A DNA stretch of 51,695 bases from Lachnospiraceae bacterium. Lineage in GTDB: Bacteria > Bacillota > Clostridia > Lachnospirales > Lachnospiraceae. A program made the translations under genes and the position numbers. Under the pieces are notes generated by a model. It was given only the letters and a program-made list of their open reading frames with translations, made no database searches and was not told where the DNA came from. Location: assembly GCA_017449765.1 (NCBI GenBank), contig JAFTFE010000005.1:1-51695 (forward strand), given 5' to 3'. Shown here in pieces: positions 1 to 51,695 of this stretch. The first letter of the stretch is position 1. Each line of letters starts with the position of its first letter.

Positions 1-51
1 ATAGTAAAAATGTGGAAGGAGATTGGGGCAAACAGCCATCAGTTTGAATAA
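1..51 (+). CDS. spoIIAB: C-terminal end of probable anti-sigma F factor SpoIIAB (partial)
   Basis: The first 51 bases are an open frame of 16 sense codons ending in TAA, and the sigF ATG follows with no gap. The visible tail (ending KEIGANSHQFE) is too short to identify by itself. In Bacillota sigF is almost always preceded by spoIIAB, the anti-sigma F kinase, and the IVKM stretch could be the last beta strand of a GHKL-type domain. The identity therefore rests mainly on gene order. The 5' part lies outside the window. Confidence 0.5.
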   Translation: MVKMWKEIGANSHQFE

Positions 52-789
52 ATGAATGAATTGGAGCTATTTCGACTGGCAAGAAAAGGTGATAAAGCTG
101 CAAAGGAGAAAATAGTTTCAGACAATTCCGGTCTTGTATGGAGTATAGCAAGGAGATTTTTCGGGCGCGGATATGAACTTGATGATATTTATCAGATAGG
201 CTGCATAGGACTACTTAAAGCCATAGACAGATTTGAAGAAAGTTATGAGGTGAAATTCTCAACTTATGCAGTACCTCTTATAGCCGGAGAGATAAAAAGG
301 TTTCTAAGAGATAACGGAATGATAAAGGTATCCAGAATATTGAAACAAAACGGATACAAGATAAGCCTTGCGAGAGATGAGCTTAGTCTTAAGCTTGGGC
401 GAGACCCGGATATCAATGAACTGTCAGAGGTAACGGGACTTAGCTGTGAAGATATACTTGCGGCTACAGAAGCAAATAAGGATGTAGAATCCATATACCA
501 GACCGTATATGAGCATGACGGAAATGAGATGTGTCTGGTGGACAAGCTGTCAGATGAATATGAGTCAGAGGCAGCAGCAGAAAATCTATTTAATCGAATA
601 CTTATAGAGCAGGCAATGAGTGGTCTGTCGGAAAAAGAACAAAAGTTAATCTTACTCAGATATTTTCAAGATAAAACCCAAAATGAAGTTGCAAAGGAAT
701 TAGGTATAAGTCAGGTGCAGGTAAGCCGGCTTGAAAAGAAACTTTTATTAATTATGAGAAATACTATTGACAATAAATCGAACTTATAG
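52..789 (+). CDS. sigF: RNA polymerase sporulation sigma factor SigF (SpoIIAC)
   Basis: A 245-residue sigma-70 family protein of the short sporulation type, without region 1. Region 2 is clear around residues 30-90: LVWSIARRF, the DDIYQIGCIGLLKAIDRF core-binding helix, then FSTYAVPLIAGEIKRFLRD. Region 3 follows, and a region 4 helix-turn-helix (QNEVAKELGISQVQVSRLEK) lies at about residues 210-229. The sequence fits SigF better than SigG, because it lacks the SigG leader and starts LFRLARKGDKAAKEKIV. SigF directs forespore-specific transcription after polar septation and is held inactive by SpoIIAB. The ATG abuts the TAA of the preceding frame and the only good AAGGAG lies about 30 bases upstream, so translational coupling to spoIIAB is likely. 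No spoVA genes follow, unlike in many spore formers. Confidence 0.93.
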   Translation: MNELELFRLARKGDKAAKEKIVSDNSGLVWSIARRFFGRGYELDDIYQIGCIGLLKAIDRFEESYEVKFSTYAVPLIAGEIKRFLRDNGMIKVSRILKQNGYKISLARDELSLKLGRDPDINELSEVTGLSCEDILAATEANKDVESIYQTVYEHDGNEMCLVDKLSDEYESEAAAENLFNRILIEQAMSGLSEKEQKLILLRYFQDKTQNEVAKELGISQVQVSRLEKKLLLIMRNTIDNKSNL

Positions 790-889
790 TACAATAATCG
801 ACAAGTTGGTATAAAAAATAAAATTAAATGACAAAAAATAAAATATAAATATAAAATTTAAACTAATAATATAAGAAATAAACTATTAA

Positions 890-926
890 TATAATAATCG
901 TACTATTAGTTCGATTAACAAACTAA
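890..926 (+). promoter_or_regulatory. Candidate promoter -10 and TetR-type operator upstream of the tetR gene
   Basis: A TATAAT hexamer at 890-895 has no convincing -35 partner. Eleven bases downstream is an inverted repeat TTAGTT-N9-AACTAA (906-911 and 921-926), which would overlap the transcription start and sit just before the tetR ribosome binding site. Position and symmetry suit autoregulation by the adjacent TetR protein. The surrounding DNA is very A/T-rich, which weakens the call. Confidence 0.4.
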
Positions 927-946
927 AAGTTGGATTGAGGGTTAAG

Positions 947-1573
947 ATGGGTACACGAAAGAAGGCGGCATTAGAACAGTTCAATCGTGACAACATTTTA
1001 GATGCGGCTAAGGAATTGTTTGAGCTTAAGGGTGTAGAGGCTACCACAATGGACGATATAGCCAGGCACGCTGATTACAGTAAATCAACGATATATGTCT
1101 ACTTCAAAAGTAAAGAGGACATATATAATTCTATAGTTGAGGACTATTTAAGCATCCTTACGGGCGAGATAGAGACATGTATAAGTGCGGATGAAGGTTT
1201 TGAAGAAACATATTTCCGCCTGTGTGACTGCCTTGTATCGTTTGAGGAGAAATATCCGAAGTATTATGCCAGTCTTATGGGCGAAGAAAATATGACCAAC
1301 AGCCGCAAAAAGACTAATATAATTAATCAGGATGTCGGCAGGGAACTTCGTGAGCTTATAAGCAATCTTCTTGAGAAGGGCGTAAGACATAATATTTTAA
1401 GAAAAGATATAGACCTGCAGCCTACTGTATTATATGTATGGTCGGCAATCAGCGGTATTATTCAGGTCGCTGACAGAAAAAAGGATACCCTGAAAAATAA
1501 AGTGAATATGGACAAGGAAGAATACCTGAAATATTCCTTTATAACCTTTTATGATTCTTTGGTAAGGAGGTAA
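947..1573 (+). CDS. TetR/AcrR family transcriptional regulator
   Basis: A 208-residue TetR family repressor. The N-terminal DNA-binding domain is typical: ILDAAKELFELKGVEATTM, then a helix-turn-helix DDIARHADYSKSTIYVYF at about residues 35-52, then KSKEDIY. The C-terminal ligand domain is unspecific. The frame is open from a TTG at 935, but ATG 947 is preferred because GAGGG lies at a proper distance before it. The gene ends inside the AAGGAGGTAA that serves as ribosome binding site of the next gene, so the two are co-translated and the regulator probably controls the flavodoxin-like partner. The inducing signal cannot be read from sequence. Confidence 0.9.
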   Translation: MGTRKKAALEQFNRDNILDAAKELFELKGVEATTMDDIARHADYSKSTIYVYFKSKEDIYNSIVEDYLSILTGEIETCISADEGFEETYFRLCDCLVSFEEKYPKYYASLMGEENMTNSRKKTNIINQDVGRELRELISNLLEKGVRHNILRKDIDLQPTVLYVWSAISGIIQVADRKKDTLKNKVNMDKEEYLKYSFITFYDSLVRR

Positions 1574-1575
1574 GC

Positions 1576-2244
1576 ATGAATTACGTTTTTTACGTTTCAG
1601 ATGAAATGGATGCTATGCCTATAAGCCAGAGATTACGAAAGATGGATGCAGGCAGAGAAGTCGCAGAGCATATCAAGATGGATATGAAAAAATGTACTGT
1701 ATTAAAGTATACGGAGTATACGGGAGAAACCTTAGAAGCTGACAGTGTGGGTATAATATTTCCTGCCCACAGTTGGGGAATATCTCTTGCAATATATTCC
1801 TTTATGCAGAATTTACGCGTAGGCAGGGACACCTATGTATATGCGGTAGCAGTAGGAGAACACCTTGAACGGGATATGGCCAATCATATAAAAATTATAG
1901 ACCAGTTCAAGAGGATTATTGATAAAAAATCATTAAGCAAAAAATCAGACATTTTTGTAAGGTGTAAGGGTATAAAACGTGACAGCTTCAGACAGGATTA
2001 TCCTGTTAGAAGAGTTGCTGATCCGCAGGAATCAAAGGAAGTAATTAATACAATCTTAGATGGCTTGTTATATCACAGTTTTGATGAGATTAATAATAAA
2101 CCTCACATAGAAAAACAGTACAATGAATTTGGCCTTAATTATGGATATTCACTTGAAAAGACAGGAAGAACCAAAGCTAAGCTTAATAATATCTATCTTG
2201 ATGATTCGATGTTTGCGGGCATTAGATTTAGCAAGGTAATATAA
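1576..2244 (+). CDS. Flavodoxin-like protein resembling EFR1-family N-terminal domain, no ferredoxin part
   Basis: A 222-residue protein whose first 120 residues resemble the flavodoxin-like domain of EFR1-type ferredoxins: a central VGIIFPAHSWGISLAIYSFM segment (about 57-77), then a TYVYAVAVGEH strand (about 85-96). EFR1 proteins normally carry a Cys-rich 4Fe-4S ferredoxin part behind this domain. Here no CxxCxxC motif exists and the tail is a 90-residue Lys/Asn-rich stretch ending in FSKVI. It could bind FMN or have lost redox function. A perfect AAGGAGG precedes the ATG and overlaps the tetR stop. A strong terminator follows, so tetR and this gene form a two-gene unit. No specific function can be assigned. 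Confidence 0.6.
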   Translation: MNYVFYVSDEMDAMPISQRLRKMDAGREVAEHIKMDMKKCTVLKYTEYTGETLEADSVGIIFPAHSWGISLAIYSFMQNLRVGRDTYVYAVAVGEHLERDMANHIKIIDQFKRIIDKKSLSKKSDIFVRCKGIKRDSFRQDYPVRRVADPQESKEVINTILDGLLYHSFDEINNKPHIEKQYNEFGLNYGYSLEKTGRTKAKLNNIYLDDSMFAGIRFSKVI

Positions 2245-2288
2245 ACACGTCACAAAAAAACTATTTTATATATTGTTTTCTTCCTCCT

Positions 2289-2326
2289 ATCACTCCACGT
2301 ATTTGATGCGTGGGGTGATTTTCTTT
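2289..2326 (+). terminator. Rho-independent terminator after the tetR/flavodoxin-like unit
   Basis: The ATCACTCCACG arm pairs with CGTGGGGTGAT across a loop of about nine bases, with one G-U pair, followed by TTTTCTTT. It lies 45 bases after the stop of the flavodoxin-like gene. Confidence 0.88.
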
Positions 2327-2478
2327 GTGTGATAAATACTGCTGTCATGCGGCTCTGAGCTTTTTAAAGCATGTGTTTGAAGAACATTACGGCATAGAAC
2401 TGAAAATGTTGTGAAATATCGAATGAATACACACAGAATAATATGGAAAAAATAATTATGCATACAGGGTAATTAAAC

Positions 2479-2507
2479 TTGTATTTAATTTTATGAAATG
2501 TTATAAT
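2479..2507 (+). promoter_or_regulatory. Sigma-A type promoter of the PBP gene
   Basis: TTGTAT (2479-2484), a 17-base spacer and TATAAT (2502-2507), with an extended TG one base before the -10. Transcription would start near 2514, about 50 bases before the PBP start codon. Confidence 0.8.
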
Positions 2508-2565
2508 ACTATAGCGAATGCGATTTTATATTTAATTATACATAGATTTTAAGGAGGCAGCCGGA

Positions 2566-5500
2566 ATGGGCTATTCAAAGATGGAGACTATCAAGAAGCA
2601 GAAAGAATTAGTCTCTAAGTCACAAAGAATAAAACGTAAGGTATTGGTAAATATGCTCAAGATCTTTTTGCTTGTGCTTATTACTCTTATTATTACAGCT
2701 GCAGGTGCAGGTTTTGGAATGATGAAAGGAATACTTGACAATGCACCTGATATAAATCAGATAAGTATTATGCCTAAGGGATTTAAGACCTTTATATATG
2801 ATGCTAACGGTAATCCGGAGACAGAGATATCCACCATAGGCTCTAACAGAGTTTACGTTTATTATGATGATATTCCTAAGGATGTAATCAATGCTTTTGT
2901 TGCCATAGAGGATCAGCGTTTTTGGGAGCATAACGGTATTGATGTAAGAGGTATAATGAGAGCCTTCGTAGAAGGTGCAAGATCAGGAGAATTCGATCAG
3001 GGTGCTTCGACTATTACCCAGCAGCTTATCAAGAATGAAGTATTTAATGTCGGTATGGGTGAGACAACCTTTATGGATAAGCTTGAAAGAAAGATACAGG
3101 AACAGTATCTTGCGATAGAACTTGAGAAAAAGTATACAAAAGAACAGATACTTGAGTATTACTTAAATGAGATATATCTCGGACGTGGTGTAAACGGAGT
3201 TCAGGCTGCAGCATCCAAGTATTTCAATAAAGATTTAAACGAGCTTACTGTATCTGAAGCTGCTACTATTGCGGGTATTACCCAGAACCCTACAAAGTAT
3301 GACCCTGTCAGATTTCCTGACAAGAGTGCAGAAAGAAGAGAAAGAGTGCTCAACAAGATGCTTGAACTCGAATATATTACACAGGCACAATATGATGAAG
3401 CTATGGCAGATGATGTATTTGCCAGGATAGCAGAGGTTCAGGATATAAAGGAAGCCGAAGGTGACATATATTCATATTATACTGATAAGATACTTGTTGA
3501 TCTTGAAAATGATTTTATGGATATTTACGGCTGTACCAAGCAGGAGGCTTCCATGATGATATTTACCGGAGGTTATTCGGTATATTCGGTACAGGATAAA
3601 GATATTCAGAAGATATGTGAGGATGTAATAAATGATACAAGCTACTATGGAGACGGAACAAGGGTAAGTCTTGATTATGAACTTACAATACTTGATGCAG
3701 ACGGAGAGACTGTTCACAATTATTCTATAGGACATCTTATCAGATATTATAAAGAGCAGACCGGTAACTCCAAATATAATAATATTTATCAGAATGAAGA
3801 TGCTGCACGTGCTGCTGCGGACGGTTTTAAGGATGCTATGCTCATTCGAACCGGGGGAACTTATAGTGGTGAAAGATTTACAACTTCTCCACAACCGCAA
3901 TTTTCATTTACAATTATGGATCAAAAGACCGGTTATGTTAAGGCCATAGTAGGTGGTCGTGGAGATAAAGCAAGTAATCGAGGCTTGGACAGAGCTACAG
4001 ATTCTCCGAGACAGCCGGGATCGTGCTTTAAGATACTTGCTGCATATCTGCCGCTTATAGATGCCTGTGGCGGAAGTCTTGCTACACCTTTTACGGATGA
4101 GCCGTATAAATATGCAAATGGTGTACAGGTTCATAACTGGTGGGGTAGTTCTTACAGAGGTCCTGTTACGGTAAGGACTGCAATTCAGAATTCCATGAAT
4201 ATCATAGCGGTTAAGGCGATAACTGAGGCTACACCGGAACTTGCATATCAATACCTTGTTGATGTAGGACTTACAACAATTGTAGATTATGACGTAGATA
4301 GTGATGGAAATATTATTTCTGATATAAATCAGGCAACTGCACTCGGAGGAATTACCAAGGGTGTTACAACATATGAAATGACTGCAGCATATGCGTCTAT
4401 CGCAAATGGAGGAATATATACAAAACCTGTTGTATACTCTAAGGTGGTTGACCATGATGGAAATGTGGTTATTGATAATACAACTCCTACTACCAAAAGA
4501 GTTATGAAAGAGACTACAGCATGGCAGCTTATTGAAGGTATGAAATCTGTAGTAAACGGTGGTACAGGTGGTTCGGCAAGAATGACAACAGGTATAACCT
4601 GTGCGGGAAAGACAGGAACTACAACCAATACTTATGATCTGTGGTTCTGTGGTATGACACCATATTATACAGCATCAATATGGATGGGATTTGACTCAAA
4701 TGTAGATATGGGAGGTTATAACCAGAGTCTTCATTGCAGAATGTGGAGAGATGCTATGGATCAGATTGCCACGATGGAGGAACAGGACCCTTCTGTGGAT
4801 TTTGTAAAGCCTGAAGGTATAACAACTGTTACATTGTGTAAACTTACAGGTGATCTTCCCGGAGAGGGCTGCCCGACATGTACGGATTATTGCTCTACGG
4901 ATTCAATACCATCCAGAAGATGTGCGGGTCATGCTACTTATACATTCTGTAGAGAATCTAAGTGTATTGCTACTTCCAAATGTCCTGAGACAGTTACATT
5001 TACTGCTGAGATAGATGAGCAGACGGGACAGAAGAGGCTTGTAAGTACACAGGGTGGAGAAAGCACAGACGGATATACATTTACAGAAGAAGTTTGTCCG
5101 CTTCATCCTGAAGAAGAAGAGAAGATTACGCTTACATCATCAGCGGGTGAAGGCGGTGCTATATCACCTACAGTTGAAGTTGAAAAAGGCTCAACCGTTA
5201 CATTTATGATAACACCATTCAATGGATATGCCATAGCTGATGTACAGGTTAACGGAGCAAGTGTTGGCGCTGTAACCAATTATACATTTACCGAAGTACA
5301 GGAAAATGCTTCAATAAGTGCTACCTTCAAAAAGATAGAAGCTCCTAATCCGCCTCCTGCTACGACGCAGGCACCTGCCACAACACAGGCACCTGCCACA
5401 ACACAGGCACCTGCTACAACACAGGCACCTGCCACGACACAGGCACCTGCCACAACGCAGGAACCGACGACACAGGAACCGACTACAACACAGGAGCCGA

Positions 5501-5658
5501 CGACACAGGCACCTGCCACAACACAGGAACCGACGACACAGGAACCGACGACACAGGAACCGACTACAACACAGGAGCCGACGACGCAGGCGCCGGACAC
5601 AACACAGGAGCCGACGACACAGGCACCTGAACCTGAACCGGCAGAACAAAGTGAGTAA
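2566..5658 (+). CDS. Class A penicillin-binding protein (transglycosylase/transpeptidase) with repeat tail
   Basis: A 1030-residue bifunctional peptidoglycan synthase of the PBP1A type. A short cytoplasmic head is followed by one membrane helix (about 30-53). The GT51 glycosyltransferase domain shows AIEDQRFWEHNG with catalytic Glu115, then GASTITQQL. The transpeptidase domain has the SxxK serine at 486 (SCFK), SMN at 543-545 and KTG at 682-684. After it come a Cys-rich stretch (about 765-850, nine cysteines), a domain like an InlB B-repeat (about 855-923), and a TTQAP/TTQEP repeat tail to the C-terminus. Both active sites look intact. The protein is longer than typical PBP1A because of the tail, which probably spans the wall. 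It has its own promoter and appears monocistronic. Confidence 0.95.
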   Translation: MGYSKMETIKKQKELVSKSQRIKRKVLVNMLKIFLLVLITLIITAAGAGFGMMKGILDNAPDINQISIMPKGFKTFIYDANGNPETEISTIGSNRVYVYYDDIPKDVINAFVAIEDQRFWEHNGIDVRGIMRAFVEGARSGEFDQGASTITQQLIKNEVFNVGMGETTFMDKLERKIQEQYLAIELEKKYTKEQILEYYLNEIYLGRGVNGVQAAASKYFNKDLNELTVSEAATIAGITQNPTKYDPVRFPDKSAERRERVLNKMLELEYITQAQYDEAMADDVFARIAEVQDIKEAEGDIYSYYTDKILVDLENDFMDIYGCTKQEASMMIFTGGYSVYSVQDKDIQKICEDVINDTSYYGDGTRVSLDYELTILDADGETVHNYSIGHLIRYYKEQTGNSKYNNIYQNEDAARAAADGFKDAMLIRTGGTYSGERFTTSPQPQFSFTIMDQKTGYVKAIVGGRGDKASNRGLDRATDSPRQPGSCFKILAAYLPLIDACGGSLATPFTDEPYKYANGVQVHNWWGSSYRGPVTVRTAIQNSMNIIAVKAITEATPELAYQYLVDVGLTTIVDYDVDSDGNIISDINQATALGGITKGVTTYEMTAAYASIANGGIYTKPVVYSKVVDHDGNVVIDNTTPTTKRVMKETTAWQLIEGMKSVVNGGTGGSARMTTGITCAGKTGTTTNTYDLWFCGMTPYYTASIWMGFDSNVDMGGYNQSLHCRMWRDAMDQIATMEEQDPSVDFVKPEGITTVTLCKLTGDLPGEGCPTCTDYCSTDSIPSRRCAGHATYTFCRESKCIATSKCPETVTFTAEIDEQTGQKRLVSTQGGESTDGYTFTEEVCPLHPEEEEKITLTSSAGEGGAISPTVEVEKGSTVTFMITPFNGYAIADVQVNGASVGAVTNYTFTEVQENASISATFKKIEAPNPPPATTQAPATTQAPATTQAPATTQAPATTQAPATTQEPTTQEPTTTQEPTTQAPATTQEPTTQEPTTQEPTTTQEPTTQAPDTTQEPTTQAPEPEPAEQSE
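5359..5628 (+). repeat. In-frame TTQAP/TTQEP tandem repeat in the PBP tail
   Basis: About sixteen units of five or six residues, (A)TTQ(A/E)P, run almost to the C-terminus. At DNA level the unit is 15-18 bases (for example ACACAGGCACCTGCC) and near-identical copies adjoin, so copy number could vary by slippage. A larger block, TTQEPTTTQEPTTQAP, occurs twice. The long open frames on the opposite strand here are by-products of this repeat. Confidence 0.9.
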
Positions 5659-5726
5659 TAACAGTAATTTTTAATAATTTGAATAAATAATAATCATATA
5701 AGACTTGATGATAAGGGGGATATGCT

Positions 5727-7163
5727 ATGAAAAAAGTGGCTTATATTGCATCAGAATGTGTACCTTTTGTAAAGACGGGAGGATTAGCGGATGTAGTTGG
5801 AACATTGCCGAGAATATTCGACAAGAAGGAATATGATGTCAGAGTTATTATGCCTAACTATATGTGCCTGCCTGCAAAATTTAAAAATAAAATGAGATAC
5901 ATTACTCATTTCCATATGGATATAGGATGGAAACAGCAGTATGTAGGAGTTATGTATCTTGAATATGAAGGTGTTCCGGTATATTTCATAGATAATGAAT
6001 ATTATTTCAACGGCTTTAATATATATGGAGATGTTAAATGGGATATTGAGAAGTTCTGCTATTTCAGCAAGGCTGCATTAGCTATACTTCCAAGTATAGG
6101 TTTCCAGCCTGATATAGTTCATTGTCATGATTGGCAGGCCGGACTTGTACCGGTTTACCTTAAGACATTATTTTCAAGCAATCCATTCTATGCAGGTATC
6201 AAGTCGGTTATGACAATACATAATCTTCAGTTCCAGGGTAAATGGGACATTAAGACAATACAGGAGTATTCGGGATTGCCTGAATATATATTTACACCTG
6301 ATAAGCTTGAACTTAATAAGGATGCAAGTATGCTCAAGGGTGGACTTGTATATGCCGATAAGATTACAACCGTATCCAATACATATGCGCAGGAGATTCA
6401 AACTCCTCAGTATGGTGAAGGATTAGATGGATTATTAAGTGCAAGACATGAATCTCTATGGGGTATAGTAAACGGTATTGATTATGATGACTATAATCCT
6501 GCTACTGACAAGAAAATATTTAAGAATTACACGATTAAGAATTTTAGAAAGAATAAAGTTAATAATAAAACTGAGCTGCAGAAGAAGCTTGGACTTCCTG
6601 TAGATCCTGATGTGTATATGATAGGTATTATATCACGTCTTACCGATCAGAAGGGTCTTGACTTAGTAGACAGAGCAATGAATGATATATGTACGGATGG
6701 TACACAGTTTGTCGTACTTGGAACAGGCGACAGACGATATGAAGAAATGTTCAAATACTATCAGCAGTTCCATCCTGCAAAGGTATCGGCAAATATTTAT
6801 TATTCAGAGGATTTGTCACATGAAATATATGCAGCATGTGATGCAATGTTAGTTCCTTCAAGGTTTGAGCCTTGTGGACTTACACAGCTTATGGCGCTTA
6901 GATATGGAACTTTGCCTATAGTACGTGAGACAGGCGGATTAAAAGATACTGTTCAGCCTTACAATGAATACGAAGGAACAGGTACGGGATTTTCATTTGC
7001 GAATTATGATGCATTTGAACTTCTCAATACAATAAACTATTCCAAGAAGGTATACTTTGATGATAGAGAGGCATGGTATAATATGCAGGAAAGAGCCATG
7101 CAGCAGAATTACAGCTGGAGTAATTCCGCAGAAATTTATCAGAGATTATATGAGCAGATATAA
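5727..7163 (+). CDS. glgA: Glycogen synthase (ADP-glucose-dependent, GT5)
   Basis: A 478-residue GT5 glycosyltransferase that adds glucose from ADP-glucose to growing alpha-1,4-glucan. The signature KTGGLADVVG starts at Lys16, the expected ADP-glucose contact. HCHDWQAG lies at about 130-138, and the C-terminal Rossmann half carries SRLTDQKGLDL and the SRFEPCGLTQL motif with catalytic Glu. The length is normal for bacterial GlgA. A GGGGGA precedes the ATG. The usual partners glgB, glgC, glgD and glgP are not in this window, so glycogen genes are dispersed in this genome or lie elsewhere. Confidence 0.95.
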   Translation: MKKVAYIASECVPFVKTGGLADVVGTLPRIFDKKEYDVRVIMPNYMCLPAKFKNKMRYITHFHMDIGWKQQYVGVMYLEYEGVPVYFIDNEYYFNGFNIYGDVKWDIEKFCYFSKAALAILPSIGFQPDIVHCHDWQAGLVPVYLKTLFSSNPFYAGIKSVMTIHNLQFQGKWDIKTIQEYSGLPEYIFTPDKLELNKDASMLKGGLVYADKITTVSNTYAQEIQTPQYGEGLDGLLSARHESLWGIVNGIDYDDYNPATDKKIFKNYTIKNFRKNKVNNKTELQKKLGLPVDPDVYMIGIISRLTDQKGLDLVDRAMNDICTDGTQFVVLGTGDRRYEEMFKYYQQFHPAKVSANIYYSEDLSHEIYAACDAMLVPSRFEPCGLTQLMALRYGTLPIVRETGGLKDTVQPYNEYEGTGTGFSFANYDAFELLNTINYSKKVYFDDREAWYNMQERAMQQNYSWSNSAEIYQRLYEQI

Positions 7164-7201
7164 ACTCAATAAAAATAATTTCTAATTAGCTTATGGTGCA
7201 A

Positions 7202-7316
7202 GGACGACTGTATGGAAGAACAGGCGGCTAAGGCAATGATTAGCACAATTCGAGTTTACTGGTTTAGCAAATTGATTGCTTGTTGCCGAGTTGCCTGTTC
7301 TTTCATACAGTCGTTT
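7202..7316. repeat. 115-base near-perfect inverted repeat (long hairpin) between glgA and rqcH
   Basis: The arm 7205-7225 (CGACTGTATGGAAGAACAGG plus C) pairs with 7293-7313 over 21 base pairs with a single G-U, and outer pairs extend it to about 24. Further in, GGCAATGA pairs with TTGTTGCC and CAATT with AATTG, leaving an apical loop of roughly 18 bases. No T-tract follows, so it is not an ordinary terminator. It ends about 30 bases before the rqcH ribosome binding site. It could be a small mobile palindromic element (MITE), an RNase III-type processing site, or a structured leader or small RNA. Confidence 0.75.
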
Positions 7317-7358
7317 CGACGTTGTAGGCTTTATTTATGTATAAGGAGATATTTTATC

Positions 7359-9158
7359 ATGGCGATGGACGGAATTACGATAGCGGGTCTGGTAAAGGAA
7401 TTAAGAGACAATTTAATAGGCGGAAGGATATATAAGATATATCAGCCTGAGGTGGATGAAATTTGTCTTATAGTAAAAAACAGATTAGAAGATAAGAATC
7501 TGACAGAAAGGCTTGTTATATCAGCTGATGCCGGACTTCCGATGATATACCTTAGTGATAAGAACAAAGAAAATCCGGAAGTTGCGCCGAATTTTTGTAT
7601 GCTCCTTCGTAAGCATGTAGGAAATGGCAGGATTAAGGATATAAGACAGCCGGATTTTGAGAGAATAATAGAATTTGATATAGAACATTTGGATGATATG
7701 GGGGATGTGTGTATAAAAAAGCTTGTGGTTGAGATAATGGGTAAACACAGCAATATCATATTCACGGACAGTAAAGATATGATTATAGACAGCATCAAGC
7801 ATATATCGCATGCGGTAAGCTCGGTCAGAGAGGTGCTTCCGGGAAGAATCTACGAGTATCCGCCGTCTAAGGAAAAAATAAATCCATTAAATCTTGAGGT
7901 TAATTATTTCATAAACCATATACTGGATAAAAATATGCCTATTGATAAAGCAATATATACCTCATATACAGGGATATCTCCAACTATGGCTAATGAGATA
8001 ATATACCGTGCAAATATTGATAAGAAGAATACCGACGAACTTAATATTTCTGATAAAGAGCAGCTTTATGACAGCTTTAAGTCTCTTATGGACAATGTAT
8101 CTGACGGATATTTCACACCGTGTATAGCTTATAACGGATATACGCCAAAGGAATTTTCATCGGTCAGACTCACTGCTTACGGCAGTATGTATGACGCAGA
8201 TATTATGCCGTCTAAAGATAAGACAGGTCTTAAGCCTTTTGATTCGATTTCAAAAACAATATGGGAGTACTATAGCGGCAAAAGTATTAGTTCAAGGATA
8301 AAACAGCGCTCGACAGATCTGAGGAAATTAGTATCCAATGCCATTGAAAGAACATCTAAAAAATTTGATTTGCAGACAGCACAGCTTGCTGACACGGAAA
8401 AAAGAGACAAATACAAATTATACGGCGAGCTTATAACAACATATGGGTATAGTGCAAAACCGGGGGCAGAGAGTCTCGAATGCGACAACTATTATACAGG
8501 TGAAAAAATATCCATACCTCTTAATCCTGAAAAAACAGCACTTGAAAACGGAAAGAAGTATTTTGAAAAATATAATAAGCTTAAAAGAACTTATGAAGCG
8601 TTAAGTGTTTTATGTAAAGAAACGAAGGATGAGCTTACTTACCTTTTATCTGTTCAGAATTCACTTGATATTGCTGAGGAGGAAGGTGATTTGGCTGATA
8701 TAAGAAGAGAACTTATGGAGAGTGGATATATCAGAAAAACTCATAATAAGAATAAGACTAAAAATCCTGCTAAGAGTAAACCGCTTCATTATATATCAAG
8801 TGATGGATATCATATGTATGTAGGAAAAAACAATTTGCAAAATGATGAACTGACATTCAAGATAGCCGCTTCGGATGATATGTGGTTTCATGCCAAGCAG
8901 ACGACAGGCTCTCATGTTATAGTAAAATGTGAGGGAAAAGAATTGCCTGATGCTACTTATGAGGAGGCGGCAAGGCTTGCGGCATATTATTCTTCGGGCA
9001 GAGACGGAAGCAAGGTAGAGATAGATTATACAACGAGAAGAAACCTGAAAAAACCACCCAAAGCAAATCCGGGTTTTGTTATATATCATACGAATTATTC
9101 AATGACGGTTGAGCCGGATATACATGGTATAAATGAGTATACGGAAGAAAAGATATAA
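7359..9158 (+). CDS. rqcH: Ribosome quality control protein RqcH (NFACT family, FbpA-like)
   Basis: A 599-residue NFACT protein. In Bacillus subtilis RqcH binds stalled large subunits with peptidyl-tRNA and directs alanine tailing of the nascent chain. The N-terminal NFACT-N domain starts MAMDGITIAGLVKEL. A central helical/coiled-coil part spans about 340-460, and the NFACT-R domain (about 476-580) has DDMWFHAKQTTGSHVIV. The residue pair aligned by eye with the functional Asp-Arg of B. subtilis RqcH is Glu101-Arg102 here. An open frame extends 49 codons upstream through the hairpin, but ATG 7359 has AAGGAGA at good spacing and begins the family sequence, so the longer start is rejected. Older annotation calls this family fibronectin-binding protein. 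Confidence 0.92.
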   Translation: MAMDGITIAGLVKELRDNLIGGRIYKIYQPEVDEICLIVKNRLEDKNLTERLVISADAGLPMIYLSDKNKENPEVAPNFCMLLRKHVGNGRIKDIRQPDFERIIEFDIEHLDDMGDVCIKKLVVEIMGKHSNIIFTDSKDMIIDSIKHISHAVSSVREVLPGRIYEYPPSKEKINPLNLEVNYFINHILDKNMPIDKAIYTSYTGISPTMANEIIYRANIDKKNTDELNISDKEQLYDSFKSLMDNVSDGYFTPCIAYNGYTPKEFSSVRLTAYGSMYDADIMPSKDKTGLKPFDSISKTIWEYYSGKSISSRIKQRSTDLRKLVSNAIERTSKKFDLQTAQLADTEKRDKYKLYGELITTYGYSAKPGAESLECDNYYTGEKISIPLNPEKTALENGKKYFEKYNKLKRTYEALSVLCKETKDELTYLLSVQNSLDIAEEEGDLADIRRELMESGYIRKTHNKNKTKNPAKSKPLHYISSDGYHMYVGKNNLQNDELTFKIAASDDMWFHAKQTTGSHVIVKCEGKELPDATYEEAARLAAYYSSGRDGSKVEIDYTTRRNLKKPPKANPGFVIYHTNYSMTVEPDIHGINEYTEEKI

Positions 9159-9162
9159 GGTT

Positions 9163-9181
9163 AAAAGCAGTTGCTTTTTTG
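9163..9181 (+). terminator. Short terminator after rqcH
   Basis: AAAAGC pairs with GCTTTT across an AGTT loop and runs straight into T residues. The stem is short. Its right arm also carries the -35 of the next promoter. Confidence 0.5.
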
Positions 9182-9199
9182 CCTGTAATATACTATAAT
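9171..9199 (+). promoter_or_regulatory. Promoter of the yicC-gmk-rpoZ unit
   Basis: TTGCTT (9171-9176), a 17-base spacer and TATAAT (9194-9199). The -35 hexamer lies inside the right arm of the preceding terminator. The start would be near 9206, about 45 bases before the yicC TTG. Confidence 0.7.
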
Positions 9200-9250
9200 A
9201 TATTGGGTTTAACCGACAATACAATAAGATAAGAAAGGCTGGACACACTG

Positions 9251-10129
9251 TTGATTAAGAGCATGACAGGCTTCGGAAGAAGCGAGAAAATAAGCGAAGA
9301 CAGGAAGATAATTGTTGAGATTAAGGCTGTAAATCACAGATATTGTGATATGAATATAAAGCTTCCAAAAAGGTTTAACCATTTTGAAGCTGATATAAGA
9401 AATCTTCTGAAAGAAAGAATTGCACGAGGCAAGGTTGATATTTTCATAACATATGAGGATTATACCAAGTCCAATGTTTGCGTAAAATATAACAAAGAAA
9501 TTGCAGGTGAATATATAGGATATTTAAGGCAGATGGCTGAGGACTTTGATATTGCTGCTGATATCAAGACCTCTAATATTGGCAGATTTCCTGAGATTTT
9601 TACCTTAGAGGAACAGACAGTTGATGATGAGGCTGTATGGGACAGATTAAGGGGCGCAATCGACGAGGCATGTGATAAGTTTATTGAAGCAAGGACTGTC
9701 GAGGGCGAGAACCTTAAGACGGATTTATTAAGTAAATTAGATAATATGCTTGATATAGTATCTTTCATCGAAGAAAAATCGCCTGAGATTATTGACGACT
9801 ATAAGAAGAGAATTATCGAGAAAATCAATGAGCTTAATGACAATACTCAGATTGATGACACAAGAATTGCAATGGAGGTAACTCTCTATGCCGATAAGAT
9901 ATGTGTAGATGAAGAATTAGTCAGACTCAGAAGCCATATAGAGAGTACTAAGAAGATATTGCTTGAAGGTGGCGCTGTGGGAAGAAAGCTGGACTTCATT
10001 GCACAGGAGATGAACAGAGAGGCCAATACCATATTAAGTAAATCCAATTCATTGCAGATCTCTGACAGGGGTATAGAATTAAAGACTGAGATTGAAAAGG
10101 TTAGGGAACAGATTCAGAATATAGAATAA
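9251..10129 (+). CDS. yicC: YicC/YloC family endoribonuclease
   Basis: A 292-residue YicC family protein. It starts with the family signature IKSMTGFGRSE, followed by IKAVNHRYCDMNIKLP, and ends with the conserved GRKLDFIAQEMNREANTILSKS block. Family members in Escherichia coli and Bacillus have been described as endoribonucleases acting on small RNAs. The start is TTG, with AAAGG about 15 bases upstream; no ATG fits the conserved N-terminus better. It leads a unit with gmk and rpoZ, the standard Bacillota order. Confidence 0.92.
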   Translation: MIKSMTGFGRSEKISEDRKIIVEIKAVNHRYCDMNIKLPKRFNHFEADIRNLLKERIARGKVDIFITYEDYTKSNVCVKYNKEIAGEYIGYLRQMAEDFDIAADIKTSNIGRFPEIFTLEEQTVDDEAVWDRLRGAIDEACDKFIEARTVEGENLKTDLLSKLDNMLDIVSFIEEKSPEIIDDYKKRIIEKINELNDNTQIDDTRIAMEVTLYADKICVDEELVRLRSHIESTKKILLEGGAVGRKLDFIAQEMNREANTILSKSNSLQISDRGIELKTEIEKVREQIQNIE

Positions 10130-10148
10130 AATAAAAGCAGGTGATAAT

Positions 10149-10766
10149 ATGAACAAAGATGGCTTTTTGATAGTTGTATCCGGCTTTTCCGGAGCAGGTA
10201 AGGGTACAGTCGTAAAAAGACTTGTTGAGGAATACGGTTATAGTCTGTCAATCTCTGCTACAACCAGAGCGCCGAGAGATGGCGAGGAAGACGGTAGAGA
10301 GTATTATTTCAAGACAGTGGCCGAATTTCAGAATTTAATCGATTACAATGGATTCATAGAGTGGGCACAGTATGTTGACAACTATTACGGAACACCGAGA
10401 AAATTTGTTGAAAACGAGATGAAAGCAGGAAAGGATGTAATCCTGGAGATAGAAGTTCAAGGTGCAATGAATGTCAGGAAACAGTATCCTAACGCATTAC
10501 TTATATTTGTTACGGCTCCTGATGCAGCAAGCCTTAAGAGCAGGCTGGCAGGAAGGGGTACTGAGACAGATGAGGTAATTAATAAGAGGATGAAGAGGGC
10601 AGCACAGGAATCTGATGATATAGATGCATATGATTATATCGTCATTAATGATGACTTGGAGGAATGTGTTAAGACGGTTCATTCAATTATTGTCAGCAAC
10701 AAGAGTTTAAGAGAAAATAATTTGGAATTTATTGATAAAATAAAAAGCGAGCTTAAGGGCTTATAG
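10149..10766 (+). CDS. gmk: Guanylate kinase
   Basis: A 205-residue guanylate kinase converting GMP and ATP to GDP and ADP. The P-loop GFSGAGKGT is at residues 12-20. The GMP-binding stretch follows with TTRAPRDGEEDGREYYF, then the FIEWAQYVDNYYGTP segment and EIEVQGAMNVRKQYP. The length is normal. It starts 19 bases after yicC with AGGTGAT before the ATG. The gmk-rpoZ pairing links nucleotide supply and the polymerase omega subunit, as in other Bacillota. Confidence 0.97.
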   Translation: MNKDGFLIVVSGFSGAGKGTVVKRLVEEYGYSLSISATTRAPRDGEEDGREYYFKTVAEFQNLIDYNGFIEWAQYVDNYYGTPRKFVENEMKAGKDVILEIEVQGAMNVRKQYPNALLIFVTAPDAASLKSRLAGRGTETDEVINKRMKRAAQESDDIDAYDYIVINDDLEECVKTVHSIIVSNKSLRENNLEFIDKIKSELKGL

Positions 10767-10780
10767 GAAGGAGAAAATAT

Positions 10781-11014
10781 ATGTTACATCCATCATACAC
10801 AGATTTAATGGCAGTTGTAAACAGTGACGTCGAGGAAGGAGAGCATCCGGTTGTACAAAGCAGATATTCAATCGTTATGGCGACTTCAAAGAGAGCGAGA
10901 CAGATAATAGCAGGTGATGAACCTCTTGTATCGAGTGAGGACAAGAAACCATTATCAATAGCTGTTGAAGAATTATATAATGGAAAGATTAAAATTGTCG
11001 GAGATGATGAATAA
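10781..11014 (+). CDS. rpoZ: DNA-directed RNA polymerase subunit omega
   Basis: A 77-residue omega subunit, which supports folding and assembly of the beta' subunit. The conserved core SRYSIVMATSKRARQI is at about 27-43, followed by PLSIAVEELYNGKI. AGGAGAAAATAT precedes the ATG, 14 bases after gmk. A terminator-like hairpin follows directly. Confidence 0.95.
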   Translation: MLHPSYTDLMAVVNSDVEEGEHPVVQSRYSIVMATSKRARQIIAGDEPLVSSEDKKPLSIAVEELYNGKIKIVGDDE

Positions 11015-11019
11015 AAAAT

Positions 11020-11058
11020 GGGGCTGTCGCACTTTGATGTAGCAGCCCTTGATTTCTT
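11020..11058 (+). terminator. Terminator-like hairpin after rpoZ
   Basis: GGGCTG (11021-11026) pairs with CAGCCC (11043-11048), followed by a moderate T-rich run TTGATTTCTT. The loop of about 16 bases is long, so it may only attenuate transcription into murE. Confidence 0.65.
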
Positions 11059-11103
11059 ATGAGCAGTTTTTGCAATATGTGAAATGGGAGGTGTTATTGT
11101 TAT

Positions 11104-12609
11104 ATGAAATTATCAGAGTTAATTAACGGTATGGAATATGAACTTATTAAAGGTAATATTGATGCTGATATAAATAATATACAAAACGATTCAAGAAAAG
11201 TTGGGGAGAATGACTTATTTTTCTGTATATCAGGAGCCGTATCCGATGGACATAAATATGCAGAAGATGTTTCAGGCAAGGGAGCAGCTGTGCTTATAGT
11301 TGAAAAGGATATAGATCTGACAAACCTAAATGATACCACTGTAATAAAGGTAGACAGTACACGATATGCGATGGGGTATATAAGCTCTAAATTTTATGGT
11401 GAGCCTTCAAAGAAACTTAATGTAATAGGTATTACGGGAACCAAAGGAAAAACCACTACCACCTATATGATTAAAAATATGCTTGAACTTGCCGGACATA
11501 AGACAGGACTTATAGGAACAATTGAGATATTTGATGGTGAAAAGACCATACCGGCAGAGAATACAACACCTGAATCTATAATTCTTCACAAGACACTGAA
11601 AGATATGGTAGATAATGGCCTTGATACTGTTGTAATGGAGGTATCCTCTCAGGGACTTATGCTTGACAGAGTTGCAGGGGTTGATTTTGATTATGGAATA
11701 TTTACAAATCTTTCAAAAGACCATATAGGACCGAATGAACATAAGACTTTTGAAGAATATATGATGTGGAAGGCTAAACTTTTTACTTTATGCAAGGTGG
11801 GAATATTTAATATAGATGACGAGTATTCTTCATATATGATGGATAATGCAGTGTGTAAAATATTGACATATGGTCTTGATAAAGATGCTGATTACAGGGC
11901 TAACGGATTAAGACTGTATAACAAGGATGGAGTATTGGGTATAGAGTATGAGGTCTCGGGCAGGATATCAGGAGATATAATGGTAGATTTACCCGGAGAG
12001 TTCTCTGTACATAATTCACTTGCTGCAATAGCGGTTGCAGACAGTCTGGATGTTCCTTTCGCTAATATATCCGATATCTTAAGTGAGGTCAAGGTACGCG
12101 GAAGGGTTGAAATGATTCCTATATCAGACTCATTTACAATAATGATAGATTATGCACATAATGCAATGGCTCTGGAGAGCCTTCTGCTTGCTCTGAAAGC
12201 ATATAAGCCGAAGCGTCTGGTTACGTTATTCGGCTGTGGAGGAAACCGCTCCAAGGACAGAAGATTTGATATGGGAGAGGTTGCAGGAAAGTTATCTGAT
12301 TATACGATTATTACAAGCGATAATCCAAGAGACGAGGAACCTCTCGCTATTATAGCGGATATTATAACCGGAATGAAAAAAACTGATGGAATATATACTG
12401 AAATACCTGATAGAAAGGAAGCTATCAGATATGCGATAATGAATGCAAAAGAGGGTGACGTAATTGTTCTCGCCGGCAAGGGACACGAAGACTATCAGGA
12501 GATAAAGGGTGTAAAACACCATATGGATGAAAGAGATTTAATCAGAGAAATTTTGGAGGAAGAAGATGTCACAACTATATGCGGATATAATAATAGATAT
12601 TTCGCATGA
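11104..12609 (+). CDS. murE: UDP-N-acetylmuramoyl-tripeptide synthetase MurE (meso-DAP type)
   Basis: A 501-residue Mur ligase that adds the third residue to UDP-MurNAc-L-Ala-D-Glu in the cytoplasm. The ATP-binding GITGTKGKTTTT lies near 107-118, the central-domain HIGPNEHKTFEEY near 210, and the specificity motif DNPRDEEP at 406-413. DNPR is the form associated with meso-diaminopimelate ligases. The last 16 or so residues ([12 protein letters not shown] at the end) are extra: they arise because the gene runs 44 bases into priA in another frame. In most Bacillota coaBC, not murE, sits between rpoZ and priA, so this placement is unusual. A GGGAGGTG lies about 10 bases upstream. Confidence 0.93.
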   Translation: MKLSELINGMEYELIKGNIDADINNIQNDSRKVGENDLFFCISGAVSDGHKYAEDVSGKGAAVLIVEKDIDLTNLNDTTVIKVDSTRYAMGYISSKFYGEPSKKLNVIGITGTKGKTTTTYMIKNMLELAGHKTGLIGTIEIFDGEKTIPAENTTPESIILHKTLKDMVDNGLDTVVMEVSSQGLMLDRVAGVDFDYGIFTNLSKDHIGPNEHKTFEEYMMWKAKLFTLCKVGIFNIDDEYSSYMMDNAVCKILTYGLDKDADYRANGLRLYNKDGVLGIEYEVSGRISGDIMVDLPGEFSVHNSLAAIAVADSLDVPFANISDILSEVKVRGRVEMIPISDSFTIMIDYAHNAMALESLLLALKAYKPKRLVTLFGCGGNRSKDRRFDMGEVAGKLSDYTIITSDNPRDEEPLAIIADIITGMKKTDGIYTEIPDRKEAIRYAIMNAKEGDVIVLAGKGHEDYQEIKGVKHHMDERDLIREILEEEDVTTICGYNNRYFA

Positions 12610-14575
12610 AGCGATAGACAAAACCTTTCAATATAAGATACCTGAAGCCTTAGAAGAGGTTTTAGAGATTGGAATGCAGGTATTTGTCCCATTTGGACAA
12701 TATAATAAAAGGCGTAAAGGTTACGTAATAAGTATTACCGACAGTCCTTCATTTGAGATAGATAAAATGAAGGAAATATCAGATATTTCCGAAAAAAGTC
12801 TCAAGATAGAAGGACAGCTGATAAAATTAGCCGCCTTTATACATGCAAACTATGGCTCGACTATGATAAATGCACTTAAGGTCGTTATGCCTGTAAGAGA
12901 AAGAATAAATAAAAAACCACCTAAAGTTATTACGGAAGAACCTGTATTTAATATGGGACAGATTGATTCGCTTAGTTTGGAGCAGAGTAAACTTATTAGT
13001 GAATTCGAGTATGATTTTAATAATGAAATATATAACACCTATCTTCTGCATGGTATCACGGGAAGCGGAAAGACCGAGGTGTATATAGGATGCATAAGAA
13101 AGGTTATAGAAAAAAATAAGCAGGCTATAGTTCTTGTGCCTGAGATTGCACTTACCTACCAGAATGTTGCAAGATTTAAGCAGTATTTTGGAGATCGCAT
13201 AGCAGTTGTTAATTCAAGACAAAGTAAGGGTGAGCGTTACAGGGAGTTTGAACGTGTAAGAAACCATGAAGCTGATGTGATAATAGGTCCGAGGTCGGCA
13301 CTTTTTGCACCATGTGATGAGCTGGGGCTTATTGTCATTGATGAGGAACATGATACTGCGTATAAGAGTGACCAGTCACCTAAATATCATGCAAGAGAGG
13401 TTGCTCTTGAAAGAGCAAAAATAGCAGGAGCATCAGTTATACTTGGCTCGGCAACACCATCTATGGAAAGCTATATGCAGGCAAAACTTGGAACTTTTAA
13501 ACTGTGGGAACTGTCGGTCAGACCAAATGGTGCCAAATTGCCTGATGTATCAATAGTTGATATGAGAGACGAACTTCATCTTGGAAATAGAAGTATAATA
13601 AGCAATGAATTACATAATGCAATAGAAAAATGTCTCGAAAAAAAAGAACAGATAATGTTATTTATCAACAGAAGGGGTTATAATAGCTTTGTGTCCTGCA
13701 GGGAATGCGGAGAGGTTATAAAATGTCCGAAATGTGATGTATCACTGTCTCTGCATGATAATGGTTTTATGATGTGTCATTATTGCGGACATATGGAAAG
13801 AAAACCCTCGGTGTGTCCTAAATGTAAGTCAAAAATGATTGGCGGATTCGGAACAGGTACACAAAAGGTCGAACAGGAGATAAATAAGCTTTTTCCGGAT
13901 GCAAAGACCTTAAGAATGGACAAGGATACAACTGTGAGGAAAGGTTCTTATGAGAATATTATAAATCAATTTGTGAACCGTAAGGCAGATATATTAATCG
14001 GCACCCAGATGATAGTCAAAGGACATGATTTTTCAAATGTTACATTGGTAGGAATACTGCTTGCGGATATATCACTTTTTGCAAATGATTATCGTTCGGG
14101 AGAAAGAACTTTTGATCTTTTAACACAGGCAGCCGGACGTGCCGGAAGAAGCGATAAGCCGGGCAGTGTTGTAATACAGACATATCAGCCGGATCATTAC
14201 GCCATATCAACTGTAAAAAAACAAAGCTATGAAGATTTCTTTGATATGGAGCTGTCATACAGAAGACTTATGAAATATCCTCCTGTATATAATATGATGG
14301 TTGTACTTATTACATCAGAGGATTATGATACACTCATAAAGGAGTCGGAGGATATATGCAAAAAAATTAAAGCAGCTTCCGCAAACTATAGGAAAGTTAA
14401 AATTATTGGCCCTGCCGATGCATCTATAGTAAGGATTAATGATATATTCCGCAGGGTTATATATATAAAATCTGATGATTTAAGCGGACTTAAGAAAATC
14501 AGAGAACTATTTGACAATTACGAACAGGACGGGATTAGTATAATGTTTGATGTTAATCCTGTAAATATGTATTAG
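12566..14575 (+). CDS. priA: Primosomal protein N' (replication restart helicase PriA)
   Basis: A 669-residue superfamily 2 helicase that reloads the replisome at collapsed forks. The 3'-DNA-binding domain comes first (DKTFQYKIP and [16 protein letters not shown]). Walker A GITGSGKT is at 163-170 and Walker B DEEH at 259-262. A zinc-binding insert with eight cysteines (CRECG, CPKCD, CHYCG, CPKC) lies at about 377-420, and helicase motif [11 protein letters not shown] near 525. GGAGGAAG precedes the ATG. The gene overlaps murE by 44 bases, so the two are probably translated together. Confidence 0.96.
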
Positions 14576-14591
14576 AAAAGAGGATTATAAA

Positions 14592-15074
14592 ATGGCAATC
14601 AGAAAGATAAGATATGACGGAGATGATATATTAAGAAAAAAGTGCAAGCCGGTCGAGAAAATGACAGGCAGAATTGAGACACTTATAGATGATATGTTTG
14701 ATACTATGTATGAAGCGAATGGTGTTGGACTTGCAGCACCACAGGTTGGAGTATTAAAAAGAATAGTAGTGATAGATGTGTGTGACGGCAATCCTTTGGC
14801 GCTTATTAATCCCGTTATAGTTTCTTCTGATGGAGAGCAGGAGGGTGAAGAGGGATGCCTTAGTCTTCCGGGATTATCGGGAAATGTCAAAAGACCTAAT
14901 CATGTCGTATGTAAGGCGCTTGACAGAAATATGAACGAGATTATCGTTGAGGGAGAAGAACTTCTTGCGAGAGCAATATGTCATGAGTTAGACCACTTAG
15001 ACGGAATACTGTATAAAGATTTAGCTACAGACGGTTTGCATAGTATAGATGCACCGCCTGAAGATAAAGAATAA
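14592..15074 (+). CDS. def: Peptide deformylase
   Basis: A 160-residue metalloenzyme that removes the formyl group from nascent N-termini. All three motifs are present: [10 protein letters not shown] (about 47-56), EEGCLSLPG with the metal ligand Cys89, and HELDH at 131-135 with the other two ligands and the catalytic Glu. It starts 16 bases after priA behind AGAGGA. The def-fmt pair forms the classic formylation cycle unit. Confidence 0.97.
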
Positions 15075-15137
15075 ATTCTTATTATTGAGTAATGAGATTA
15101 TAATGCGAAAAAAGAATCTAATTGAAAGGTTGATATT

Positions 15138-16082
15138 ATGAATATTATATATATGGGTACACCGGATTTCGCTGTATATCCCCTGAAAAAACTGATAGAA
15201 GCAGGACATAATATATCACTTGTCATAACACAGCCTGACAAGGCTAAGGGAAGGAGCAAAGCTTTGATTCCTACCCCGGTCAAGGTGGCTGCCAAGGAAC
15301 ATAATATAGATGTTTTACAGCCGGAGAAAGTGAAGACTGAATCTGTGGTTAAGAAGATAGAGAGCTTAAAACCTGATGTTATAGTGGTGGCTGCTTACGG
15401 ACAGATTCTGCCTGAAAGCATACTGAATATCCCGGTTTACGGCTGTATCAACATACATGCTTCACTTCTTCCAAGGTATAGAGGTGCTGCACCTATAGAA
15501 CGTGCAATACTTGACGGTGAAGAAAAGACCGGAGTTACAACGATGTATATGGAAAAGGGGCTTGACACAGGTGATATGATTGATAAAGTAGAAGTTGACA
15601 TAACATCTGAAGATACAGGAGAGACGTTACACGATAAGCTTGCTGTATGCGGAGCAGAGCTTATATTAAAGACCTTAGAGAAACTTGAAGAAAAATCTGC
15701 AATAAGAGAAAAACAGGATGACAGTTTAAGCTCATATGCACCTATGCTTACCAAAGAAATGGGTGAGATAGATTTTGATCGACCGGCTGATTATATTGAC
15801 AGGCAGGTAAGAGCGCTTATAGTATGGCCTTGTGCATATACAAAAATAGCCGGTAAAAATGTTAAGATATTAAAAGTAAGAGTTACCGATATAAATGAAG
15901 AAAGATATCAAGATGCAAAGCCGGGCGAGATAATAGAGATTACAAAGAAGAACTTTACGATAAAATGCGGTGAGGGTGCGATAACCATACTTAAACTTCT
16001 GCCGGAGGGCAAAAAATCTATGGATGCATCTGCTTATCTTAATGGAAATAAGCTTGAAACCGGTATGTGTGTCGGAGAGTAA
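15138..16082 (+). CDS. fmt: Methionyl-tRNA formyltransferase
   Basis: A 314-residue enzyme that formylates initiator Met-tRNA with 10-formyl-tetrahydrofolate. It shows MGTPDFAVYPLKKL at the N-terminus, HASLLPRYRGAAPIERAI around residues 110-127 with the catalytic His and the folate loop, and DTGDM after it. A C-terminal OB-like tRNA-binding domain covers about 205-314. The length is normal. AAAGG lies about 8 bases before the ATG. rsmB starts one base after its stop. Confidence 0.97.
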   Translation: MNIIYMGTPDFAVYPLKKLIEAGHNISLVITQPDKAKGRSKALIPTPVKVAAKEHNIDVLQPEKVKTESVVKKIESLKPDVIVVAAYGQILPESILNIPVYGCINIHASLLPRYRGAAPIERAILDGEEKTGVTTMYMEKGLDTGDMIDKVEVDITSEDTGETLHDKLAVCGAELILKTLEKLEEKSAIREKQDDSLSSYAPMLTKEMGEIDFDRPADYIDRQVRALIVWPCAYTKIAGKNVKILKVRVTDINEERYQDAKPGEIIEITKKNFTIKCGEGAITILKLLPEGKKSMDASAYLNGNKLETGMCVGE

Positions 16083-16083
16083 T

Positions 16084-17415
16084 ATGATAGATACAAGAGA
16101 TATAGTGTTGTCCATACTTATGGATATTGAGGTGCATAACACCTTTTCAAATATAGCGTTAAGCAAAGCATTAAGTAAAAATCAGTTTATTGAAAAAAAT
16201 GAGAGAGCCTTTATTACGAGACTCTCTGAAGGTGTTGTCGAGACACGTCTTAAATTAGATTATATCATTAATCAATTCTCAAAGACTAAAATTAATAAAT
16301 GTAAGCCAATGATAAGGTGTATACTTCGAATGGGTGTATACCAGATTCTTTTTATGGATGGTATTCCTGACAGTGCAGCATGTAACGAAGCTGTAAAGCT
16401 TGCAAGAAAGCATAATTTTAACGGACTTTCAGGCTTTATAAACGGAGTATTAAGAAACATATCAAGGAATAAGAATAGTATTAAATACCCATTACGAAAG
16501 GAAAATTTGGATGAATATTTATCTGTAGAATACTCCATGCCAAAGGAACTTGTCAGGACGATAGAGGAATGTTATCCGGATAAATATATTGATATATTGG
16601 AGGGAACATTTGAGGAGAGGTCTACTACAATACGTGTAAATGAAACCTGTATAAAAAAAGAAGAATTAAAAAAGATGCTTGAAGCCGAAGGCATAAGTGT
16701 GGAGTACGGATATTATGATGATAAGGCACTTCTTATAAAAGACTATGATTTTATAAGGAAGATAAGCGGATATAAAAAGGGGTATTTTACCGTTCAGGAT
16801 GAAAGCTCCATGTGTGCCTTAAGAGAAGCTTTTGAGAACATAGATAATATAGATGATGATTTTTTAGCTATAGATGTATGTGCCGCACCGGGAGGCAAGA
16901 CGACTGCCGCGCTTGAATATATGAATGGCAGAGGAAGGATTTATTCGCTGGATATCTCAGAAGAAAAACTTGAAATGATAGAAGAAAATACAGACAGATT
17001 AGGCTTTAATAATGTAAAAATTGCCTGTCATGATGCTACAGAAGGCTTTGAAACTTTAGAGTTGTTTCACGAAGACGGATTTAGTAAAGGAGCAGATTTA
17101 ATCATAGCGGATTTACCATGCTCCGGACTTGGCATAATGGGAAGAAAAAATGATATCAAATATCATTATACAAATGAGCAGTCAGATGAACTGAGCAGAC
17201 TGCAAAAAGACATACTTGATAACGTCTGTAAATATATTAAGAAAGACGGAATATTATTATACAGCACATGTACAATAGTTCCTCAGGAAAATGAAGAGGT
17301 TGTGGAATATTTCTTATCAAAGCATAAAGAATATACCTTGATTAAAAAAAGATTATTTCTTCAGGGAGTAGACAAATGTGACGGATTTTTCTATGCGGTA
17401 ATGCGACGAAGATAA
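16084..17415 (+). CDS. rsmB: 16S rRNA (cytosine-967-C5)-methyltransferase RsmB
   Basis: A 443-residue m5C methyltransferase of the NusB-like plus RsmB class. The N-terminal NusB-like domain begins RDIVLSILMDIE. The SAM site CAAPGGKTTAALEY is at about 271-284, motif IV DLPCSGLGIMGRKNDIKY follows near 345, and the catalytic Cys lies in YSTCTIVPQENEEVV near 400. An open frame extends 20 codons further up inside fmt, but ATG 16084 begins the family sequence and has GGAGAG before it. One base separates it from the fmt stop. Confidence 0.95.
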   Translation: MIDTRDIVLSILMDIEVHNTFSNIALSKALSKNQFIEKNERAFITRLSEGVVETRLKLDYIINQFSKTKINKCKPMIRCILRMGVYQILFMDGIPDSAACNEAVKLARKHNFNGLSGFINGVLRNISRNKNSIKYPLRKENLDEYLSVEYSMPKELVRTIEECYPDKYIDILEGTFEERSTTIRVNETCIKKEELKKMLEAEGISVEYGYYDDKALLIKDYDFIRKISGYKKGYFTVQDESSMCALREAFENIDNIDDDFLAIDVCAAPGGKTTAALEYMNGRGRIYSLDISEEKLEMIEENTDRLGFNNVKIACHDATEGFETLELFHEDGFSKGADLIIADLPCSGLGIMGRKNDIKYHYTNEQSDELSRLQKDILDNVCKYIKKDGILLYSTCTIVPQENEEVVEYFLSKHKEYTLIKKRLFLQGVDKCDGFFYAVMRRR

Positions 17416-17419
17416 GCGG

Positions 17420-18472
17420 ATGAGGTTTGAAATGGATATACGCTCAATGTACTTTGATGAATTAAATGAATATATATTATCATTAGATATGCCTGCATAC
17501 AGGACTAAGCAGGTCTTTGAATGGCTGCATAAAAAATATATAGGTAATGTAGATGATATGACAAATCTTCCTAAGACGCTCAGGGAAAAAATATCAGAGA
17601 CCGGTTTTATCTGTCTTAAAGAAGAAGCAAAGCAGGTGTCCAAGACAGACGGAACAGTAAAATACTTATTTAAGCTTTATGACGGTCAGATGATAGAGAC
17701 GGTGTTTATGAGATATTCCTACGGAAATTCCGTATGCATATCATCTCAGGCAGGTTGTCGTATGGGGTGTAAATTCTGTGCCTCAACTATAGGCGGATTA
17801 GTGAGAAATCTCTATGCTTCGGAAATGCTTGAGCAGATATATGCGGTGATGAGAGACACAGGTGAAAGAATATCCAATATAGTTATAATGGGTACAGGGG
17901 AACCGCTTGACAATTATGATAATTTAATAAGATTTATTAAGCTTATTACAGATGAAAGAGGTTATAACCTGAGTCAGAGAAGTATTACAATGTCAACCTG
18001 TGGCATTGTACCCAATATATTAAGGCTTGCTGATGAAGAACTTGCCATTACACTTGCGATATCGCTTCATGCTCCGAATGATGAAAAAAGACGAAGACTT
18101 ATGCCGGTTGCAAATACATACAGTATAAGCGAGATAATTAAAGCATGTAAGATATATTTTGAGAAAACGGGAAGAAGAATTACCTTTGAGTACAGTCTTG
18201 TAAAGGGAGAAAATGACAGTGAAGAGGATGCACGTGAGCTTGCCGGGCTTTTAAAAGGACTCAATTGTCACGTGAATCTTATACCTGTGAATAAAATAGA
18301 AGAACGTAATTTTAACCGTTCGGATGATTATTCTATACAAAAATTTAAATTAGGACTTGAAAAAAATTCAATAAATGTTACTATAAGAAGGAGTGCGGGT
18401 AGCGATATTGATGCTGCCTGTGGACAGTTAAGAAGAAAATATATGGTTAATGAAGTTGAGGGAAGCCTATGA
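17420..18472 (+). CDS. rlmN: 23S rRNA/tRNA adenine-C2 methyltransferase RlmN (radical SAM)
   Basis: A 350-residue radical-SAM enzyme that methylates C2 of A2503 in 23S rRNA and of A37 in some tRNAs. The CxxxCxxC cluster ligands are Cys113, Cys117 and Cys120 in GCRMGCKFCAS. GTGEPLDNY and SLHAPNDEKR are also typical, and the conserved C-terminal Cys appears in AACGQLR. A second ATG at 17432 has GAGG at better spacing and could be the true start, shortening the protein by four residues. It overlaps prpC by four bases (ATGA). Confidence 0.95.
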   Translation: MRFEMDIRSMYFDELNEYILSLDMPAYRTKQVFEWLHKKYIGNVDDMTNLPKTLREKISETGFICLKEEAKQVSKTDGTVKYLFKLYDGQMIETVFMRYSYGNSVCISSQAGCRMGCKFCASTIGGLVRNLYASEMLEQIYAVMRDTGERISNIVIMGTGEPLDNYDNLIRFIKLITDERGYNLSQRSITMSTCGIVPNILRLADEELAITLAISLHAPNDEKRRRLMPVANTYSISEIIKACKIYFEKTGRRITFEYSLVKGENDSEEDARELAGLLKGLNCHVNLIPVNKIEERNFNRSDDYSIQKFKLGLEKNSINVTIRRSAGSDIDAACGQLRRKYMVNEVEGSL

Positions 18473-19188
18473 ATTCATATGGTAAAACAGATACCGGCAA
18501 CAAAAGAAGCAGCAATCAGGATAGTATTTTCTTTTCTGATAAGCCGGTTGGACCATTGCCTAATCTATACATAGTGGCTGATGGAATGGGTGGACATAAA
18601 GCAGGAGATCAGGCATCCAAAATGGCTATTGATATAGCTGTTGATTTTATAAGGAAATCAACTATAGAAAATCCGATAGCGGTATTGAAGCGTGCGATGA
18701 TATACGCCAATAATGAGATATATAAGAAGGCAAGCATGGACCCCGATTTAAGAGGTATGGGTACGACTATGGTTGTGGCTGTCGCAACGGATAGTAAATT
18801 GTATATTGCTAATATAGGAGACAGCAGATTATATTCCATAGGAAATGATATAAGACAGATTACTATGGATCATTCGCTTGTCGAGGAACTTATCAGAGAC
18901 GGCAAGCTTGAGAGAAAAAGAGGAAGAAACCATCCTGAGAAGAATATTATAACCAAAGCGATGGGTTCAAAAGAAGAAGTTATACCTGATTTTTTTGAAA
19001 TAGACATAAATCCTGATTACAAGTATTTGTTATGCTCAGACGGCTTATCAAATATGGTTGAGGATGATGAGATAAAGGATATAGTGACAGATGGCGATGA
19101 CCTGTATAATATTACACAGGCATTGATTGACCGGGCTAATTATTACGGTGGCGCAGATAATATATCTGTAGTTGTTTTATCAAGCTAA
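18469..19188 (+). CDS. prpC: PP2C-family serine/threonine phosphatase (PrpC/Stp)
   Basis: A 239-residue PPM phosphatase that reverses phosphorylation by the adjacent PASTA kinase. It shows GNKRSSNQDS with metal-binding Asp18, VADGMGGHKAGD with Asp38, IGDSRLY, CSDGLSNMV and GGADNISVVV, the full set of metal ligands. The length is normal. The ATG overlaps the rlmN stop, giving tight coupling. The kinase follows 34 bases later, the standard Bacillota rlmN-prpC-prkC-rsgA order. Confidence 0.95.
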   Translation: MNSYGKTDTGNKRSSNQDSIFFSDKPVGPLPNLYIVADGMGGHKAGDQASKMAIDIAVDFIRKSTIENPIAVLKRAMIYANNEIYKKASMDPDLRGMGTTMVVAVATDSKLYIANIGDSRLYSIGNDIRQITMDHSLVEELIRDGKLERKRGRNHPEKNIITKAMGSKEEVIPDFFEIDINPDYKYLLCSDGLSNMVEDDEIKDIVTDGDDLYNITQALIDRANYYGGADNISVVVLSS

Positions 19189-19222
19189 ACTATTCGAGAA
19201 AAGAGTGGAAAGGGTTAGAATT

Positions 19223-21502
19223 ATGTTAAAACCGGGAATGATACTTTGTGATAGATATGAGGTACTTGAAGTCGTCGGTGCGGGCGGAATGTCCATAGTA
19301 TATAAGACAAAGGACCACAGACTTAATCGTAATGTTGCGATTAAGATGCTCAAGCCGGAATTTGTAAACGACAAGAATTTTGTTACAAAGTTCAGAATAG
19401 AAGCACAGGCTTCGGCAGGGCTTACACACCCTAACATAGTAAATGTGTATGATGTTACAGAGGATGATGGAATATATTTTATAGTTATGGAACTTGTAGA
19501 GGGCATAACTTTAAAGGAATATATCACTGAAAACGGCAGACTTCCAATGGATAAGGCGATTGATTTTTCCATACAGATAGCTTCTGCTCTTGAGACGGCG
19601 CATGAAAATCACATTATCCACAGAGATATCAAGCCTCAGAACATATTAGTTAATAAGAATGGCAATCTGAAGGTTACTGACTTTGGTATAGCTAAGGCTG
19701 CTTCGGCAAATACGCTTACTTCAGGTGCTATGGGAAGCGTGCATTATATATCTCCTGAGCAGGCAAGAGGCGGATATTGTGATGAAAGAAGTGATATTTA
19801 CTCTCTTGGTATTACTATGTATGAGATGGTTACGGGACGAGTGCCGTATGAGGGAGATAATAATGTGTCGGTTGCTCTTATGCACATACAAAATGAGATG
19901 ATTTCCCCGAGAGATTATTATCCTGATATATATGCAAGCTTTGAGAAAATTATACTGAAGGCTACACAGAAGAAGCCGGAAAGAAGATATCTCACGGCAA
20001 GTGCGCTTATAGCAGATTTAAGACGAGTTCAAAATAATCCTAATATAGATATAGTATTGGCACCATCCGCAATAACCAACGGAAATACACAGGAATGGTC
20101 TAAGGAAGAGATTGAGGCGGTAAGGAATGCCAGTCATAATGTTCAGCAAAGACCTGTGGATACTTATATGTCTAATCCTCCTATCCAGAATGAAATGGGA
20201 GAGATGAAGCCTGTACAGGGTATATCTCCTATACCTGTCAACAGTCAGAGGATTAATCAGCTGCTTGAGGTTGAAGATCCTTGGGATTACGAGGATGAAG
20301 AAGAAGACTATACACCTGCACCGAGAGGAAAGCTTAAGAAGGTACAGGATGATGATGACGATGATGAATATGATGACGACTATGATGATTCGGAATTGGA
20401 TCCAAATCTTAAAAAAGCCGTAGTAATAGGTGCTGTATTGACTGCCGTAATTTTAGCAATGATAGTATTATTTGTTCTTGGTAAAGTTATGGGTTGGTTT
20501 AATTTTGGAGACAGGAACAAAACAACTACAACAATAACCACAGCAGCACCGGTTGAAAATGATGATACAGGTATAAGCGTAGAGGTAGTAAATGAATATG
20601 AGATGCAGGATGTAGTAGGACTTTCCGAGGCTGCTGCACAGAAAATATTATCTGATAAAGGATTTACAAATGTCGTAACACAGGTAGAGAATAATTCTGA
20701 AGTTCAGGAAGGTTATGTATTCTACCAGAGTGCAAATAAGGGAGATATGTTGAGAGCCGATGCTGAGATAGTGATAAAGGTAAGTGCCGGAGCGGTAGAA
20801 ATCCAAGTACCGGATGTTGTTGATTATGAAGATCAAAGGGCAGTTACCATTTTGCAGGAAACAGGTTTTACAGTTACACATTCTTTTGAAAACAGTGAGA
20901 CCGTAGAGAAAGATAAGGTTATAAGAACCGAGCCTGAAGCAGGAAACATGGCTCCTGAGGGCAGTAAGATAATACTTGTTGTAAGTAACGGTTCCGCCGA
21001 GAAGAATGTCGAGGTTCCTAATCTTACCGGATATACCCAGGCACAGGCAGAGAATACGCTTGCGTCAAAGAAGCTTGCTACAGGAACCATATCTCATGAG
21101 AATAGTGACAATGTAGCTGAAGGTTATGTTATAAGACAGAACACTGCAAGCGGAACAGAGGTACCTGAGGGTACGGCAATTGATTTTGTAATTAGTGACG
21201 GACCTGTAACCACTGAGGAGGTTCCTGCAACTTATACTGCAAATATCAAAGGAACCGTAACATGCAATAATGAGGAATTTATTAATCAGACCTTTACAGT
21301 TCAAGTAATTAATTCAGAAGGTGTGGCAGTTGCCCAGAGTCAGATAACTGTTGCTGCAGCCGGTCAGCCTTATGATGTCAGCAATACAATAGCTGATCTT
21401 CAATCACAGGAGTCATTTACGATTAATATTATTGCTTCAGATGGAAGCAATGTAACATCCTCATTCTCACAGAATGTGAGTACAACATATAGTGAGAACT
21501 GA
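19223..21502 (+). CDS. prkC: PASTA-domain serine/threonine protein kinase PrkC
   Basis: A 759-residue membrane kinase that senses cell-wall fragments. The glycine loop GAGGMSIVY starts at 19, with ATP-binding Lys41, catalytic Asp135 in HRDIKPQN, and DFGIAK after it. A juxtamembrane linker ends in a very acidic run just before the membrane helix at about 397-424. Three PASTA domains follow outside (about 456-523, 525-590, 594-660), then an unassigned 90-residue Thr/Ser-rich tail. An upstream in-frame ATG at 19172 lies inside prpC, but ATG 19223 has GGAAAGGG before it and begins MLKPGMILCDRYEV, so it is preferred. Confidence 0.95.
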   Translation: MLKPGMILCDRYEVLEVVGAGGMSIVYKTKDHRLNRNVAIKMLKPEFVNDKNFVTKFRIEAQASAGLTHPNIVNVYDVTEDDGIYFIVMELVEGITLKEYITENGRLPMDKAIDFSIQIASALETAHENHIIHRDIKPQNILVNKNGNLKVTDFGIAKAASANTLTSGAMGSVHYISPEQARGGYCDERSDIYSLGITMYEMVTGRVPYEGDNNVSVALMHIQNEMISPRDYYPDIYASFEKIILKATQKKPERRYLTASALIADLRRVQNNPNIDIVLAPSAITNGNTQEWSKEEIEAVRNASHNVQQRPVDTYMSNPPIQNEMGEMKPVQGISPIPVNSQRINQLLEVEDPWDYEDEEEDYTPAPRGKLKKVQDDDDDDEYDDDYDDSELDPNLKKAVVIGAVLTAVILAMIVLFVLGKVMGWFNFGDRNKTTTTITTAAPVENDDTGISVEVVNEYEMQDVVGLSEAAAQKILSDKGFTNVVTQVENNSEVQEGYVFYQSANKGDMLRADAEIVIKVSAGAVEIQVPDVVDYEDQRAVTILQETGFTVTHSFENSETVEKDKVIRTEPEAGNMAPEGSKIILVVSNGSAEKNVEVPNLTGYTQAQAENTLASKKLATGTISHENSDNVAEGYVIRQNTASGTEVPEGTAIDFVISDGPVTTEEVPATYTANIKGTVTCNNEEFINQTFTVQVINSEGVAVAQSQITVAAAGQPYDVSNTIADLQSQESFTINIIASDGSNVTSSFSQNVSTTYSEN

Positions 21503-21503
21503 T

Positions 21504-22382
21504 ATGACAGGAAAGATTATTAAAGGTGTAGGTGGATTTTACTATGTCCACCTGCACGATGATATTATATACGAATGTAAGGCAAAGGGGATATTCAGAA
21601 ATCAGAATATCAAGCCTACAGTTGGAGATGATGTCGATATAGATATCATAGATGAAGAAAAAAGAACGGGAAATATAATTTCTATAAAAACAAGAAAAAA
21701 TTCTTTGGTTCGTCCGGCAGTTTCTAATATTAATCAGGCAATTATTATATTCGCGTTATCAAATCCAAAGCCAAACTATAATTTGCTGGATAGATTTTTG
21801 GTTATGATGAATGCTCAGCATATTGACACTATAATATGTTTTAACAAATCTGATCTAACAGATTATGATACGGCAGAAAAAATTAAAAATATTTATTCAT
21901 CATGCGGTTATGAAGTATTCATAACATCAACCTATGATGGTAAAAATATAGAAGAATTAAAATCTGCACTTAAGAAAAAAACTACTGTTTTGGCAGGTCC
22001 GTCAGGTGTTGGAAAGTCATCTGTAATTAATGCCATAAGACAGGATGTATCAGCCAAGACCGGGGAGATAAGCGAGAAGATAAAGAGAGGTAAGCATACT
22101 ACAAGGCATGTAGAGCTTATGTATGTGGAAGATGACACTTATATTTTGGACACACCGGGATTTGGCTCTTTGTATATCGAAGATATAGAGGCTGAGGATC
22201 TGAAATATTACTATAATGAATTTAATGAATATGAAGGAAAATGCAGATTTAACGGATGCATACACATAAATGAGCCTGATTGTGCTGTGAAAGCAGCTTT
22301 GTCAGACGGACACATAAGTAATTTAAGATATGATAATTACAAATTATTATATGAAGAATTAAAGGAAAAGAGGAAATGGTAA
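21504..22382 (+). CDS. rsgA: Small-subunit ribosome biogenesis GTPase RsgA
   Basis: A 292-residue circularly permuted GTPase that matures the 30S subunit. An OB domain comes first (GKIIKGVGGFYYV). The G4 motif NKSD then precedes the P-loop GPSGVGKSS (about 165-173) and DTPGFG, which is the permuted order. The C-terminal zinc site reads C-x4-C-x-H-x5-C (CRFNGCIHINEPDC). A GTG at 21492 inside prkC is an alternative start, but ATG 21504, one base after the prkC stop, fits the family N-terminus. It lies in the prkC-rsgA-rpe-thiN run. Confidence 0.96.
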   Translation: MTGKIIKGVGGFYYVHLHDDIIYECKAKGIFRNQNIKPTVGDDVDIDIIDEEKRTGNIISIKTRKNSLVRPAVSNINQAIIIFALSNPKPNYNLLDRFLVMMNAQHIDTIICFNKSDLTDYDTAEKIKNIYSSCGYEVFITSTYDGKNIEELKSALKKKTTVLAGPSGVGKSSVINAIRQDVSAKTGEISEKIKRGKHTTRHVELMYVEDDTYILDTPGFGSLYIEDIEAEDLKYYYNEFNEYEGKCRFNGCIHINEPDCAVKAALSDGHISNLRYDNYKLLYEELKEKRKW

Positions 22383-22383
22383 G

Positions 22384-23037
22384 ATGAATATTCTGTCACC
22401 ATCACTTCTTTCAATAGATTTTAACAATATTGAAAGAGATGCAAAAATATTAGATAAGTCAGGCGTAAGTTGGTATCATCTGGACGTTATGGATGGAATG
22501 TTCGTACCGAATATTTCATTTGGACCGCCTGTGATAAAGGCTATAAGAAAAATAACAGACTGTTTCTTTGACGTACATCTTATGATTAAAGAACCCATAA
22601 GATATATAGAGGCATTTAAGGATGCGGGAGCAGATTTACTTACTATACACTATGAAGCCTGTGAAAATCTCACGGAGACTATAGCTAAGATTAAAGAATC
22701 AGGTTTAAAGGCAGGACTTGCAGTAAATCCCAAGACTGACATAACAGTGGTTAAACCGTATCTTTCAGATGTTGATATGGTACTTGTTATGAGCGTTGAA
22801 CCCGGCTTTGGCGGACAGAAATTTATGCCGGTTGCGATTGACAAATTAAAGTGGTTAAAATATAATTTAAATCCTGATAATCCTGATATGCTCATTGAGG
22901 TTGACGGTGGCATTAATTTTGATAATGTGAACATTGTACTTGAAGCAGGTGCAAATGTAATTGTAGCAGGTTCGGCATGCTTTAACGGCGATATAGCTGA
23001 TAATGTAACAAGGTTTGATAAGATTCTGGCAGGATAA
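22384..23037 (+). CDS. rpe: Ribulose-phosphate 3-epimerase
   Basis: A 217-residue TIM-barrel enzyme interconverting ribulose 5-phosphate and xylulose 5-phosphate. Motifs are SPSLLSIDF at the N-terminus, YHLDVMDGMFVPNISFGP with metal-binding His and catalytic Asp, DVHLMI, MSVEPGFGGQKF, and EVDGGINFDNV. The length is normal. It starts one base after rsgA, matching the common Bacillota order. Confidence 0.97.
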   Translation: MNILSPSLLSIDFNNIERDAKILDKSGVSWYHLDVMDGMFVPNISFGPPVIKAIRKITDCFFDVHLMIKEPIRYIEAFKDAGADLLTIHYEACENLTETIAKIKESGLKAGLAVNPKTDITVVKPYLSDVDMVLVMSVEPGFGGQKFMPVAIDKLKWLKYNLNPDNPDMLIEVDGGINFDNVNIVLEAGANVIVAGSACFNGDIADNVTRFDKILAG

Positions 23038-23096
23038 TACAATACATGAATCTGAATTGAATTTTTATAATTGTTTTTGTGAGGTGTCAGCAAGAC

Positions 23097-23756
23097 TTGT
23101 GTAAGACAGATGAGGTAATAATTGTATCAGGCGGCAGTATAGATGAAGAAGTATTAGACTGTGTAATCAGAGAGCATAAAGATGCGTATATAATCGGAGT
23201 TGACAGGGGTCTGGATATCCTGTACAGATGCGATATAAAACCTCAGTTTATAATCGGAGATTTTGATTCCGTAAGCATAGAAGCAAAGCAAACTTATGAC
23301 TCTTTTGAAAATGTTATTACACTTGATTCCGATAAGGACTATACCGATACTCATGTGGCTGTTGAAAAGGCGCTTGATTTAAGTCCCGGGCGTATTATAA
23401 TACTTGGTGCTACAGGTGGCAGGTTAGACCATTTTTTAGAAAACTTGAATCTTCTTAAGATATGTCTGGATAATGGTGTTGAGGCAGAGATTATCGACAG
23501 ACAAAATAAGATTAGACTAATCAATGAAAAAAAAGAACTTATAATTCGAAGAAAAGCCTTATATGGAAAATATATTTCCGCTATTCCGTTTTCTGATTGT
23601 GTAAGCGGGATAGAACTTTCAGGCTTTAAATATAACTTAAGTGACGCAGTTCTTGATAAGGATATGACACTTGGAGTAAGTAATGAATTAGTAAAGGAGG
23701 AAGGTCTCATTAAGGTAGGTAAAGGATATTTACTTGTTTTGGAGACGAAGGATTAA
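23097..23756 (+). CDS. thiN: Thiamine pyrophosphokinase
   Basis: A protein of about 219 residues that transfers pyrophosphate from ATP to thiamine. It shows VDRGLDILY, FIIGDFDSVS with metal-binding Asp residues, DKDYTDTHVAVEKAL, and GATGGRLDHFLENLNLL. No ATG fits the start. TTG 23097 (MCKTDEVIIVSGG) has GAGGTG about 10 bases upstream and suits the family N-terminus, whereas a GTG at 23079 would add six residues and lacks a clear ribosome binding site. spoVM and rpmB, which follow thiN in many Bacillota, are replaced here by putP. Confidence 0.92.
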   Translation: MCKTDEVIIVSGGSIDEEVLDCVIREHKDAYIIGVDRGLDILYRCDIKPQFIIGDFDSVSIEAKQTYDSFENVITLDSDKDYTDTHVAVEKALDLSPGRIIILGATGGRLDHFLENLNLLKICLDNGVEAEIIDRQNKIRLINEKKELIIRRKALYGKYISAIPFSDCVSGIELSGFKYNLSDAVLDKDMTLGVSNELVKEEGLIKVGKGYLLVLETKD

Positions 23757-23758
23757 AA

Positions 23759-25300
23759 ATGACATTTTGGATTGTATTGGCATTTGTTCTTTATATGGCG
23801 CTTATGATGTTTATAGGTATATCAAACGCTAAGAAGAACAAGAATGCAGATGATTATTTCTTAGGAGGAAGAAGTCTTAACGGCTGGGTGGCAGCACTTT
23901 CGGCTCAAGCTTCGGATATGAGCGGTTGGCTTTTGATGGGACTTCCGGGAAGTATATATGCCTTTGGTACCAATCAGGCATGGATAGCAGTAGGCCTTTT
24001 CATAGGTACGGTGCTTAACTGGATATTCATATCGGGAAGACTCAGAAGATACACCATAAGAGCGAATAATTCCCTTACCATACCGGAATACTTAAGCAAC
24101 AGATTCGGAGATAATAAGAAGGTGCTTATGGCCATATCTGCCATAGTTATTCTTATATTCTTCTTAGTATATACGGCTTCAGCATTTGCTTCAGGCGGAA
24201 AGCTTTTTTCTTCGATAGTGGATATTGATTATCATACGGCATTGTTTGTTGGTGCGGTTGTAATACTTGCATATACGTTTTTAGGCGGATTCTTAGCCGT
24301 GTGTACAACAGACTTTATACAGGGTATGATGATGCTTGTAGGTATACTTGCTGTTCCGATTATAGCAGTAGCAATACTTGGCGCAAATAATATCATCCCG
24401 AACCTTATCGACAGCGGTGTGGGTGATGCAAGTGATTACCTTAATATATTTGTGGAAAATGGTAAGCCTATTACTGCAGTAAGTATAGCTTCACAGCTTG
24501 CTTGGGGACTCGGTTACTGCGGTATGCCTCATATACTTGTCAGATTCATGGCGATTAAGGATGAGAAGGAACTTTCAAAATCCAGAAAAGTAGCAATAGT
24601 TTGGGTGCTTCTTTCACTTGTGGTAGCATGTATAATCGGTGTTATAGGACGTGCATATCTTTATCCTGAAATATTGTCAAATGACGGAGCTGCATACGAA
24701 AAGGTATTCATTGAAATGATAATGAAGATATTTACGAAAGATTCAAATCTTCCGTTCCTTGGCGGTATACTGCTTTGTGGAATACTTGCTGCGATTATGT
24801 CAACGGCAGATTCACAGCTTTTGGTATCATCCTCATCTATATCGGAGGATTTGTTTAAGGGAGTATTTTTCAAGAATATGAAGGAAAAGACAGTTCTTGT
24901 TATTGCCAGAGTATCAGTTCTTGTAATAGCTGTTATAGCATTTGCGATAGCATGGAATCCTGATTCAAGTATAATGGGACTTGTATCTGATGCATGGGCA
25001 GGTCTTGGTGCAGCATTCGGTCCTACGATACTTATGTCCCTTTATTGGAAGCGGATTAATTTGCCGGGAGCGGCAGCAGGTATGATAAGCGGAGCTGCAA
25101 CGGTTATAATTTGGGATTACATTAAGTTCATAGATATGGATGGTGCAAAGGTTACACTTTCCACATACACCGGAGCATACTCACTTCTTATAGGATTCTT
25201 TGTAAGCTTACTTTTTATCGTGGTTGTATCACTAATTACACCTAAGGTAAACGACGAGATAGCAGAGCAGTTTGATGATGTAAAGAACGGAAAAGTATAA
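23759..25300 (+). CDS. putP: Sodium/proline symporter (SSS family)
   Basis: A 513-residue sodium:solute symporter with about thirteen membrane segments. The PutP signature is clear: NADDYFLGGRSLNGWVAALS near residues 25-45, then ASDMSGWLLMGLPG, and later AWGLGYCGMPHILVRFMAIK and ADSQLLVSSSSISED. Together these match proline-specific PutP rather than pantothenate or sugar members. Proline may serve as nutrient or osmolyte. GAAGGA precedes the ATG, two bases after thiN. A strong terminator follows, closing the long plus-strand run. Confidence 0.9.
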   Translation: MTFWIVLAFVLYMALMMFIGISNAKKNKNADDYFLGGRSLNGWVAALSAQASDMSGWLLMGLPGSIYAFGTNQAWIAVGLFIGTVLNWIFISGRLRRYTIRANNSLTIPEYLSNRFGDNKKVLMAISAIVILIFFLVYTASAFASGGKLFSSIVDIDYHTALFVGAVVILAYTFLGGFLAVCTTDFIQGMMMLVGILAVPIIAVAILGANNIIPNLIDSGVGDASDYLNIFVENGKPITAVSIASQLAWGLGYCGMPHILVRFMAIKDEKELSKSRKVAIVWVLLSLVVACIIGVIGRAYLYPEILSNDGAAYEKVFIEMIMKIFTKDSNLPFLGGILLCGILAAIMSTADSQLLVSSSSISEDLFKGVFFKNMKEKTVLVIARVSVLVIAVIAFAIAWNPDSSIMGLVSDAWAGLGAAFGPTILMSLYWKRINLPGAAAGMISGAATVIIWDYIKFIDMDGAKVTLSTYTGAYSLLIGFFVSLLFIVVVSLITPKVNDEIAEQFDDVKNGKV

Positions 25301-25325
25301 ATAGAAAAAAGAATAAATAAATGTT

Positions 25326-25356
25326 AAAATGCCGGCGAACAAAACCGGCATTTTAC
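25326..25356 (+). terminator. Rho-independent terminator after putP
   Basis: AAAATGCCGG (25326-25335) pairs perfectly with CCGGCATTTT (25345-25354) across a nine-base loop. The terminal Ts continue into TTTTACTATT. Confidence 0.93.
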
Positions 25357-25540
25357 TATTACCAATAATATAATTTAAAGAGAGGATTTATGAAAAACTC
25401 TAATTTATGTTTCTGTGTTTACTATAAACCAAAATTATGAACAAATTATGACAATATAAAAAACTTTGTGTAAAAAGTTATGTAAATTAAAATAATTCAG
25501 TTGTTTTTATTGTATTAAAGGATTTTATAAAGATTTAATT

Positions 25541-26002
25541 ATGAATAAGATAAAAATTCTTACGGTAGGAAATGTTAAGGAAGCTTATTTTAGAAATAAA
25601 ATTAATGCTTTGTGCAAAGAAATAAATAAAAAATACAGTGTGGAAATTGTCGAAGTATCTGATGAAAGCATACCTAAGAATCCGGGTGAGGCGATAATTG
25701 AGAATATAAAAAATATCGAGGGTAAGAAGCTGTTGTCCAAGATAGATTCTAAAGATTATGTGATTGCTCTTTGTATAGATGGCAAACCGACCGCAAATGA
25801 CGATATGATTAAACTTATGGATAGGGTGTTTGGTAATTACTATAATTCTGTGGTATATGTTATAGGAGGGTCACTCGGACTTTCAGGCGAGGTCGTAAAG
25901 AGGGCAGATTATAAATTGAGCTTTTCAAATATGACATTTCCGCATCAGCTTATGAGAGTTATGCTCCTTGAAGCAATATCAGATGTGTGCAGGAAGGCTT
26001 AG
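25541..26002 (+). CDS. rlmH: 23S rRNA pseudouridine-1915 N3-methyltransferase RlmH, tail-less form
   Basis: A 153-residue SPOUT methyltransferase. It keeps the start KIKILTVGNVKE, the strand VIALCIDGKP (74-83), the SAM-binding loop VIGGSLGLS (107-115) and LSFSNMTFPHQLMRVMLLE (126-144). Normal RlmH then ends in EQIYRAFxIxxxxPYHK. Here the sequence breaks off after LLE into AISDVCRKA, so the catalytic tail is missing and no remnant lies downstream. The N-terminal helix also lacks the usual EYxKRLSAY motif. In RlmH dimers the tail of one protomer completes the active site of the other, so this protein alone should be deficient. The tail is present in the convergent paralogue at 26029-26469. Confidence 0.93.
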   Translation: MNKIKILTVGNVKEAYFRNKINALCKEINKKYSVEIVEVSDESIPKNPGEAIIENIKNIEGKKLLSKIDSKDYVIALCIDGKPTANDDMIKLMDRVFGNYYNSVVYVIGGSLGLSGEVVKRADYKLSFSNMTFPHQLMRVMLLEAISDVCRKA

Positions 26003-26030
26003 TATAGGTATACAAAGCTTTCCTGTAATT
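25990..26030. terminator. Hairpin shared by rlmH and the convergent rlmH-like gene
   Basis: CAGGAAGGCT (25990-25999) pairs with AGCTTTCCTG (26016-26025) with one G-U pair across a 16-base loop. The left arm is the last codons of rlmH. Flanking runs are T/A-rich but weak, so a two-way terminator is likely rather than certain. Confidence 0.6.
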
Positions 26031-26469
26031 ATTTGTGATAGTTTATATTGTTATTGATTGTGTAAGCTCTGTAAATCTGCTCAGATAAGGCCACCGCTGT
26101 TGGACCGGAACACATACTAAAACTTGTCAGATTGAATATCTCATATGAATAATCTGACATTAATTTCAAAAAATTATTTAAGATTTTGTCATCGTGTTTT
26201 TTCTCATCAGGTATTATGAATTCAATGCAGGAATATCCGCTTATACTTATGTCCGTAATCTTTTTCGCAAGTTCGGGCGATGTAAATGAAGCTTTACCCG
26301 GTACCACAACGAATTTATAAGAATTATCCTTCAAAGAAAGTCCGGCGAAATCTTTATACAGTTTCTTACTTACATCTGCAAAAGCGGATGTTCGCTTGAA
26401 GTATTCATTAATCGCCTGTTCATAATCGGTATCAAATTTCTTTAAATCTATATGTAATATAATCTGCAT
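26029..26469 (-). CDS. Diverged RlmH-like SPOUT protein lacking the SAM loop, keeping the catalytic tail
   Basis: A 146-residue protein on the minus strand, convergent to rlmH. Its N-terminus matches the RlmH fold: the segment AINEYFKRTSAFADV (19-33) parallels the GIEEYTKRLSAYAKI type helix of ordinary RlmH. VVVPGKA (54-60) parallels the ALxIxGK strand. The C-terminus SEQIYRAYTINNNINYHK (129-146) parallels the EQIYRAFRINRGEPYHK tail. The glycine-rich SAM loop is gone, replaced by FIIPDEKKHDDK, and the FPHQLMR segment is degraded to CSGPTAV. It should therefore not bind SAM. ATG 26469 is chosen because AAAGGA lies 8-9 bases upstream; the frame is open further up without support. It probably pairs with the tail-less RlmH. 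Confidence 0.85.
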   Translation of the reverse strand: MQIILHIDLKKFDTDYEQAINEYFKRTSAFADVSKKLYKDFAGLSLKDNSYKFVVVPGKASFTSPELAKKITDISISGYSCIEFIIPDEKKHDDKILNNFLKLMSDYSYEIFNLTSFSMCSGPTAVALSEQIYRAYTINNNINYHK

Positions 26470-26580
26470 TTTAAATTCCTTTAAATTTTCTAACGTTAAT
26501 ATTAATAAAAAATAATCATTATGTAAATGAAAATATGTTTTTTGTGCAAAATGCATAAATTTTATTGGAAGAATTGTCAA

Positions 26581-26650
26581 TTGAAGAATTGCCACCTAAT
26601 GATATATACTGAAAATAGTAATGGACAACCGGTTGCGCAACTATTGCGCA
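26581..26650 (+). promoter_or_regulatory. Promoter and LacI-type operator of the GH53 galactanase gene
   Basis: TTGAAG (26581-26586), an 18-base spacer and TATACT (26605-26610) form a plausible promoter, with a start near 26617. Directly behind it lies the perfect palindrome CAACCGGTTG (26626-26635) with central CG, typical of LacI/GalR-family operators, followed by overlapping TTGCGCAA (26633-26640) and a further TTGCGCA copy (26644-26650). A repressor bound here would block early elongation. No LacI-family gene is in the window. An AAGGAGGTAA ribosome binding site follows at 26704-26713. Confidence 0.6.
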
Positions 26651-26716
26651 GGCAAGATTGGTTTAATAAAAATACAGTAGATAATTATATTAAAAAGAGA
26701 TTGAAGGAGGTAATTT

Positions 26717-29700
26717 ATGAGAGTGAAAAGACTTTACAGAGGGATAATGGCGATGTTTATTGCTGTGATACTGGCAGTAATCACACCGGGGAGTACATTT
26801 TTAGGTGGTTTTGATGAGGTGAAGGCAGCAGATGAGACTTGGACTGACACAGAATTGGTAAAAAATGGAGATTTCTCAAGTGGGAATTCGAATTGGGAAG
26901 TTACAATTGATTCAACAGATACTAAACATGGCTATGAATTTAAAGATGGGATTTTTGATGTTTTTGATGATGATGGGGTTAATATGACTTTTAGTCTTAC
27001 TCAAAATATTGAGTCTGTTCCCGCCGGTACGTATAGATTGACATATAAGTATTTTTCATATGAATGGGATGATAATGGAATTGATGTTAGTGTTGCATCA
27101 TCAAGCTATACAATTCCAAAAGGAACAGGCTGGGGTAATTGGGTTACCGTTTCTGATGATAATACATTTACTTTAGACGAAGCAGGTGCTATAACAATAA
27201 GCGTAAGTGGAACAACATGTAAATGGATTAAATTTGGTATAGACGATATTGTTTTAGAGAAGAAGTCTGATTCGGGAAGTTCAGGCGACCCGACAGACCC
27301 GGATGATCCGGTAACATTTAGGCTTTACTATTATTATGATGGAACTGATACACCTTTATATATAGATATCTGGAAACACAAAGGATTAGAATTCGGCGAC
27401 GGTGCTGTAACATCTGATGAGTTTGAGTGGAAAGTCGATAATACTGATACAGAGAATAAAAAACAGGCTACACTGACACAAGACGATACTGACGAAAACT
27501 GGTATTATACAGAATTTGAAATAGTTGATAAAACAAATGAAGATGATGGATTTGATGTATATATCAAAAATAAGTCAGGCTGGAAAGAAGGATACGAATT
27601 TAGTAGTGATGTTTATACGACTCTCATTTCAGGTGAAAGCGAAGAATATTACTTAAAAGACGGAACATTAACCACAGAAAAGCCTGCTGACAATACTCCT
27701 GAGGAAACAAAAACCGTTAAGGTATATTATTATTACACAGGAAGTAATGCTCCTCTTTATATGGGAGTGTGGGATAGTCAGACCACAGTTAAAGCGGGAA
27801 CTGATGCTGAAGCTGAAGATCCGTTTAATTGGGGTAAGAATCTAACAAAACTTGAACAGGACACGCCTGAATCCAATTGGTATTATTTTTCGTTAATTAT
27901 TTCGGATACGGAGAATGATAATGCAGGACTTGGAATATATGACAGCTCAGGGACTTCTATAGCTTCTTATGGTTTTAAGTGGGAAGATACAACGACATAT
28001 GATGCTATTGCCTCAACCGATGACGAAGGAGAAATATATATCATTGGCAGTAAAACATATACTACACTTGCCACAGCTAAAGAATACCTTGCAAGTTTGA
28101 ATGCGAGAACTTTTGACTTTGATACCACGCCTGTATCTGCTTCACCTGTTGAGTCAGATATTTACGTGGATAAGGTTGAAATTATGAACGACTTTATAAC
28201 GGGCTTTGATGTATCATCATATCTGTCAATCAGAAATAGCGGTGCTACATTTAAAGATTTCGACGGCAATGTACTTACGGACCAGGGCTTCTTTGATTTA
28301 CTTGCGGAAAATGGTGTTAATTATATAAGAATACGTACATGGGTAGATCCGTTTGATGCAGACGGTAACAGCTATGGCGGAGGTGCCTGTGATCTTGCTA
28401 CTGCAGTTAAGATTGGACAGTGGGCATCAAATGCCGGCATGAGAGTTCTGGTAGACTTCCATTATTCGGACTTTTGGACAGATCCGGGTAAGTATTCTGC
28501 ACCGAAGGCATGGCAGAGTATGACATTGGATGATAAGGCAGCAGCACTTCAGGAATATACGGAGAACAGCCTTAAGACAATGCTTGATGCCGGAGTAGAT
28601 GTAGGTATGGTTCAGGTAGGAAATGAAACTACGAACGGCTTCTGCGGAGAAAATGATTGGGAAAAAATGTGTGTTCTTTTCAATGCAGGAAGTCAGGGTA
28701 TACAGAATATAGAAGAAACTTATAATCGAAAGATTATGATTGCGATACATTTTACAAATCCTGAGAGCAGTAAATTTGACAAGTTTGCATCTAATCTTGA
28801 TTACTATAATGTAGTATATGATGTATTTGCAACATCCTATTATCCATACTGGCACGGAACACTCAGTAATCTTACTTCGAAGCTTAGTAATGTAGCAGAG
28901 ACTTATAATAAATATGTAATGGTTGCGGAAACTTCATATGCACGTACTTATGATGATGGTGACGGACATACCAATACTGTATACGAAGGAAAGGCAAGTA
29001 ATGCCATACCATATCCGGTAAGTCTTCAAAGTCAGGCATTGTCTGTAAGAAATGTAGTTGAAGCTGTGGCAAATGTTCCGAATAATAAAGGTATAGGTGT
29101 ATTTTACTGGGAGCCTGCATGGATTCCTGTACAGGTATATGATGCAGACGCTTCTAATGCCGCCACAGTACTGGCACAGAATAAGGCGCTTTGGGAAAAA
29201 TACGGTTCAGGCTGGGCATCAAGCTATTCTGCAGGATATGATGAAGATGCAGGAAAATGGTATGGAGGTTCCGCTGTAGATAATGAAGCAGTATTTGATT
29301 TCGATGGTACAGCACTTGATACACTCAAAGTATTTAATATGATTAGAGGAGGCACGACTTCTTCTGATTCTGTAATAGGAGTATTGGATACAGAAGCTGA
29401 ATATGAGCTTGATGATGATACAACATATGAAGATATAGAGCTTCCTGAGACAGTTGATGTAATGTATGCAAGCGGTAAGACAGAGGCGGCAGATGTTACA
29501 TGGTCCGAGAAAGATATAAAAGAGGCTGTATATTCAGGTGCAGGTGAGTATCCTATAGCCGGTACGGTAGAATTCGATGGAGAATCATATGATGTAACTT
29601 GTGTGCTTACACTTCTTCCTAAGAATTATCTGATTAATCCGAGCTTTGAGGATAGTGATACATCAATGTGGATTAAAGAGGGAACGGAAGCTTCTTCAAT

Positions 29701-30862
29701 ATCACGTAAGAGCGATGGAGGAAATTATCGTACAGGTTCATACGCATTCCATTTTTGGGATGAAAAGGATATGACATTTACCTTCTATCAGACAGTTACT
29801 GTGGATGCAGGTATTTATACAGCAGGATGTTTCTTAGAAGGCGGAGACGGCGGTAATGATTATACTATAGAGTTCTTTGTTAAAACCGGAGATAATGAAG
29901 AGACAGAAGAAGCGATATTATATGGCTGGCTTGAATGGCAGAATCCTGAGATATCAGGTATAGAAATCGAAGAAGACGGAACCGAGATAACGGTCGGTGT
30001 TCGTGTAACCGGTCTTGTAAGTGGCGCATGGGGTGCTTTTGATGATTTCTATCTTAACAGGGTTCCTGAGGATGTTGAATACCATATCATAGAGGGTGCT
30101 AACAGTGAATGGACTGAGGAAGAAGGTGGCAATATCACAATAAAATCTGATGGACCGTTTGCAAAATTCGTCGAGGTAAGAGTTGATGGAAAAGTTGTTG
30201 CACCATCCAATTATATTGCCAAGAAAGGTTCCACAATAATAACCTTCCTTAAATCATATTTAGATACTCTCGATGAAGGTGAACATAGCGTTGAGATAGT
30301 ATTCACGAATGGAGTTGCTGAAACTGAATTATATATTGTAAAGAATGATGAGGAAGAGACTACAGAAGAAACCTCAGAAGAGACTACTGAAGCATCATCA
30401 GAAGAGACTACTGAAGCAACAACTGAGGAAACAACTGAAGCAACATCAGAAGCAACAACTGAGGTAACGACGGAAGCACCGACGACAGAAGAAACAACGG
30501 AAGTAACTTCGGAAGAAACAATTGAGATAACAACTGAGGAAACAACTGAGGAAACAACTGAAGATAATACAGATGTCAGCGATGATTCCAAGAACAATGA
30601 CAACAAAAAAGACGATAATTCAAATAACAATGGAACAAACAATAATGACTCAAATAATAACGGCAATAACAATTCAAATAATAATGTTCCAAAACCGGCA
30701 GACGTAAAAGCTCCGGATAGTGATAATAGCGGTAATACAGGTGTTGCAACAGGAGATACATTTGAACTTATGACAGTCCTCATGTTGTCTGTAATGTCAG
30801 CCGCAGGTATGTGTGCACTTTATTATGCAAATAAGAAAAATGTAAAGAATAGAAAAAGATAA
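26717..30862 (+). CDS. Cell-wall-anchored GH53 endo-beta-1,4-galactanase with several binding modules
   Basis: A 1381-residue secreted enzyme that cuts beta-1,4-galactan side chains of pectin. A signal peptide ends near VKA-ADE (about 37). A CBM-like domain starting NGDFSSGNSNWEV spans about 45-185. Two similar modules beginning RLYYYYDG and KVYYYYTG follow (about 200-325 and 333-460). The GH53 barrel (about 490-860) has the acid/base Glu637 in QVGNETT and the nucleophile Glu738 in VAETSY. Then come an Ig-like domain (about 870-965), a CBM61-like domain starting NPSFEDSDTSMW (about 969-1120), an X2-like domain, a Thr/Glu and Asn-rich linker, and VATGD plus a membrane helix and basic tail, a variant sortase signal. 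The CBM numbers are assigned by resemblance only. Confidence 0.93.
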   Translation: MRVKRLYRGIMAMFIAVILAVITPGSTFLGGFDEVKAADETWTDTELVKNGDFSSGNSNWEVTIDSTDTKHGYEFKDGIFDVFDDDGVNMTFSLTQNIESVPAGTYRLTYKYFSYEWDDNGIDVSVASSSYTIPKGTGWGNWVTVSDDNTFTLDEAGAITISVSGTTCKWIKFGIDDIVLEKKSDSGSSGDPTDPDDPVTFRLYYYYDGTDTPLYIDIWKHKGLEFGDGAVTSDEFEWKVDNTDTENKKQATLTQDDTDENWYYTEFEIVDKTNEDDGFDVYIKNKSGWKEGYEFSSDVYTTLISGESEEYYLKDGTLTTEKPADNTPEETKTVKVYYYYTGSNAPLYMGVWDSQTTVKAGTDAEAEDPFNWGKNLTKLEQDTPESNWYYFSLIISDTENDNAGLGIYDSSGTSIASYGFKWEDTTTYDAIASTDDEGEIYIIGSKTYTTLATAKEYLASLNARTFDFDTTPVSASPVESDIYVDKVEIMNDFITGFDVSSYLSIRNSGATFKDFDGNVLTDQGFFDLLAENGVNYIRIRTWVDPFDADGNSYGGGACDLATAVKIGQWASNAGMRVLVDFHYSDFWTDPGKYSAPKAWQSMTLDDKAAALQEYTENSLKTMLDAGVDVGMVQVGNETTNGFCGENDWEKMCVLFNAGSQGIQNIEETYNRKIMIAIHFTNPESSKFDKFASNLDYYNVVYDVFATSYYPYWHGTLSNLTSKLSNVAETYNKYVMVAETSYARTYDDGDGHTNTVYEGKASNAIPYPVSLQSQALSVRNVVEAVANVPNNKGIGVFYWEPAWIPVQVYDADASNAATVLAQNKALWEKYGSGWASSYSAGYDEDAGKWYGGSAVDNEAVFDFDGTALDTLKVFNMIRGGTTSSDSVIGVLDTEAEYELDDDTTYEDIELPETVDVMYASGKTEAADVTWSEKDIKEAVYSGAGEYPIAGTVEFDGESYDVTCVLTLLPKNYLINPSFEDSDTSMWIKEGTEASSISRKSDGGNYRTGSYAFHFWDEKDMTFTFYQTVTVDAGIYTAGCFLEGGDGGNDYTIEFFVKTGDNEETEEAILYGWLEWQNPEISGIEIEEDGTEITVGVRVTGLVSGAWGAFDDFYLNRVPEDVEYHIIEGANSEWTEEEGGNITIKSDGPFAKFVEVRVDGKVVAPSNYIAKKGSTIITFLKSYLDTLDEGEHSVEIVFTNGVAETELYIVKNDEEETTEETSEETTEASSEETTEATTEETTEATSEATTEVTTEAPTTEETTEVTSEETIEITTEETTEETTEDNTDVSDDSKNNDNKKDDNSNNNGTNNNDSNNNGNNNSNNNVPKPADVKAPDSDNSGNTGVATGDTFELMTVLMLSVMSAAGMCALYYANKKNVKNRKR
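30355..30564 (+). repeat. Thr/Glu-rich tandem repeat in the GH53 stalk
   Basis: Repeats of EETTEE, EATTE and EVTSE types, many sharing the hexamer-like DNA unit GAAACAACTGAG. They form a wall-spanning stalk before the Asn-rich linker and anchor. The open frames seen on the opposite strand reflect this biased composition. Confidence 0.85.
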
Positions 30863-30884
30863 AAAGAAATAACAGTTAATAAAA

Positions 30885-30931
30885 AATGCGTTCCCACAGG
30901 ATAAAAATGGTGGGAACGTGTTTTATTTTTT
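30885..30931 (+). terminator. Rho-independent terminator after the GH53 gene
   Basis: CGTTCCCAC (30889-30897) pairs perfectly with GTGGGAACG (30910-30918). Flanking A and T runs extend the stem, and TTTTATTTTTT follows. Confidence 0.93.
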
Positions 30932-30933
30932 GG

Positions 30934-30962
30934 TTGTTTAGAACATAACCTTATAGTATAAT
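30934..30962 (+). promoter_or_regulatory. Promoter of the HAD phosphatase operon
   Basis: TTGTTT (30934-30939), a 17-base spacer and TATAAT (30957-30962). It starts three bases after the T-run of the preceding terminator. The predicted start near 30969 rules out the most upstream in-frame TTG as start codon of the next gene. Confidence 0.78.
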
Positions 30963-31000
30963 ATACCTTGGATATGAATGTGACGAGAGAGAAAAATAGA

Positions 31001-31822
31001 ATGAAAGATACAATGAATAAGAAAATACTAATACTTGATATAGACGGAACCCTTGTTAATACTCAGAAGGAGATAACCCCGAATACATATGATGCGCTTA
31101 TGAAAGTACAGGAAGAGGGCCATATCATTGCGCTTGCTTCCGGCAGACCATATCGTGGAATGAGGCAATATATAGAGGTTCTTGGTTTGGACAAAAAGGG
31201 AGGATATGCTATATCTTTTAATGGTGGAATGATTGTTGATTGTCTGACCGGTAAACCGGTGGTAGAAAAAAGAATACCCCAAAAGTATGTGAAACAGGTA
31301 TATGAATATGCATTAAAAAATGACATAGGTATGGTGACTTATGAGGGCGATACAGCTATTACGGGAACAAGAGTAGATGAATATATGAAATATGAAGCAA
31401 GGCTTAATTTTCTGCCTTTGATAGAGATTCCTGATTTTGCGGAATATGTAGATTTTGAAGTTGTTAAATTTCTGCTTACTGCCGAGCCGGAAGATAAAGC
31501 TCCAAGATGCGAGCAGGAATTAAAGGAATTATTTATGCCTGAGCTTAGTGTATATCGTTCGGAACCGTATTTTATAGAAATTACGACCAGCGGTGTCGAC
31601 AAGGCTGCTACGATACCTGAGCTTCTTAAGATTCTTGATATACCGAGAGAAAATTCTATATGCTGTGGAGATGGTTTTAATGATGCTACTATGGTAGGCT
31701 ATGCGGGAATAGGCGTAGCTATGGCTAATGCACAGCAGATTGTAAAGGACAATGCGGATTACATCACAAAAAGCTGTGATGAAGACGGATTGGTGGAAGT
31801 GATTGAAAAATTTATTTTATAG
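31001..31822 (+). CDS. Cof-type HAD family phosphatase
   Basis: A 273-residue HAD hydrolase of the Cof/YidA class (type IIB cap). Motif I is LDIDGT with the nucleophile Asp, motif II ASGRPYRGM, motif III Lys in the GVDKAATIPELL region, and motif IV CCGDGFNDATMVGYAG. Members dephosphorylate sugar phosphates or related metabolites, and the substrate cannot be read from sequence. ATG 31001 is preferred because GAGAGAG lies about 9 bases upstream and the promoter start leaves little leader for earlier codons (ATG 30974 is possible). It leads a unit with the ATP-grasp protein and the hydrolase. Confidence 0.88.
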   Translation: MKDTMNKKILILDIDGTLVNTQKEITPNTYDALMKVQEEGHIIALASGRPYRGMRQYIEVLGLDKKGGYAISFNGGMIVDCLTGKPVVEKRIPQKYVKQVYEYALKNDIGMVTYEGDTAITGTRVDEYMKYEARLNFLPLIEIPDFAEYVDFEVVKFLLTAEPEDKAPRCEQELKELFMPELSVYRSEPYFIEITTSGVDKAATIPELLKILDIPRENSICCGDGFNDATMVGYAGIGVAMANAQQIVKDNADYITKSCDEDGLVEVIEKFIL

Positions 31823-31838
31823 ATATTTGAGGTAGAAG

Positions 31839-33848
31839 ATGAAAAATTCGTTATTTCCGACTAAGGCTGAGACACTTATTAAGCTTAAGGATTTAGTCAA
31901 AGAATCATATATAGAGGATATGATAGTTGTCCACGTAAGTGAGATAATGGTTAATTTTGATAATGTTTTTGAACAGATAAAGGAACGCTTTGCCGGCGAC
32001 AAGGTTATTGTAAGAAGCTCCATCAGATATGATGAAGATTCCGGATATTCCAAGATGCTCCATTATAACAGTATCAAGGCAATATCTTCGGATAACAGGA
32101 TTGAACTTGAGCAGGCACTTAAGAAGATGGCTCTTATGTATGCCGATGGTGACAAAGATAATCTTGTTAATTTCTTTGATGAGCAGATACTGATTCAGAG
32201 ATATTCCGAAAATATACTTATATCAGGTGTGGCTTTTACAAGAGATTTTATATACAAAAGACCATACTATATGATTAATTACAGTGATAACAATGACAAT
32301 ACCGAAGAGACAAAGACCAAGTGGATAGCTCATAATGTCTCATGGGAATTTCTGGATTATGATTTTCTGGGACTTGTAAAGGCAGTAAAAGAGATAGAAA
32401 CAATATATAGTGATATAGAAGCGCTTGAAATCAAGTTCGGTATAGATTCGATAGATAATATCATCATATATCAGGTAAGACCTTTGGTTGAACTTTTTGA
32501 TAAGCCTATGGCTCTTACTGATAAGGAATTCTTTGATGCAAAATCCTTTGCAAAATGTGACTATCTCGATACAAGCCATGTATTATCCGATATGGCTAAC
32601 TGGAGACCGGCAGAGATACTTGGTATGAATCCGCGTCCGCTTGACTGCTCATTATACAATGAACTTATAACCTCGGGTGTATGGAACGAAAGTATAAGTA
32701 ATATGGGCTATAATTCGGTTATCAATGAGATTATGCAGAAGGTTGGTAATAAGCCTTATATATCCGTTGATTATTCCATAGACGGACTGACACCTCAGAA
32801 CTTAGATGATAATGTGAAATTCAAGCTTAAAGAATATTATATAAAAAAGCTTAAGGAAAAGCCCAATCTTCACGAGAGACTTGAGGTAGACCTTATATTT
32901 AACTGCTATGATTTCTCGACTGACGAAAAATTATCAAAACTTGAAAATGAGGACTTCAGTAAGAAAGAAATATCCGATATATCAAATTCGCTTAAGGAAG
33001 TAACCACGAATATAATCAGACATTATGATGAATGGTTAAAAAAGGATTTGGAAGAGCTTGACAATCTTACCCAATTAAGACATAAGATAAGAAGCTGTGC
33101 GCCTCTTAGAGAGACCAATGTAATGAAACTGTATAAATACGTAAATGATCTGGTTGACTCAATTAAAACATATGGCTCACCGCTTTATATAAGGCAGTCA
33201 AGATGTGAGATAGTTGCAAGGTCATTACTTAACAGTCTTGTGGATGAAGGATATTTTACACCTGAGGATATGTACAGATTTATATCGGGTATAGAGACGG
33301 CAGAGGTAAGATTTGAGAAGGATATACTAAGATATATATATGGTGAAATAAGTGCTGATGAATTCAATGAAATGTATGGACACCTTAGACTTAAGACTTA
33401 CGATATCAGAACAGACTGTTATAAACACATGAAGCTTGAAGGTATATTTGATGGTTCGGAGGGAATGTTCAAAGAAGACACGGAGCCGGTTTTACTTGAT
33501 GAGAATATACTTATGAGTGCACTTGAGAAAGCCGGACTGGATATTACCCCTCAGGATTTGATAAGCTTCGTGACAGAGGCTATAATTCAAAAGGCATACT
33601 TTAGATTTGAATATATAAAATCCTTAAGTCTTATTTTGGATATAATAGTTGTTATGGGTAATCTCTATGGTATAGACAGAGAAGATATGTCATATCTTGA
33701 ATTGTCGGAGATAACAGGTTACCACAGCAGAGACAGCTATATACAGATAATTCAGTCAAGGCGTGATATGTATCATGCGTATTCCTATCTGGTACTGCCG
33801 GAGCTTATATTCAATGTAGGCGACATAGATGTGATAGACTACAAGTAG
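31839..33848 (+). CDS. PEP synthase-like ATP-grasp protein without the phosphohistidine domain
   Basis: A 669-residue protein related to the pyruvate/PEP-binding ATP-grasp part of PEP synthase and PPDK. DKVIVRSSIRYDEDSGYS (about 54-71) matches the nucleotide-site VRSSAxxEDS, and IIIYQVRPLVEL (about 208-219) matches the QVRP end of the ATP-grasp unit. ANWRPAEILGMNPRPLD and YGHLRLKTYDIRT resemble the central part of PEP-synthase homologues found in polysaccharide gene clusters. Such proteins continue into a swivelling domain with the phospho-accepting His (GGxxSHxA). Here the frame ends at NVGDIDVIDYK, just where that domain should begin. The neighbouring HAD phosphatase and alpha/beta hydrolase may act on the same unknown substrate. 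Confidence 0.65.
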   Translation: MKNSLFPTKAETLIKLKDLVKESYIEDMIVVHVSEIMVNFDNVFEQIKERFAGDKVIVRSSIRYDEDSGYSKMLHYNSIKAISSDNRIELEQALKKMALMYADGDKDNLVNFFDEQILIQRYSENILISGVAFTRDFIYKRPYYMINYSDNNDNTEETKTKWIAHNVSWEFLDYDFLGLVKAVKEIETIYSDIEALEIKFGIDSIDNIIIYQVRPLVELFDKPMALTDKEFFDAKSFAKCDYLDTSHVLSDMANWRPAEILGMNPRPLDCSLYNELITSGVWNESISNMGYNSVINEIMQKVGNKPYISVDYSIDGLTPQNLDDNVKFKLKEYYIKKLKEKPNLHERLEVDLIFNCYDFSTDEKLSKLENEDFSKKEISDISNSLKEVTTNIIRHYDEWLKKDLEELDNLTQLRHKIRSCAPLRETNVMKLYKYVNDLVDSIKTYGSPLYIRQSRCEIVARSLLNSLVDEGYFTPEDMYRFISGIETAEVRFEKDILRYIYGEISADEFNEMYGHLRLKTYDIRTDCYKHMKLEGIFDGSEGMFKEDTEPVLLDENILMSALEKAGLDITPQDLISFVTEAIIQKAYFRFEYIKSLSLILDIIVVMGNLYGIDREDMSYLELSEITGYHSRDSYIQIIQSRRDMYHAYSYLVLPELIFNVGDIDVIDYK

Positions 33849-33860
33849 GAGCGTGATGAA

Positions 33861-34409
33861 ATGGCTAAAAAAGTATTAGTGGAATTTCCCGGAAGAAATT
33901 ATAGTGTTGATAAGCCACTTCTTTATTATGCAGGGAGAGTCTTTGAACAAAAGGGTTATGAGGTAGTAAGACTTGACTATAATTTTAAGTTGATGGGAGA
34001 TAAAAATGATATAGAGGGACTCATAGAAGAGGCAAAACCTTATGTTAAATCAGCTTTAGATAAGATAGATTTTTCTGACTGCGAGGATATAGTATTTATA
34101 TCTAAGAGCATGGGAACGACTCTTGCCGGATACTTTGAAGAGTATTATAAAATAAGAGTGCGGCATCTTTTTCTTACTCCTGTTCAGAGTGCGTTAAAAT
34201 ATATGAAGAGAGGAAAATGCATAGTAATTGCAGGTAAGGAAGATCCTTTCTTAGACAGCAGGAGGCTAAAGATATATTGTGTGGAACAGGATGTGGCGCT
34301 TGAACAGTTTGAAGGTGTGGGACATTCCTTAGAGGATAATGCGGATATTAATAAAACCTTCGCTATTCTAATGGTTACGGTTAAATTATATAAAGGCTTT
34401 TCAAATTGA
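33861..34409 (+). CDS. Small alpha/beta hydrolase
   Basis: A 182-residue single-domain alpha/beta hydrolase. The nucleophile elbow reads SKSMGT with Ser83, which departs from GxSxG at the first Gly. The acid is Asp128 or Asp132 in GKEDPFLD, and His155 lies in GVGHSLED, so a catalytic triad is plausible. It has no signal peptide and is probably cytoplasmic. TAGGAG lies nine bases before the ATG, 12 bases after the PEP-synthase-like gene. Substrate unknown. Confidence 0.75.
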   Translation: MAKKVLVEFPGRNYSVDKPLLYYAGRVFEQKGYEVVRLDYNFKLMGDKNDIEGLIEEAKPYVKSALDKIDFSDCEDIVFISKSMGTTLAGYFEEYYKIRVRHLFLTPVQSALKYMKRGKCIVIAGKEDPFLDSRRLKIYCVEQDVALEQFEGVGHSLEDNADINKTFAILMVTVKLYKGFSN

Positions 34410-34434
34410 TTTAATTTATAAGATATGGTAAAAT
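34406..34434 (+). promoter_or_regulatory. Promoter of the bactofilin gene
   Basis: TTGATT (34406-34411), a 17-base spacer and TAAAAT (34429-34434), with TG one base before the -10. The -35 overlaps the stop codon of the hydrolase gene. Confidence 0.7.
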
Positions 34435-34470
34435 AATTAGGATTTTTATTTAAGACAAGGAGGATAAAAA

Positions 34471-35667
34471 ATGGGCTTTTTTAAGGACTTTAAAAGAGAC
34501 TTTGCTCAGGCGGTAAATGAGCTTATGCCTGACAAAGATGAGCTTGCAAATGAATATGATGATGAAGATATAGTTAATACCTTTGATGATAATGATGATA
34601 TGGATATTGCTCCGGAGGATATGATGGAGAATATAGATGATATACCTTCAGATGATGTATCGGGAAATGAAGAAACAGAGAATATTGGGGTATCATATCT
34701 TGATAATGCGATAGCAGATGAGGGCAATGAAACAGAAGAAGATACTGATAGCGGTGATGCTATTAAAGATATTCCGGAGGCAGAGATTATAACAGATAAT
34801 TATAACAATGAAATAGATATATTTGGAGATGAAACAGAGAACTTAGAAGAAGAATTATTAGAAGCGATTCCTCCTGAGGAACTTGAAAATAATACTACTT
34901 CCGAAGAAACAGAGGTTTCTGAACTTCCATCCGAAGCAGAGGAATACAACTTTGATGAATTAAGGGCTGTAGATTCACTTGACGAAGAGAATATGATGGA
35001 AAATATTGATGATGCAAATGCTGTAGAACCTGTGGCAAATGCACTTGAGGGCATGGATTTGAATGAAGCGGTTGAAGACGCAATCAATAAGAATGATAAT
35101 GACGAAGTATCCGGTGAAGAGCTTTATGAGGAGGACAATATGGCAGAGGAAGAAAAGATAATAGAGAAGATGGTGGAGGAAGAAACTACTAAGGAGAAAG
35201 AACAGGAGGCTAACAGCATTCTGTCTGATGATACTACATATATCACTAAGGGAACTACCATCAAAGGTAGTATTGAGACGGACGGCGGTATAGATGTAAT
35301 CGGTGCTGTCGAAGGTGATGTGACCTGTGGAGGTAAGCTCATCATAGGCGGTTCTATAGAAGGTAACATTAATGCAGGTGAGATATATGCAAATGCAGCT
35401 AAGATAAAAGGTGAGATAACTACGGAAGGCAGCGTGAAGATAGGTGTAGGAACAGTGGTTGTAGGAAACATATCGGCAACCTCTGCGGTCATAGCAGGAG
35501 CCATCAACGGAGATATTGATGTACATGGACCTGTCATCGTTGATTCGACGGCTGTTATTATGGGTGATATAAAGTCCCGTTCAGTGCAGATTAATAACGG
35601 TGCCGTAATTGAAGGACGCTGCTCGCAGTGTTATTCTGAAATAGATGTAAAGAGCTTTTTTGAATAA
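34471..35667 (+). CDS. Bactofilin family protein with long acidic N-terminal extension
   Basis: A 398-residue protein. The C-terminal 145 residues (about 255-398) are a bactofilin domain: a right-handed beta-helix of short repeats such as IKGSIETDGGIDVIGAVEGD, LIIGGSIEGNI and AVIAGAINGDIDVHGPV. Bactofilins polymerise into filaments that place wall enzymes or other proteins. Most are 120-200 residues. Here about 230 residues of Asp/Glu-rich, disordered-looking sequence (from about 20) precede the domain, after a basic head FFKDFKRDFAQ. AAGGAGGA precedes the ATG. It sits directly upstream of the pyrH-frr-uppS run, 16 bases before pyrH. Confidence 0.88.
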   Translation: MGFFKDFKRDFAQAVNELMPDKDELANEYDDEDIVNTFDDNDDMDIAPEDMMENIDDIPSDDVSGNEETENIGVSYLDNAIADEGNETEEDTDSGDAIKDIPEAEIITDNYNNEIDIFGDETENLEEELLEAIPPEELENNTTSEETEVSELPSEAEEYNFDELRAVDSLDEENMMENIDDANAVEPVANALEGMDLNEAVEDAINKNDNDEVSGEELYEEDNMAEEEKIIEKMVEEETTKEKEQEANSILSDDTTYITKGTTIKGSIETDGGIDVIGAVEGDVTCGGKLIIGGSIEGNINAGEIYANAAKIKGEITTEGSVKIGVGTVVVGNISATSAVIAGAINGDIDVHGPVIVDSTAVIMGDIKSRSVQINNGAVIEGRCSQCYSEIDVKSFFE

Positions 35668-35683
35668 GACGGGAGAGACATAT

Positions 35684-36391
35684 ATGGAAATGAAGCGAAT
35701 ATTACTCAAATTAAGCGGAGAAGCACTTGCGGGTGATAAGAAGACAGGATTTGATGAGGATACCGTACTTGCGGTTGCCGGTCAGATAAAGCAGGTTGTA
35801 GAAAAGGGTATACAGGTTAGTATAGTAATAGGCGGAGGAAATTTCTGGAGAGGAAGAACATCTGAACATATGGACAGAGTTAAGGCGGATCAGATAGGTA
35901 TGCTCGCTACGGTGATGAATTGTATCTATACTGCAGATGCACTTTCGAGAGTAGGTGTAAAGTCACATATTATGACACCTTTTGCCTGTGGCAATATGAC
36001 GGAGACTTTTGTGAAGGATAAGGCCTTAGAATATCTTGAACAGGGTGAGGTATGCTTTTTTGCAGGCGGTACGGGACATCCGTATTTTTCAACGGATACC
36101 GCTACAGTTCTTATGGCGGTGGAAACTTCGTGTGATGCGATACTTATGGCTAAGGCAATAGATGGTGTATATGACAGCGATCCGAAGCTTAATCCTGATG
36201 CAAAAAAATACGATACTCTGGATATAAATGAGATAATAGATAAGAAGCTTGGAGTCATAGATCTTGCGGCAGCAGTTCTTGCCATGGAGAACAAGATGCC
36301 TATGATGCTTTTCGGACTTAATGAGGATAACAGCATAATTAAGGCAGTAACAGGAGGCTTTACAGGCACGCTTGTAAAATGTGATCAGTAA
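35684..36391 (+). CDS. pyrH: UMP kinase
   Basis: A 235-residue bacterial UMP kinase (amino acid kinase family), phosphorylating UMP to UDP. It starts MEMKRILLKLSGEALAG, followed by VIGGGNFWRGR, FFAGGTGHPYFSTDTATVL and MAKAIDGVYDSDPKLNPDA. A longer frame begins at 35660 inside the bactofilin gene, but ATG 35684 has GGGAGAGA before it and fits the family. It opens the conserved pyrH-frr-uppS-cdsA-dxr-rseP-ispG-polC order. Confidence 0.97.
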   Translation: MEMKRILLKLSGEALAGDKKTGFDEDTVLAVAGQIKQVVEKGIQVSIVIGGGNFWRGRTSEHMDRVKADQIGMLATVMNCIYTADALSRVGVKSHIMTPFACGNMTETFVKDKALEYLEQGEVCFFAGGTGHPYFSTDTATVLMAVETSCDAILMAKAIDGVYDSDPKLNPDAKKYDTLDINEIIDKKLGVIDLAAAVLAMENKMPMMLFGLNEDNSIIKAVTGGFTGTLVKCDQ

Positions 36392-36428
36392 ATACATAAA
36401 GAATTAATTATAGAAAGAGGGATAAAAA

Positions 36429-36974
36429 ATGTTAAATCAATTTGAAGAAAAGATGCAGAAATCATTAGACACACTTACTTCGGAATACGCAACAATAAGA
36501 GCGGGCAGAGCTAATCCACATATCTTAGACAAGTTAAGAGTGGATTATTATGGTACGCCTTCACCTTTGCAACAGGTTGCAAATATTACAGTGCCTGAGG
36601 CAAGAACAATTATAATCCAACCTTGGGAGGCAAGTCTTATTAAGGATATCGAGAAGGCTATACTTACATCTGATTTAGGAGTTACGCCTAATAACGACGG
36701 TAAGTCAGTTATTATCAATTTCCCTGAGCTTACAGAGGACAGAAGAAAAGAACTTGTTAAGGATATCAAGAAAAAAGCTGAGGCTGCCAAGGTTGCAGTA
36801 AGAAATGTAAGACGTGATGCAAATGACCTTGTTAAAAAGATGAATAAGTCCAACGAGATGTCAGATGATGAGCTTAAGATAAACGAAGAGAAGATTCAGA
36901 AGATGACAGATAAGTACGTTGAGAAAATCGATAAGGCTATGGAGGATAAATCCAAAGAGCTTCTTACCGTATAG
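36429..36974 (+). CDS. frr: Ribosome recycling factor
   Basis: A 181-residue protein that, with EF-G, splits post-termination ribosomes. The signature EYATIRAGRANPHILDKLRV (about 20-39) is followed by YYGTPSPLQQVANITVPEAR, and the C-terminal RRDANDLVKKMNK block completes the three-helix bundle. The length is typical. AGAGGG precedes the ATG. Confidence 0.97.
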   Translation: MLNQFEEKMQKSLDTLTSEYATIRAGRANPHILDKLRVDYYGTPSPLQQVANITVPEARTIIIQPWEASLIKDIEKAILTSDLGVTPNNDGKSVIINFPELTEDRRKELVKDIKKKAEAAKVAVRNVRRDANDLVKKMNKSNEMSDDELKINEEKIQKMTDKYVEKIDKAMEDKSKELLTV

Positions 36975-37022
36975 AGAAAAATGAATGCAAATTCGTCACA
37001 TTGATAAGGGAGATTACCAATA

Positions 37023-37745
37023 TTGGAAAAGGTTATAGATGGCAAAAAACTTAATATTCCGGAGCATGTTGCTATCATTATGGACGGTAACGGAAGATGG
37101 GCTAAGAAGAGACTTATGCCAAGAAATTTCGGTCATAAGCAGGGGGCGAAAGTGCTCGAGCAAATCTGCGAGGATGCAGATACACTCGGGATAAAATATC
37201 TTACCGTATATGCTTTTTCTACAGAAAACTGGAAACGCTCTGTAGAAGAAGTCACAGGTATAATGAATCTCTTAAGAGATTATCTTGTCAACTGTATAGA
37301 ACGCGCTTCCAAAAATAATATGCGTGTAAGAGTTATAGGAGACAGGACGGCACTTGATAAGGATATTGTAGAGAAGATAGAAGAATTAGAAAAGGCTACT
37401 TCTGTATATGACGGACTTAATTTTACCATAGCACTTAATTACGGTGGTCGTGACGAGATAAGACGTGGTGTTACAAGGCTTGTAGAGGATATAAGGTCGG
37501 GTAAGGTCGATGAGCCGATAACTGAAGCTATGATTTCAAGTTATCTTGATACAAGTGATATACCGGATCCGGATTTGCTGATAAGGACGAGCGGCGAGTT
37601 AAGATTATCCAATTATCTGATATGGCAGCTTGCCTATACGGAGTTTTATTTTACGGATTGTCTATGGCCTGATTTTGATATGGAAGAGCTAAAGAAAGCT
37701 GTATTTTATTATAATGACAGAGACAGAAGATATGGCGGGGTATAA
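37023..37745 (+). CDS. uppS: Undecaprenyl pyrophosphate synthase (isoprenyl transferase)
   Basis: A 240-residue cis-prenyltransferase that makes the C55 carrier for cell-wall and polysaccharide synthesis. HVAIIMDGNGRWAKKR carries catalytic Asp21, followed by TVYAFSTENWKR, NYGGRDEI, and DLLIRTSGELRLSNYLIWQ. The start is TTG behind AAGGGAGAT about nine bases upstream; no ATG fits before the conserved N-terminus. It is followed by cdsA three bases later. Confidence 0.96.
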   Translation: MEKVIDGKKLNIPEHVAIIMDGNGRWAKKRLMPRNFGHKQGAKVLEQICEDADTLGIKYLTVYAFSTENWKRSVEEVTGIMNLLRDYLVNCIERASKNNMRVRVIGDRTALDKDIVEKIEELEKATSVYDGLNFTIALNYGGRDEIRRGVTRLVEDIRSGKVDEPITEAMISSYLDTSDIPDPDLLIRTSGELRLSNYLIWQLAYTEFYFTDCLWPDFDMEELKKAVFYYNDRDRRYGGV

Positions 37746-37748
37746 AAG

Positions 37749-38552
37749 ATGTTCAAACAGAGACTTTTAAGCGGTATAGTGCTGGTTGTACTCATGGTGG
37801 CAATACTTTATTTCGGAGGATATGTCACCGGTGCTGCGATGCTTTTACTTTCCTTAGGGGGAATATTTGAACTCCTTCGGATATACAAATTACATAATAC
37901 ACTTCTTGGATTTGCAGGATATGCGGCAGCATTGGCATATTATATATTACTGTTCTGTGACTTGAGACATTATATACTCTTTATGTTCATCATTGCCATA
38001 CTTGTGATACTTGGCATATACGTATTTGCTTATCCGAAATATACGGATAAGGATATAATGGCAGTAATATTTGCCTTCTTTTATGTTGCATTTATGCTTT
38101 CGTATGTATATGAGATAAGAGAATTAGAGCATGGTGGAATATTGGTTATAATGATATTTATCTGTTCGTGGGTAAACGATACTCTTGCTTATTGTGCAGG
38201 TGTAACTATGGGTAAGCATAAGATGTCTCCGAAGCTAAGTCCGAAGAAGAGTGTGGAAGGACTTATCGGAGGTTTGCTCGGTGCAGCGATAGTCGGAGGA
38301 GTGTACGGATATTTTCTTGATAAGTACGTATATGATATAAAGAACAGTATTTTAATATTTGCGATAATCGGATTATTAGGTGCTGTTGTGGCAGTAATCG
38401 GTGACCTTACTGCATCAGCAATAAAAAGAAATAATGATATCAAGGATTACAGTAAACTGATACCGGGACACGGAGGAATACTCGACAGATTTGACAGCAT
38501 AATATTTACAGCTCCTGTTATATATTATCTTATTATGCTGATGATAAAATAA
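37749..38552 (+). CDS. cdsA: Phosphatidate cytidylyltransferase
   Basis: A 267-residue membrane enzyme with about seven or eight membrane segments that makes CDP-diacylglycerol from phosphatidate and CTP. The CdsA signature is complete near the C-terminus: SAIKRNNDIKDYSKLIPGHG followed by GILDRFDS. SPKKSVEGLIGG appears earlier. The length is normal. It lies three bases after uppS and 15 before dxr. Confidence 0.96.
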   Translation: MFKQRLLSGIVLVVLMVAILYFGGYVTGAAMLLLSLGGIFELLRIYKLHNTLLGFAGYAAALAYYILLFCDLRHYILFMFIIAILVILGIYVFAYPKYTDKDIMAVIFAFFYVAFMLSYVYEIRELEHGGILVIMIFICSWVNDTLAYCAGVTMGKHKMSPKLSPKKSVEGLIGGLLGAAIVGGVYGYFLDKYVYDIKNSILIFAIIGLLGAVVAVIGDLTASAIKRNNDIKDYSKLIPGHGGILDRFDSIIFTAPVIYYLIMLMIK

Positions 38553-38567
38553 TCGGAGGATTTTGTT

Positions 38568-39713
38568 TTGAAAAATATATCAATAATTGGCTCTACCGGT
38601 TCTATAGGAACACAGACTTTAGAGATAGTAAGAGCTAATGATGATTTGAATGTAGTGGCTCTTGCAGCAGGAAGTAATGTATCGTTGCTTGAGGCACAGG
38701 CAAGGGAATTTAAACCTGATATAATAGCGATTTGGGATGAGGACAAGGCTAAGGAACTGAAAATTGCCTTGTCTGAATTTGACATAAGGATAGTGTCCGG
38801 AATGGACGGGCTTATAGAAGTGGCAACATATGTAAGTGCGGATATTCTTGTAACTGCAATAGTTGGAATGATAGGTATAAGACCGACCATTGAGGCTATA
38901 AAAGCAGGTAAAGATATAGCGCTTGCAAATAAGGAGACGCTTGTTACGGCAGGACATATAATCATGTCACTTGCGCGTGAAAAAAAAGTTCGTATACTTC
39001 CTGTGGACAGCGAACATTCTGCTATATTCCAGTGCCTTCACGGCGAGGAGGGGAATAAGATAAGCAGACTTCTTATCACGGCTTCGGGTGGACCGTTCAG
39101 AGGTAAGACAAGAGCTGAGCTTGAGTCTGTTACTCTTGAGGATGCACTGAAACATCCAAACTGGTCAATGGGTAAAAAGATAACCATTGATTCTGCAACT
39201 ATGGTTAATAAGGGCTTGGAGGTAATAGAGGCAAGGTGGTTATTCGATGTTGCACCTTCTGACATAGAGGTTGTTATACAGCCGCAAAGCATAATTCATT
39301 CCATGGTCGAATTCGCTGACGGAGGAATCAAGGCACAGCTTGGTACACCGGATATGAAGCTGCCTATACAATATGCTTTATATTATCCCGAAAGAAGATA
39401 CTTGTCGGGAGACAGGCTTGACTTCACAGCGTTAAACGGAATAATAATTGATAAACCTGATAAAAAAGTATTTAAGGGCTTGGATTTTGCATATAATGCA
39501 TTAGAATGCGGCGGCTCTATGCCTACTGTATTCAATGCCGCAAATGAAAGGGCTGTCGCACTTTTTATATCGGGCAGGATAAAATTCTTAGAGATATATG
39601 ATGTCATAGAAATGTGTATGAATGAGCATCATATTATTGAGAATCCTTTATTGGAAGATATACTTGAGACAGAGAAAAGTACATACGAATTAATAGACAG
39701 ACGGTACAATTGA
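38568..39713 (+). CDS. dxr: 1-deoxy-D-xylulose 5-phosphate reductoisomerase
   Basis: A 381-residue enzyme for the second step of the MEP isoprenoid pathway. The NADPH motif GSTGSIGTQTLEIV is at 7-20, ALANKETLVTAG lies at about 120-131, the metal site is in LPVDSEHSAIFQCL (about 145-158), and GPFRGKT and HPNWSMGKKITIDSATMVNK follow. The start is TTG behind GGAGGA. With ispG and uppS nearby, it links isoprenoid supply to the undecaprenyl carrier. Confidence 0.97.
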   Translation: MKNISIIGSTGSIGTQTLEIVRANDDLNVVALAAGSNVSLLEAQAREFKPDIIAIWDEDKAKELKIALSEFDIRIVSGMDGLIEVATYVSADILVTAIVGMIGIRPTIEAIKAGKDIALANKETLVTAGHIIMSLAREKKVRILPVDSEHSAIFQCLHGEEGNKISRLLITASGGPFRGKTRAELESVTLEDALKHPNWSMGKKITIDSATMVNKGLEVIEARWLFDVAPSDIEVVIQPQSIIHSMVEFADGGIKAQLGTPDMKLPIQYALYYPERRYLSGDRLDFTALNGIIIDKPDKKVFKGLDFAYNALECGGSMPTVFNAANERAVALFISGRIKFLEIYDVIEMCMNEHHIIENPLLEDILETEKSTYELIDRRYN

Positions 39714-39776
39714 TGTTTTGATAAAAAAGATAATTATACTACAGATATTATTAATGGGTTTTAAAAGGAGTTTTAT

Positions 39777-40829
39777 ATGAACATTATTTTGATAATACTT
39801 ATATTCGGAATTATCATAGCTTTTCATGAGTTTGGACATTTCCTCGTTGCCAAACTAAACCATATAGCAGTTACTGAATTTTCGATAGGTATGGGACCGG
39901 CGATATTCTCTACACAGAAGAAGGAAACCAAGTACTCATTAAGACTGCTTCCTATAGGCGGATATTGTATGATGCTTGGGGAAAATGAAGAATCGGAGGA
40001 CGAGAGAGCATTTTCAAACAAACCTGTATGGGTAAGGATGATGGTAGTTCTTGCCGGCCCGGTTTTTAATATAATACTTGCTTTTGTGTTCTCCATAGTT
40101 CTCATTCATTTATATGGATTTGATAAGCCGACACTTACTTATATACAGAAAGACAGTGCAGCTTATGAGGCGGGAATTGAAGAAGGAGATACAATAATCA
40201 AGCTTAACGAAGATAATATATATAATTTCAGAGAGCTGCAATTATATATGGTTTTAAATGATAATGCAGATCCGATTAAACTCACCGTTCAGAAAGCCAA
40301 TGGAGATATAAAGAATGTTACGGTGGTTCCTAAGCTTAATGCAAATGGTGAATATAAGATTGGCGTTGCATCGGGATATGAGAAGCCGGACGGTATAAGT
40401 GAAAACATAAGCTATTCTGCTTATGAGGTACGATACTGGCTTAAGGCAACTTTCACAAGCTTAAAACTTATTGTCACAGGCGGAGTAAAAAGCGGAGACA
40501 TAATGGGACCTGTAGGTGTAGGCGGAGCCATAAATGATGTTATAGAAGAAGTCAAGGAAGAAAGTGAGACCAAGAGTGAGGCGGCACTTTATATATTCCT
40601 CAACCTGCTTAACTGGAGTATATTACTTAGTGTAAACTTAGGTATTATGAATCTGCTTCCTATACCTGCATTAGACGGCGGAAGACTCTTGCTTCTTATC
40701 GTTGAAGCTGTAAGACGCAAGAAGATACCTGAGGAGAAGGAAGCCATAGTTAATCTGGTTGGAGTTGTAATACTTGTTATGCTTATGGTGGTTGTATTAT
40801 TTAATGATATTAAAAATGTATTTTTCTAA
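39777..40829 (+). CDS. rseP: RIP metalloprotease RseP (site-2 protease)
   Basis: A 350-residue intramembrane zinc protease with about four membrane segments. HEFGH at 17-21 is the HExxH zinc site in the first helix. A PDZ domain spans about 115-185 (AGIEEGDTIIKLN). The second motif NLLPIPALDGGRLL in the third core helix supplies the last zinc ligand. Family members cleave anti-sigma factors or signal-peptide remnants. AAAAGGAG precedes the ATG. It keeps its usual place between dxr and ispG. Confidence 0.96.
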   Translation: MNIILIILIFGIIIAFHEFGHFLVAKLNHIAVTEFSIGMGPAIFSTQKKETKYSLRLLPIGGYCMMLGENEESEDERAFSNKPVWVRMMVVLAGPVFNIILAFVFSIVLIHLYGFDKPTLTYIQKDSAAYEAGIEEGDTIIKLNEDNIYNFRELQLYMVLNDNADPIKLTVQKANGDIKNVTVVPKLNANGEYKIGVASGYEKPDGISENISYSAYEVRYWLKATFTSLKLIVTGGVKSGDIMGPVGVGGAINDVIEEVKEESETKSEAALYIFLNLLNWSILLSVNLGIMNLLPIPALDGGRLLLLIVEAVRRKKIPEEKEAIVNLVGVVILVMLMVVVLFNDIKNVFF

Positions 40830-40888
40830 ACATTTGATAAATATATTATATATCAGAAATTACGCAAATATCATCTATCGGAGTAAAT

Positions 40889-41971
40889 ATGAAAGATATG
40901 GATAAATTATCATACAGAGAAAGAACAAAAGAGATAAAAATCGGAAATGTGACTATAGGCGGTGGTGCTCCAATAGCTATACAGTCAATGACTAATACAG
41001 AAACATCGGATGTAGAAGCAACAGTAAAACAGATTTTGGAGCTTGAGAAAGCCGGATGTCAGATAATCCGATCGACTGCAAATACAAAGGAAGCAGCCGA
41101 AAGCTTTGATAAGATTAAAGAAAAAATTCATATTCCAATAGTTGCGGATATACATTTTGATTACAAACTTGCTATAACAGCTATGGAACATGGAGCAGAT
41201 AAGATAAGGATAAATCCGGGCAATATCGGAGGCGAGGAAAATCTTAAGAAGGTTGTCTTCGAAGCAAAGAAAAGAGATATCCCTATCAGAGTAGGTGTTA
41301 ATTCCGGATCGCTTGAGAAGGAGATTATTGCGAAGTATGGCGGTGTTACGGCAGAAGGCATAGTTGAAAGTGCACTTGATAAGGTACGTATGATAGAAGC
41401 ATGTGACTATGACAATATTGTTATAAGCATCAAGTCCTCGGACGTAATGATGTGTGTAAAGGCACATGAGATAATTGCTGATAAGACAGTGTATCCTCTG
41501 CATGTCGGTATTACGGAAGCGGGTACGGTAAACGCAGGAAACATCAAATCTGCGATAGGACTCGGACTTATACTTAATCAGGGCATAGGTGATACAATAA
41601 GAGTATCACTTACTGGCAATCCTGTCTCTGAGGTAATATCTGCGAAGACGATACTTCGTACCTTGGGGCTAAGGAATGATGGTATCGAGCTTGTGTCATG
41701 TCCGACCTGTGGCAGAACCAAGATAGATATGATAGGTCTTGCCAATGACGTCGAGAAGCTTATCGTAAACTATGACAATCTGCATATTAAAGTAGCGGTT
41801 ATGGGATGTGCGGTAAATGGTCCGGGAGAAGCCAAAGAAGCTGACCTCGGTATAGCAGGAGGAGACAAAGAAGGATTATTGTTCAGGAAGGGACAGATAA
41901 TAAAGAAGCTGCCTCAGAATCAGCTTCTTAATGCCCTTAAAGAAGAATTAGATAAGATGGAGGAAGTATAA
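40889..41971 (+). CDS. ispG: 4-hydroxy-3-methylbut-2-en-1-yl diphosphate synthase IspG
   Basis: A 360-residue iron-sulfur enzyme of the MEP pathway. Its N-terminal barrel shows QSMTNTETSDV, VADIHFDYKLAI and KIRINPGNIGG. The 4Fe-4S ligands are Cys271 and Cys274 (SCPTCGRT) and Cys307 (MGCAVNGPGEA), with Glu314 as fourth ligand. CGGAG lies before the ATG. Its stop TAA shares one base with the polC ATG. Confidence 0.97.
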   Translation: MKDMDKLSYRERTKEIKIGNVTIGGGAPIAIQSMTNTETSDVEATVKQILELEKAGCQIIRSTANTKEAAESFDKIKEKIHIPIVADIHFDYKLAITAMEHGADKIRINPGNIGGEENLKKVVFEAKKRDIPIRVGVNSGSLEKEIIAKYGGVTAEGIVESALDKVRMIEACDYDNIVISIKSSDVMMCVKAHEIIADKTVYPLHVGITEAGTVNAGNIKSAIGLGLILNQGIGDTIRVSLTGNPVSEVISAKTILRTLGLRNDGIELVSCPTCGRTKIDMIGLANDVEKLIVNYDNLHIKVAVMGCAVNGPGEAKEADLGIAGGDKEGLLFRKGQIIKKLPQNQLLNALKEELDKMEEV

Positions 41972-44900
41972 TGGGGAACAAACGATTCAAAGAAGTGTTT
42001 CCCGGCTTGAAGCTTTCAAATGATATAGACGATTTAATTAAAGAGACTGAGATTAAAGGAATAACCATGTTCGAAAAAGATAAGAAGATGGTTATTTCCA
42101 TACTTAGCACTAATCTTATATCTAAGCAGGATATTTACAAAGCTGAGGAACAAATATCAAAATACATTTTTCCTGACGGAAAGGGCAGATGCATTATAGA
42201 AGAGCATTTCAGACTGTCGGGACAATACAGATTAAAACAGCTTACGGATGTTTATCGTGACAGCTTTCAGGAGGAAATAAAGAATGAAAGCCGTGTATGT
42301 TACAGATTTTTAAAGCATGGGGAATGGACCTGTAATGATGATAATGTTTTAACGCTTGCTTTAGAAGACAGTGAGATAGCTAAAAGTCGTTCGAATGAGA
42401 TAAGAAAATATCTGGAGGATACATTCAAAGAACGTTTTGACATGGATGTAAAGGTTGGTTTTGCATATACGGATGAACAAAAAACTTCATTGCGAAATGC
42501 AAACGAGATAATGCTTAAGCAGACATTACGTCAGATAGAGGAGATAAACGAGAACTTAAAATCAAAGTCGGAAACTAAGGATAAGAGCGAGGATAAAAAT
42601 TCCGCCACAGGCAAGAGTAAAACTGCTACGGAGTCTGACAAGAAGACAAAATCTTCCGGCAGTTCGGACACGACTAAGAATAATCAGGCAAAACGAACTG
42701 ATAATAAATCATCAAATGAAAGAGGTACATATAGCAACAGAACCAAGTATAGTAAAAATTCCAATTATGATCCTGATGTAATATACGGCAGAAGCTGTGA
42801 TGGGAATATAACTCCTATTTCCGAACTGTATGACGGTATAGGTGTGGTTTGTATACATGGACAGGTTATAAGCCTTGAGGACAGAGAATTAAAAAGCGGC
42901 AAATTCATAATAAGCGGTAATATAACTGATTTTGAAGATACCATAGGTTTCAAAGTGTTTGTTTCACCTGAGGACAAGGACTTATTGCTTGAAGATATGA
43001 AGATAGACGGTTTCTATATTATCAAGGGAGTTCCTCAGTATGACTCCTATGCCAAGGAAATATCCGTATCATCAATATCAGGTATAAAACCGATAAATGA
43101 CTTCAGAGAAAAACGTATGGATATGGCAGCAGAAAAAAGAGTTGAGCTTCATCTTCATACGGTTATGAGTGAGATGGACAGCGTTGTGGATATAGAGAAG
43201 GTTATTGCACGTGCAAAGGAATGGGGACATAAGGCTATGGCAATTACGGATCATGGATGTGTACAGGCTTTCCCTATTGCCAATCATTGTATAAAGCCGG
43301 ATGAAGATTTTAAAATAATATACGGAGTAGAGGGATATTTTGTAGATGACTTAAAGGAGCTCGTTGTAAATGACAAGGGTCAAAGACTTGATTCGGAGTA
43401 TGTTGTATTTGATATAGAAACGACAGGTTTAAGCCCGAGACATAATAAGATAATAGAGATTGGTGCTGTAAGAGTAAAGAACGGAACTATTTGTGATACA
43501 TATAATCAGTTTGTTAATCCGGAGATTCCAATACCATATAACATTACAAAACTCACATCAATAAATGACAGTATGGTAATGGATGCACCAACCATAGAAA
43601 CCGTCTTACCGCAATTTTTGGAATATGTTGGCGATGCTGCGCTTGTAGCACATAATGCAAGCTTCGATACAGGTTTTATAAAAGAGTTTGCAGGAAGACT
43701 TGGTCTTGACTTTGATTATACGATATTGGATACGCTTACACTCGCACATATACTTATACCGGAGCTTGGAAAGTACACCTTGGACAGACTTTGCAAGCAA
43801 TTTGGTGTGTCTCTTGAAAATCACCATAGAGCTTGTGATGATGCCTATGCCACTGCAGAAATCTTCGCCAGAATGCTTAAGCTGATTAAGGACAAAGGTA
43901 TAGAAACCATAGCAGAGCTTAACAGTATGGGAGCGGCTTCTGCTGATATAATTAAGAAAGCAAAGACCTATCATGGTATTATACTTGTTAAAAATGATAT
44001 AGGACGTGTGAATCTGTATCGTCTAATCTCGGAGTCTCATATAAACTATTTTAACAGACGTCCGAGGATGCCGAAGAGTCTTATAAATAAATACAGGGAA
44101 GGGTTAATAATCGGTTCTGCCTGTGAAGCGGGAGAACTGTATCAGGCGGTATTAAACGATGCCGGCGAAGATGAGATAACCAGACTATGTAATTTTTATG
44201 ATTATTATGAGATACAGCCAAACGGCAATAATATGTTCATGATAGATAATGACAGGATAAGTAATGTTAATTCCGTAGAAGATATAGAGAATATTAATAA
44301 GAAAATAGTTGAGCTTGGCAGACAATTTAATAAGCCTGTTGTTGCAACCTGTGACGTACATTTTTTGGATCCTGAGGATGCGATTTACAGGAAGATAATT
44401 CTTGCCGGACAGGGATTTAAGGATGCAGACAGCCAGGCACCTCTATACTTAAGGACTACCGAAGAGATGCTTGATGAGTTTTCCTATCTCGGAAGCGATG
44501 TGGCAAAAGAAGTAGTCATAACCAATACTAACAAGATTGCTGATATGATAGAAAAGATATCGCCTGTCCGTCCGGACAAGTGTCCGCCTATTATAGAGAA
44601 TTCCGATGAGACACTGAAGGATATATGTTATACAAGGGCACATGAGATATATGGTCCTAATCTTCCTGATATAGTTGTAAAAAGACTTGAGAAGGAATTA
44701 AATTCCATAATAACAAATGGATTTGCAGTCATGTACATCATAGCCCAGAAACTTGTATGGAAATCAAATGAGGACGGATATTTAGTAGGTTCACGAGGTT
44801 CTGTCGGCTCCTCCTTTGTGGCAACTATGGCAGGTATAACCGAGGTTAATCCACTTCCGGCGCATTATATATGTCCGCATTGTCATTTCGTGGATTTTGA

Positions 44901-46503
44901 TTCTGATGCTGTGAAGCAGTATGAGGGACAATCGGGTTGCGATATGCCCGATATGAACTGTCCGAAATGCGGTACACCTATGCTAAAAGAGGGCCATGAT
45001 ATACCGTTTGAAACCTTCTTGGGATTCAAGGGGGATAAAGAGCCGGATATAGACCTTAATTTCTCGGGAGAGTATCAGCCTAAGGCTCACGCATATACCG
45101 AAGAACTTTTCGGTAAAGGTAAGGCATTCAAAGCGGGTACAATAGGTACTGTTGCAGATAAGACTGCGTACGGATACGTATATAACTATTTCAAAGAAAG
45201 AGGTATAGAGAAAAGACATGCCGAGATAGAACGTCTCGCCATAGGTTGTACCGGTGTTAAAAGGACTACAGGACAGCATCCGGGTGGTATGATAGTTCTT
45301 CCGCGAAATGAAGAAATATATTCGTTTACGCCGATACAAAAGCCTGCAAATGATATGAGTACGGATGTAACCACGACACATTTTGAGTACCATTCCATAG
45401 ACCATAACCTGTTAAAACTTGATATACTCGGACATGATGATCCGACCATGATAAGAAGGTTAGAAGATTTGACCGGTAAGGATGCGAAGACCATACCGCT
45501 TGATGATAAGGATGTAATGTCTCTTTTTCACAATACGGAGGTTCTTAATATAAAGCCTGAGGATATAGGCGGAACACAGCTTGGTACACTCGGAGTGCCT
45601 GAGTTTGGTACGGACTTCGCTATGCAGATGCTTATTGATACGCACCCAAAGGCATTTTCAGACCTTGTGCGTATAGCAGGACTTTCGCATGGAACAGATG
45701 TGTACCTGGGAAATGCTCAGACCCTTATTCAGGAAGGAACATGTGAGCTTTCATCTGCGATATGCTGTCGAGATGATATTATGGTATATCTTATGTACAG
45801 AGGACTTGAATCGGGTATGGCTTTCAATATCATGGAGAAGGTTCGTAAGGGAGTAGTTGCAAAAGGAAAATGCAAGGAGTGGAGCGAGTGGAAAGAAGAA
45901 ATGCGTGCCCATGATGTTCCGGAGTGGTATATAGGCTCTTGTGAGAAAATAAAGTATATGTTCCCAAAAGCTCACGCAGTAGCTTATGTCATGATGGCGT
46001 GGCGTATAGCATACTACAAGGTACATTATCCGATAGAATACTATACGGCATTTTTCAGTATAAGAGCGTCAGCTTTTGACTATAAGCTTATGTGTCAGGG
46101 TAAAGAAGCGTTGGAAGAAAATCTGGCAAGATTACAGAAGACTGACAAAAAAGACATGACCGCAACAATTGCCTCTACGATAAAGGATATGAGGATAGTT
46201 CAGGAAATGTATGCACGAGGCATAGAGTTCATGCCTATAGACTTGTATAAGGCCAAGGCGGACCGCTTTCAGATTATAGATGGCAGGATAATGCCAAGCT
46301 TTAACTCTATCGCAGGTATGGGTGAAAAGGCCGCGCAGCAGTTAGAGGAAGCCGCACATGAAAAAGTCTTCACCTCGAAGGACGATATGCGTAATCGCGG
46401 TAAAGTATCAAAAACCATCTTAGATGATATGGATTCGCTTGGACTGCTAAAGGGCTTGCCTGAGACTGACCAGTATGACTTTTTCAGTTTACTTACAAAT
46501 TAA
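41971..46503 (+). CDS. polC: DNA polymerase III subunit alpha, Gram-positive PolC type
   Basis: A 1510-residue replicative polymerase with built-in proofreading. The order is an N-terminal domain, an OB domain (about 285-370), a PHP domain split around the exonuclease (VELHLHTVMSEMD near 391, AITDHG), the DnaQ-like exonuclease with Asp481 and Glu483 in FDIETTG, the polymerase with Asp1026 and Asp1028 in DIDLNFSG, and the zinc-binding CPHC/CPKCG region before it. A low-complexity Lys/Ser/Thr/Asn stretch of about 70 residues (about 195-265) links the N-terminal and OB domains. GGAGGAAG precedes the ATG. A two-way terminator follows. Confidence 0.97.
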   Translation: MGNKRFKEVFPGLKLSNDIDDLIKETEIKGITMFEKDKKMVISILSTNLISKQDIYKAEEQISKYIFPDGKGRCIIEEHFRLSGQYRLKQLTDVYRDSFQEEIKNESRVCYRFLKHGEWTCNDDNVLTLALEDSEIAKSRSNEIRKYLEDTFKERFDMDVKVGFAYTDEQKTSLRNANEIMLKQTLRQIEEINENLKSKSETKDKSEDKNSATGKSKTATESDKKTKSSGSSDTTKNNQAKRTDNKSSNERGTYSNRTKYSKNSNYDPDVIYGRSCDGNITPISELYDGIGVVCIHGQVISLEDRELKSGKFIISGNITDFEDTIGFKVFVSPEDKDLLLEDMKIDGFYIIKGVPQYDSYAKEISVSSISGIKPINDFREKRMDMAAEKRVELHLHTVMSEMDSVVDIEKVIARAKEWGHKAMAITDHGCVQAFPIANHCIKPDEDFKIIYGVEGYFVDDLKELVVNDKGQRLDSEYVVFDIETTGLSPRHNKIIEIGAVRVKNGTICDTYNQFVNPEIPIPYNITKLTSINDSMVMDAPTIETVLPQFLEYVGDAALVAHNASFDTGFIKEFAGRLGLDFDYTILDTLTLAHILIPELGKYTLDRLCKQFGVSLENHHRACDDAYATAEIFARMLKLIKDKGIETIAELNSMGAASADIIKKAKTYHGIILVKNDIGRVNLYRLISESHINYFNRRPRMPKSLINKYREGLIIGSACEAGELYQAVLNDAGEDEITRLCNFYDYYEIQPNGNNMFMIDNDRISNVNSVEDIENINKKIVELGRQFNKPVVATCDVHFLDPEDAIYRKIILAGQGFKDADSQAPLYLRTTEEMLDEFSYLGSDVAKEVVITNTNKIADMIEKISPVRPDKCPPIIENSDETLKDICYTRAHEIYGPNLPDIVVKRLEKELNSIITNGFAVMYIIAQKLVWKSNEDGYLVGSRGSVGSSFVATMAGITEVNPLPAHYICPHCHFVDFDSDAVKQYEGQSGCDMPDMNCPKCGTPMLKEGHDIPFETFLGFKGDKEPDIDLNFSGEYQPKAHAYTEELFGKGKAFKAGTIGTVADKTAYGYVYNYFKERGIEKRHAEIERLAIGCTGVKRTTGQHPGGMIVLPRNEEIYSFTPIQKPANDMSTDVTTTHFEYHSIDHNLLKLDILGHDDPTMIRRLEDLTGKDAKTIPLDDKDVMSLFHNTEVLNIKPEDIGGTQLGTLGVPEFGTDFAMQMLIDTHPKAFSDLVRIAGLSHGTDVYLGNAQTLIQEGTCELSSAICCRDDIMVYLMYRGLESGMAFNIMEKVRKGVVAKGKCKEWSEWKEEMRAHDVPEWYIGSCEKIKYMFPKAHAVAYVMMAWRIAYYKVHYPIEYYTAFFSIRASAFDYKLMCQGKEALEENLARLQKTDKKDMTATIASTIKDMRIVQEMYARGIEFMPIDLYKAKADRFQIIDGRIMPSFNSIAGMGEKAAQQLEEAAHEKVFTSKDDMRNRGKVSKTILDDMDSLGLLKGLPETDQYDFFSLLTN

Positions 46504-46510
46504 TAATAAG

Positions 46511-46543
46511 AAAGGGCTTACCTTTAGTGGCAAGCCCTTTTAT
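46511..46543. terminator. Two-way terminator between polC and the convergent glycosyltransferase gene
   Basis: AAAGGGCTT (46511-46519) pairs perfectly with AAGCCCTTT (46532-46540). T residues follow on the plus strand, and the minus strand reads into TTTCTTATTATTA, so it can serve both genes. Confidence 0.9.
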
Positions 46544-46554
46544 CAGTTCTGCAT

Positions 46555-47877
46555 TTATTTTTTCTTTTCGGATTTTTTAGGTTTATCAGGTTTCGGATCA
46601 TTCAGTTCTATGCCTGCGAGCGGCATAGTTACAGTTTCGATAAAAAGCATGAGTACAAAGAGAATCATAGCAATTGAAACCAGATATGAATGAAGATATA
46701 TTTCATAACCGAGATTATTCTCAAAGTTTATTATGCAATCTTCTATGATTATTGGAGCAAATGTAACTATGAATAAGAAAATATGAACCATATCCATAGC
46801 TTTTCTTTCTTCCTCACTGTCAAGACAGAGCATAAGCGGCGGAATAAGAAAAAGCAACGAGGTCTCAAGCTCTGCAAAAGGAGCTGCAATAACTATAAGT
46901 GAGAGCGCAAGAACTCTCTTCCAGAAGGCTTTGCTTATGAAAGCACATACTATAAGACCGATTACAAGTATTGCCCAGATAATGTATTTAACCGGATTGT
47001 GGTTGGACATAACATTATATCCAAGTGACATGGAAACCATATCGAGACTTGAGAATATATCGGTTCTGTATGCTGCACCGTTCGACCATAAATTCGAAAC
47101 ATATTCAGGGAACTTGCTGAATGCATTTACTATAACTACCGGTCCTCCTACGAAAAACGATGGGATTAACCATAGCAAAACTGTATAAAGCAATCCGAAT
47201 AATGTCTCTTTGAACTTTTTTTCACGAAGAAGCAGTATGAGAAAGATTAATGCGTAAGGTTTGATACATACTGCAAGAGCCAGTGACAGTACGCTTAACT
47301 GCCTTACATAAGCCTTCTCGTTATTAAAACCGAGTATATATAAGAATACAAATATAACAGCAAGAATTACAAGGCTGCCCTGTTCATAATTGTATATCAT
47401 AGGTGCCGAAAAAATCATAAGGAATAAAAACCAGATTTTAGTCGGTATGTTGCCTTTTTTGTTATTGTATATAATAATAGCCAAAGCTGCAGTCGTTATT
47501 ACGGCGAATATAATATAAATAAGCATGGTTTCAGTGAAGTGGACAAGATAAGATTTGTCAAAATCATATATCTCAGGCTTTGCAAAATAAGAAAAGAGTC
47601 TGAATATAAGCAAATATAATGGTGAGAAAAATGAGAATTCACCTATAGTTACGGAATCATACGGATGCTTTAGCATTGATACATTAAATGGATTAAAGAA
47701 ATCCATAAATGAATTATTGTAGTAATTAAAAATCAGTGAGTGCATAGCATATCCTGATGAACCCAAATTGGAAATATACATAACAAGCTGTGTCAAAGTG
47801 AGTGTAATAAAGAAAAACCAGAATACAAGCTTATTTTTTTGGGAATTATTCATTTTTCTTGTCTGTATTTTTTTCAT
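46555..47877 (-). CDS. Membrane GT-C type glycosyltransferase, GT87-like
   Basis: A 440-residue integral membrane protein with about ten to twelve hydrophobic segments, on the minus strand. The pattern NYEQGSLVILAVIFVFL followed by LSLALAVCIKPYALIFLI resembles the GT87/DUF2029 mannosyltransferase-like family, which uses polyprenyl-phosphate sugars outside the membrane. A first extracytoplasmic loop after helix 1 holds the likely acidic catalytic region. The C-terminus is Lys/Pro-rich (DPKPDKPKKSEKKK) and cytoplasmic. GGAGAAATT precedes the ATG. Its inverted orientation interrupts an otherwise plus-strand core region. Substrate unknown. Confidence 0.6.
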   Translation of the reverse strand: MKKIQTRKMNNSQKNKLVFWFFFITLTLTQLVMYISNLGSSGYAMHSLIFNYYNNSFMDFFNPFNVSMLKHPYDSVTIGEFSFFSPLYLLIFRLFSYFAKPEIYDFDKSYLVHFTETMLIYIIFAVITTAALAIIIYNNKKGNIPTKIWFLFLMIFSAPMIYNYEQGSLVILAVIFVFLYILGFNNEKAYVRQLSVLSLALAVCIKPYALIFLILLLREKKFKETLFGLLYTVLLWLIPSFFVGGPVVIVNAFSKFPEYVSNLWSNGAAYRTDIFSSLDMVSMSLGYNVMSNHNPVKYIIWAILVIGLIVCAFISKAFWKRVLALSLIVIAAPFAELETSLLFLIPPLMLCLDSEEERKAMDMVHIFLFIVTFAPIIIEDCIINFENNLGYEIYLHSYLVSIAMILFVLMLFIETVTMPLAGIELNDPKPDKPKKSEKKK

Positions 47878-48008
47878 AATTTCTCCAATCTGCTTTAAAT
47901 AAAAAGCCTATGTTGATTTTATCTGATAAAACTCTTATAATAATATCAAAATTACTGTTGTAAATCAAGCCGGGAATGGCAGAATTAATACAGTTTATGA
48001 ATAAAGAG

Positions 48009-48037
48009 TTGCTATTTTAAATTAAATATATTAAAAT
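48009..48037 (+). promoter_or_regulatory. Promoter of the ireB-ruvX-rnj unit
   Basis: TTGCTA (48009-48014), a 17-base spacer and TAAAAT (48032-48037). An inverted repeat ATTTTAA/TTAAAAT (48014-48020 and 48031-48037) coincides with spacer and -10. Confidence 0.65.
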
Positions 48038-48076
48038 AGAACCATCTGAGTGAACATTTATAAAGGACGTGATAAA

Positions 48077-48334
48077 ATGAATAATCAAAATACACAAGAC
48101 ATAGATATCATAAGAGAAAATGCGATGGAAGTACCTGAGATACTTGCACGTGTTTATGATGCGCTGTCTGAGAGAGGTTATAATCCGGTTAGTCAGATAG
48201 TAGGTTATGTAATGAGCGGTGATCCTACATATATTACCGGATATAAAAATGCGAGAAGTCTTATCATGAAAGCAGAGCGTGATGAGATTATAGAAGTGCT
48301 ATTGGAAAATTACATTGATACGAGACTGAAATAG
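48077..48334 (+). CDS. ireB: IreB family regulatory phosphoprotein (UPF0297)
   Basis: An 85-residue protein of the IreB/YrzL family. Core segments are ILARVYDALSERGYNPVSQI and VGYVMSGDPTYITGYKNAR. In Enterococcus faecalis IreB is phosphorylated by the PASTA kinase IreK and limits cephalosporin resistance. A homologous kinase is encoded at 19223-21502. The frame is open from GTG 48050, but ATG 48077 has AAAGGA eight bases upstream and fits the family. The ireB-ruvX-DUF1292 order is conserved in Bacillota; alaS, often just upstream, is absent. Confidence 0.93.
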   Translation: MNNQNTQDIDIIRENAMEVPEILARVYDALSERGYNPVSQIVGYVMSGDPTYITGYKNARSLIMKAERDEIIEVLLENYIDTRLK

Positions 48335-48363
48335 TCACAGATGATATCGGAACGGAGACATAT

Positions 48364-48795
48364 TTGAGAATAATTGGTTTGGATTATGGGACAAAGACGG
48401 TCGGAGTAGCCATAAGCGATGAAGAGATGATTATTGCGCAGCCGCTTGTTACCATAGAGAGAAAACATGCGGATAAACTGAGACAGACATATGCACAGAT
48501 AGAGAGTATTATTTCGGAATACAACTGTGGCAGGATTGTGCTTGGTTTTCCCAAAAACATGAACAATACCGAAGGGGAAAGAGCAGAAGCAACAAAAGTA
48601 TTTAAAGAAAATCTTGAGAGAAGAACCGGTCTTTTAGTTGAATTATTTGATGAAAGACTTACAACTGTTGAGGCAGACAGAATACTTGAAGCTACAGGTG
48701 TAGCTAAAAGCGCTCGTAAAGAACATATAGATAAGATGGCGGCTGCCATTATATTACAGGCTTATATTGACAGAGAGAAGAAAAAGACAATATAA
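48364..48795 (+). CDS. ruvX: Holliday junction resolvase-like protein RuvX (YqgF)
   Basis: A 143-residue RNase H-fold nuclease. GLDYGTKTVGVAISD (5-19) holds the first catalytic Asp, IVLGFPKNMNNTEG lies in the middle, and LFDERLTTVEADR (about 93-105) and the HIDKMAAAIIL Asp complete the site. The family has roles in pre-16S rRNA 5' end maturation and resolvase-like activity. The start is TTG behind CGGAGAC. Confidence 0.93.
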   Translation: MRIIGLDYGTKTVGVAISDEEMIIAQPLVTIERKHADKLRQTYAQIESIISEYNCGRIVLGFPKNMNNTEGERAEATKVFKENLERRTGLLVELFDERLTTVEADRILEATGVAKSARKEHIDKMAAAIILQAYIDREKKKTI

Positions 48796-48831
48796 AGATA
48801 CAAAAGATTTAATGTATAGGAGATTATAATT

Positions 48832-49110
48832 ATGGATAAGAATGAGAAGATTGTGTTTTCGACAGAAGAAGGCGATGTAGAATTTTATGTACTTGAACAG
48901 ACTATGGTATCAGGTACAAATTATATATTGGTAACTGATGACCTTACTGCTGAGGAGGGCAGCTTCCTTATACTCAAGGAGACTATGATGGAGCACCCTG
49001 ACAGCAAGGAGGAGATAGCTACCTACGGAATAATTGAAGATGAAGAAGAATTAAAAGCAATAATAAAGGTATTTGATGAATTGCTTGAGGACGTTGATTT
49101 GGAGGTATAA
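48832..49110 (+). CDS. DUF1292 family protein (UPF0473)
   Basis: A 92-residue acidic protein of the YrzB/DUF1292 family, with EFYVLEQTMVSGTNYILVTD and the Asp/Glu-rich end typical of the family. Function unknown. Its place between ruvX and RNase J is conserved. AGGAGA precedes the ATG, and rnj starts seven bases after its stop. Confidence 0.88.
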   Translation: MDKNEKIVFSTEEGDVEFYVLEQTMVSGTNYILVTDDLTAEEGSFLILKETMMEHPDSKEEIATYGIIEDEEELKAIIKVFDELLEDVDLEV

Positions 49111-49116
49111 TTTAAA

Positions 49117-50778
49117 ATGCTTGATGACAATAAGCCGGTGAAGATTATTCCTTTGGGCGGACTGGAACAGATAGGAATGAATATCACCGCAATAGAGTAT
49201 GAGGACAGTATCATAGTTATCGACTGTGGACTTTCCTTCCCTGAGGATGAGATGCTCGGTATAGATCTTGTAATACCTGATGTGACTTATCTTAAGGAAA
49301 ACGCTGATAAGGTCAAGGGACTTGTAGTTACTCACGGACATGAAGATCATATCGGTGCGATTCCCTATGTGGAAAATGAAATCAATATGCCTATATATGC
49401 AACTAAGCTTACTTTGGCACTTATTGAACATAAACTTGAGGAACATAATAACATAAATAATATAAGAAGAAAGATTGTAACTTACGGACAGATTATTAAT
49501 CTGGGATGCTTTAGGATAGAATTTATAAGGACGAACCATTCCATAGCGGATGCGGCGGCACTTGCCATCTACACGCCTGCAGGAATTATAGTTCATACGG
49601 GAGATTTCAAGGTGGACTATACACCTGTATTCGGCGAGACCATTGACTTGCCGAGATTTGGTGAGCTTGGAAAAAAAGGCGTGCTTGCACTTATGGCTGA
49701 TTCGACAAATGTTGAAAGACCCGGATATACGCCGTCAGAGAAGACGGTCGGAAAAACCTTCGACAACCTGTTTGATGACAATAAGGAACACAGAATAATT
49801 ATTGCAACCTTTGCTTCCAATGTCGACAGAGTACAGCAGATTATTAACTCTGCATACAAATACGGAAGGAAGGTAATAGTCGAGGGAAGAAGTATGGTGA
49901 ACATTATTCAGACAGCTTCTGAACTCGGATACATTAATATTCCTGATAATACGCTGATTGAGATTGAACGGATAAAGGATTACCCTGATGAGAAGGTTGT
50001 ACTTATAACTACGGGAAGTCAGGGAGAGAATATGGCTGCATTGTCGAGGATAGCAGCATCAATTCACAATAAGGTAAGTATACAGCCCGGAGATGTCGTA
50101 ATATTCTCCTCAAGTCCTATACCGGGCAATGAGAAGGCTGTGTTCAAAGTAATAAACGAGCTTGAGATGAAAGGTGCACATGTTATATTCCAGGATACAC
50201 ATGTTTCAGGACATGCCTGTCAGGAAGAACTTAAGCTCATGTATGCGCTGACGAAGCCTAAGTATGCCATACCCGTACATGGTGAGTACAGACATTTAAA
50301 GAGACATTCCGAACTTGCCGTAGAGATGGGAGTACCGAAGGAGAATGTCAAGGTTCTTACTACCGGTGATGTACTTGAACTTTCCGAGGATACTTTTGAG
50401 GTCGTAGGAAGAGTTCCCGCACAGGGGATACTTGTAGACGGACTCGGTGTAGGAGATGTAGGTAATATCGTATTAAGAGACAGACAGCATCTGTCACAGA
50501 ATGGTCTGCTTATTATAGTAGTTACCTTAGAGCGTGAGAGTAATCAGCTTTTAGCCGGACCTGATATAGTATCGAGAGGCTTTGTATATGTCAGGGAATC
50601 CGAAACATTGATGGATGACTGTCGGGAGGTTGTGCTCGAAGCACTTAATGTCTGTCTTAATAAAGGAATATCAGATTGGAATAAGATAAAAACGGGTATT
50701 AAAGATTCATTAAGTGAATTTTTATGGAAACGAACTAAAAGAAGTCCTATGATTTTACCGATAATTACAGAGGTATAG
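49117..50778 (+). CDS. rnj: Ribonuclease J
   Basis: A 553-residue metallo-beta-lactamase/beta-CASP ribonuclease with 5'-3' exonuclease and endonuclease activity in mRNA decay and rRNA processing. The zinc motif is HGHEDH at 73-78, GDFKVDY and DSTNVERPG follow, beta-CASP segments such as ATFASNVDRVQQI and TTGSQGEN are clear, and PVHGEYRHLKRH holds a later metal His. The length is typical of RNase J. It precedes a YlbF-family gene, also tied to RNA decay in Bacillus. Confidence 0.96.
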   Translation: MLDDNKPVKIIPLGGLEQIGMNITAIEYEDSIIVIDCGLSFPEDEMLGIDLVIPDVTYLKENADKVKGLVVTHGHEDHIGAIPYVENEINMPIYATKLTLALIEHKLEEHNNINNIRRKIVTYGQIINLGCFRIEFIRTNHSIADAAALAIYTPAGIIVHTGDFKVDYTPVFGETIDLPRFGELGKKGVLALMADSTNVERPGYTPSEKTVGKTFDNLFDDNKEHRIIIATFASNVDRVQQIINSAYKYGRKVIVEGRSMVNIIQTASELGYINIPDNTLIEIERIKDYPDEKVVLITTGSQGENMAALSRIAASIHNKVSIQPGDVVIFSSSPIPGNEKAVFKVINELEMKGAHVIFQDTHVSGHACQEELKLMYALTKPKYAIPVHGEYRHLKRHSELAVEMGVPKENVKVLTTGDVLELSEDTFEVVGRVPAQGILVDGLGVGDVGNIVLRDRQHLSQNGLLIIVVTLERESNQLLAGPDIVSRGFVYVRESETLMDDCREVVLEALNVCLNKGISDWNKIKTGIKDSLSEFLWKRTKRSPMILPIITEV

Positions 50779-50781
50779 CCT

Positions 50782-51117
50782 ATGAAGGAAGCCATTAATC
50801 AGAGCAAAAAAGTAAATGAATTGATAAGACAGTCGGAGGAATATAATAGATATATTACTGCAAAAAGAGCTCTTTATTCTGATGAAGAATTGTCAAGGCA
50901 ATTGAGAGAGTTCAAAATGAGAAACCGGGATTTGCAGAATATACACGGTTATGATGCATATGATGCGATAAATTCATTGGTTAAAGAAAATGACAATCTG
51001 CTTAATAACACCATTGTTAATGATTATTTAAGAGCAGAACAGAAAATATGCAGACTTATGCAGCAGGTATATATATCTGTTTCCGACGGATTGGAGCTGG
51101 AGTATTTAGATGAGTGA
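50782..51117 (+). CDS. ylbF: YlbF/YmcA family regulator
   Basis: A 111-residue, mostly helical protein of the YlbF/YmcA (Com_YlbF) family. It shows LIRQSEEYNRYITAKRAL, LSRQLREFKMRNRDLQ and a C-terminal VNDYLRAEQKICRLMQQ. In Bacillus subtilis YlbF, YmcA and YaaT form a complex that helps RNase Y cleave mRNAs. Which paralogue this is cannot be settled. It starts three bases after rnj, and the next gene overlaps its end by eight bases. Confidence 0.85.
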   Translation: MKEAINQSKKVNELIRQSEEYNRYITAKRALYSDEELSRQLREFKMRNRDLQNIHGYDAYDAINSLVKENDNLLNNTIVNDYLRAEQKICRLMQQVYISVSDGLELEYLDE

Positions 51118-51695
51118 AGAAAAAAGAAAAGTATCAAATGTGAAAAAGAATACTGAAAGTACGACAAAATCAAACACAAGTAATAAAAGCGCAGATAAGA
51201 ACGTGAATAAAAATGTGAACAAAAGCACAAATAAAAGTGCAAATAAGGCCGTGAATAAAGATGTGAATAAAGTCGTTAACAAGAATAACGGTTCAGACAA
51301 GAAAACTTTTGTGGATAATAAAGAAGAAAAGAAGAATGTGAATAATGCTGCGAAAAATGAGAAAAATACAGACATTCACACACAAAAGAATCGTAAAACT
51401 GTTAATAAAAAGGTTAAATGGGATGAGGCTGTAAGAAAAGGCTTCAAACATTCGTCCGGATTTATGTTCAGTCTTTTAATCAATATTGTTATAGTTTTTG
51501 TTGTTATAAAACTTTTTTCTTATGCATTTAATTTTGCATACAGTGTGTTCGGAGATGTGGCTAAAGATCCTATAGGTAAAGAGTATGTGGTTATAGAAAT
51601 TCCTGCAGATTCGTCAACACTACAGATAGGAAAAGCTCTCGAAGACAGTGGAATAATAGATGACAAATATGTATTTTTTGCAAAAGTCAGGATAA
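51110..51695 (+). CDS. mltG: Endolytic transglycosylase MltG, N-terminal part (runs off the window)
   Basis: An open frame of 195 codons continues past the end of the window. The first 117 residues are cytoplasmic, Lys/Asn-rich and low complexity. A membrane helix FMFSLLINIVIVFVVIKLF follows at about 118-138. Then VVIEIPADSSTLQIGKALED and SGIIDDKYVFFAKVRI match the start of the MltG/YceG LysM-like domain, the enzyme that cuts nascent glycan strands. The ylbF-mltG neighbourhood supports this. The catalytic domain is not visible. The ATG lies inside the ylbF end, with GGAG about 16 bases upstream. Confidence 0.82.
   Translation, partial: MSEEKRKVSNVKKNTESTTKSNTSNKSADKNVNKNVNKSTNKSANKAVNKDVNKVVNKNNGSDKKTFVDNKEEKKNVNNAAKNEKNTDIHTQKNRKTVNKKVKWDEAVRKGFKHSSGFMFSLLINIVIVFVVIKLFSYAFNFAYSVFGDVAKDPIGKEYVVIEIPADSSTLQIGKALEDSGIIDDKYVFFAKVRI
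51176..51283 (+). repeat. Nine-copy xxNK tetrapeptide (12-base) tandem repeat in MltG
   Basis: Residues 23-58 of the MltG frame read as nine four-residue units ending NK (one DK), such as NVNK, STNK, SANK, AVNK, DVNK and VVNK. The DNA unit is 12 bases of the type AATAAAxxxGTG. It lies before the membrane helix, so it faces the cytoplasm. Confidence 0.85.

Follow-up and report, generated by a model that had tools for sequence, protein, structure and literature searches.

Two complementary, half-defective RlmH paralogues appear to replace the single RlmH gene in some Lachnospiraceae and related Clostridia

In some bacterial relatives of gut Clostridia, the RlmH homodimer appears to have given way to two half-defective copies that seem functional only as a pair. 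In a 51,695-nucleotide stretch of a Lachnospiraceae genome (contig JAFTFE010000005.1 of GCA_017449765.1, positions 1 to 51,695; hereafter, the window), two RlmH-like genes, A and B, very probably encode an obligate head-to-tail heterodimer that would methylate N3 of pseudouridine 1915 in helix 69 of 23S rRNA at one composite site. Sequence comparison gives strong evidence of complementary residue loss in the two proteins, of their co-occurrence, and of mutual exclusion with full-length RlmH; from these we infer the physical dimer, its obligate dependence on both chains, the failure of B to bind SAM, and the target and product.

In Escherichia coli RlmH, SAM is held by one monomer (glycine loop 103-107 and pocket residue H129), and the partner monomer provides R25, R26, R142, Y152, H153, and R154 (Koh et al. 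2017; PMC5430550). R25/R26 are part of the RNA site of the tail-donating protomer, and E138, R142, and Y152 make up a triad. The mutants E138A/Q, Y152F, H153F, and R154A were inactive, R142A lost at least 30-fold in kcat/KM, and H129A retained about half of its activity. Crystals of the RlmH dimer contain two SAM molecules (PMC5430550); according to a review, the arrangement suggests that just one of the two SAM sites is catalytic (PMC9508554). The residue logic of an earlier note on this DNA, including the role that it gave to the EYxKR helix, agrees with the mechanism described in those passages.

Both open reading frames that the note had taken for convergent RlmH-like genes at 25541..26469 were confirmed (Table 1), and both match the RlmH / YbeA / OrfX family (COG1576, PF02590; cut-off, 27 bits). 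A matches with an E value of 4.6e-36 (124.6 bits) and B with 7.7e-11 (42.7 bits; profile positions 17-154). Since the alignment of A spans only positions 2-141 of the 154 in the profile, its end is missing; after FPHQLMR the protein reads LLEAISDVCRKA, with no YHK, so that A has GGSLGLS and FPHQLMR without the tail, as the note had described. Its account of B held as well: INEYFKRTSAF and SEQIYRAYTINNNINYHK are present, and FIIPDEKKHDDK stands where the glycine loop should be. Against the NCBIfam RlmH equivalog NF000985, A scored 156.4 and B 40.8, both below the cut-off of 172, and thus neither chain alone is a standard RlmH. Structure prediction gave each chain an RlmH fold, including the minimal SPOUT fold.

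B starts with the ATG at 26469, has AAAGGA just upstream of it, and stops at 26029-26031; 26 bases separate the stop codons of the two genes. A promoter/terminator scan found nothing resembling a terminator between A and B, and promoter-like matches were in excess, 23 versus a mean of 8.9, in this AT-rich DNA. Directly upstream of A, at 23759-25300, the window has a sodium:solute symporter gene (PF00474), which adjoins A also in the other pairs of the genus that were examined.

Table 1. Features of the two RlmH paralogues in the window (residues in E. coli numbering)
Feature	Position	Strand	Remarks
Gene A, RlmH paralogue	25541-26002	+	153 aa; SAM pocket kept, catalytic tail missing
A, GGSLGL glycine loop (SAM bight 2)	25865..25882	+	G103, G107 in 64/64 A
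A, FPHQLMR (bight 3, H129)	25937..25957	+	H129 in 64/64 A
Gene B, RlmH paralogue	26029-26469	-	146 aa; catalytic tail kept, SAM loop missing
B, catalytic tail EQIYRAYTINNNINYHK	26032..26082	-	Equivalents of E138, R142, Y152, H153, K154
B, stretch FIIPDEKKHDDK, at the place of the SAM glycine loop	26185..26220	-	GG at 103-104 in 0/63 B
B, EYFKR (R25/R26 equivalents, partner side of RNA site)	26392..26406	-	K25, R26 in 63/63 B

Residues were counted, in E. coli numbering, in 64 A and 63 B proteins of split genomes and in 135 full-length proteins. The latter comprise a selection of 69 and a further 66 among the matches listed in another scan, these 66 exclusive of proteins scoring ≤100 bits on a full-length model; the counts omit G247, which is cut by a contig end, and a second B of G005. 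The SAM pocket is kept in A, where G103, G107, T126, and H129 were each found in all 64 proteins and G104 in 63, while Y152 was found in none, R142 in 13, K25 in 27, and R26 in 9, and no A has a Y-H-K end. The pattern is reversed in B. K25, R26, Q139, Y141, R142, I146, Y152, H153, and K154 are all present in 63 of 63 proteins, E138 is present in 62 (G658 has K), and none has GG at 103-104; GG occurs elsewhere in two B proteins (G405 and G658). Full-length proteins retain both sets (G103, H153, and R26 in 134/135; H129, E138, R142, and Y152 in 135/135). The glycine loop with H129 is thus found only in A and R142 with Y152-H153-K/R154 only in B, and the tested catalytic and SAM-binding positions of RlmH are complete when A and B are summed. 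The same picture emerged from an earlier count of 45 A, 45 B, and 42 full-length proteins, in which B kept the dimer-interface hydrophobics at positions 122 and 127 (45/45 each) and 125 (44/45) and lost the conserved interface residue I74. Position 73 is a cysteine, in the motif ALCI[DE]G, in 49/64 A versus 28/135 full-length proteins.

In the proposed heterodimer, the knot of A would bind SAM, and the opposite side, contributed by B, would consist of the E138-R142-Y152 triad with H153 and K154 and of the RNA contacts K25/R26. Each heterodimer would have a single composite active site because A is tailless and B would be unable to bind SAM; the mirror site would be empty on both counts. E138 is kept in 58 of the 64 A proteins and replaced in six (W, Q, Q, D, D, and Q). 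Its loss from these A proteins and retention in all but one B would be expected if only the E138 of the tail donor acts, yet 58 of 64 is more than would be needed if the E138 of A plays no part, and this counts against the heterodimer. So do the K at position 138 in G658, the loss of I74 from B, one genome with only A, another with only B, and the single full-length gene in five genomes of the genus of the window. In a different reading, methylation is done by homodimers of A alone, whose catalytic base has been rebuilt, and B serves outside the active site to regulate, to chaperone, or to dock on the ribosome. The frequent E138 and the retention of the tested SAM-pocket residues in A would suit it, as would the existence of inactive activating paralogues in other methyltransferases (PMC10908127), but we consider it unlikely. 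The tail residues that were essential or important in E. coli mutants (Y152, H153, K/R154, and R142; PMC5430550) are invariant in B, where a mere regulator would have no clear reason to keep them, whereas A never ends in Y-H-K and is found without B in just one (G396) of the 61 genomes that have A.

The distribution of the two genes across genomes also points to the heterodimer as a replacement for RlmH. We searched 774 distinct genomes (G000-G773) for PF02590 in overlapping draws from the genus (37), family (396), order (197), and class (214), and doubtful genomes were searched a second time. Both A and B were found in 60 genomes. The genus accounts for 30 (of its 37), the rest of the family for 14, the rest of the order for 10, and the rest of the class for 6. 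The remaining seven genomes of the genus comprise the five with a single full-length gene and two without a match (79% and 64% complete). A occurred alone in G396 (94% complete) and B alone in G469 (98% complete, 250 contigs), so that the co-conservation expected by the earlier note is nearly strict. Sixty pairs among 774 genomes, together with a kept-and-lost pattern that has few exceptions, are more than chance would give. No RlmH match was found in 47 genomes at thresholds of 0.01 (genus and family), 0.001 (order), and 1e-6 (class); seven of the eight genomes of one family of the order (f4) are without a match, which suggests real loss. The other 665 genomes, as far as their matches were listed, had a full-length-type match or a broken one; those with a single match were taken in bulk, as one match means that there is no second gene above the threshold. 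At least three more pairs are among the matches listed in the scan that also gave the 66 full-length proteins, in an uncultured Coprococcus (L120), Lachnospiraceae RGIG4480 (L137), and an uncultured Clostridium (L167).

A full-length rlmH elsewhere in the genome had been named beforehand as a test of the proposal; the genome of the window (3.42 Mb, 191 contigs, listed as 100% complete, 5.3% contamination) contains no third RlmH match even at an E value of 10. Nor was full-length RlmH seen together with a complete A or B in any of the 774 genomes, among which those whose best match was strong and accompanied by a second match were inspected. One of these, G612, turned out to have a split pair. 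Second matches were below the cut-off in G014, G103, G209, G296, G395, and G408 and were short or contig-edge fragments in G114, G669, and G717. In G447 (L193 and L212), two full-length-type rlmH copies lie 3.1 kb apart, the second with an internal stop; it is possible that this is a first stage of duplication. Several apparent splits were rejected: a full-length gene cut by contig ends (G247), frameshifted full-length genes (G505 and G649), one divergent full-length gene each (G259, G440, G448, and G760), and a broken gene (G768). G033 (71% complete) has a full-length gene on a 3-kb contig, and its symporter contig stops where A would start. In addition to its A-B pair, G005 (L103) has another B, unlike the first, on a contig of 4.4 kb; it could represent contamination or an extra copy.

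Among 62 pairs measured, 45 were convergent, 9 were tandem with A before B, and 8 were not on one fetched stretch. Convergent gaps within the genus ranged from -29 to +109 bases, and the two genes often share 10, 17, or 29 bases at their 3' ends, read on opposite strands (e.g., L117, L118, and L114), which ties the last residues of A to the antisense of the tail of B. In two one-contig genomes, the genes are 2.33 Mb (G445) and 0.41 Mb (G455) apart, and yet both are kept; linkage is thus unnecessary for their joint survival, and dependence on an operon is ruled out by pairs that are unlinked or on separate contigs. In G445, the B that lies so far from its A still carries EYEKR, EQIYRAF, and YHK, and it lacks GG. 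The small one-contig genome of G721 (L251; 1.5 Mb) has a tandem A-B pair whose genes overlap and are very diverged; other members of its family that were drawn have full-length scores. In several genera, a protein without a Pfam match adjoins B in varied orientation (L095:5293-5937, L096, L091, L110, L111, L137, and L167); it has 215 aa in L095 and 307 aa in L110, and the matches include weak ones (23-30% identity).

Each copy alone looks defective, and the genome of the window is fragmented, as might be expected if A and B were decaying duplicates or an artefact of assembly or binning. However, both genes are under purifying selection, with dN/dS of 0.04-0.17 in A and 0.06-0.29 in B (finite dS only), and the pair is present in 60 genomes, including one-contig genomes. 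The dN/dS values and the one-contig genomes refute decay or artefact as a general explanation, which we regard as very improbable. It is also conceivable, though improbable, that the heterodimer is real and acts at a site or RNA other than pseudouridine 1915, a reading that the fast divergence of both chains would suit. Against such a change of target, the pair was not seen alongside full-length RlmH in the genomes searched, B shows no variation at the residues on the RNA side (K25, R26, R142, and K154), and the helix 69 stretch is unchanged, with no mismatch in five split genomes (G018, G302, G445, G455, and G507) and two full-length genomes. A search for the helix 69 pattern in the assembly of the window itself gave no match, perhaps due to the absence of rRNA from this assembly.

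A tree built from 51 A and 59 full-length rows placed 50 of the A rows in one group (SH-aLRT 95) and left G431 apart. Within the order, a single origin of A was not rejected (p-AU 0.707; 40 A versus 40 full-length rows). In a class-wide set (A, 24 rows; full-length, 29 rows), the hypothesis that all tail-less A share one origin was rejected (p-AU 0.0004); this result is post hoc, since the wider set was assembled once the first trees were known. Without G612 and G633, the P value was 0.516. The A proteins of these two genomes group with full-length proteins of their own families (support, 96 and 94, respectively), with the same placing in another tree, and the A of G612 ends in LNNEP, with its stop just ahead of YHK, the mildest loss seen. 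B proteins cluster together (88), although their branches are long, and one origin of B was not rejected; placing the B of G633 with the full-length proteins of its family was disfavored (P = 0.025), and the same placing for G612 was borderline (0.051). In order-level trees, several B subgroups mirror A subgroups. The earlier note had proposed that each copy lost the part kept by the other after duplication; the complementary loss stands, but not as one event, as the tail of A appears to have been lost in more than one origin. Tentatively, these trees suggest that B originated early and that A lost its tail more than once. We hold it about evenly balanced whether a SAM-dead, tail-donating B had one or a few origins, spread through the Clostridia, and repeatedly allowed the resident full-length RlmH to lose its tail, giving the same heterodimer several times.

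A bacterial split RlmH appears to be new: in agreement with the earlier note, no two-gene RlmH was found in searches of the open-license PMC literature on RlmH, its paralogues, and SPOUT heterodimers. RlmH is one gene forming a homodimer with two SAM sites, whereas A and B are two genes that would form a heterodimer with one possible active site. Among partial parallels, METTL3-METTL14 is an m6A enzyme of a superfamily other than that of RlmH. Its methyltransferase chain is active only with an inactive paralogue predicted not to bind SAM, but catalysis resides in METTL3 (PMC10908127), unlike in the model for A and B. Trypanosomatid deoxyhypusine synthase pairs an impaired catalytic subunit with a dead paralogue, both essential, although it is a eukaryotic, unrelated enzyme for which allosteric activation is described (PMC3663545). 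The mt-LAF5/mt-LAF6 pair of Trypanosoma brucei is a natural SPOUT heterodimer at a large ribosomal subunit, as A-B would be, but it was found on an assembly intermediate of the mitoribosome, at the A-loop, and, in the passages concerned, is not presented as complementary RlmH halves (PMC12123411). An inactive SPOUT subunit has also been suggested in yeast (Tkaczuk et al. 2007; PMC1829167), and with mt-LAF5/6 this means that the principle is not new.

The split RlmH seems to offer a clean example of how a homodimer can be resolved into two genes, each half-defective and complementary to the other. Possible early stages are still visible, such as the A of G612, and the order of loss is therefore open to study. 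The split also points to the E138 of the tail donor as the catalytic one, and a natural enzyme with one possible composite site would provide evolutionary evidence on whether one RlmH site acts. Its occurrence suggests that one active site per RlmH pair is enough, and if the tail was indeed lost repeatedly beside a B that had spread, RlmH dimers in general would need just one of their two possible active sites.
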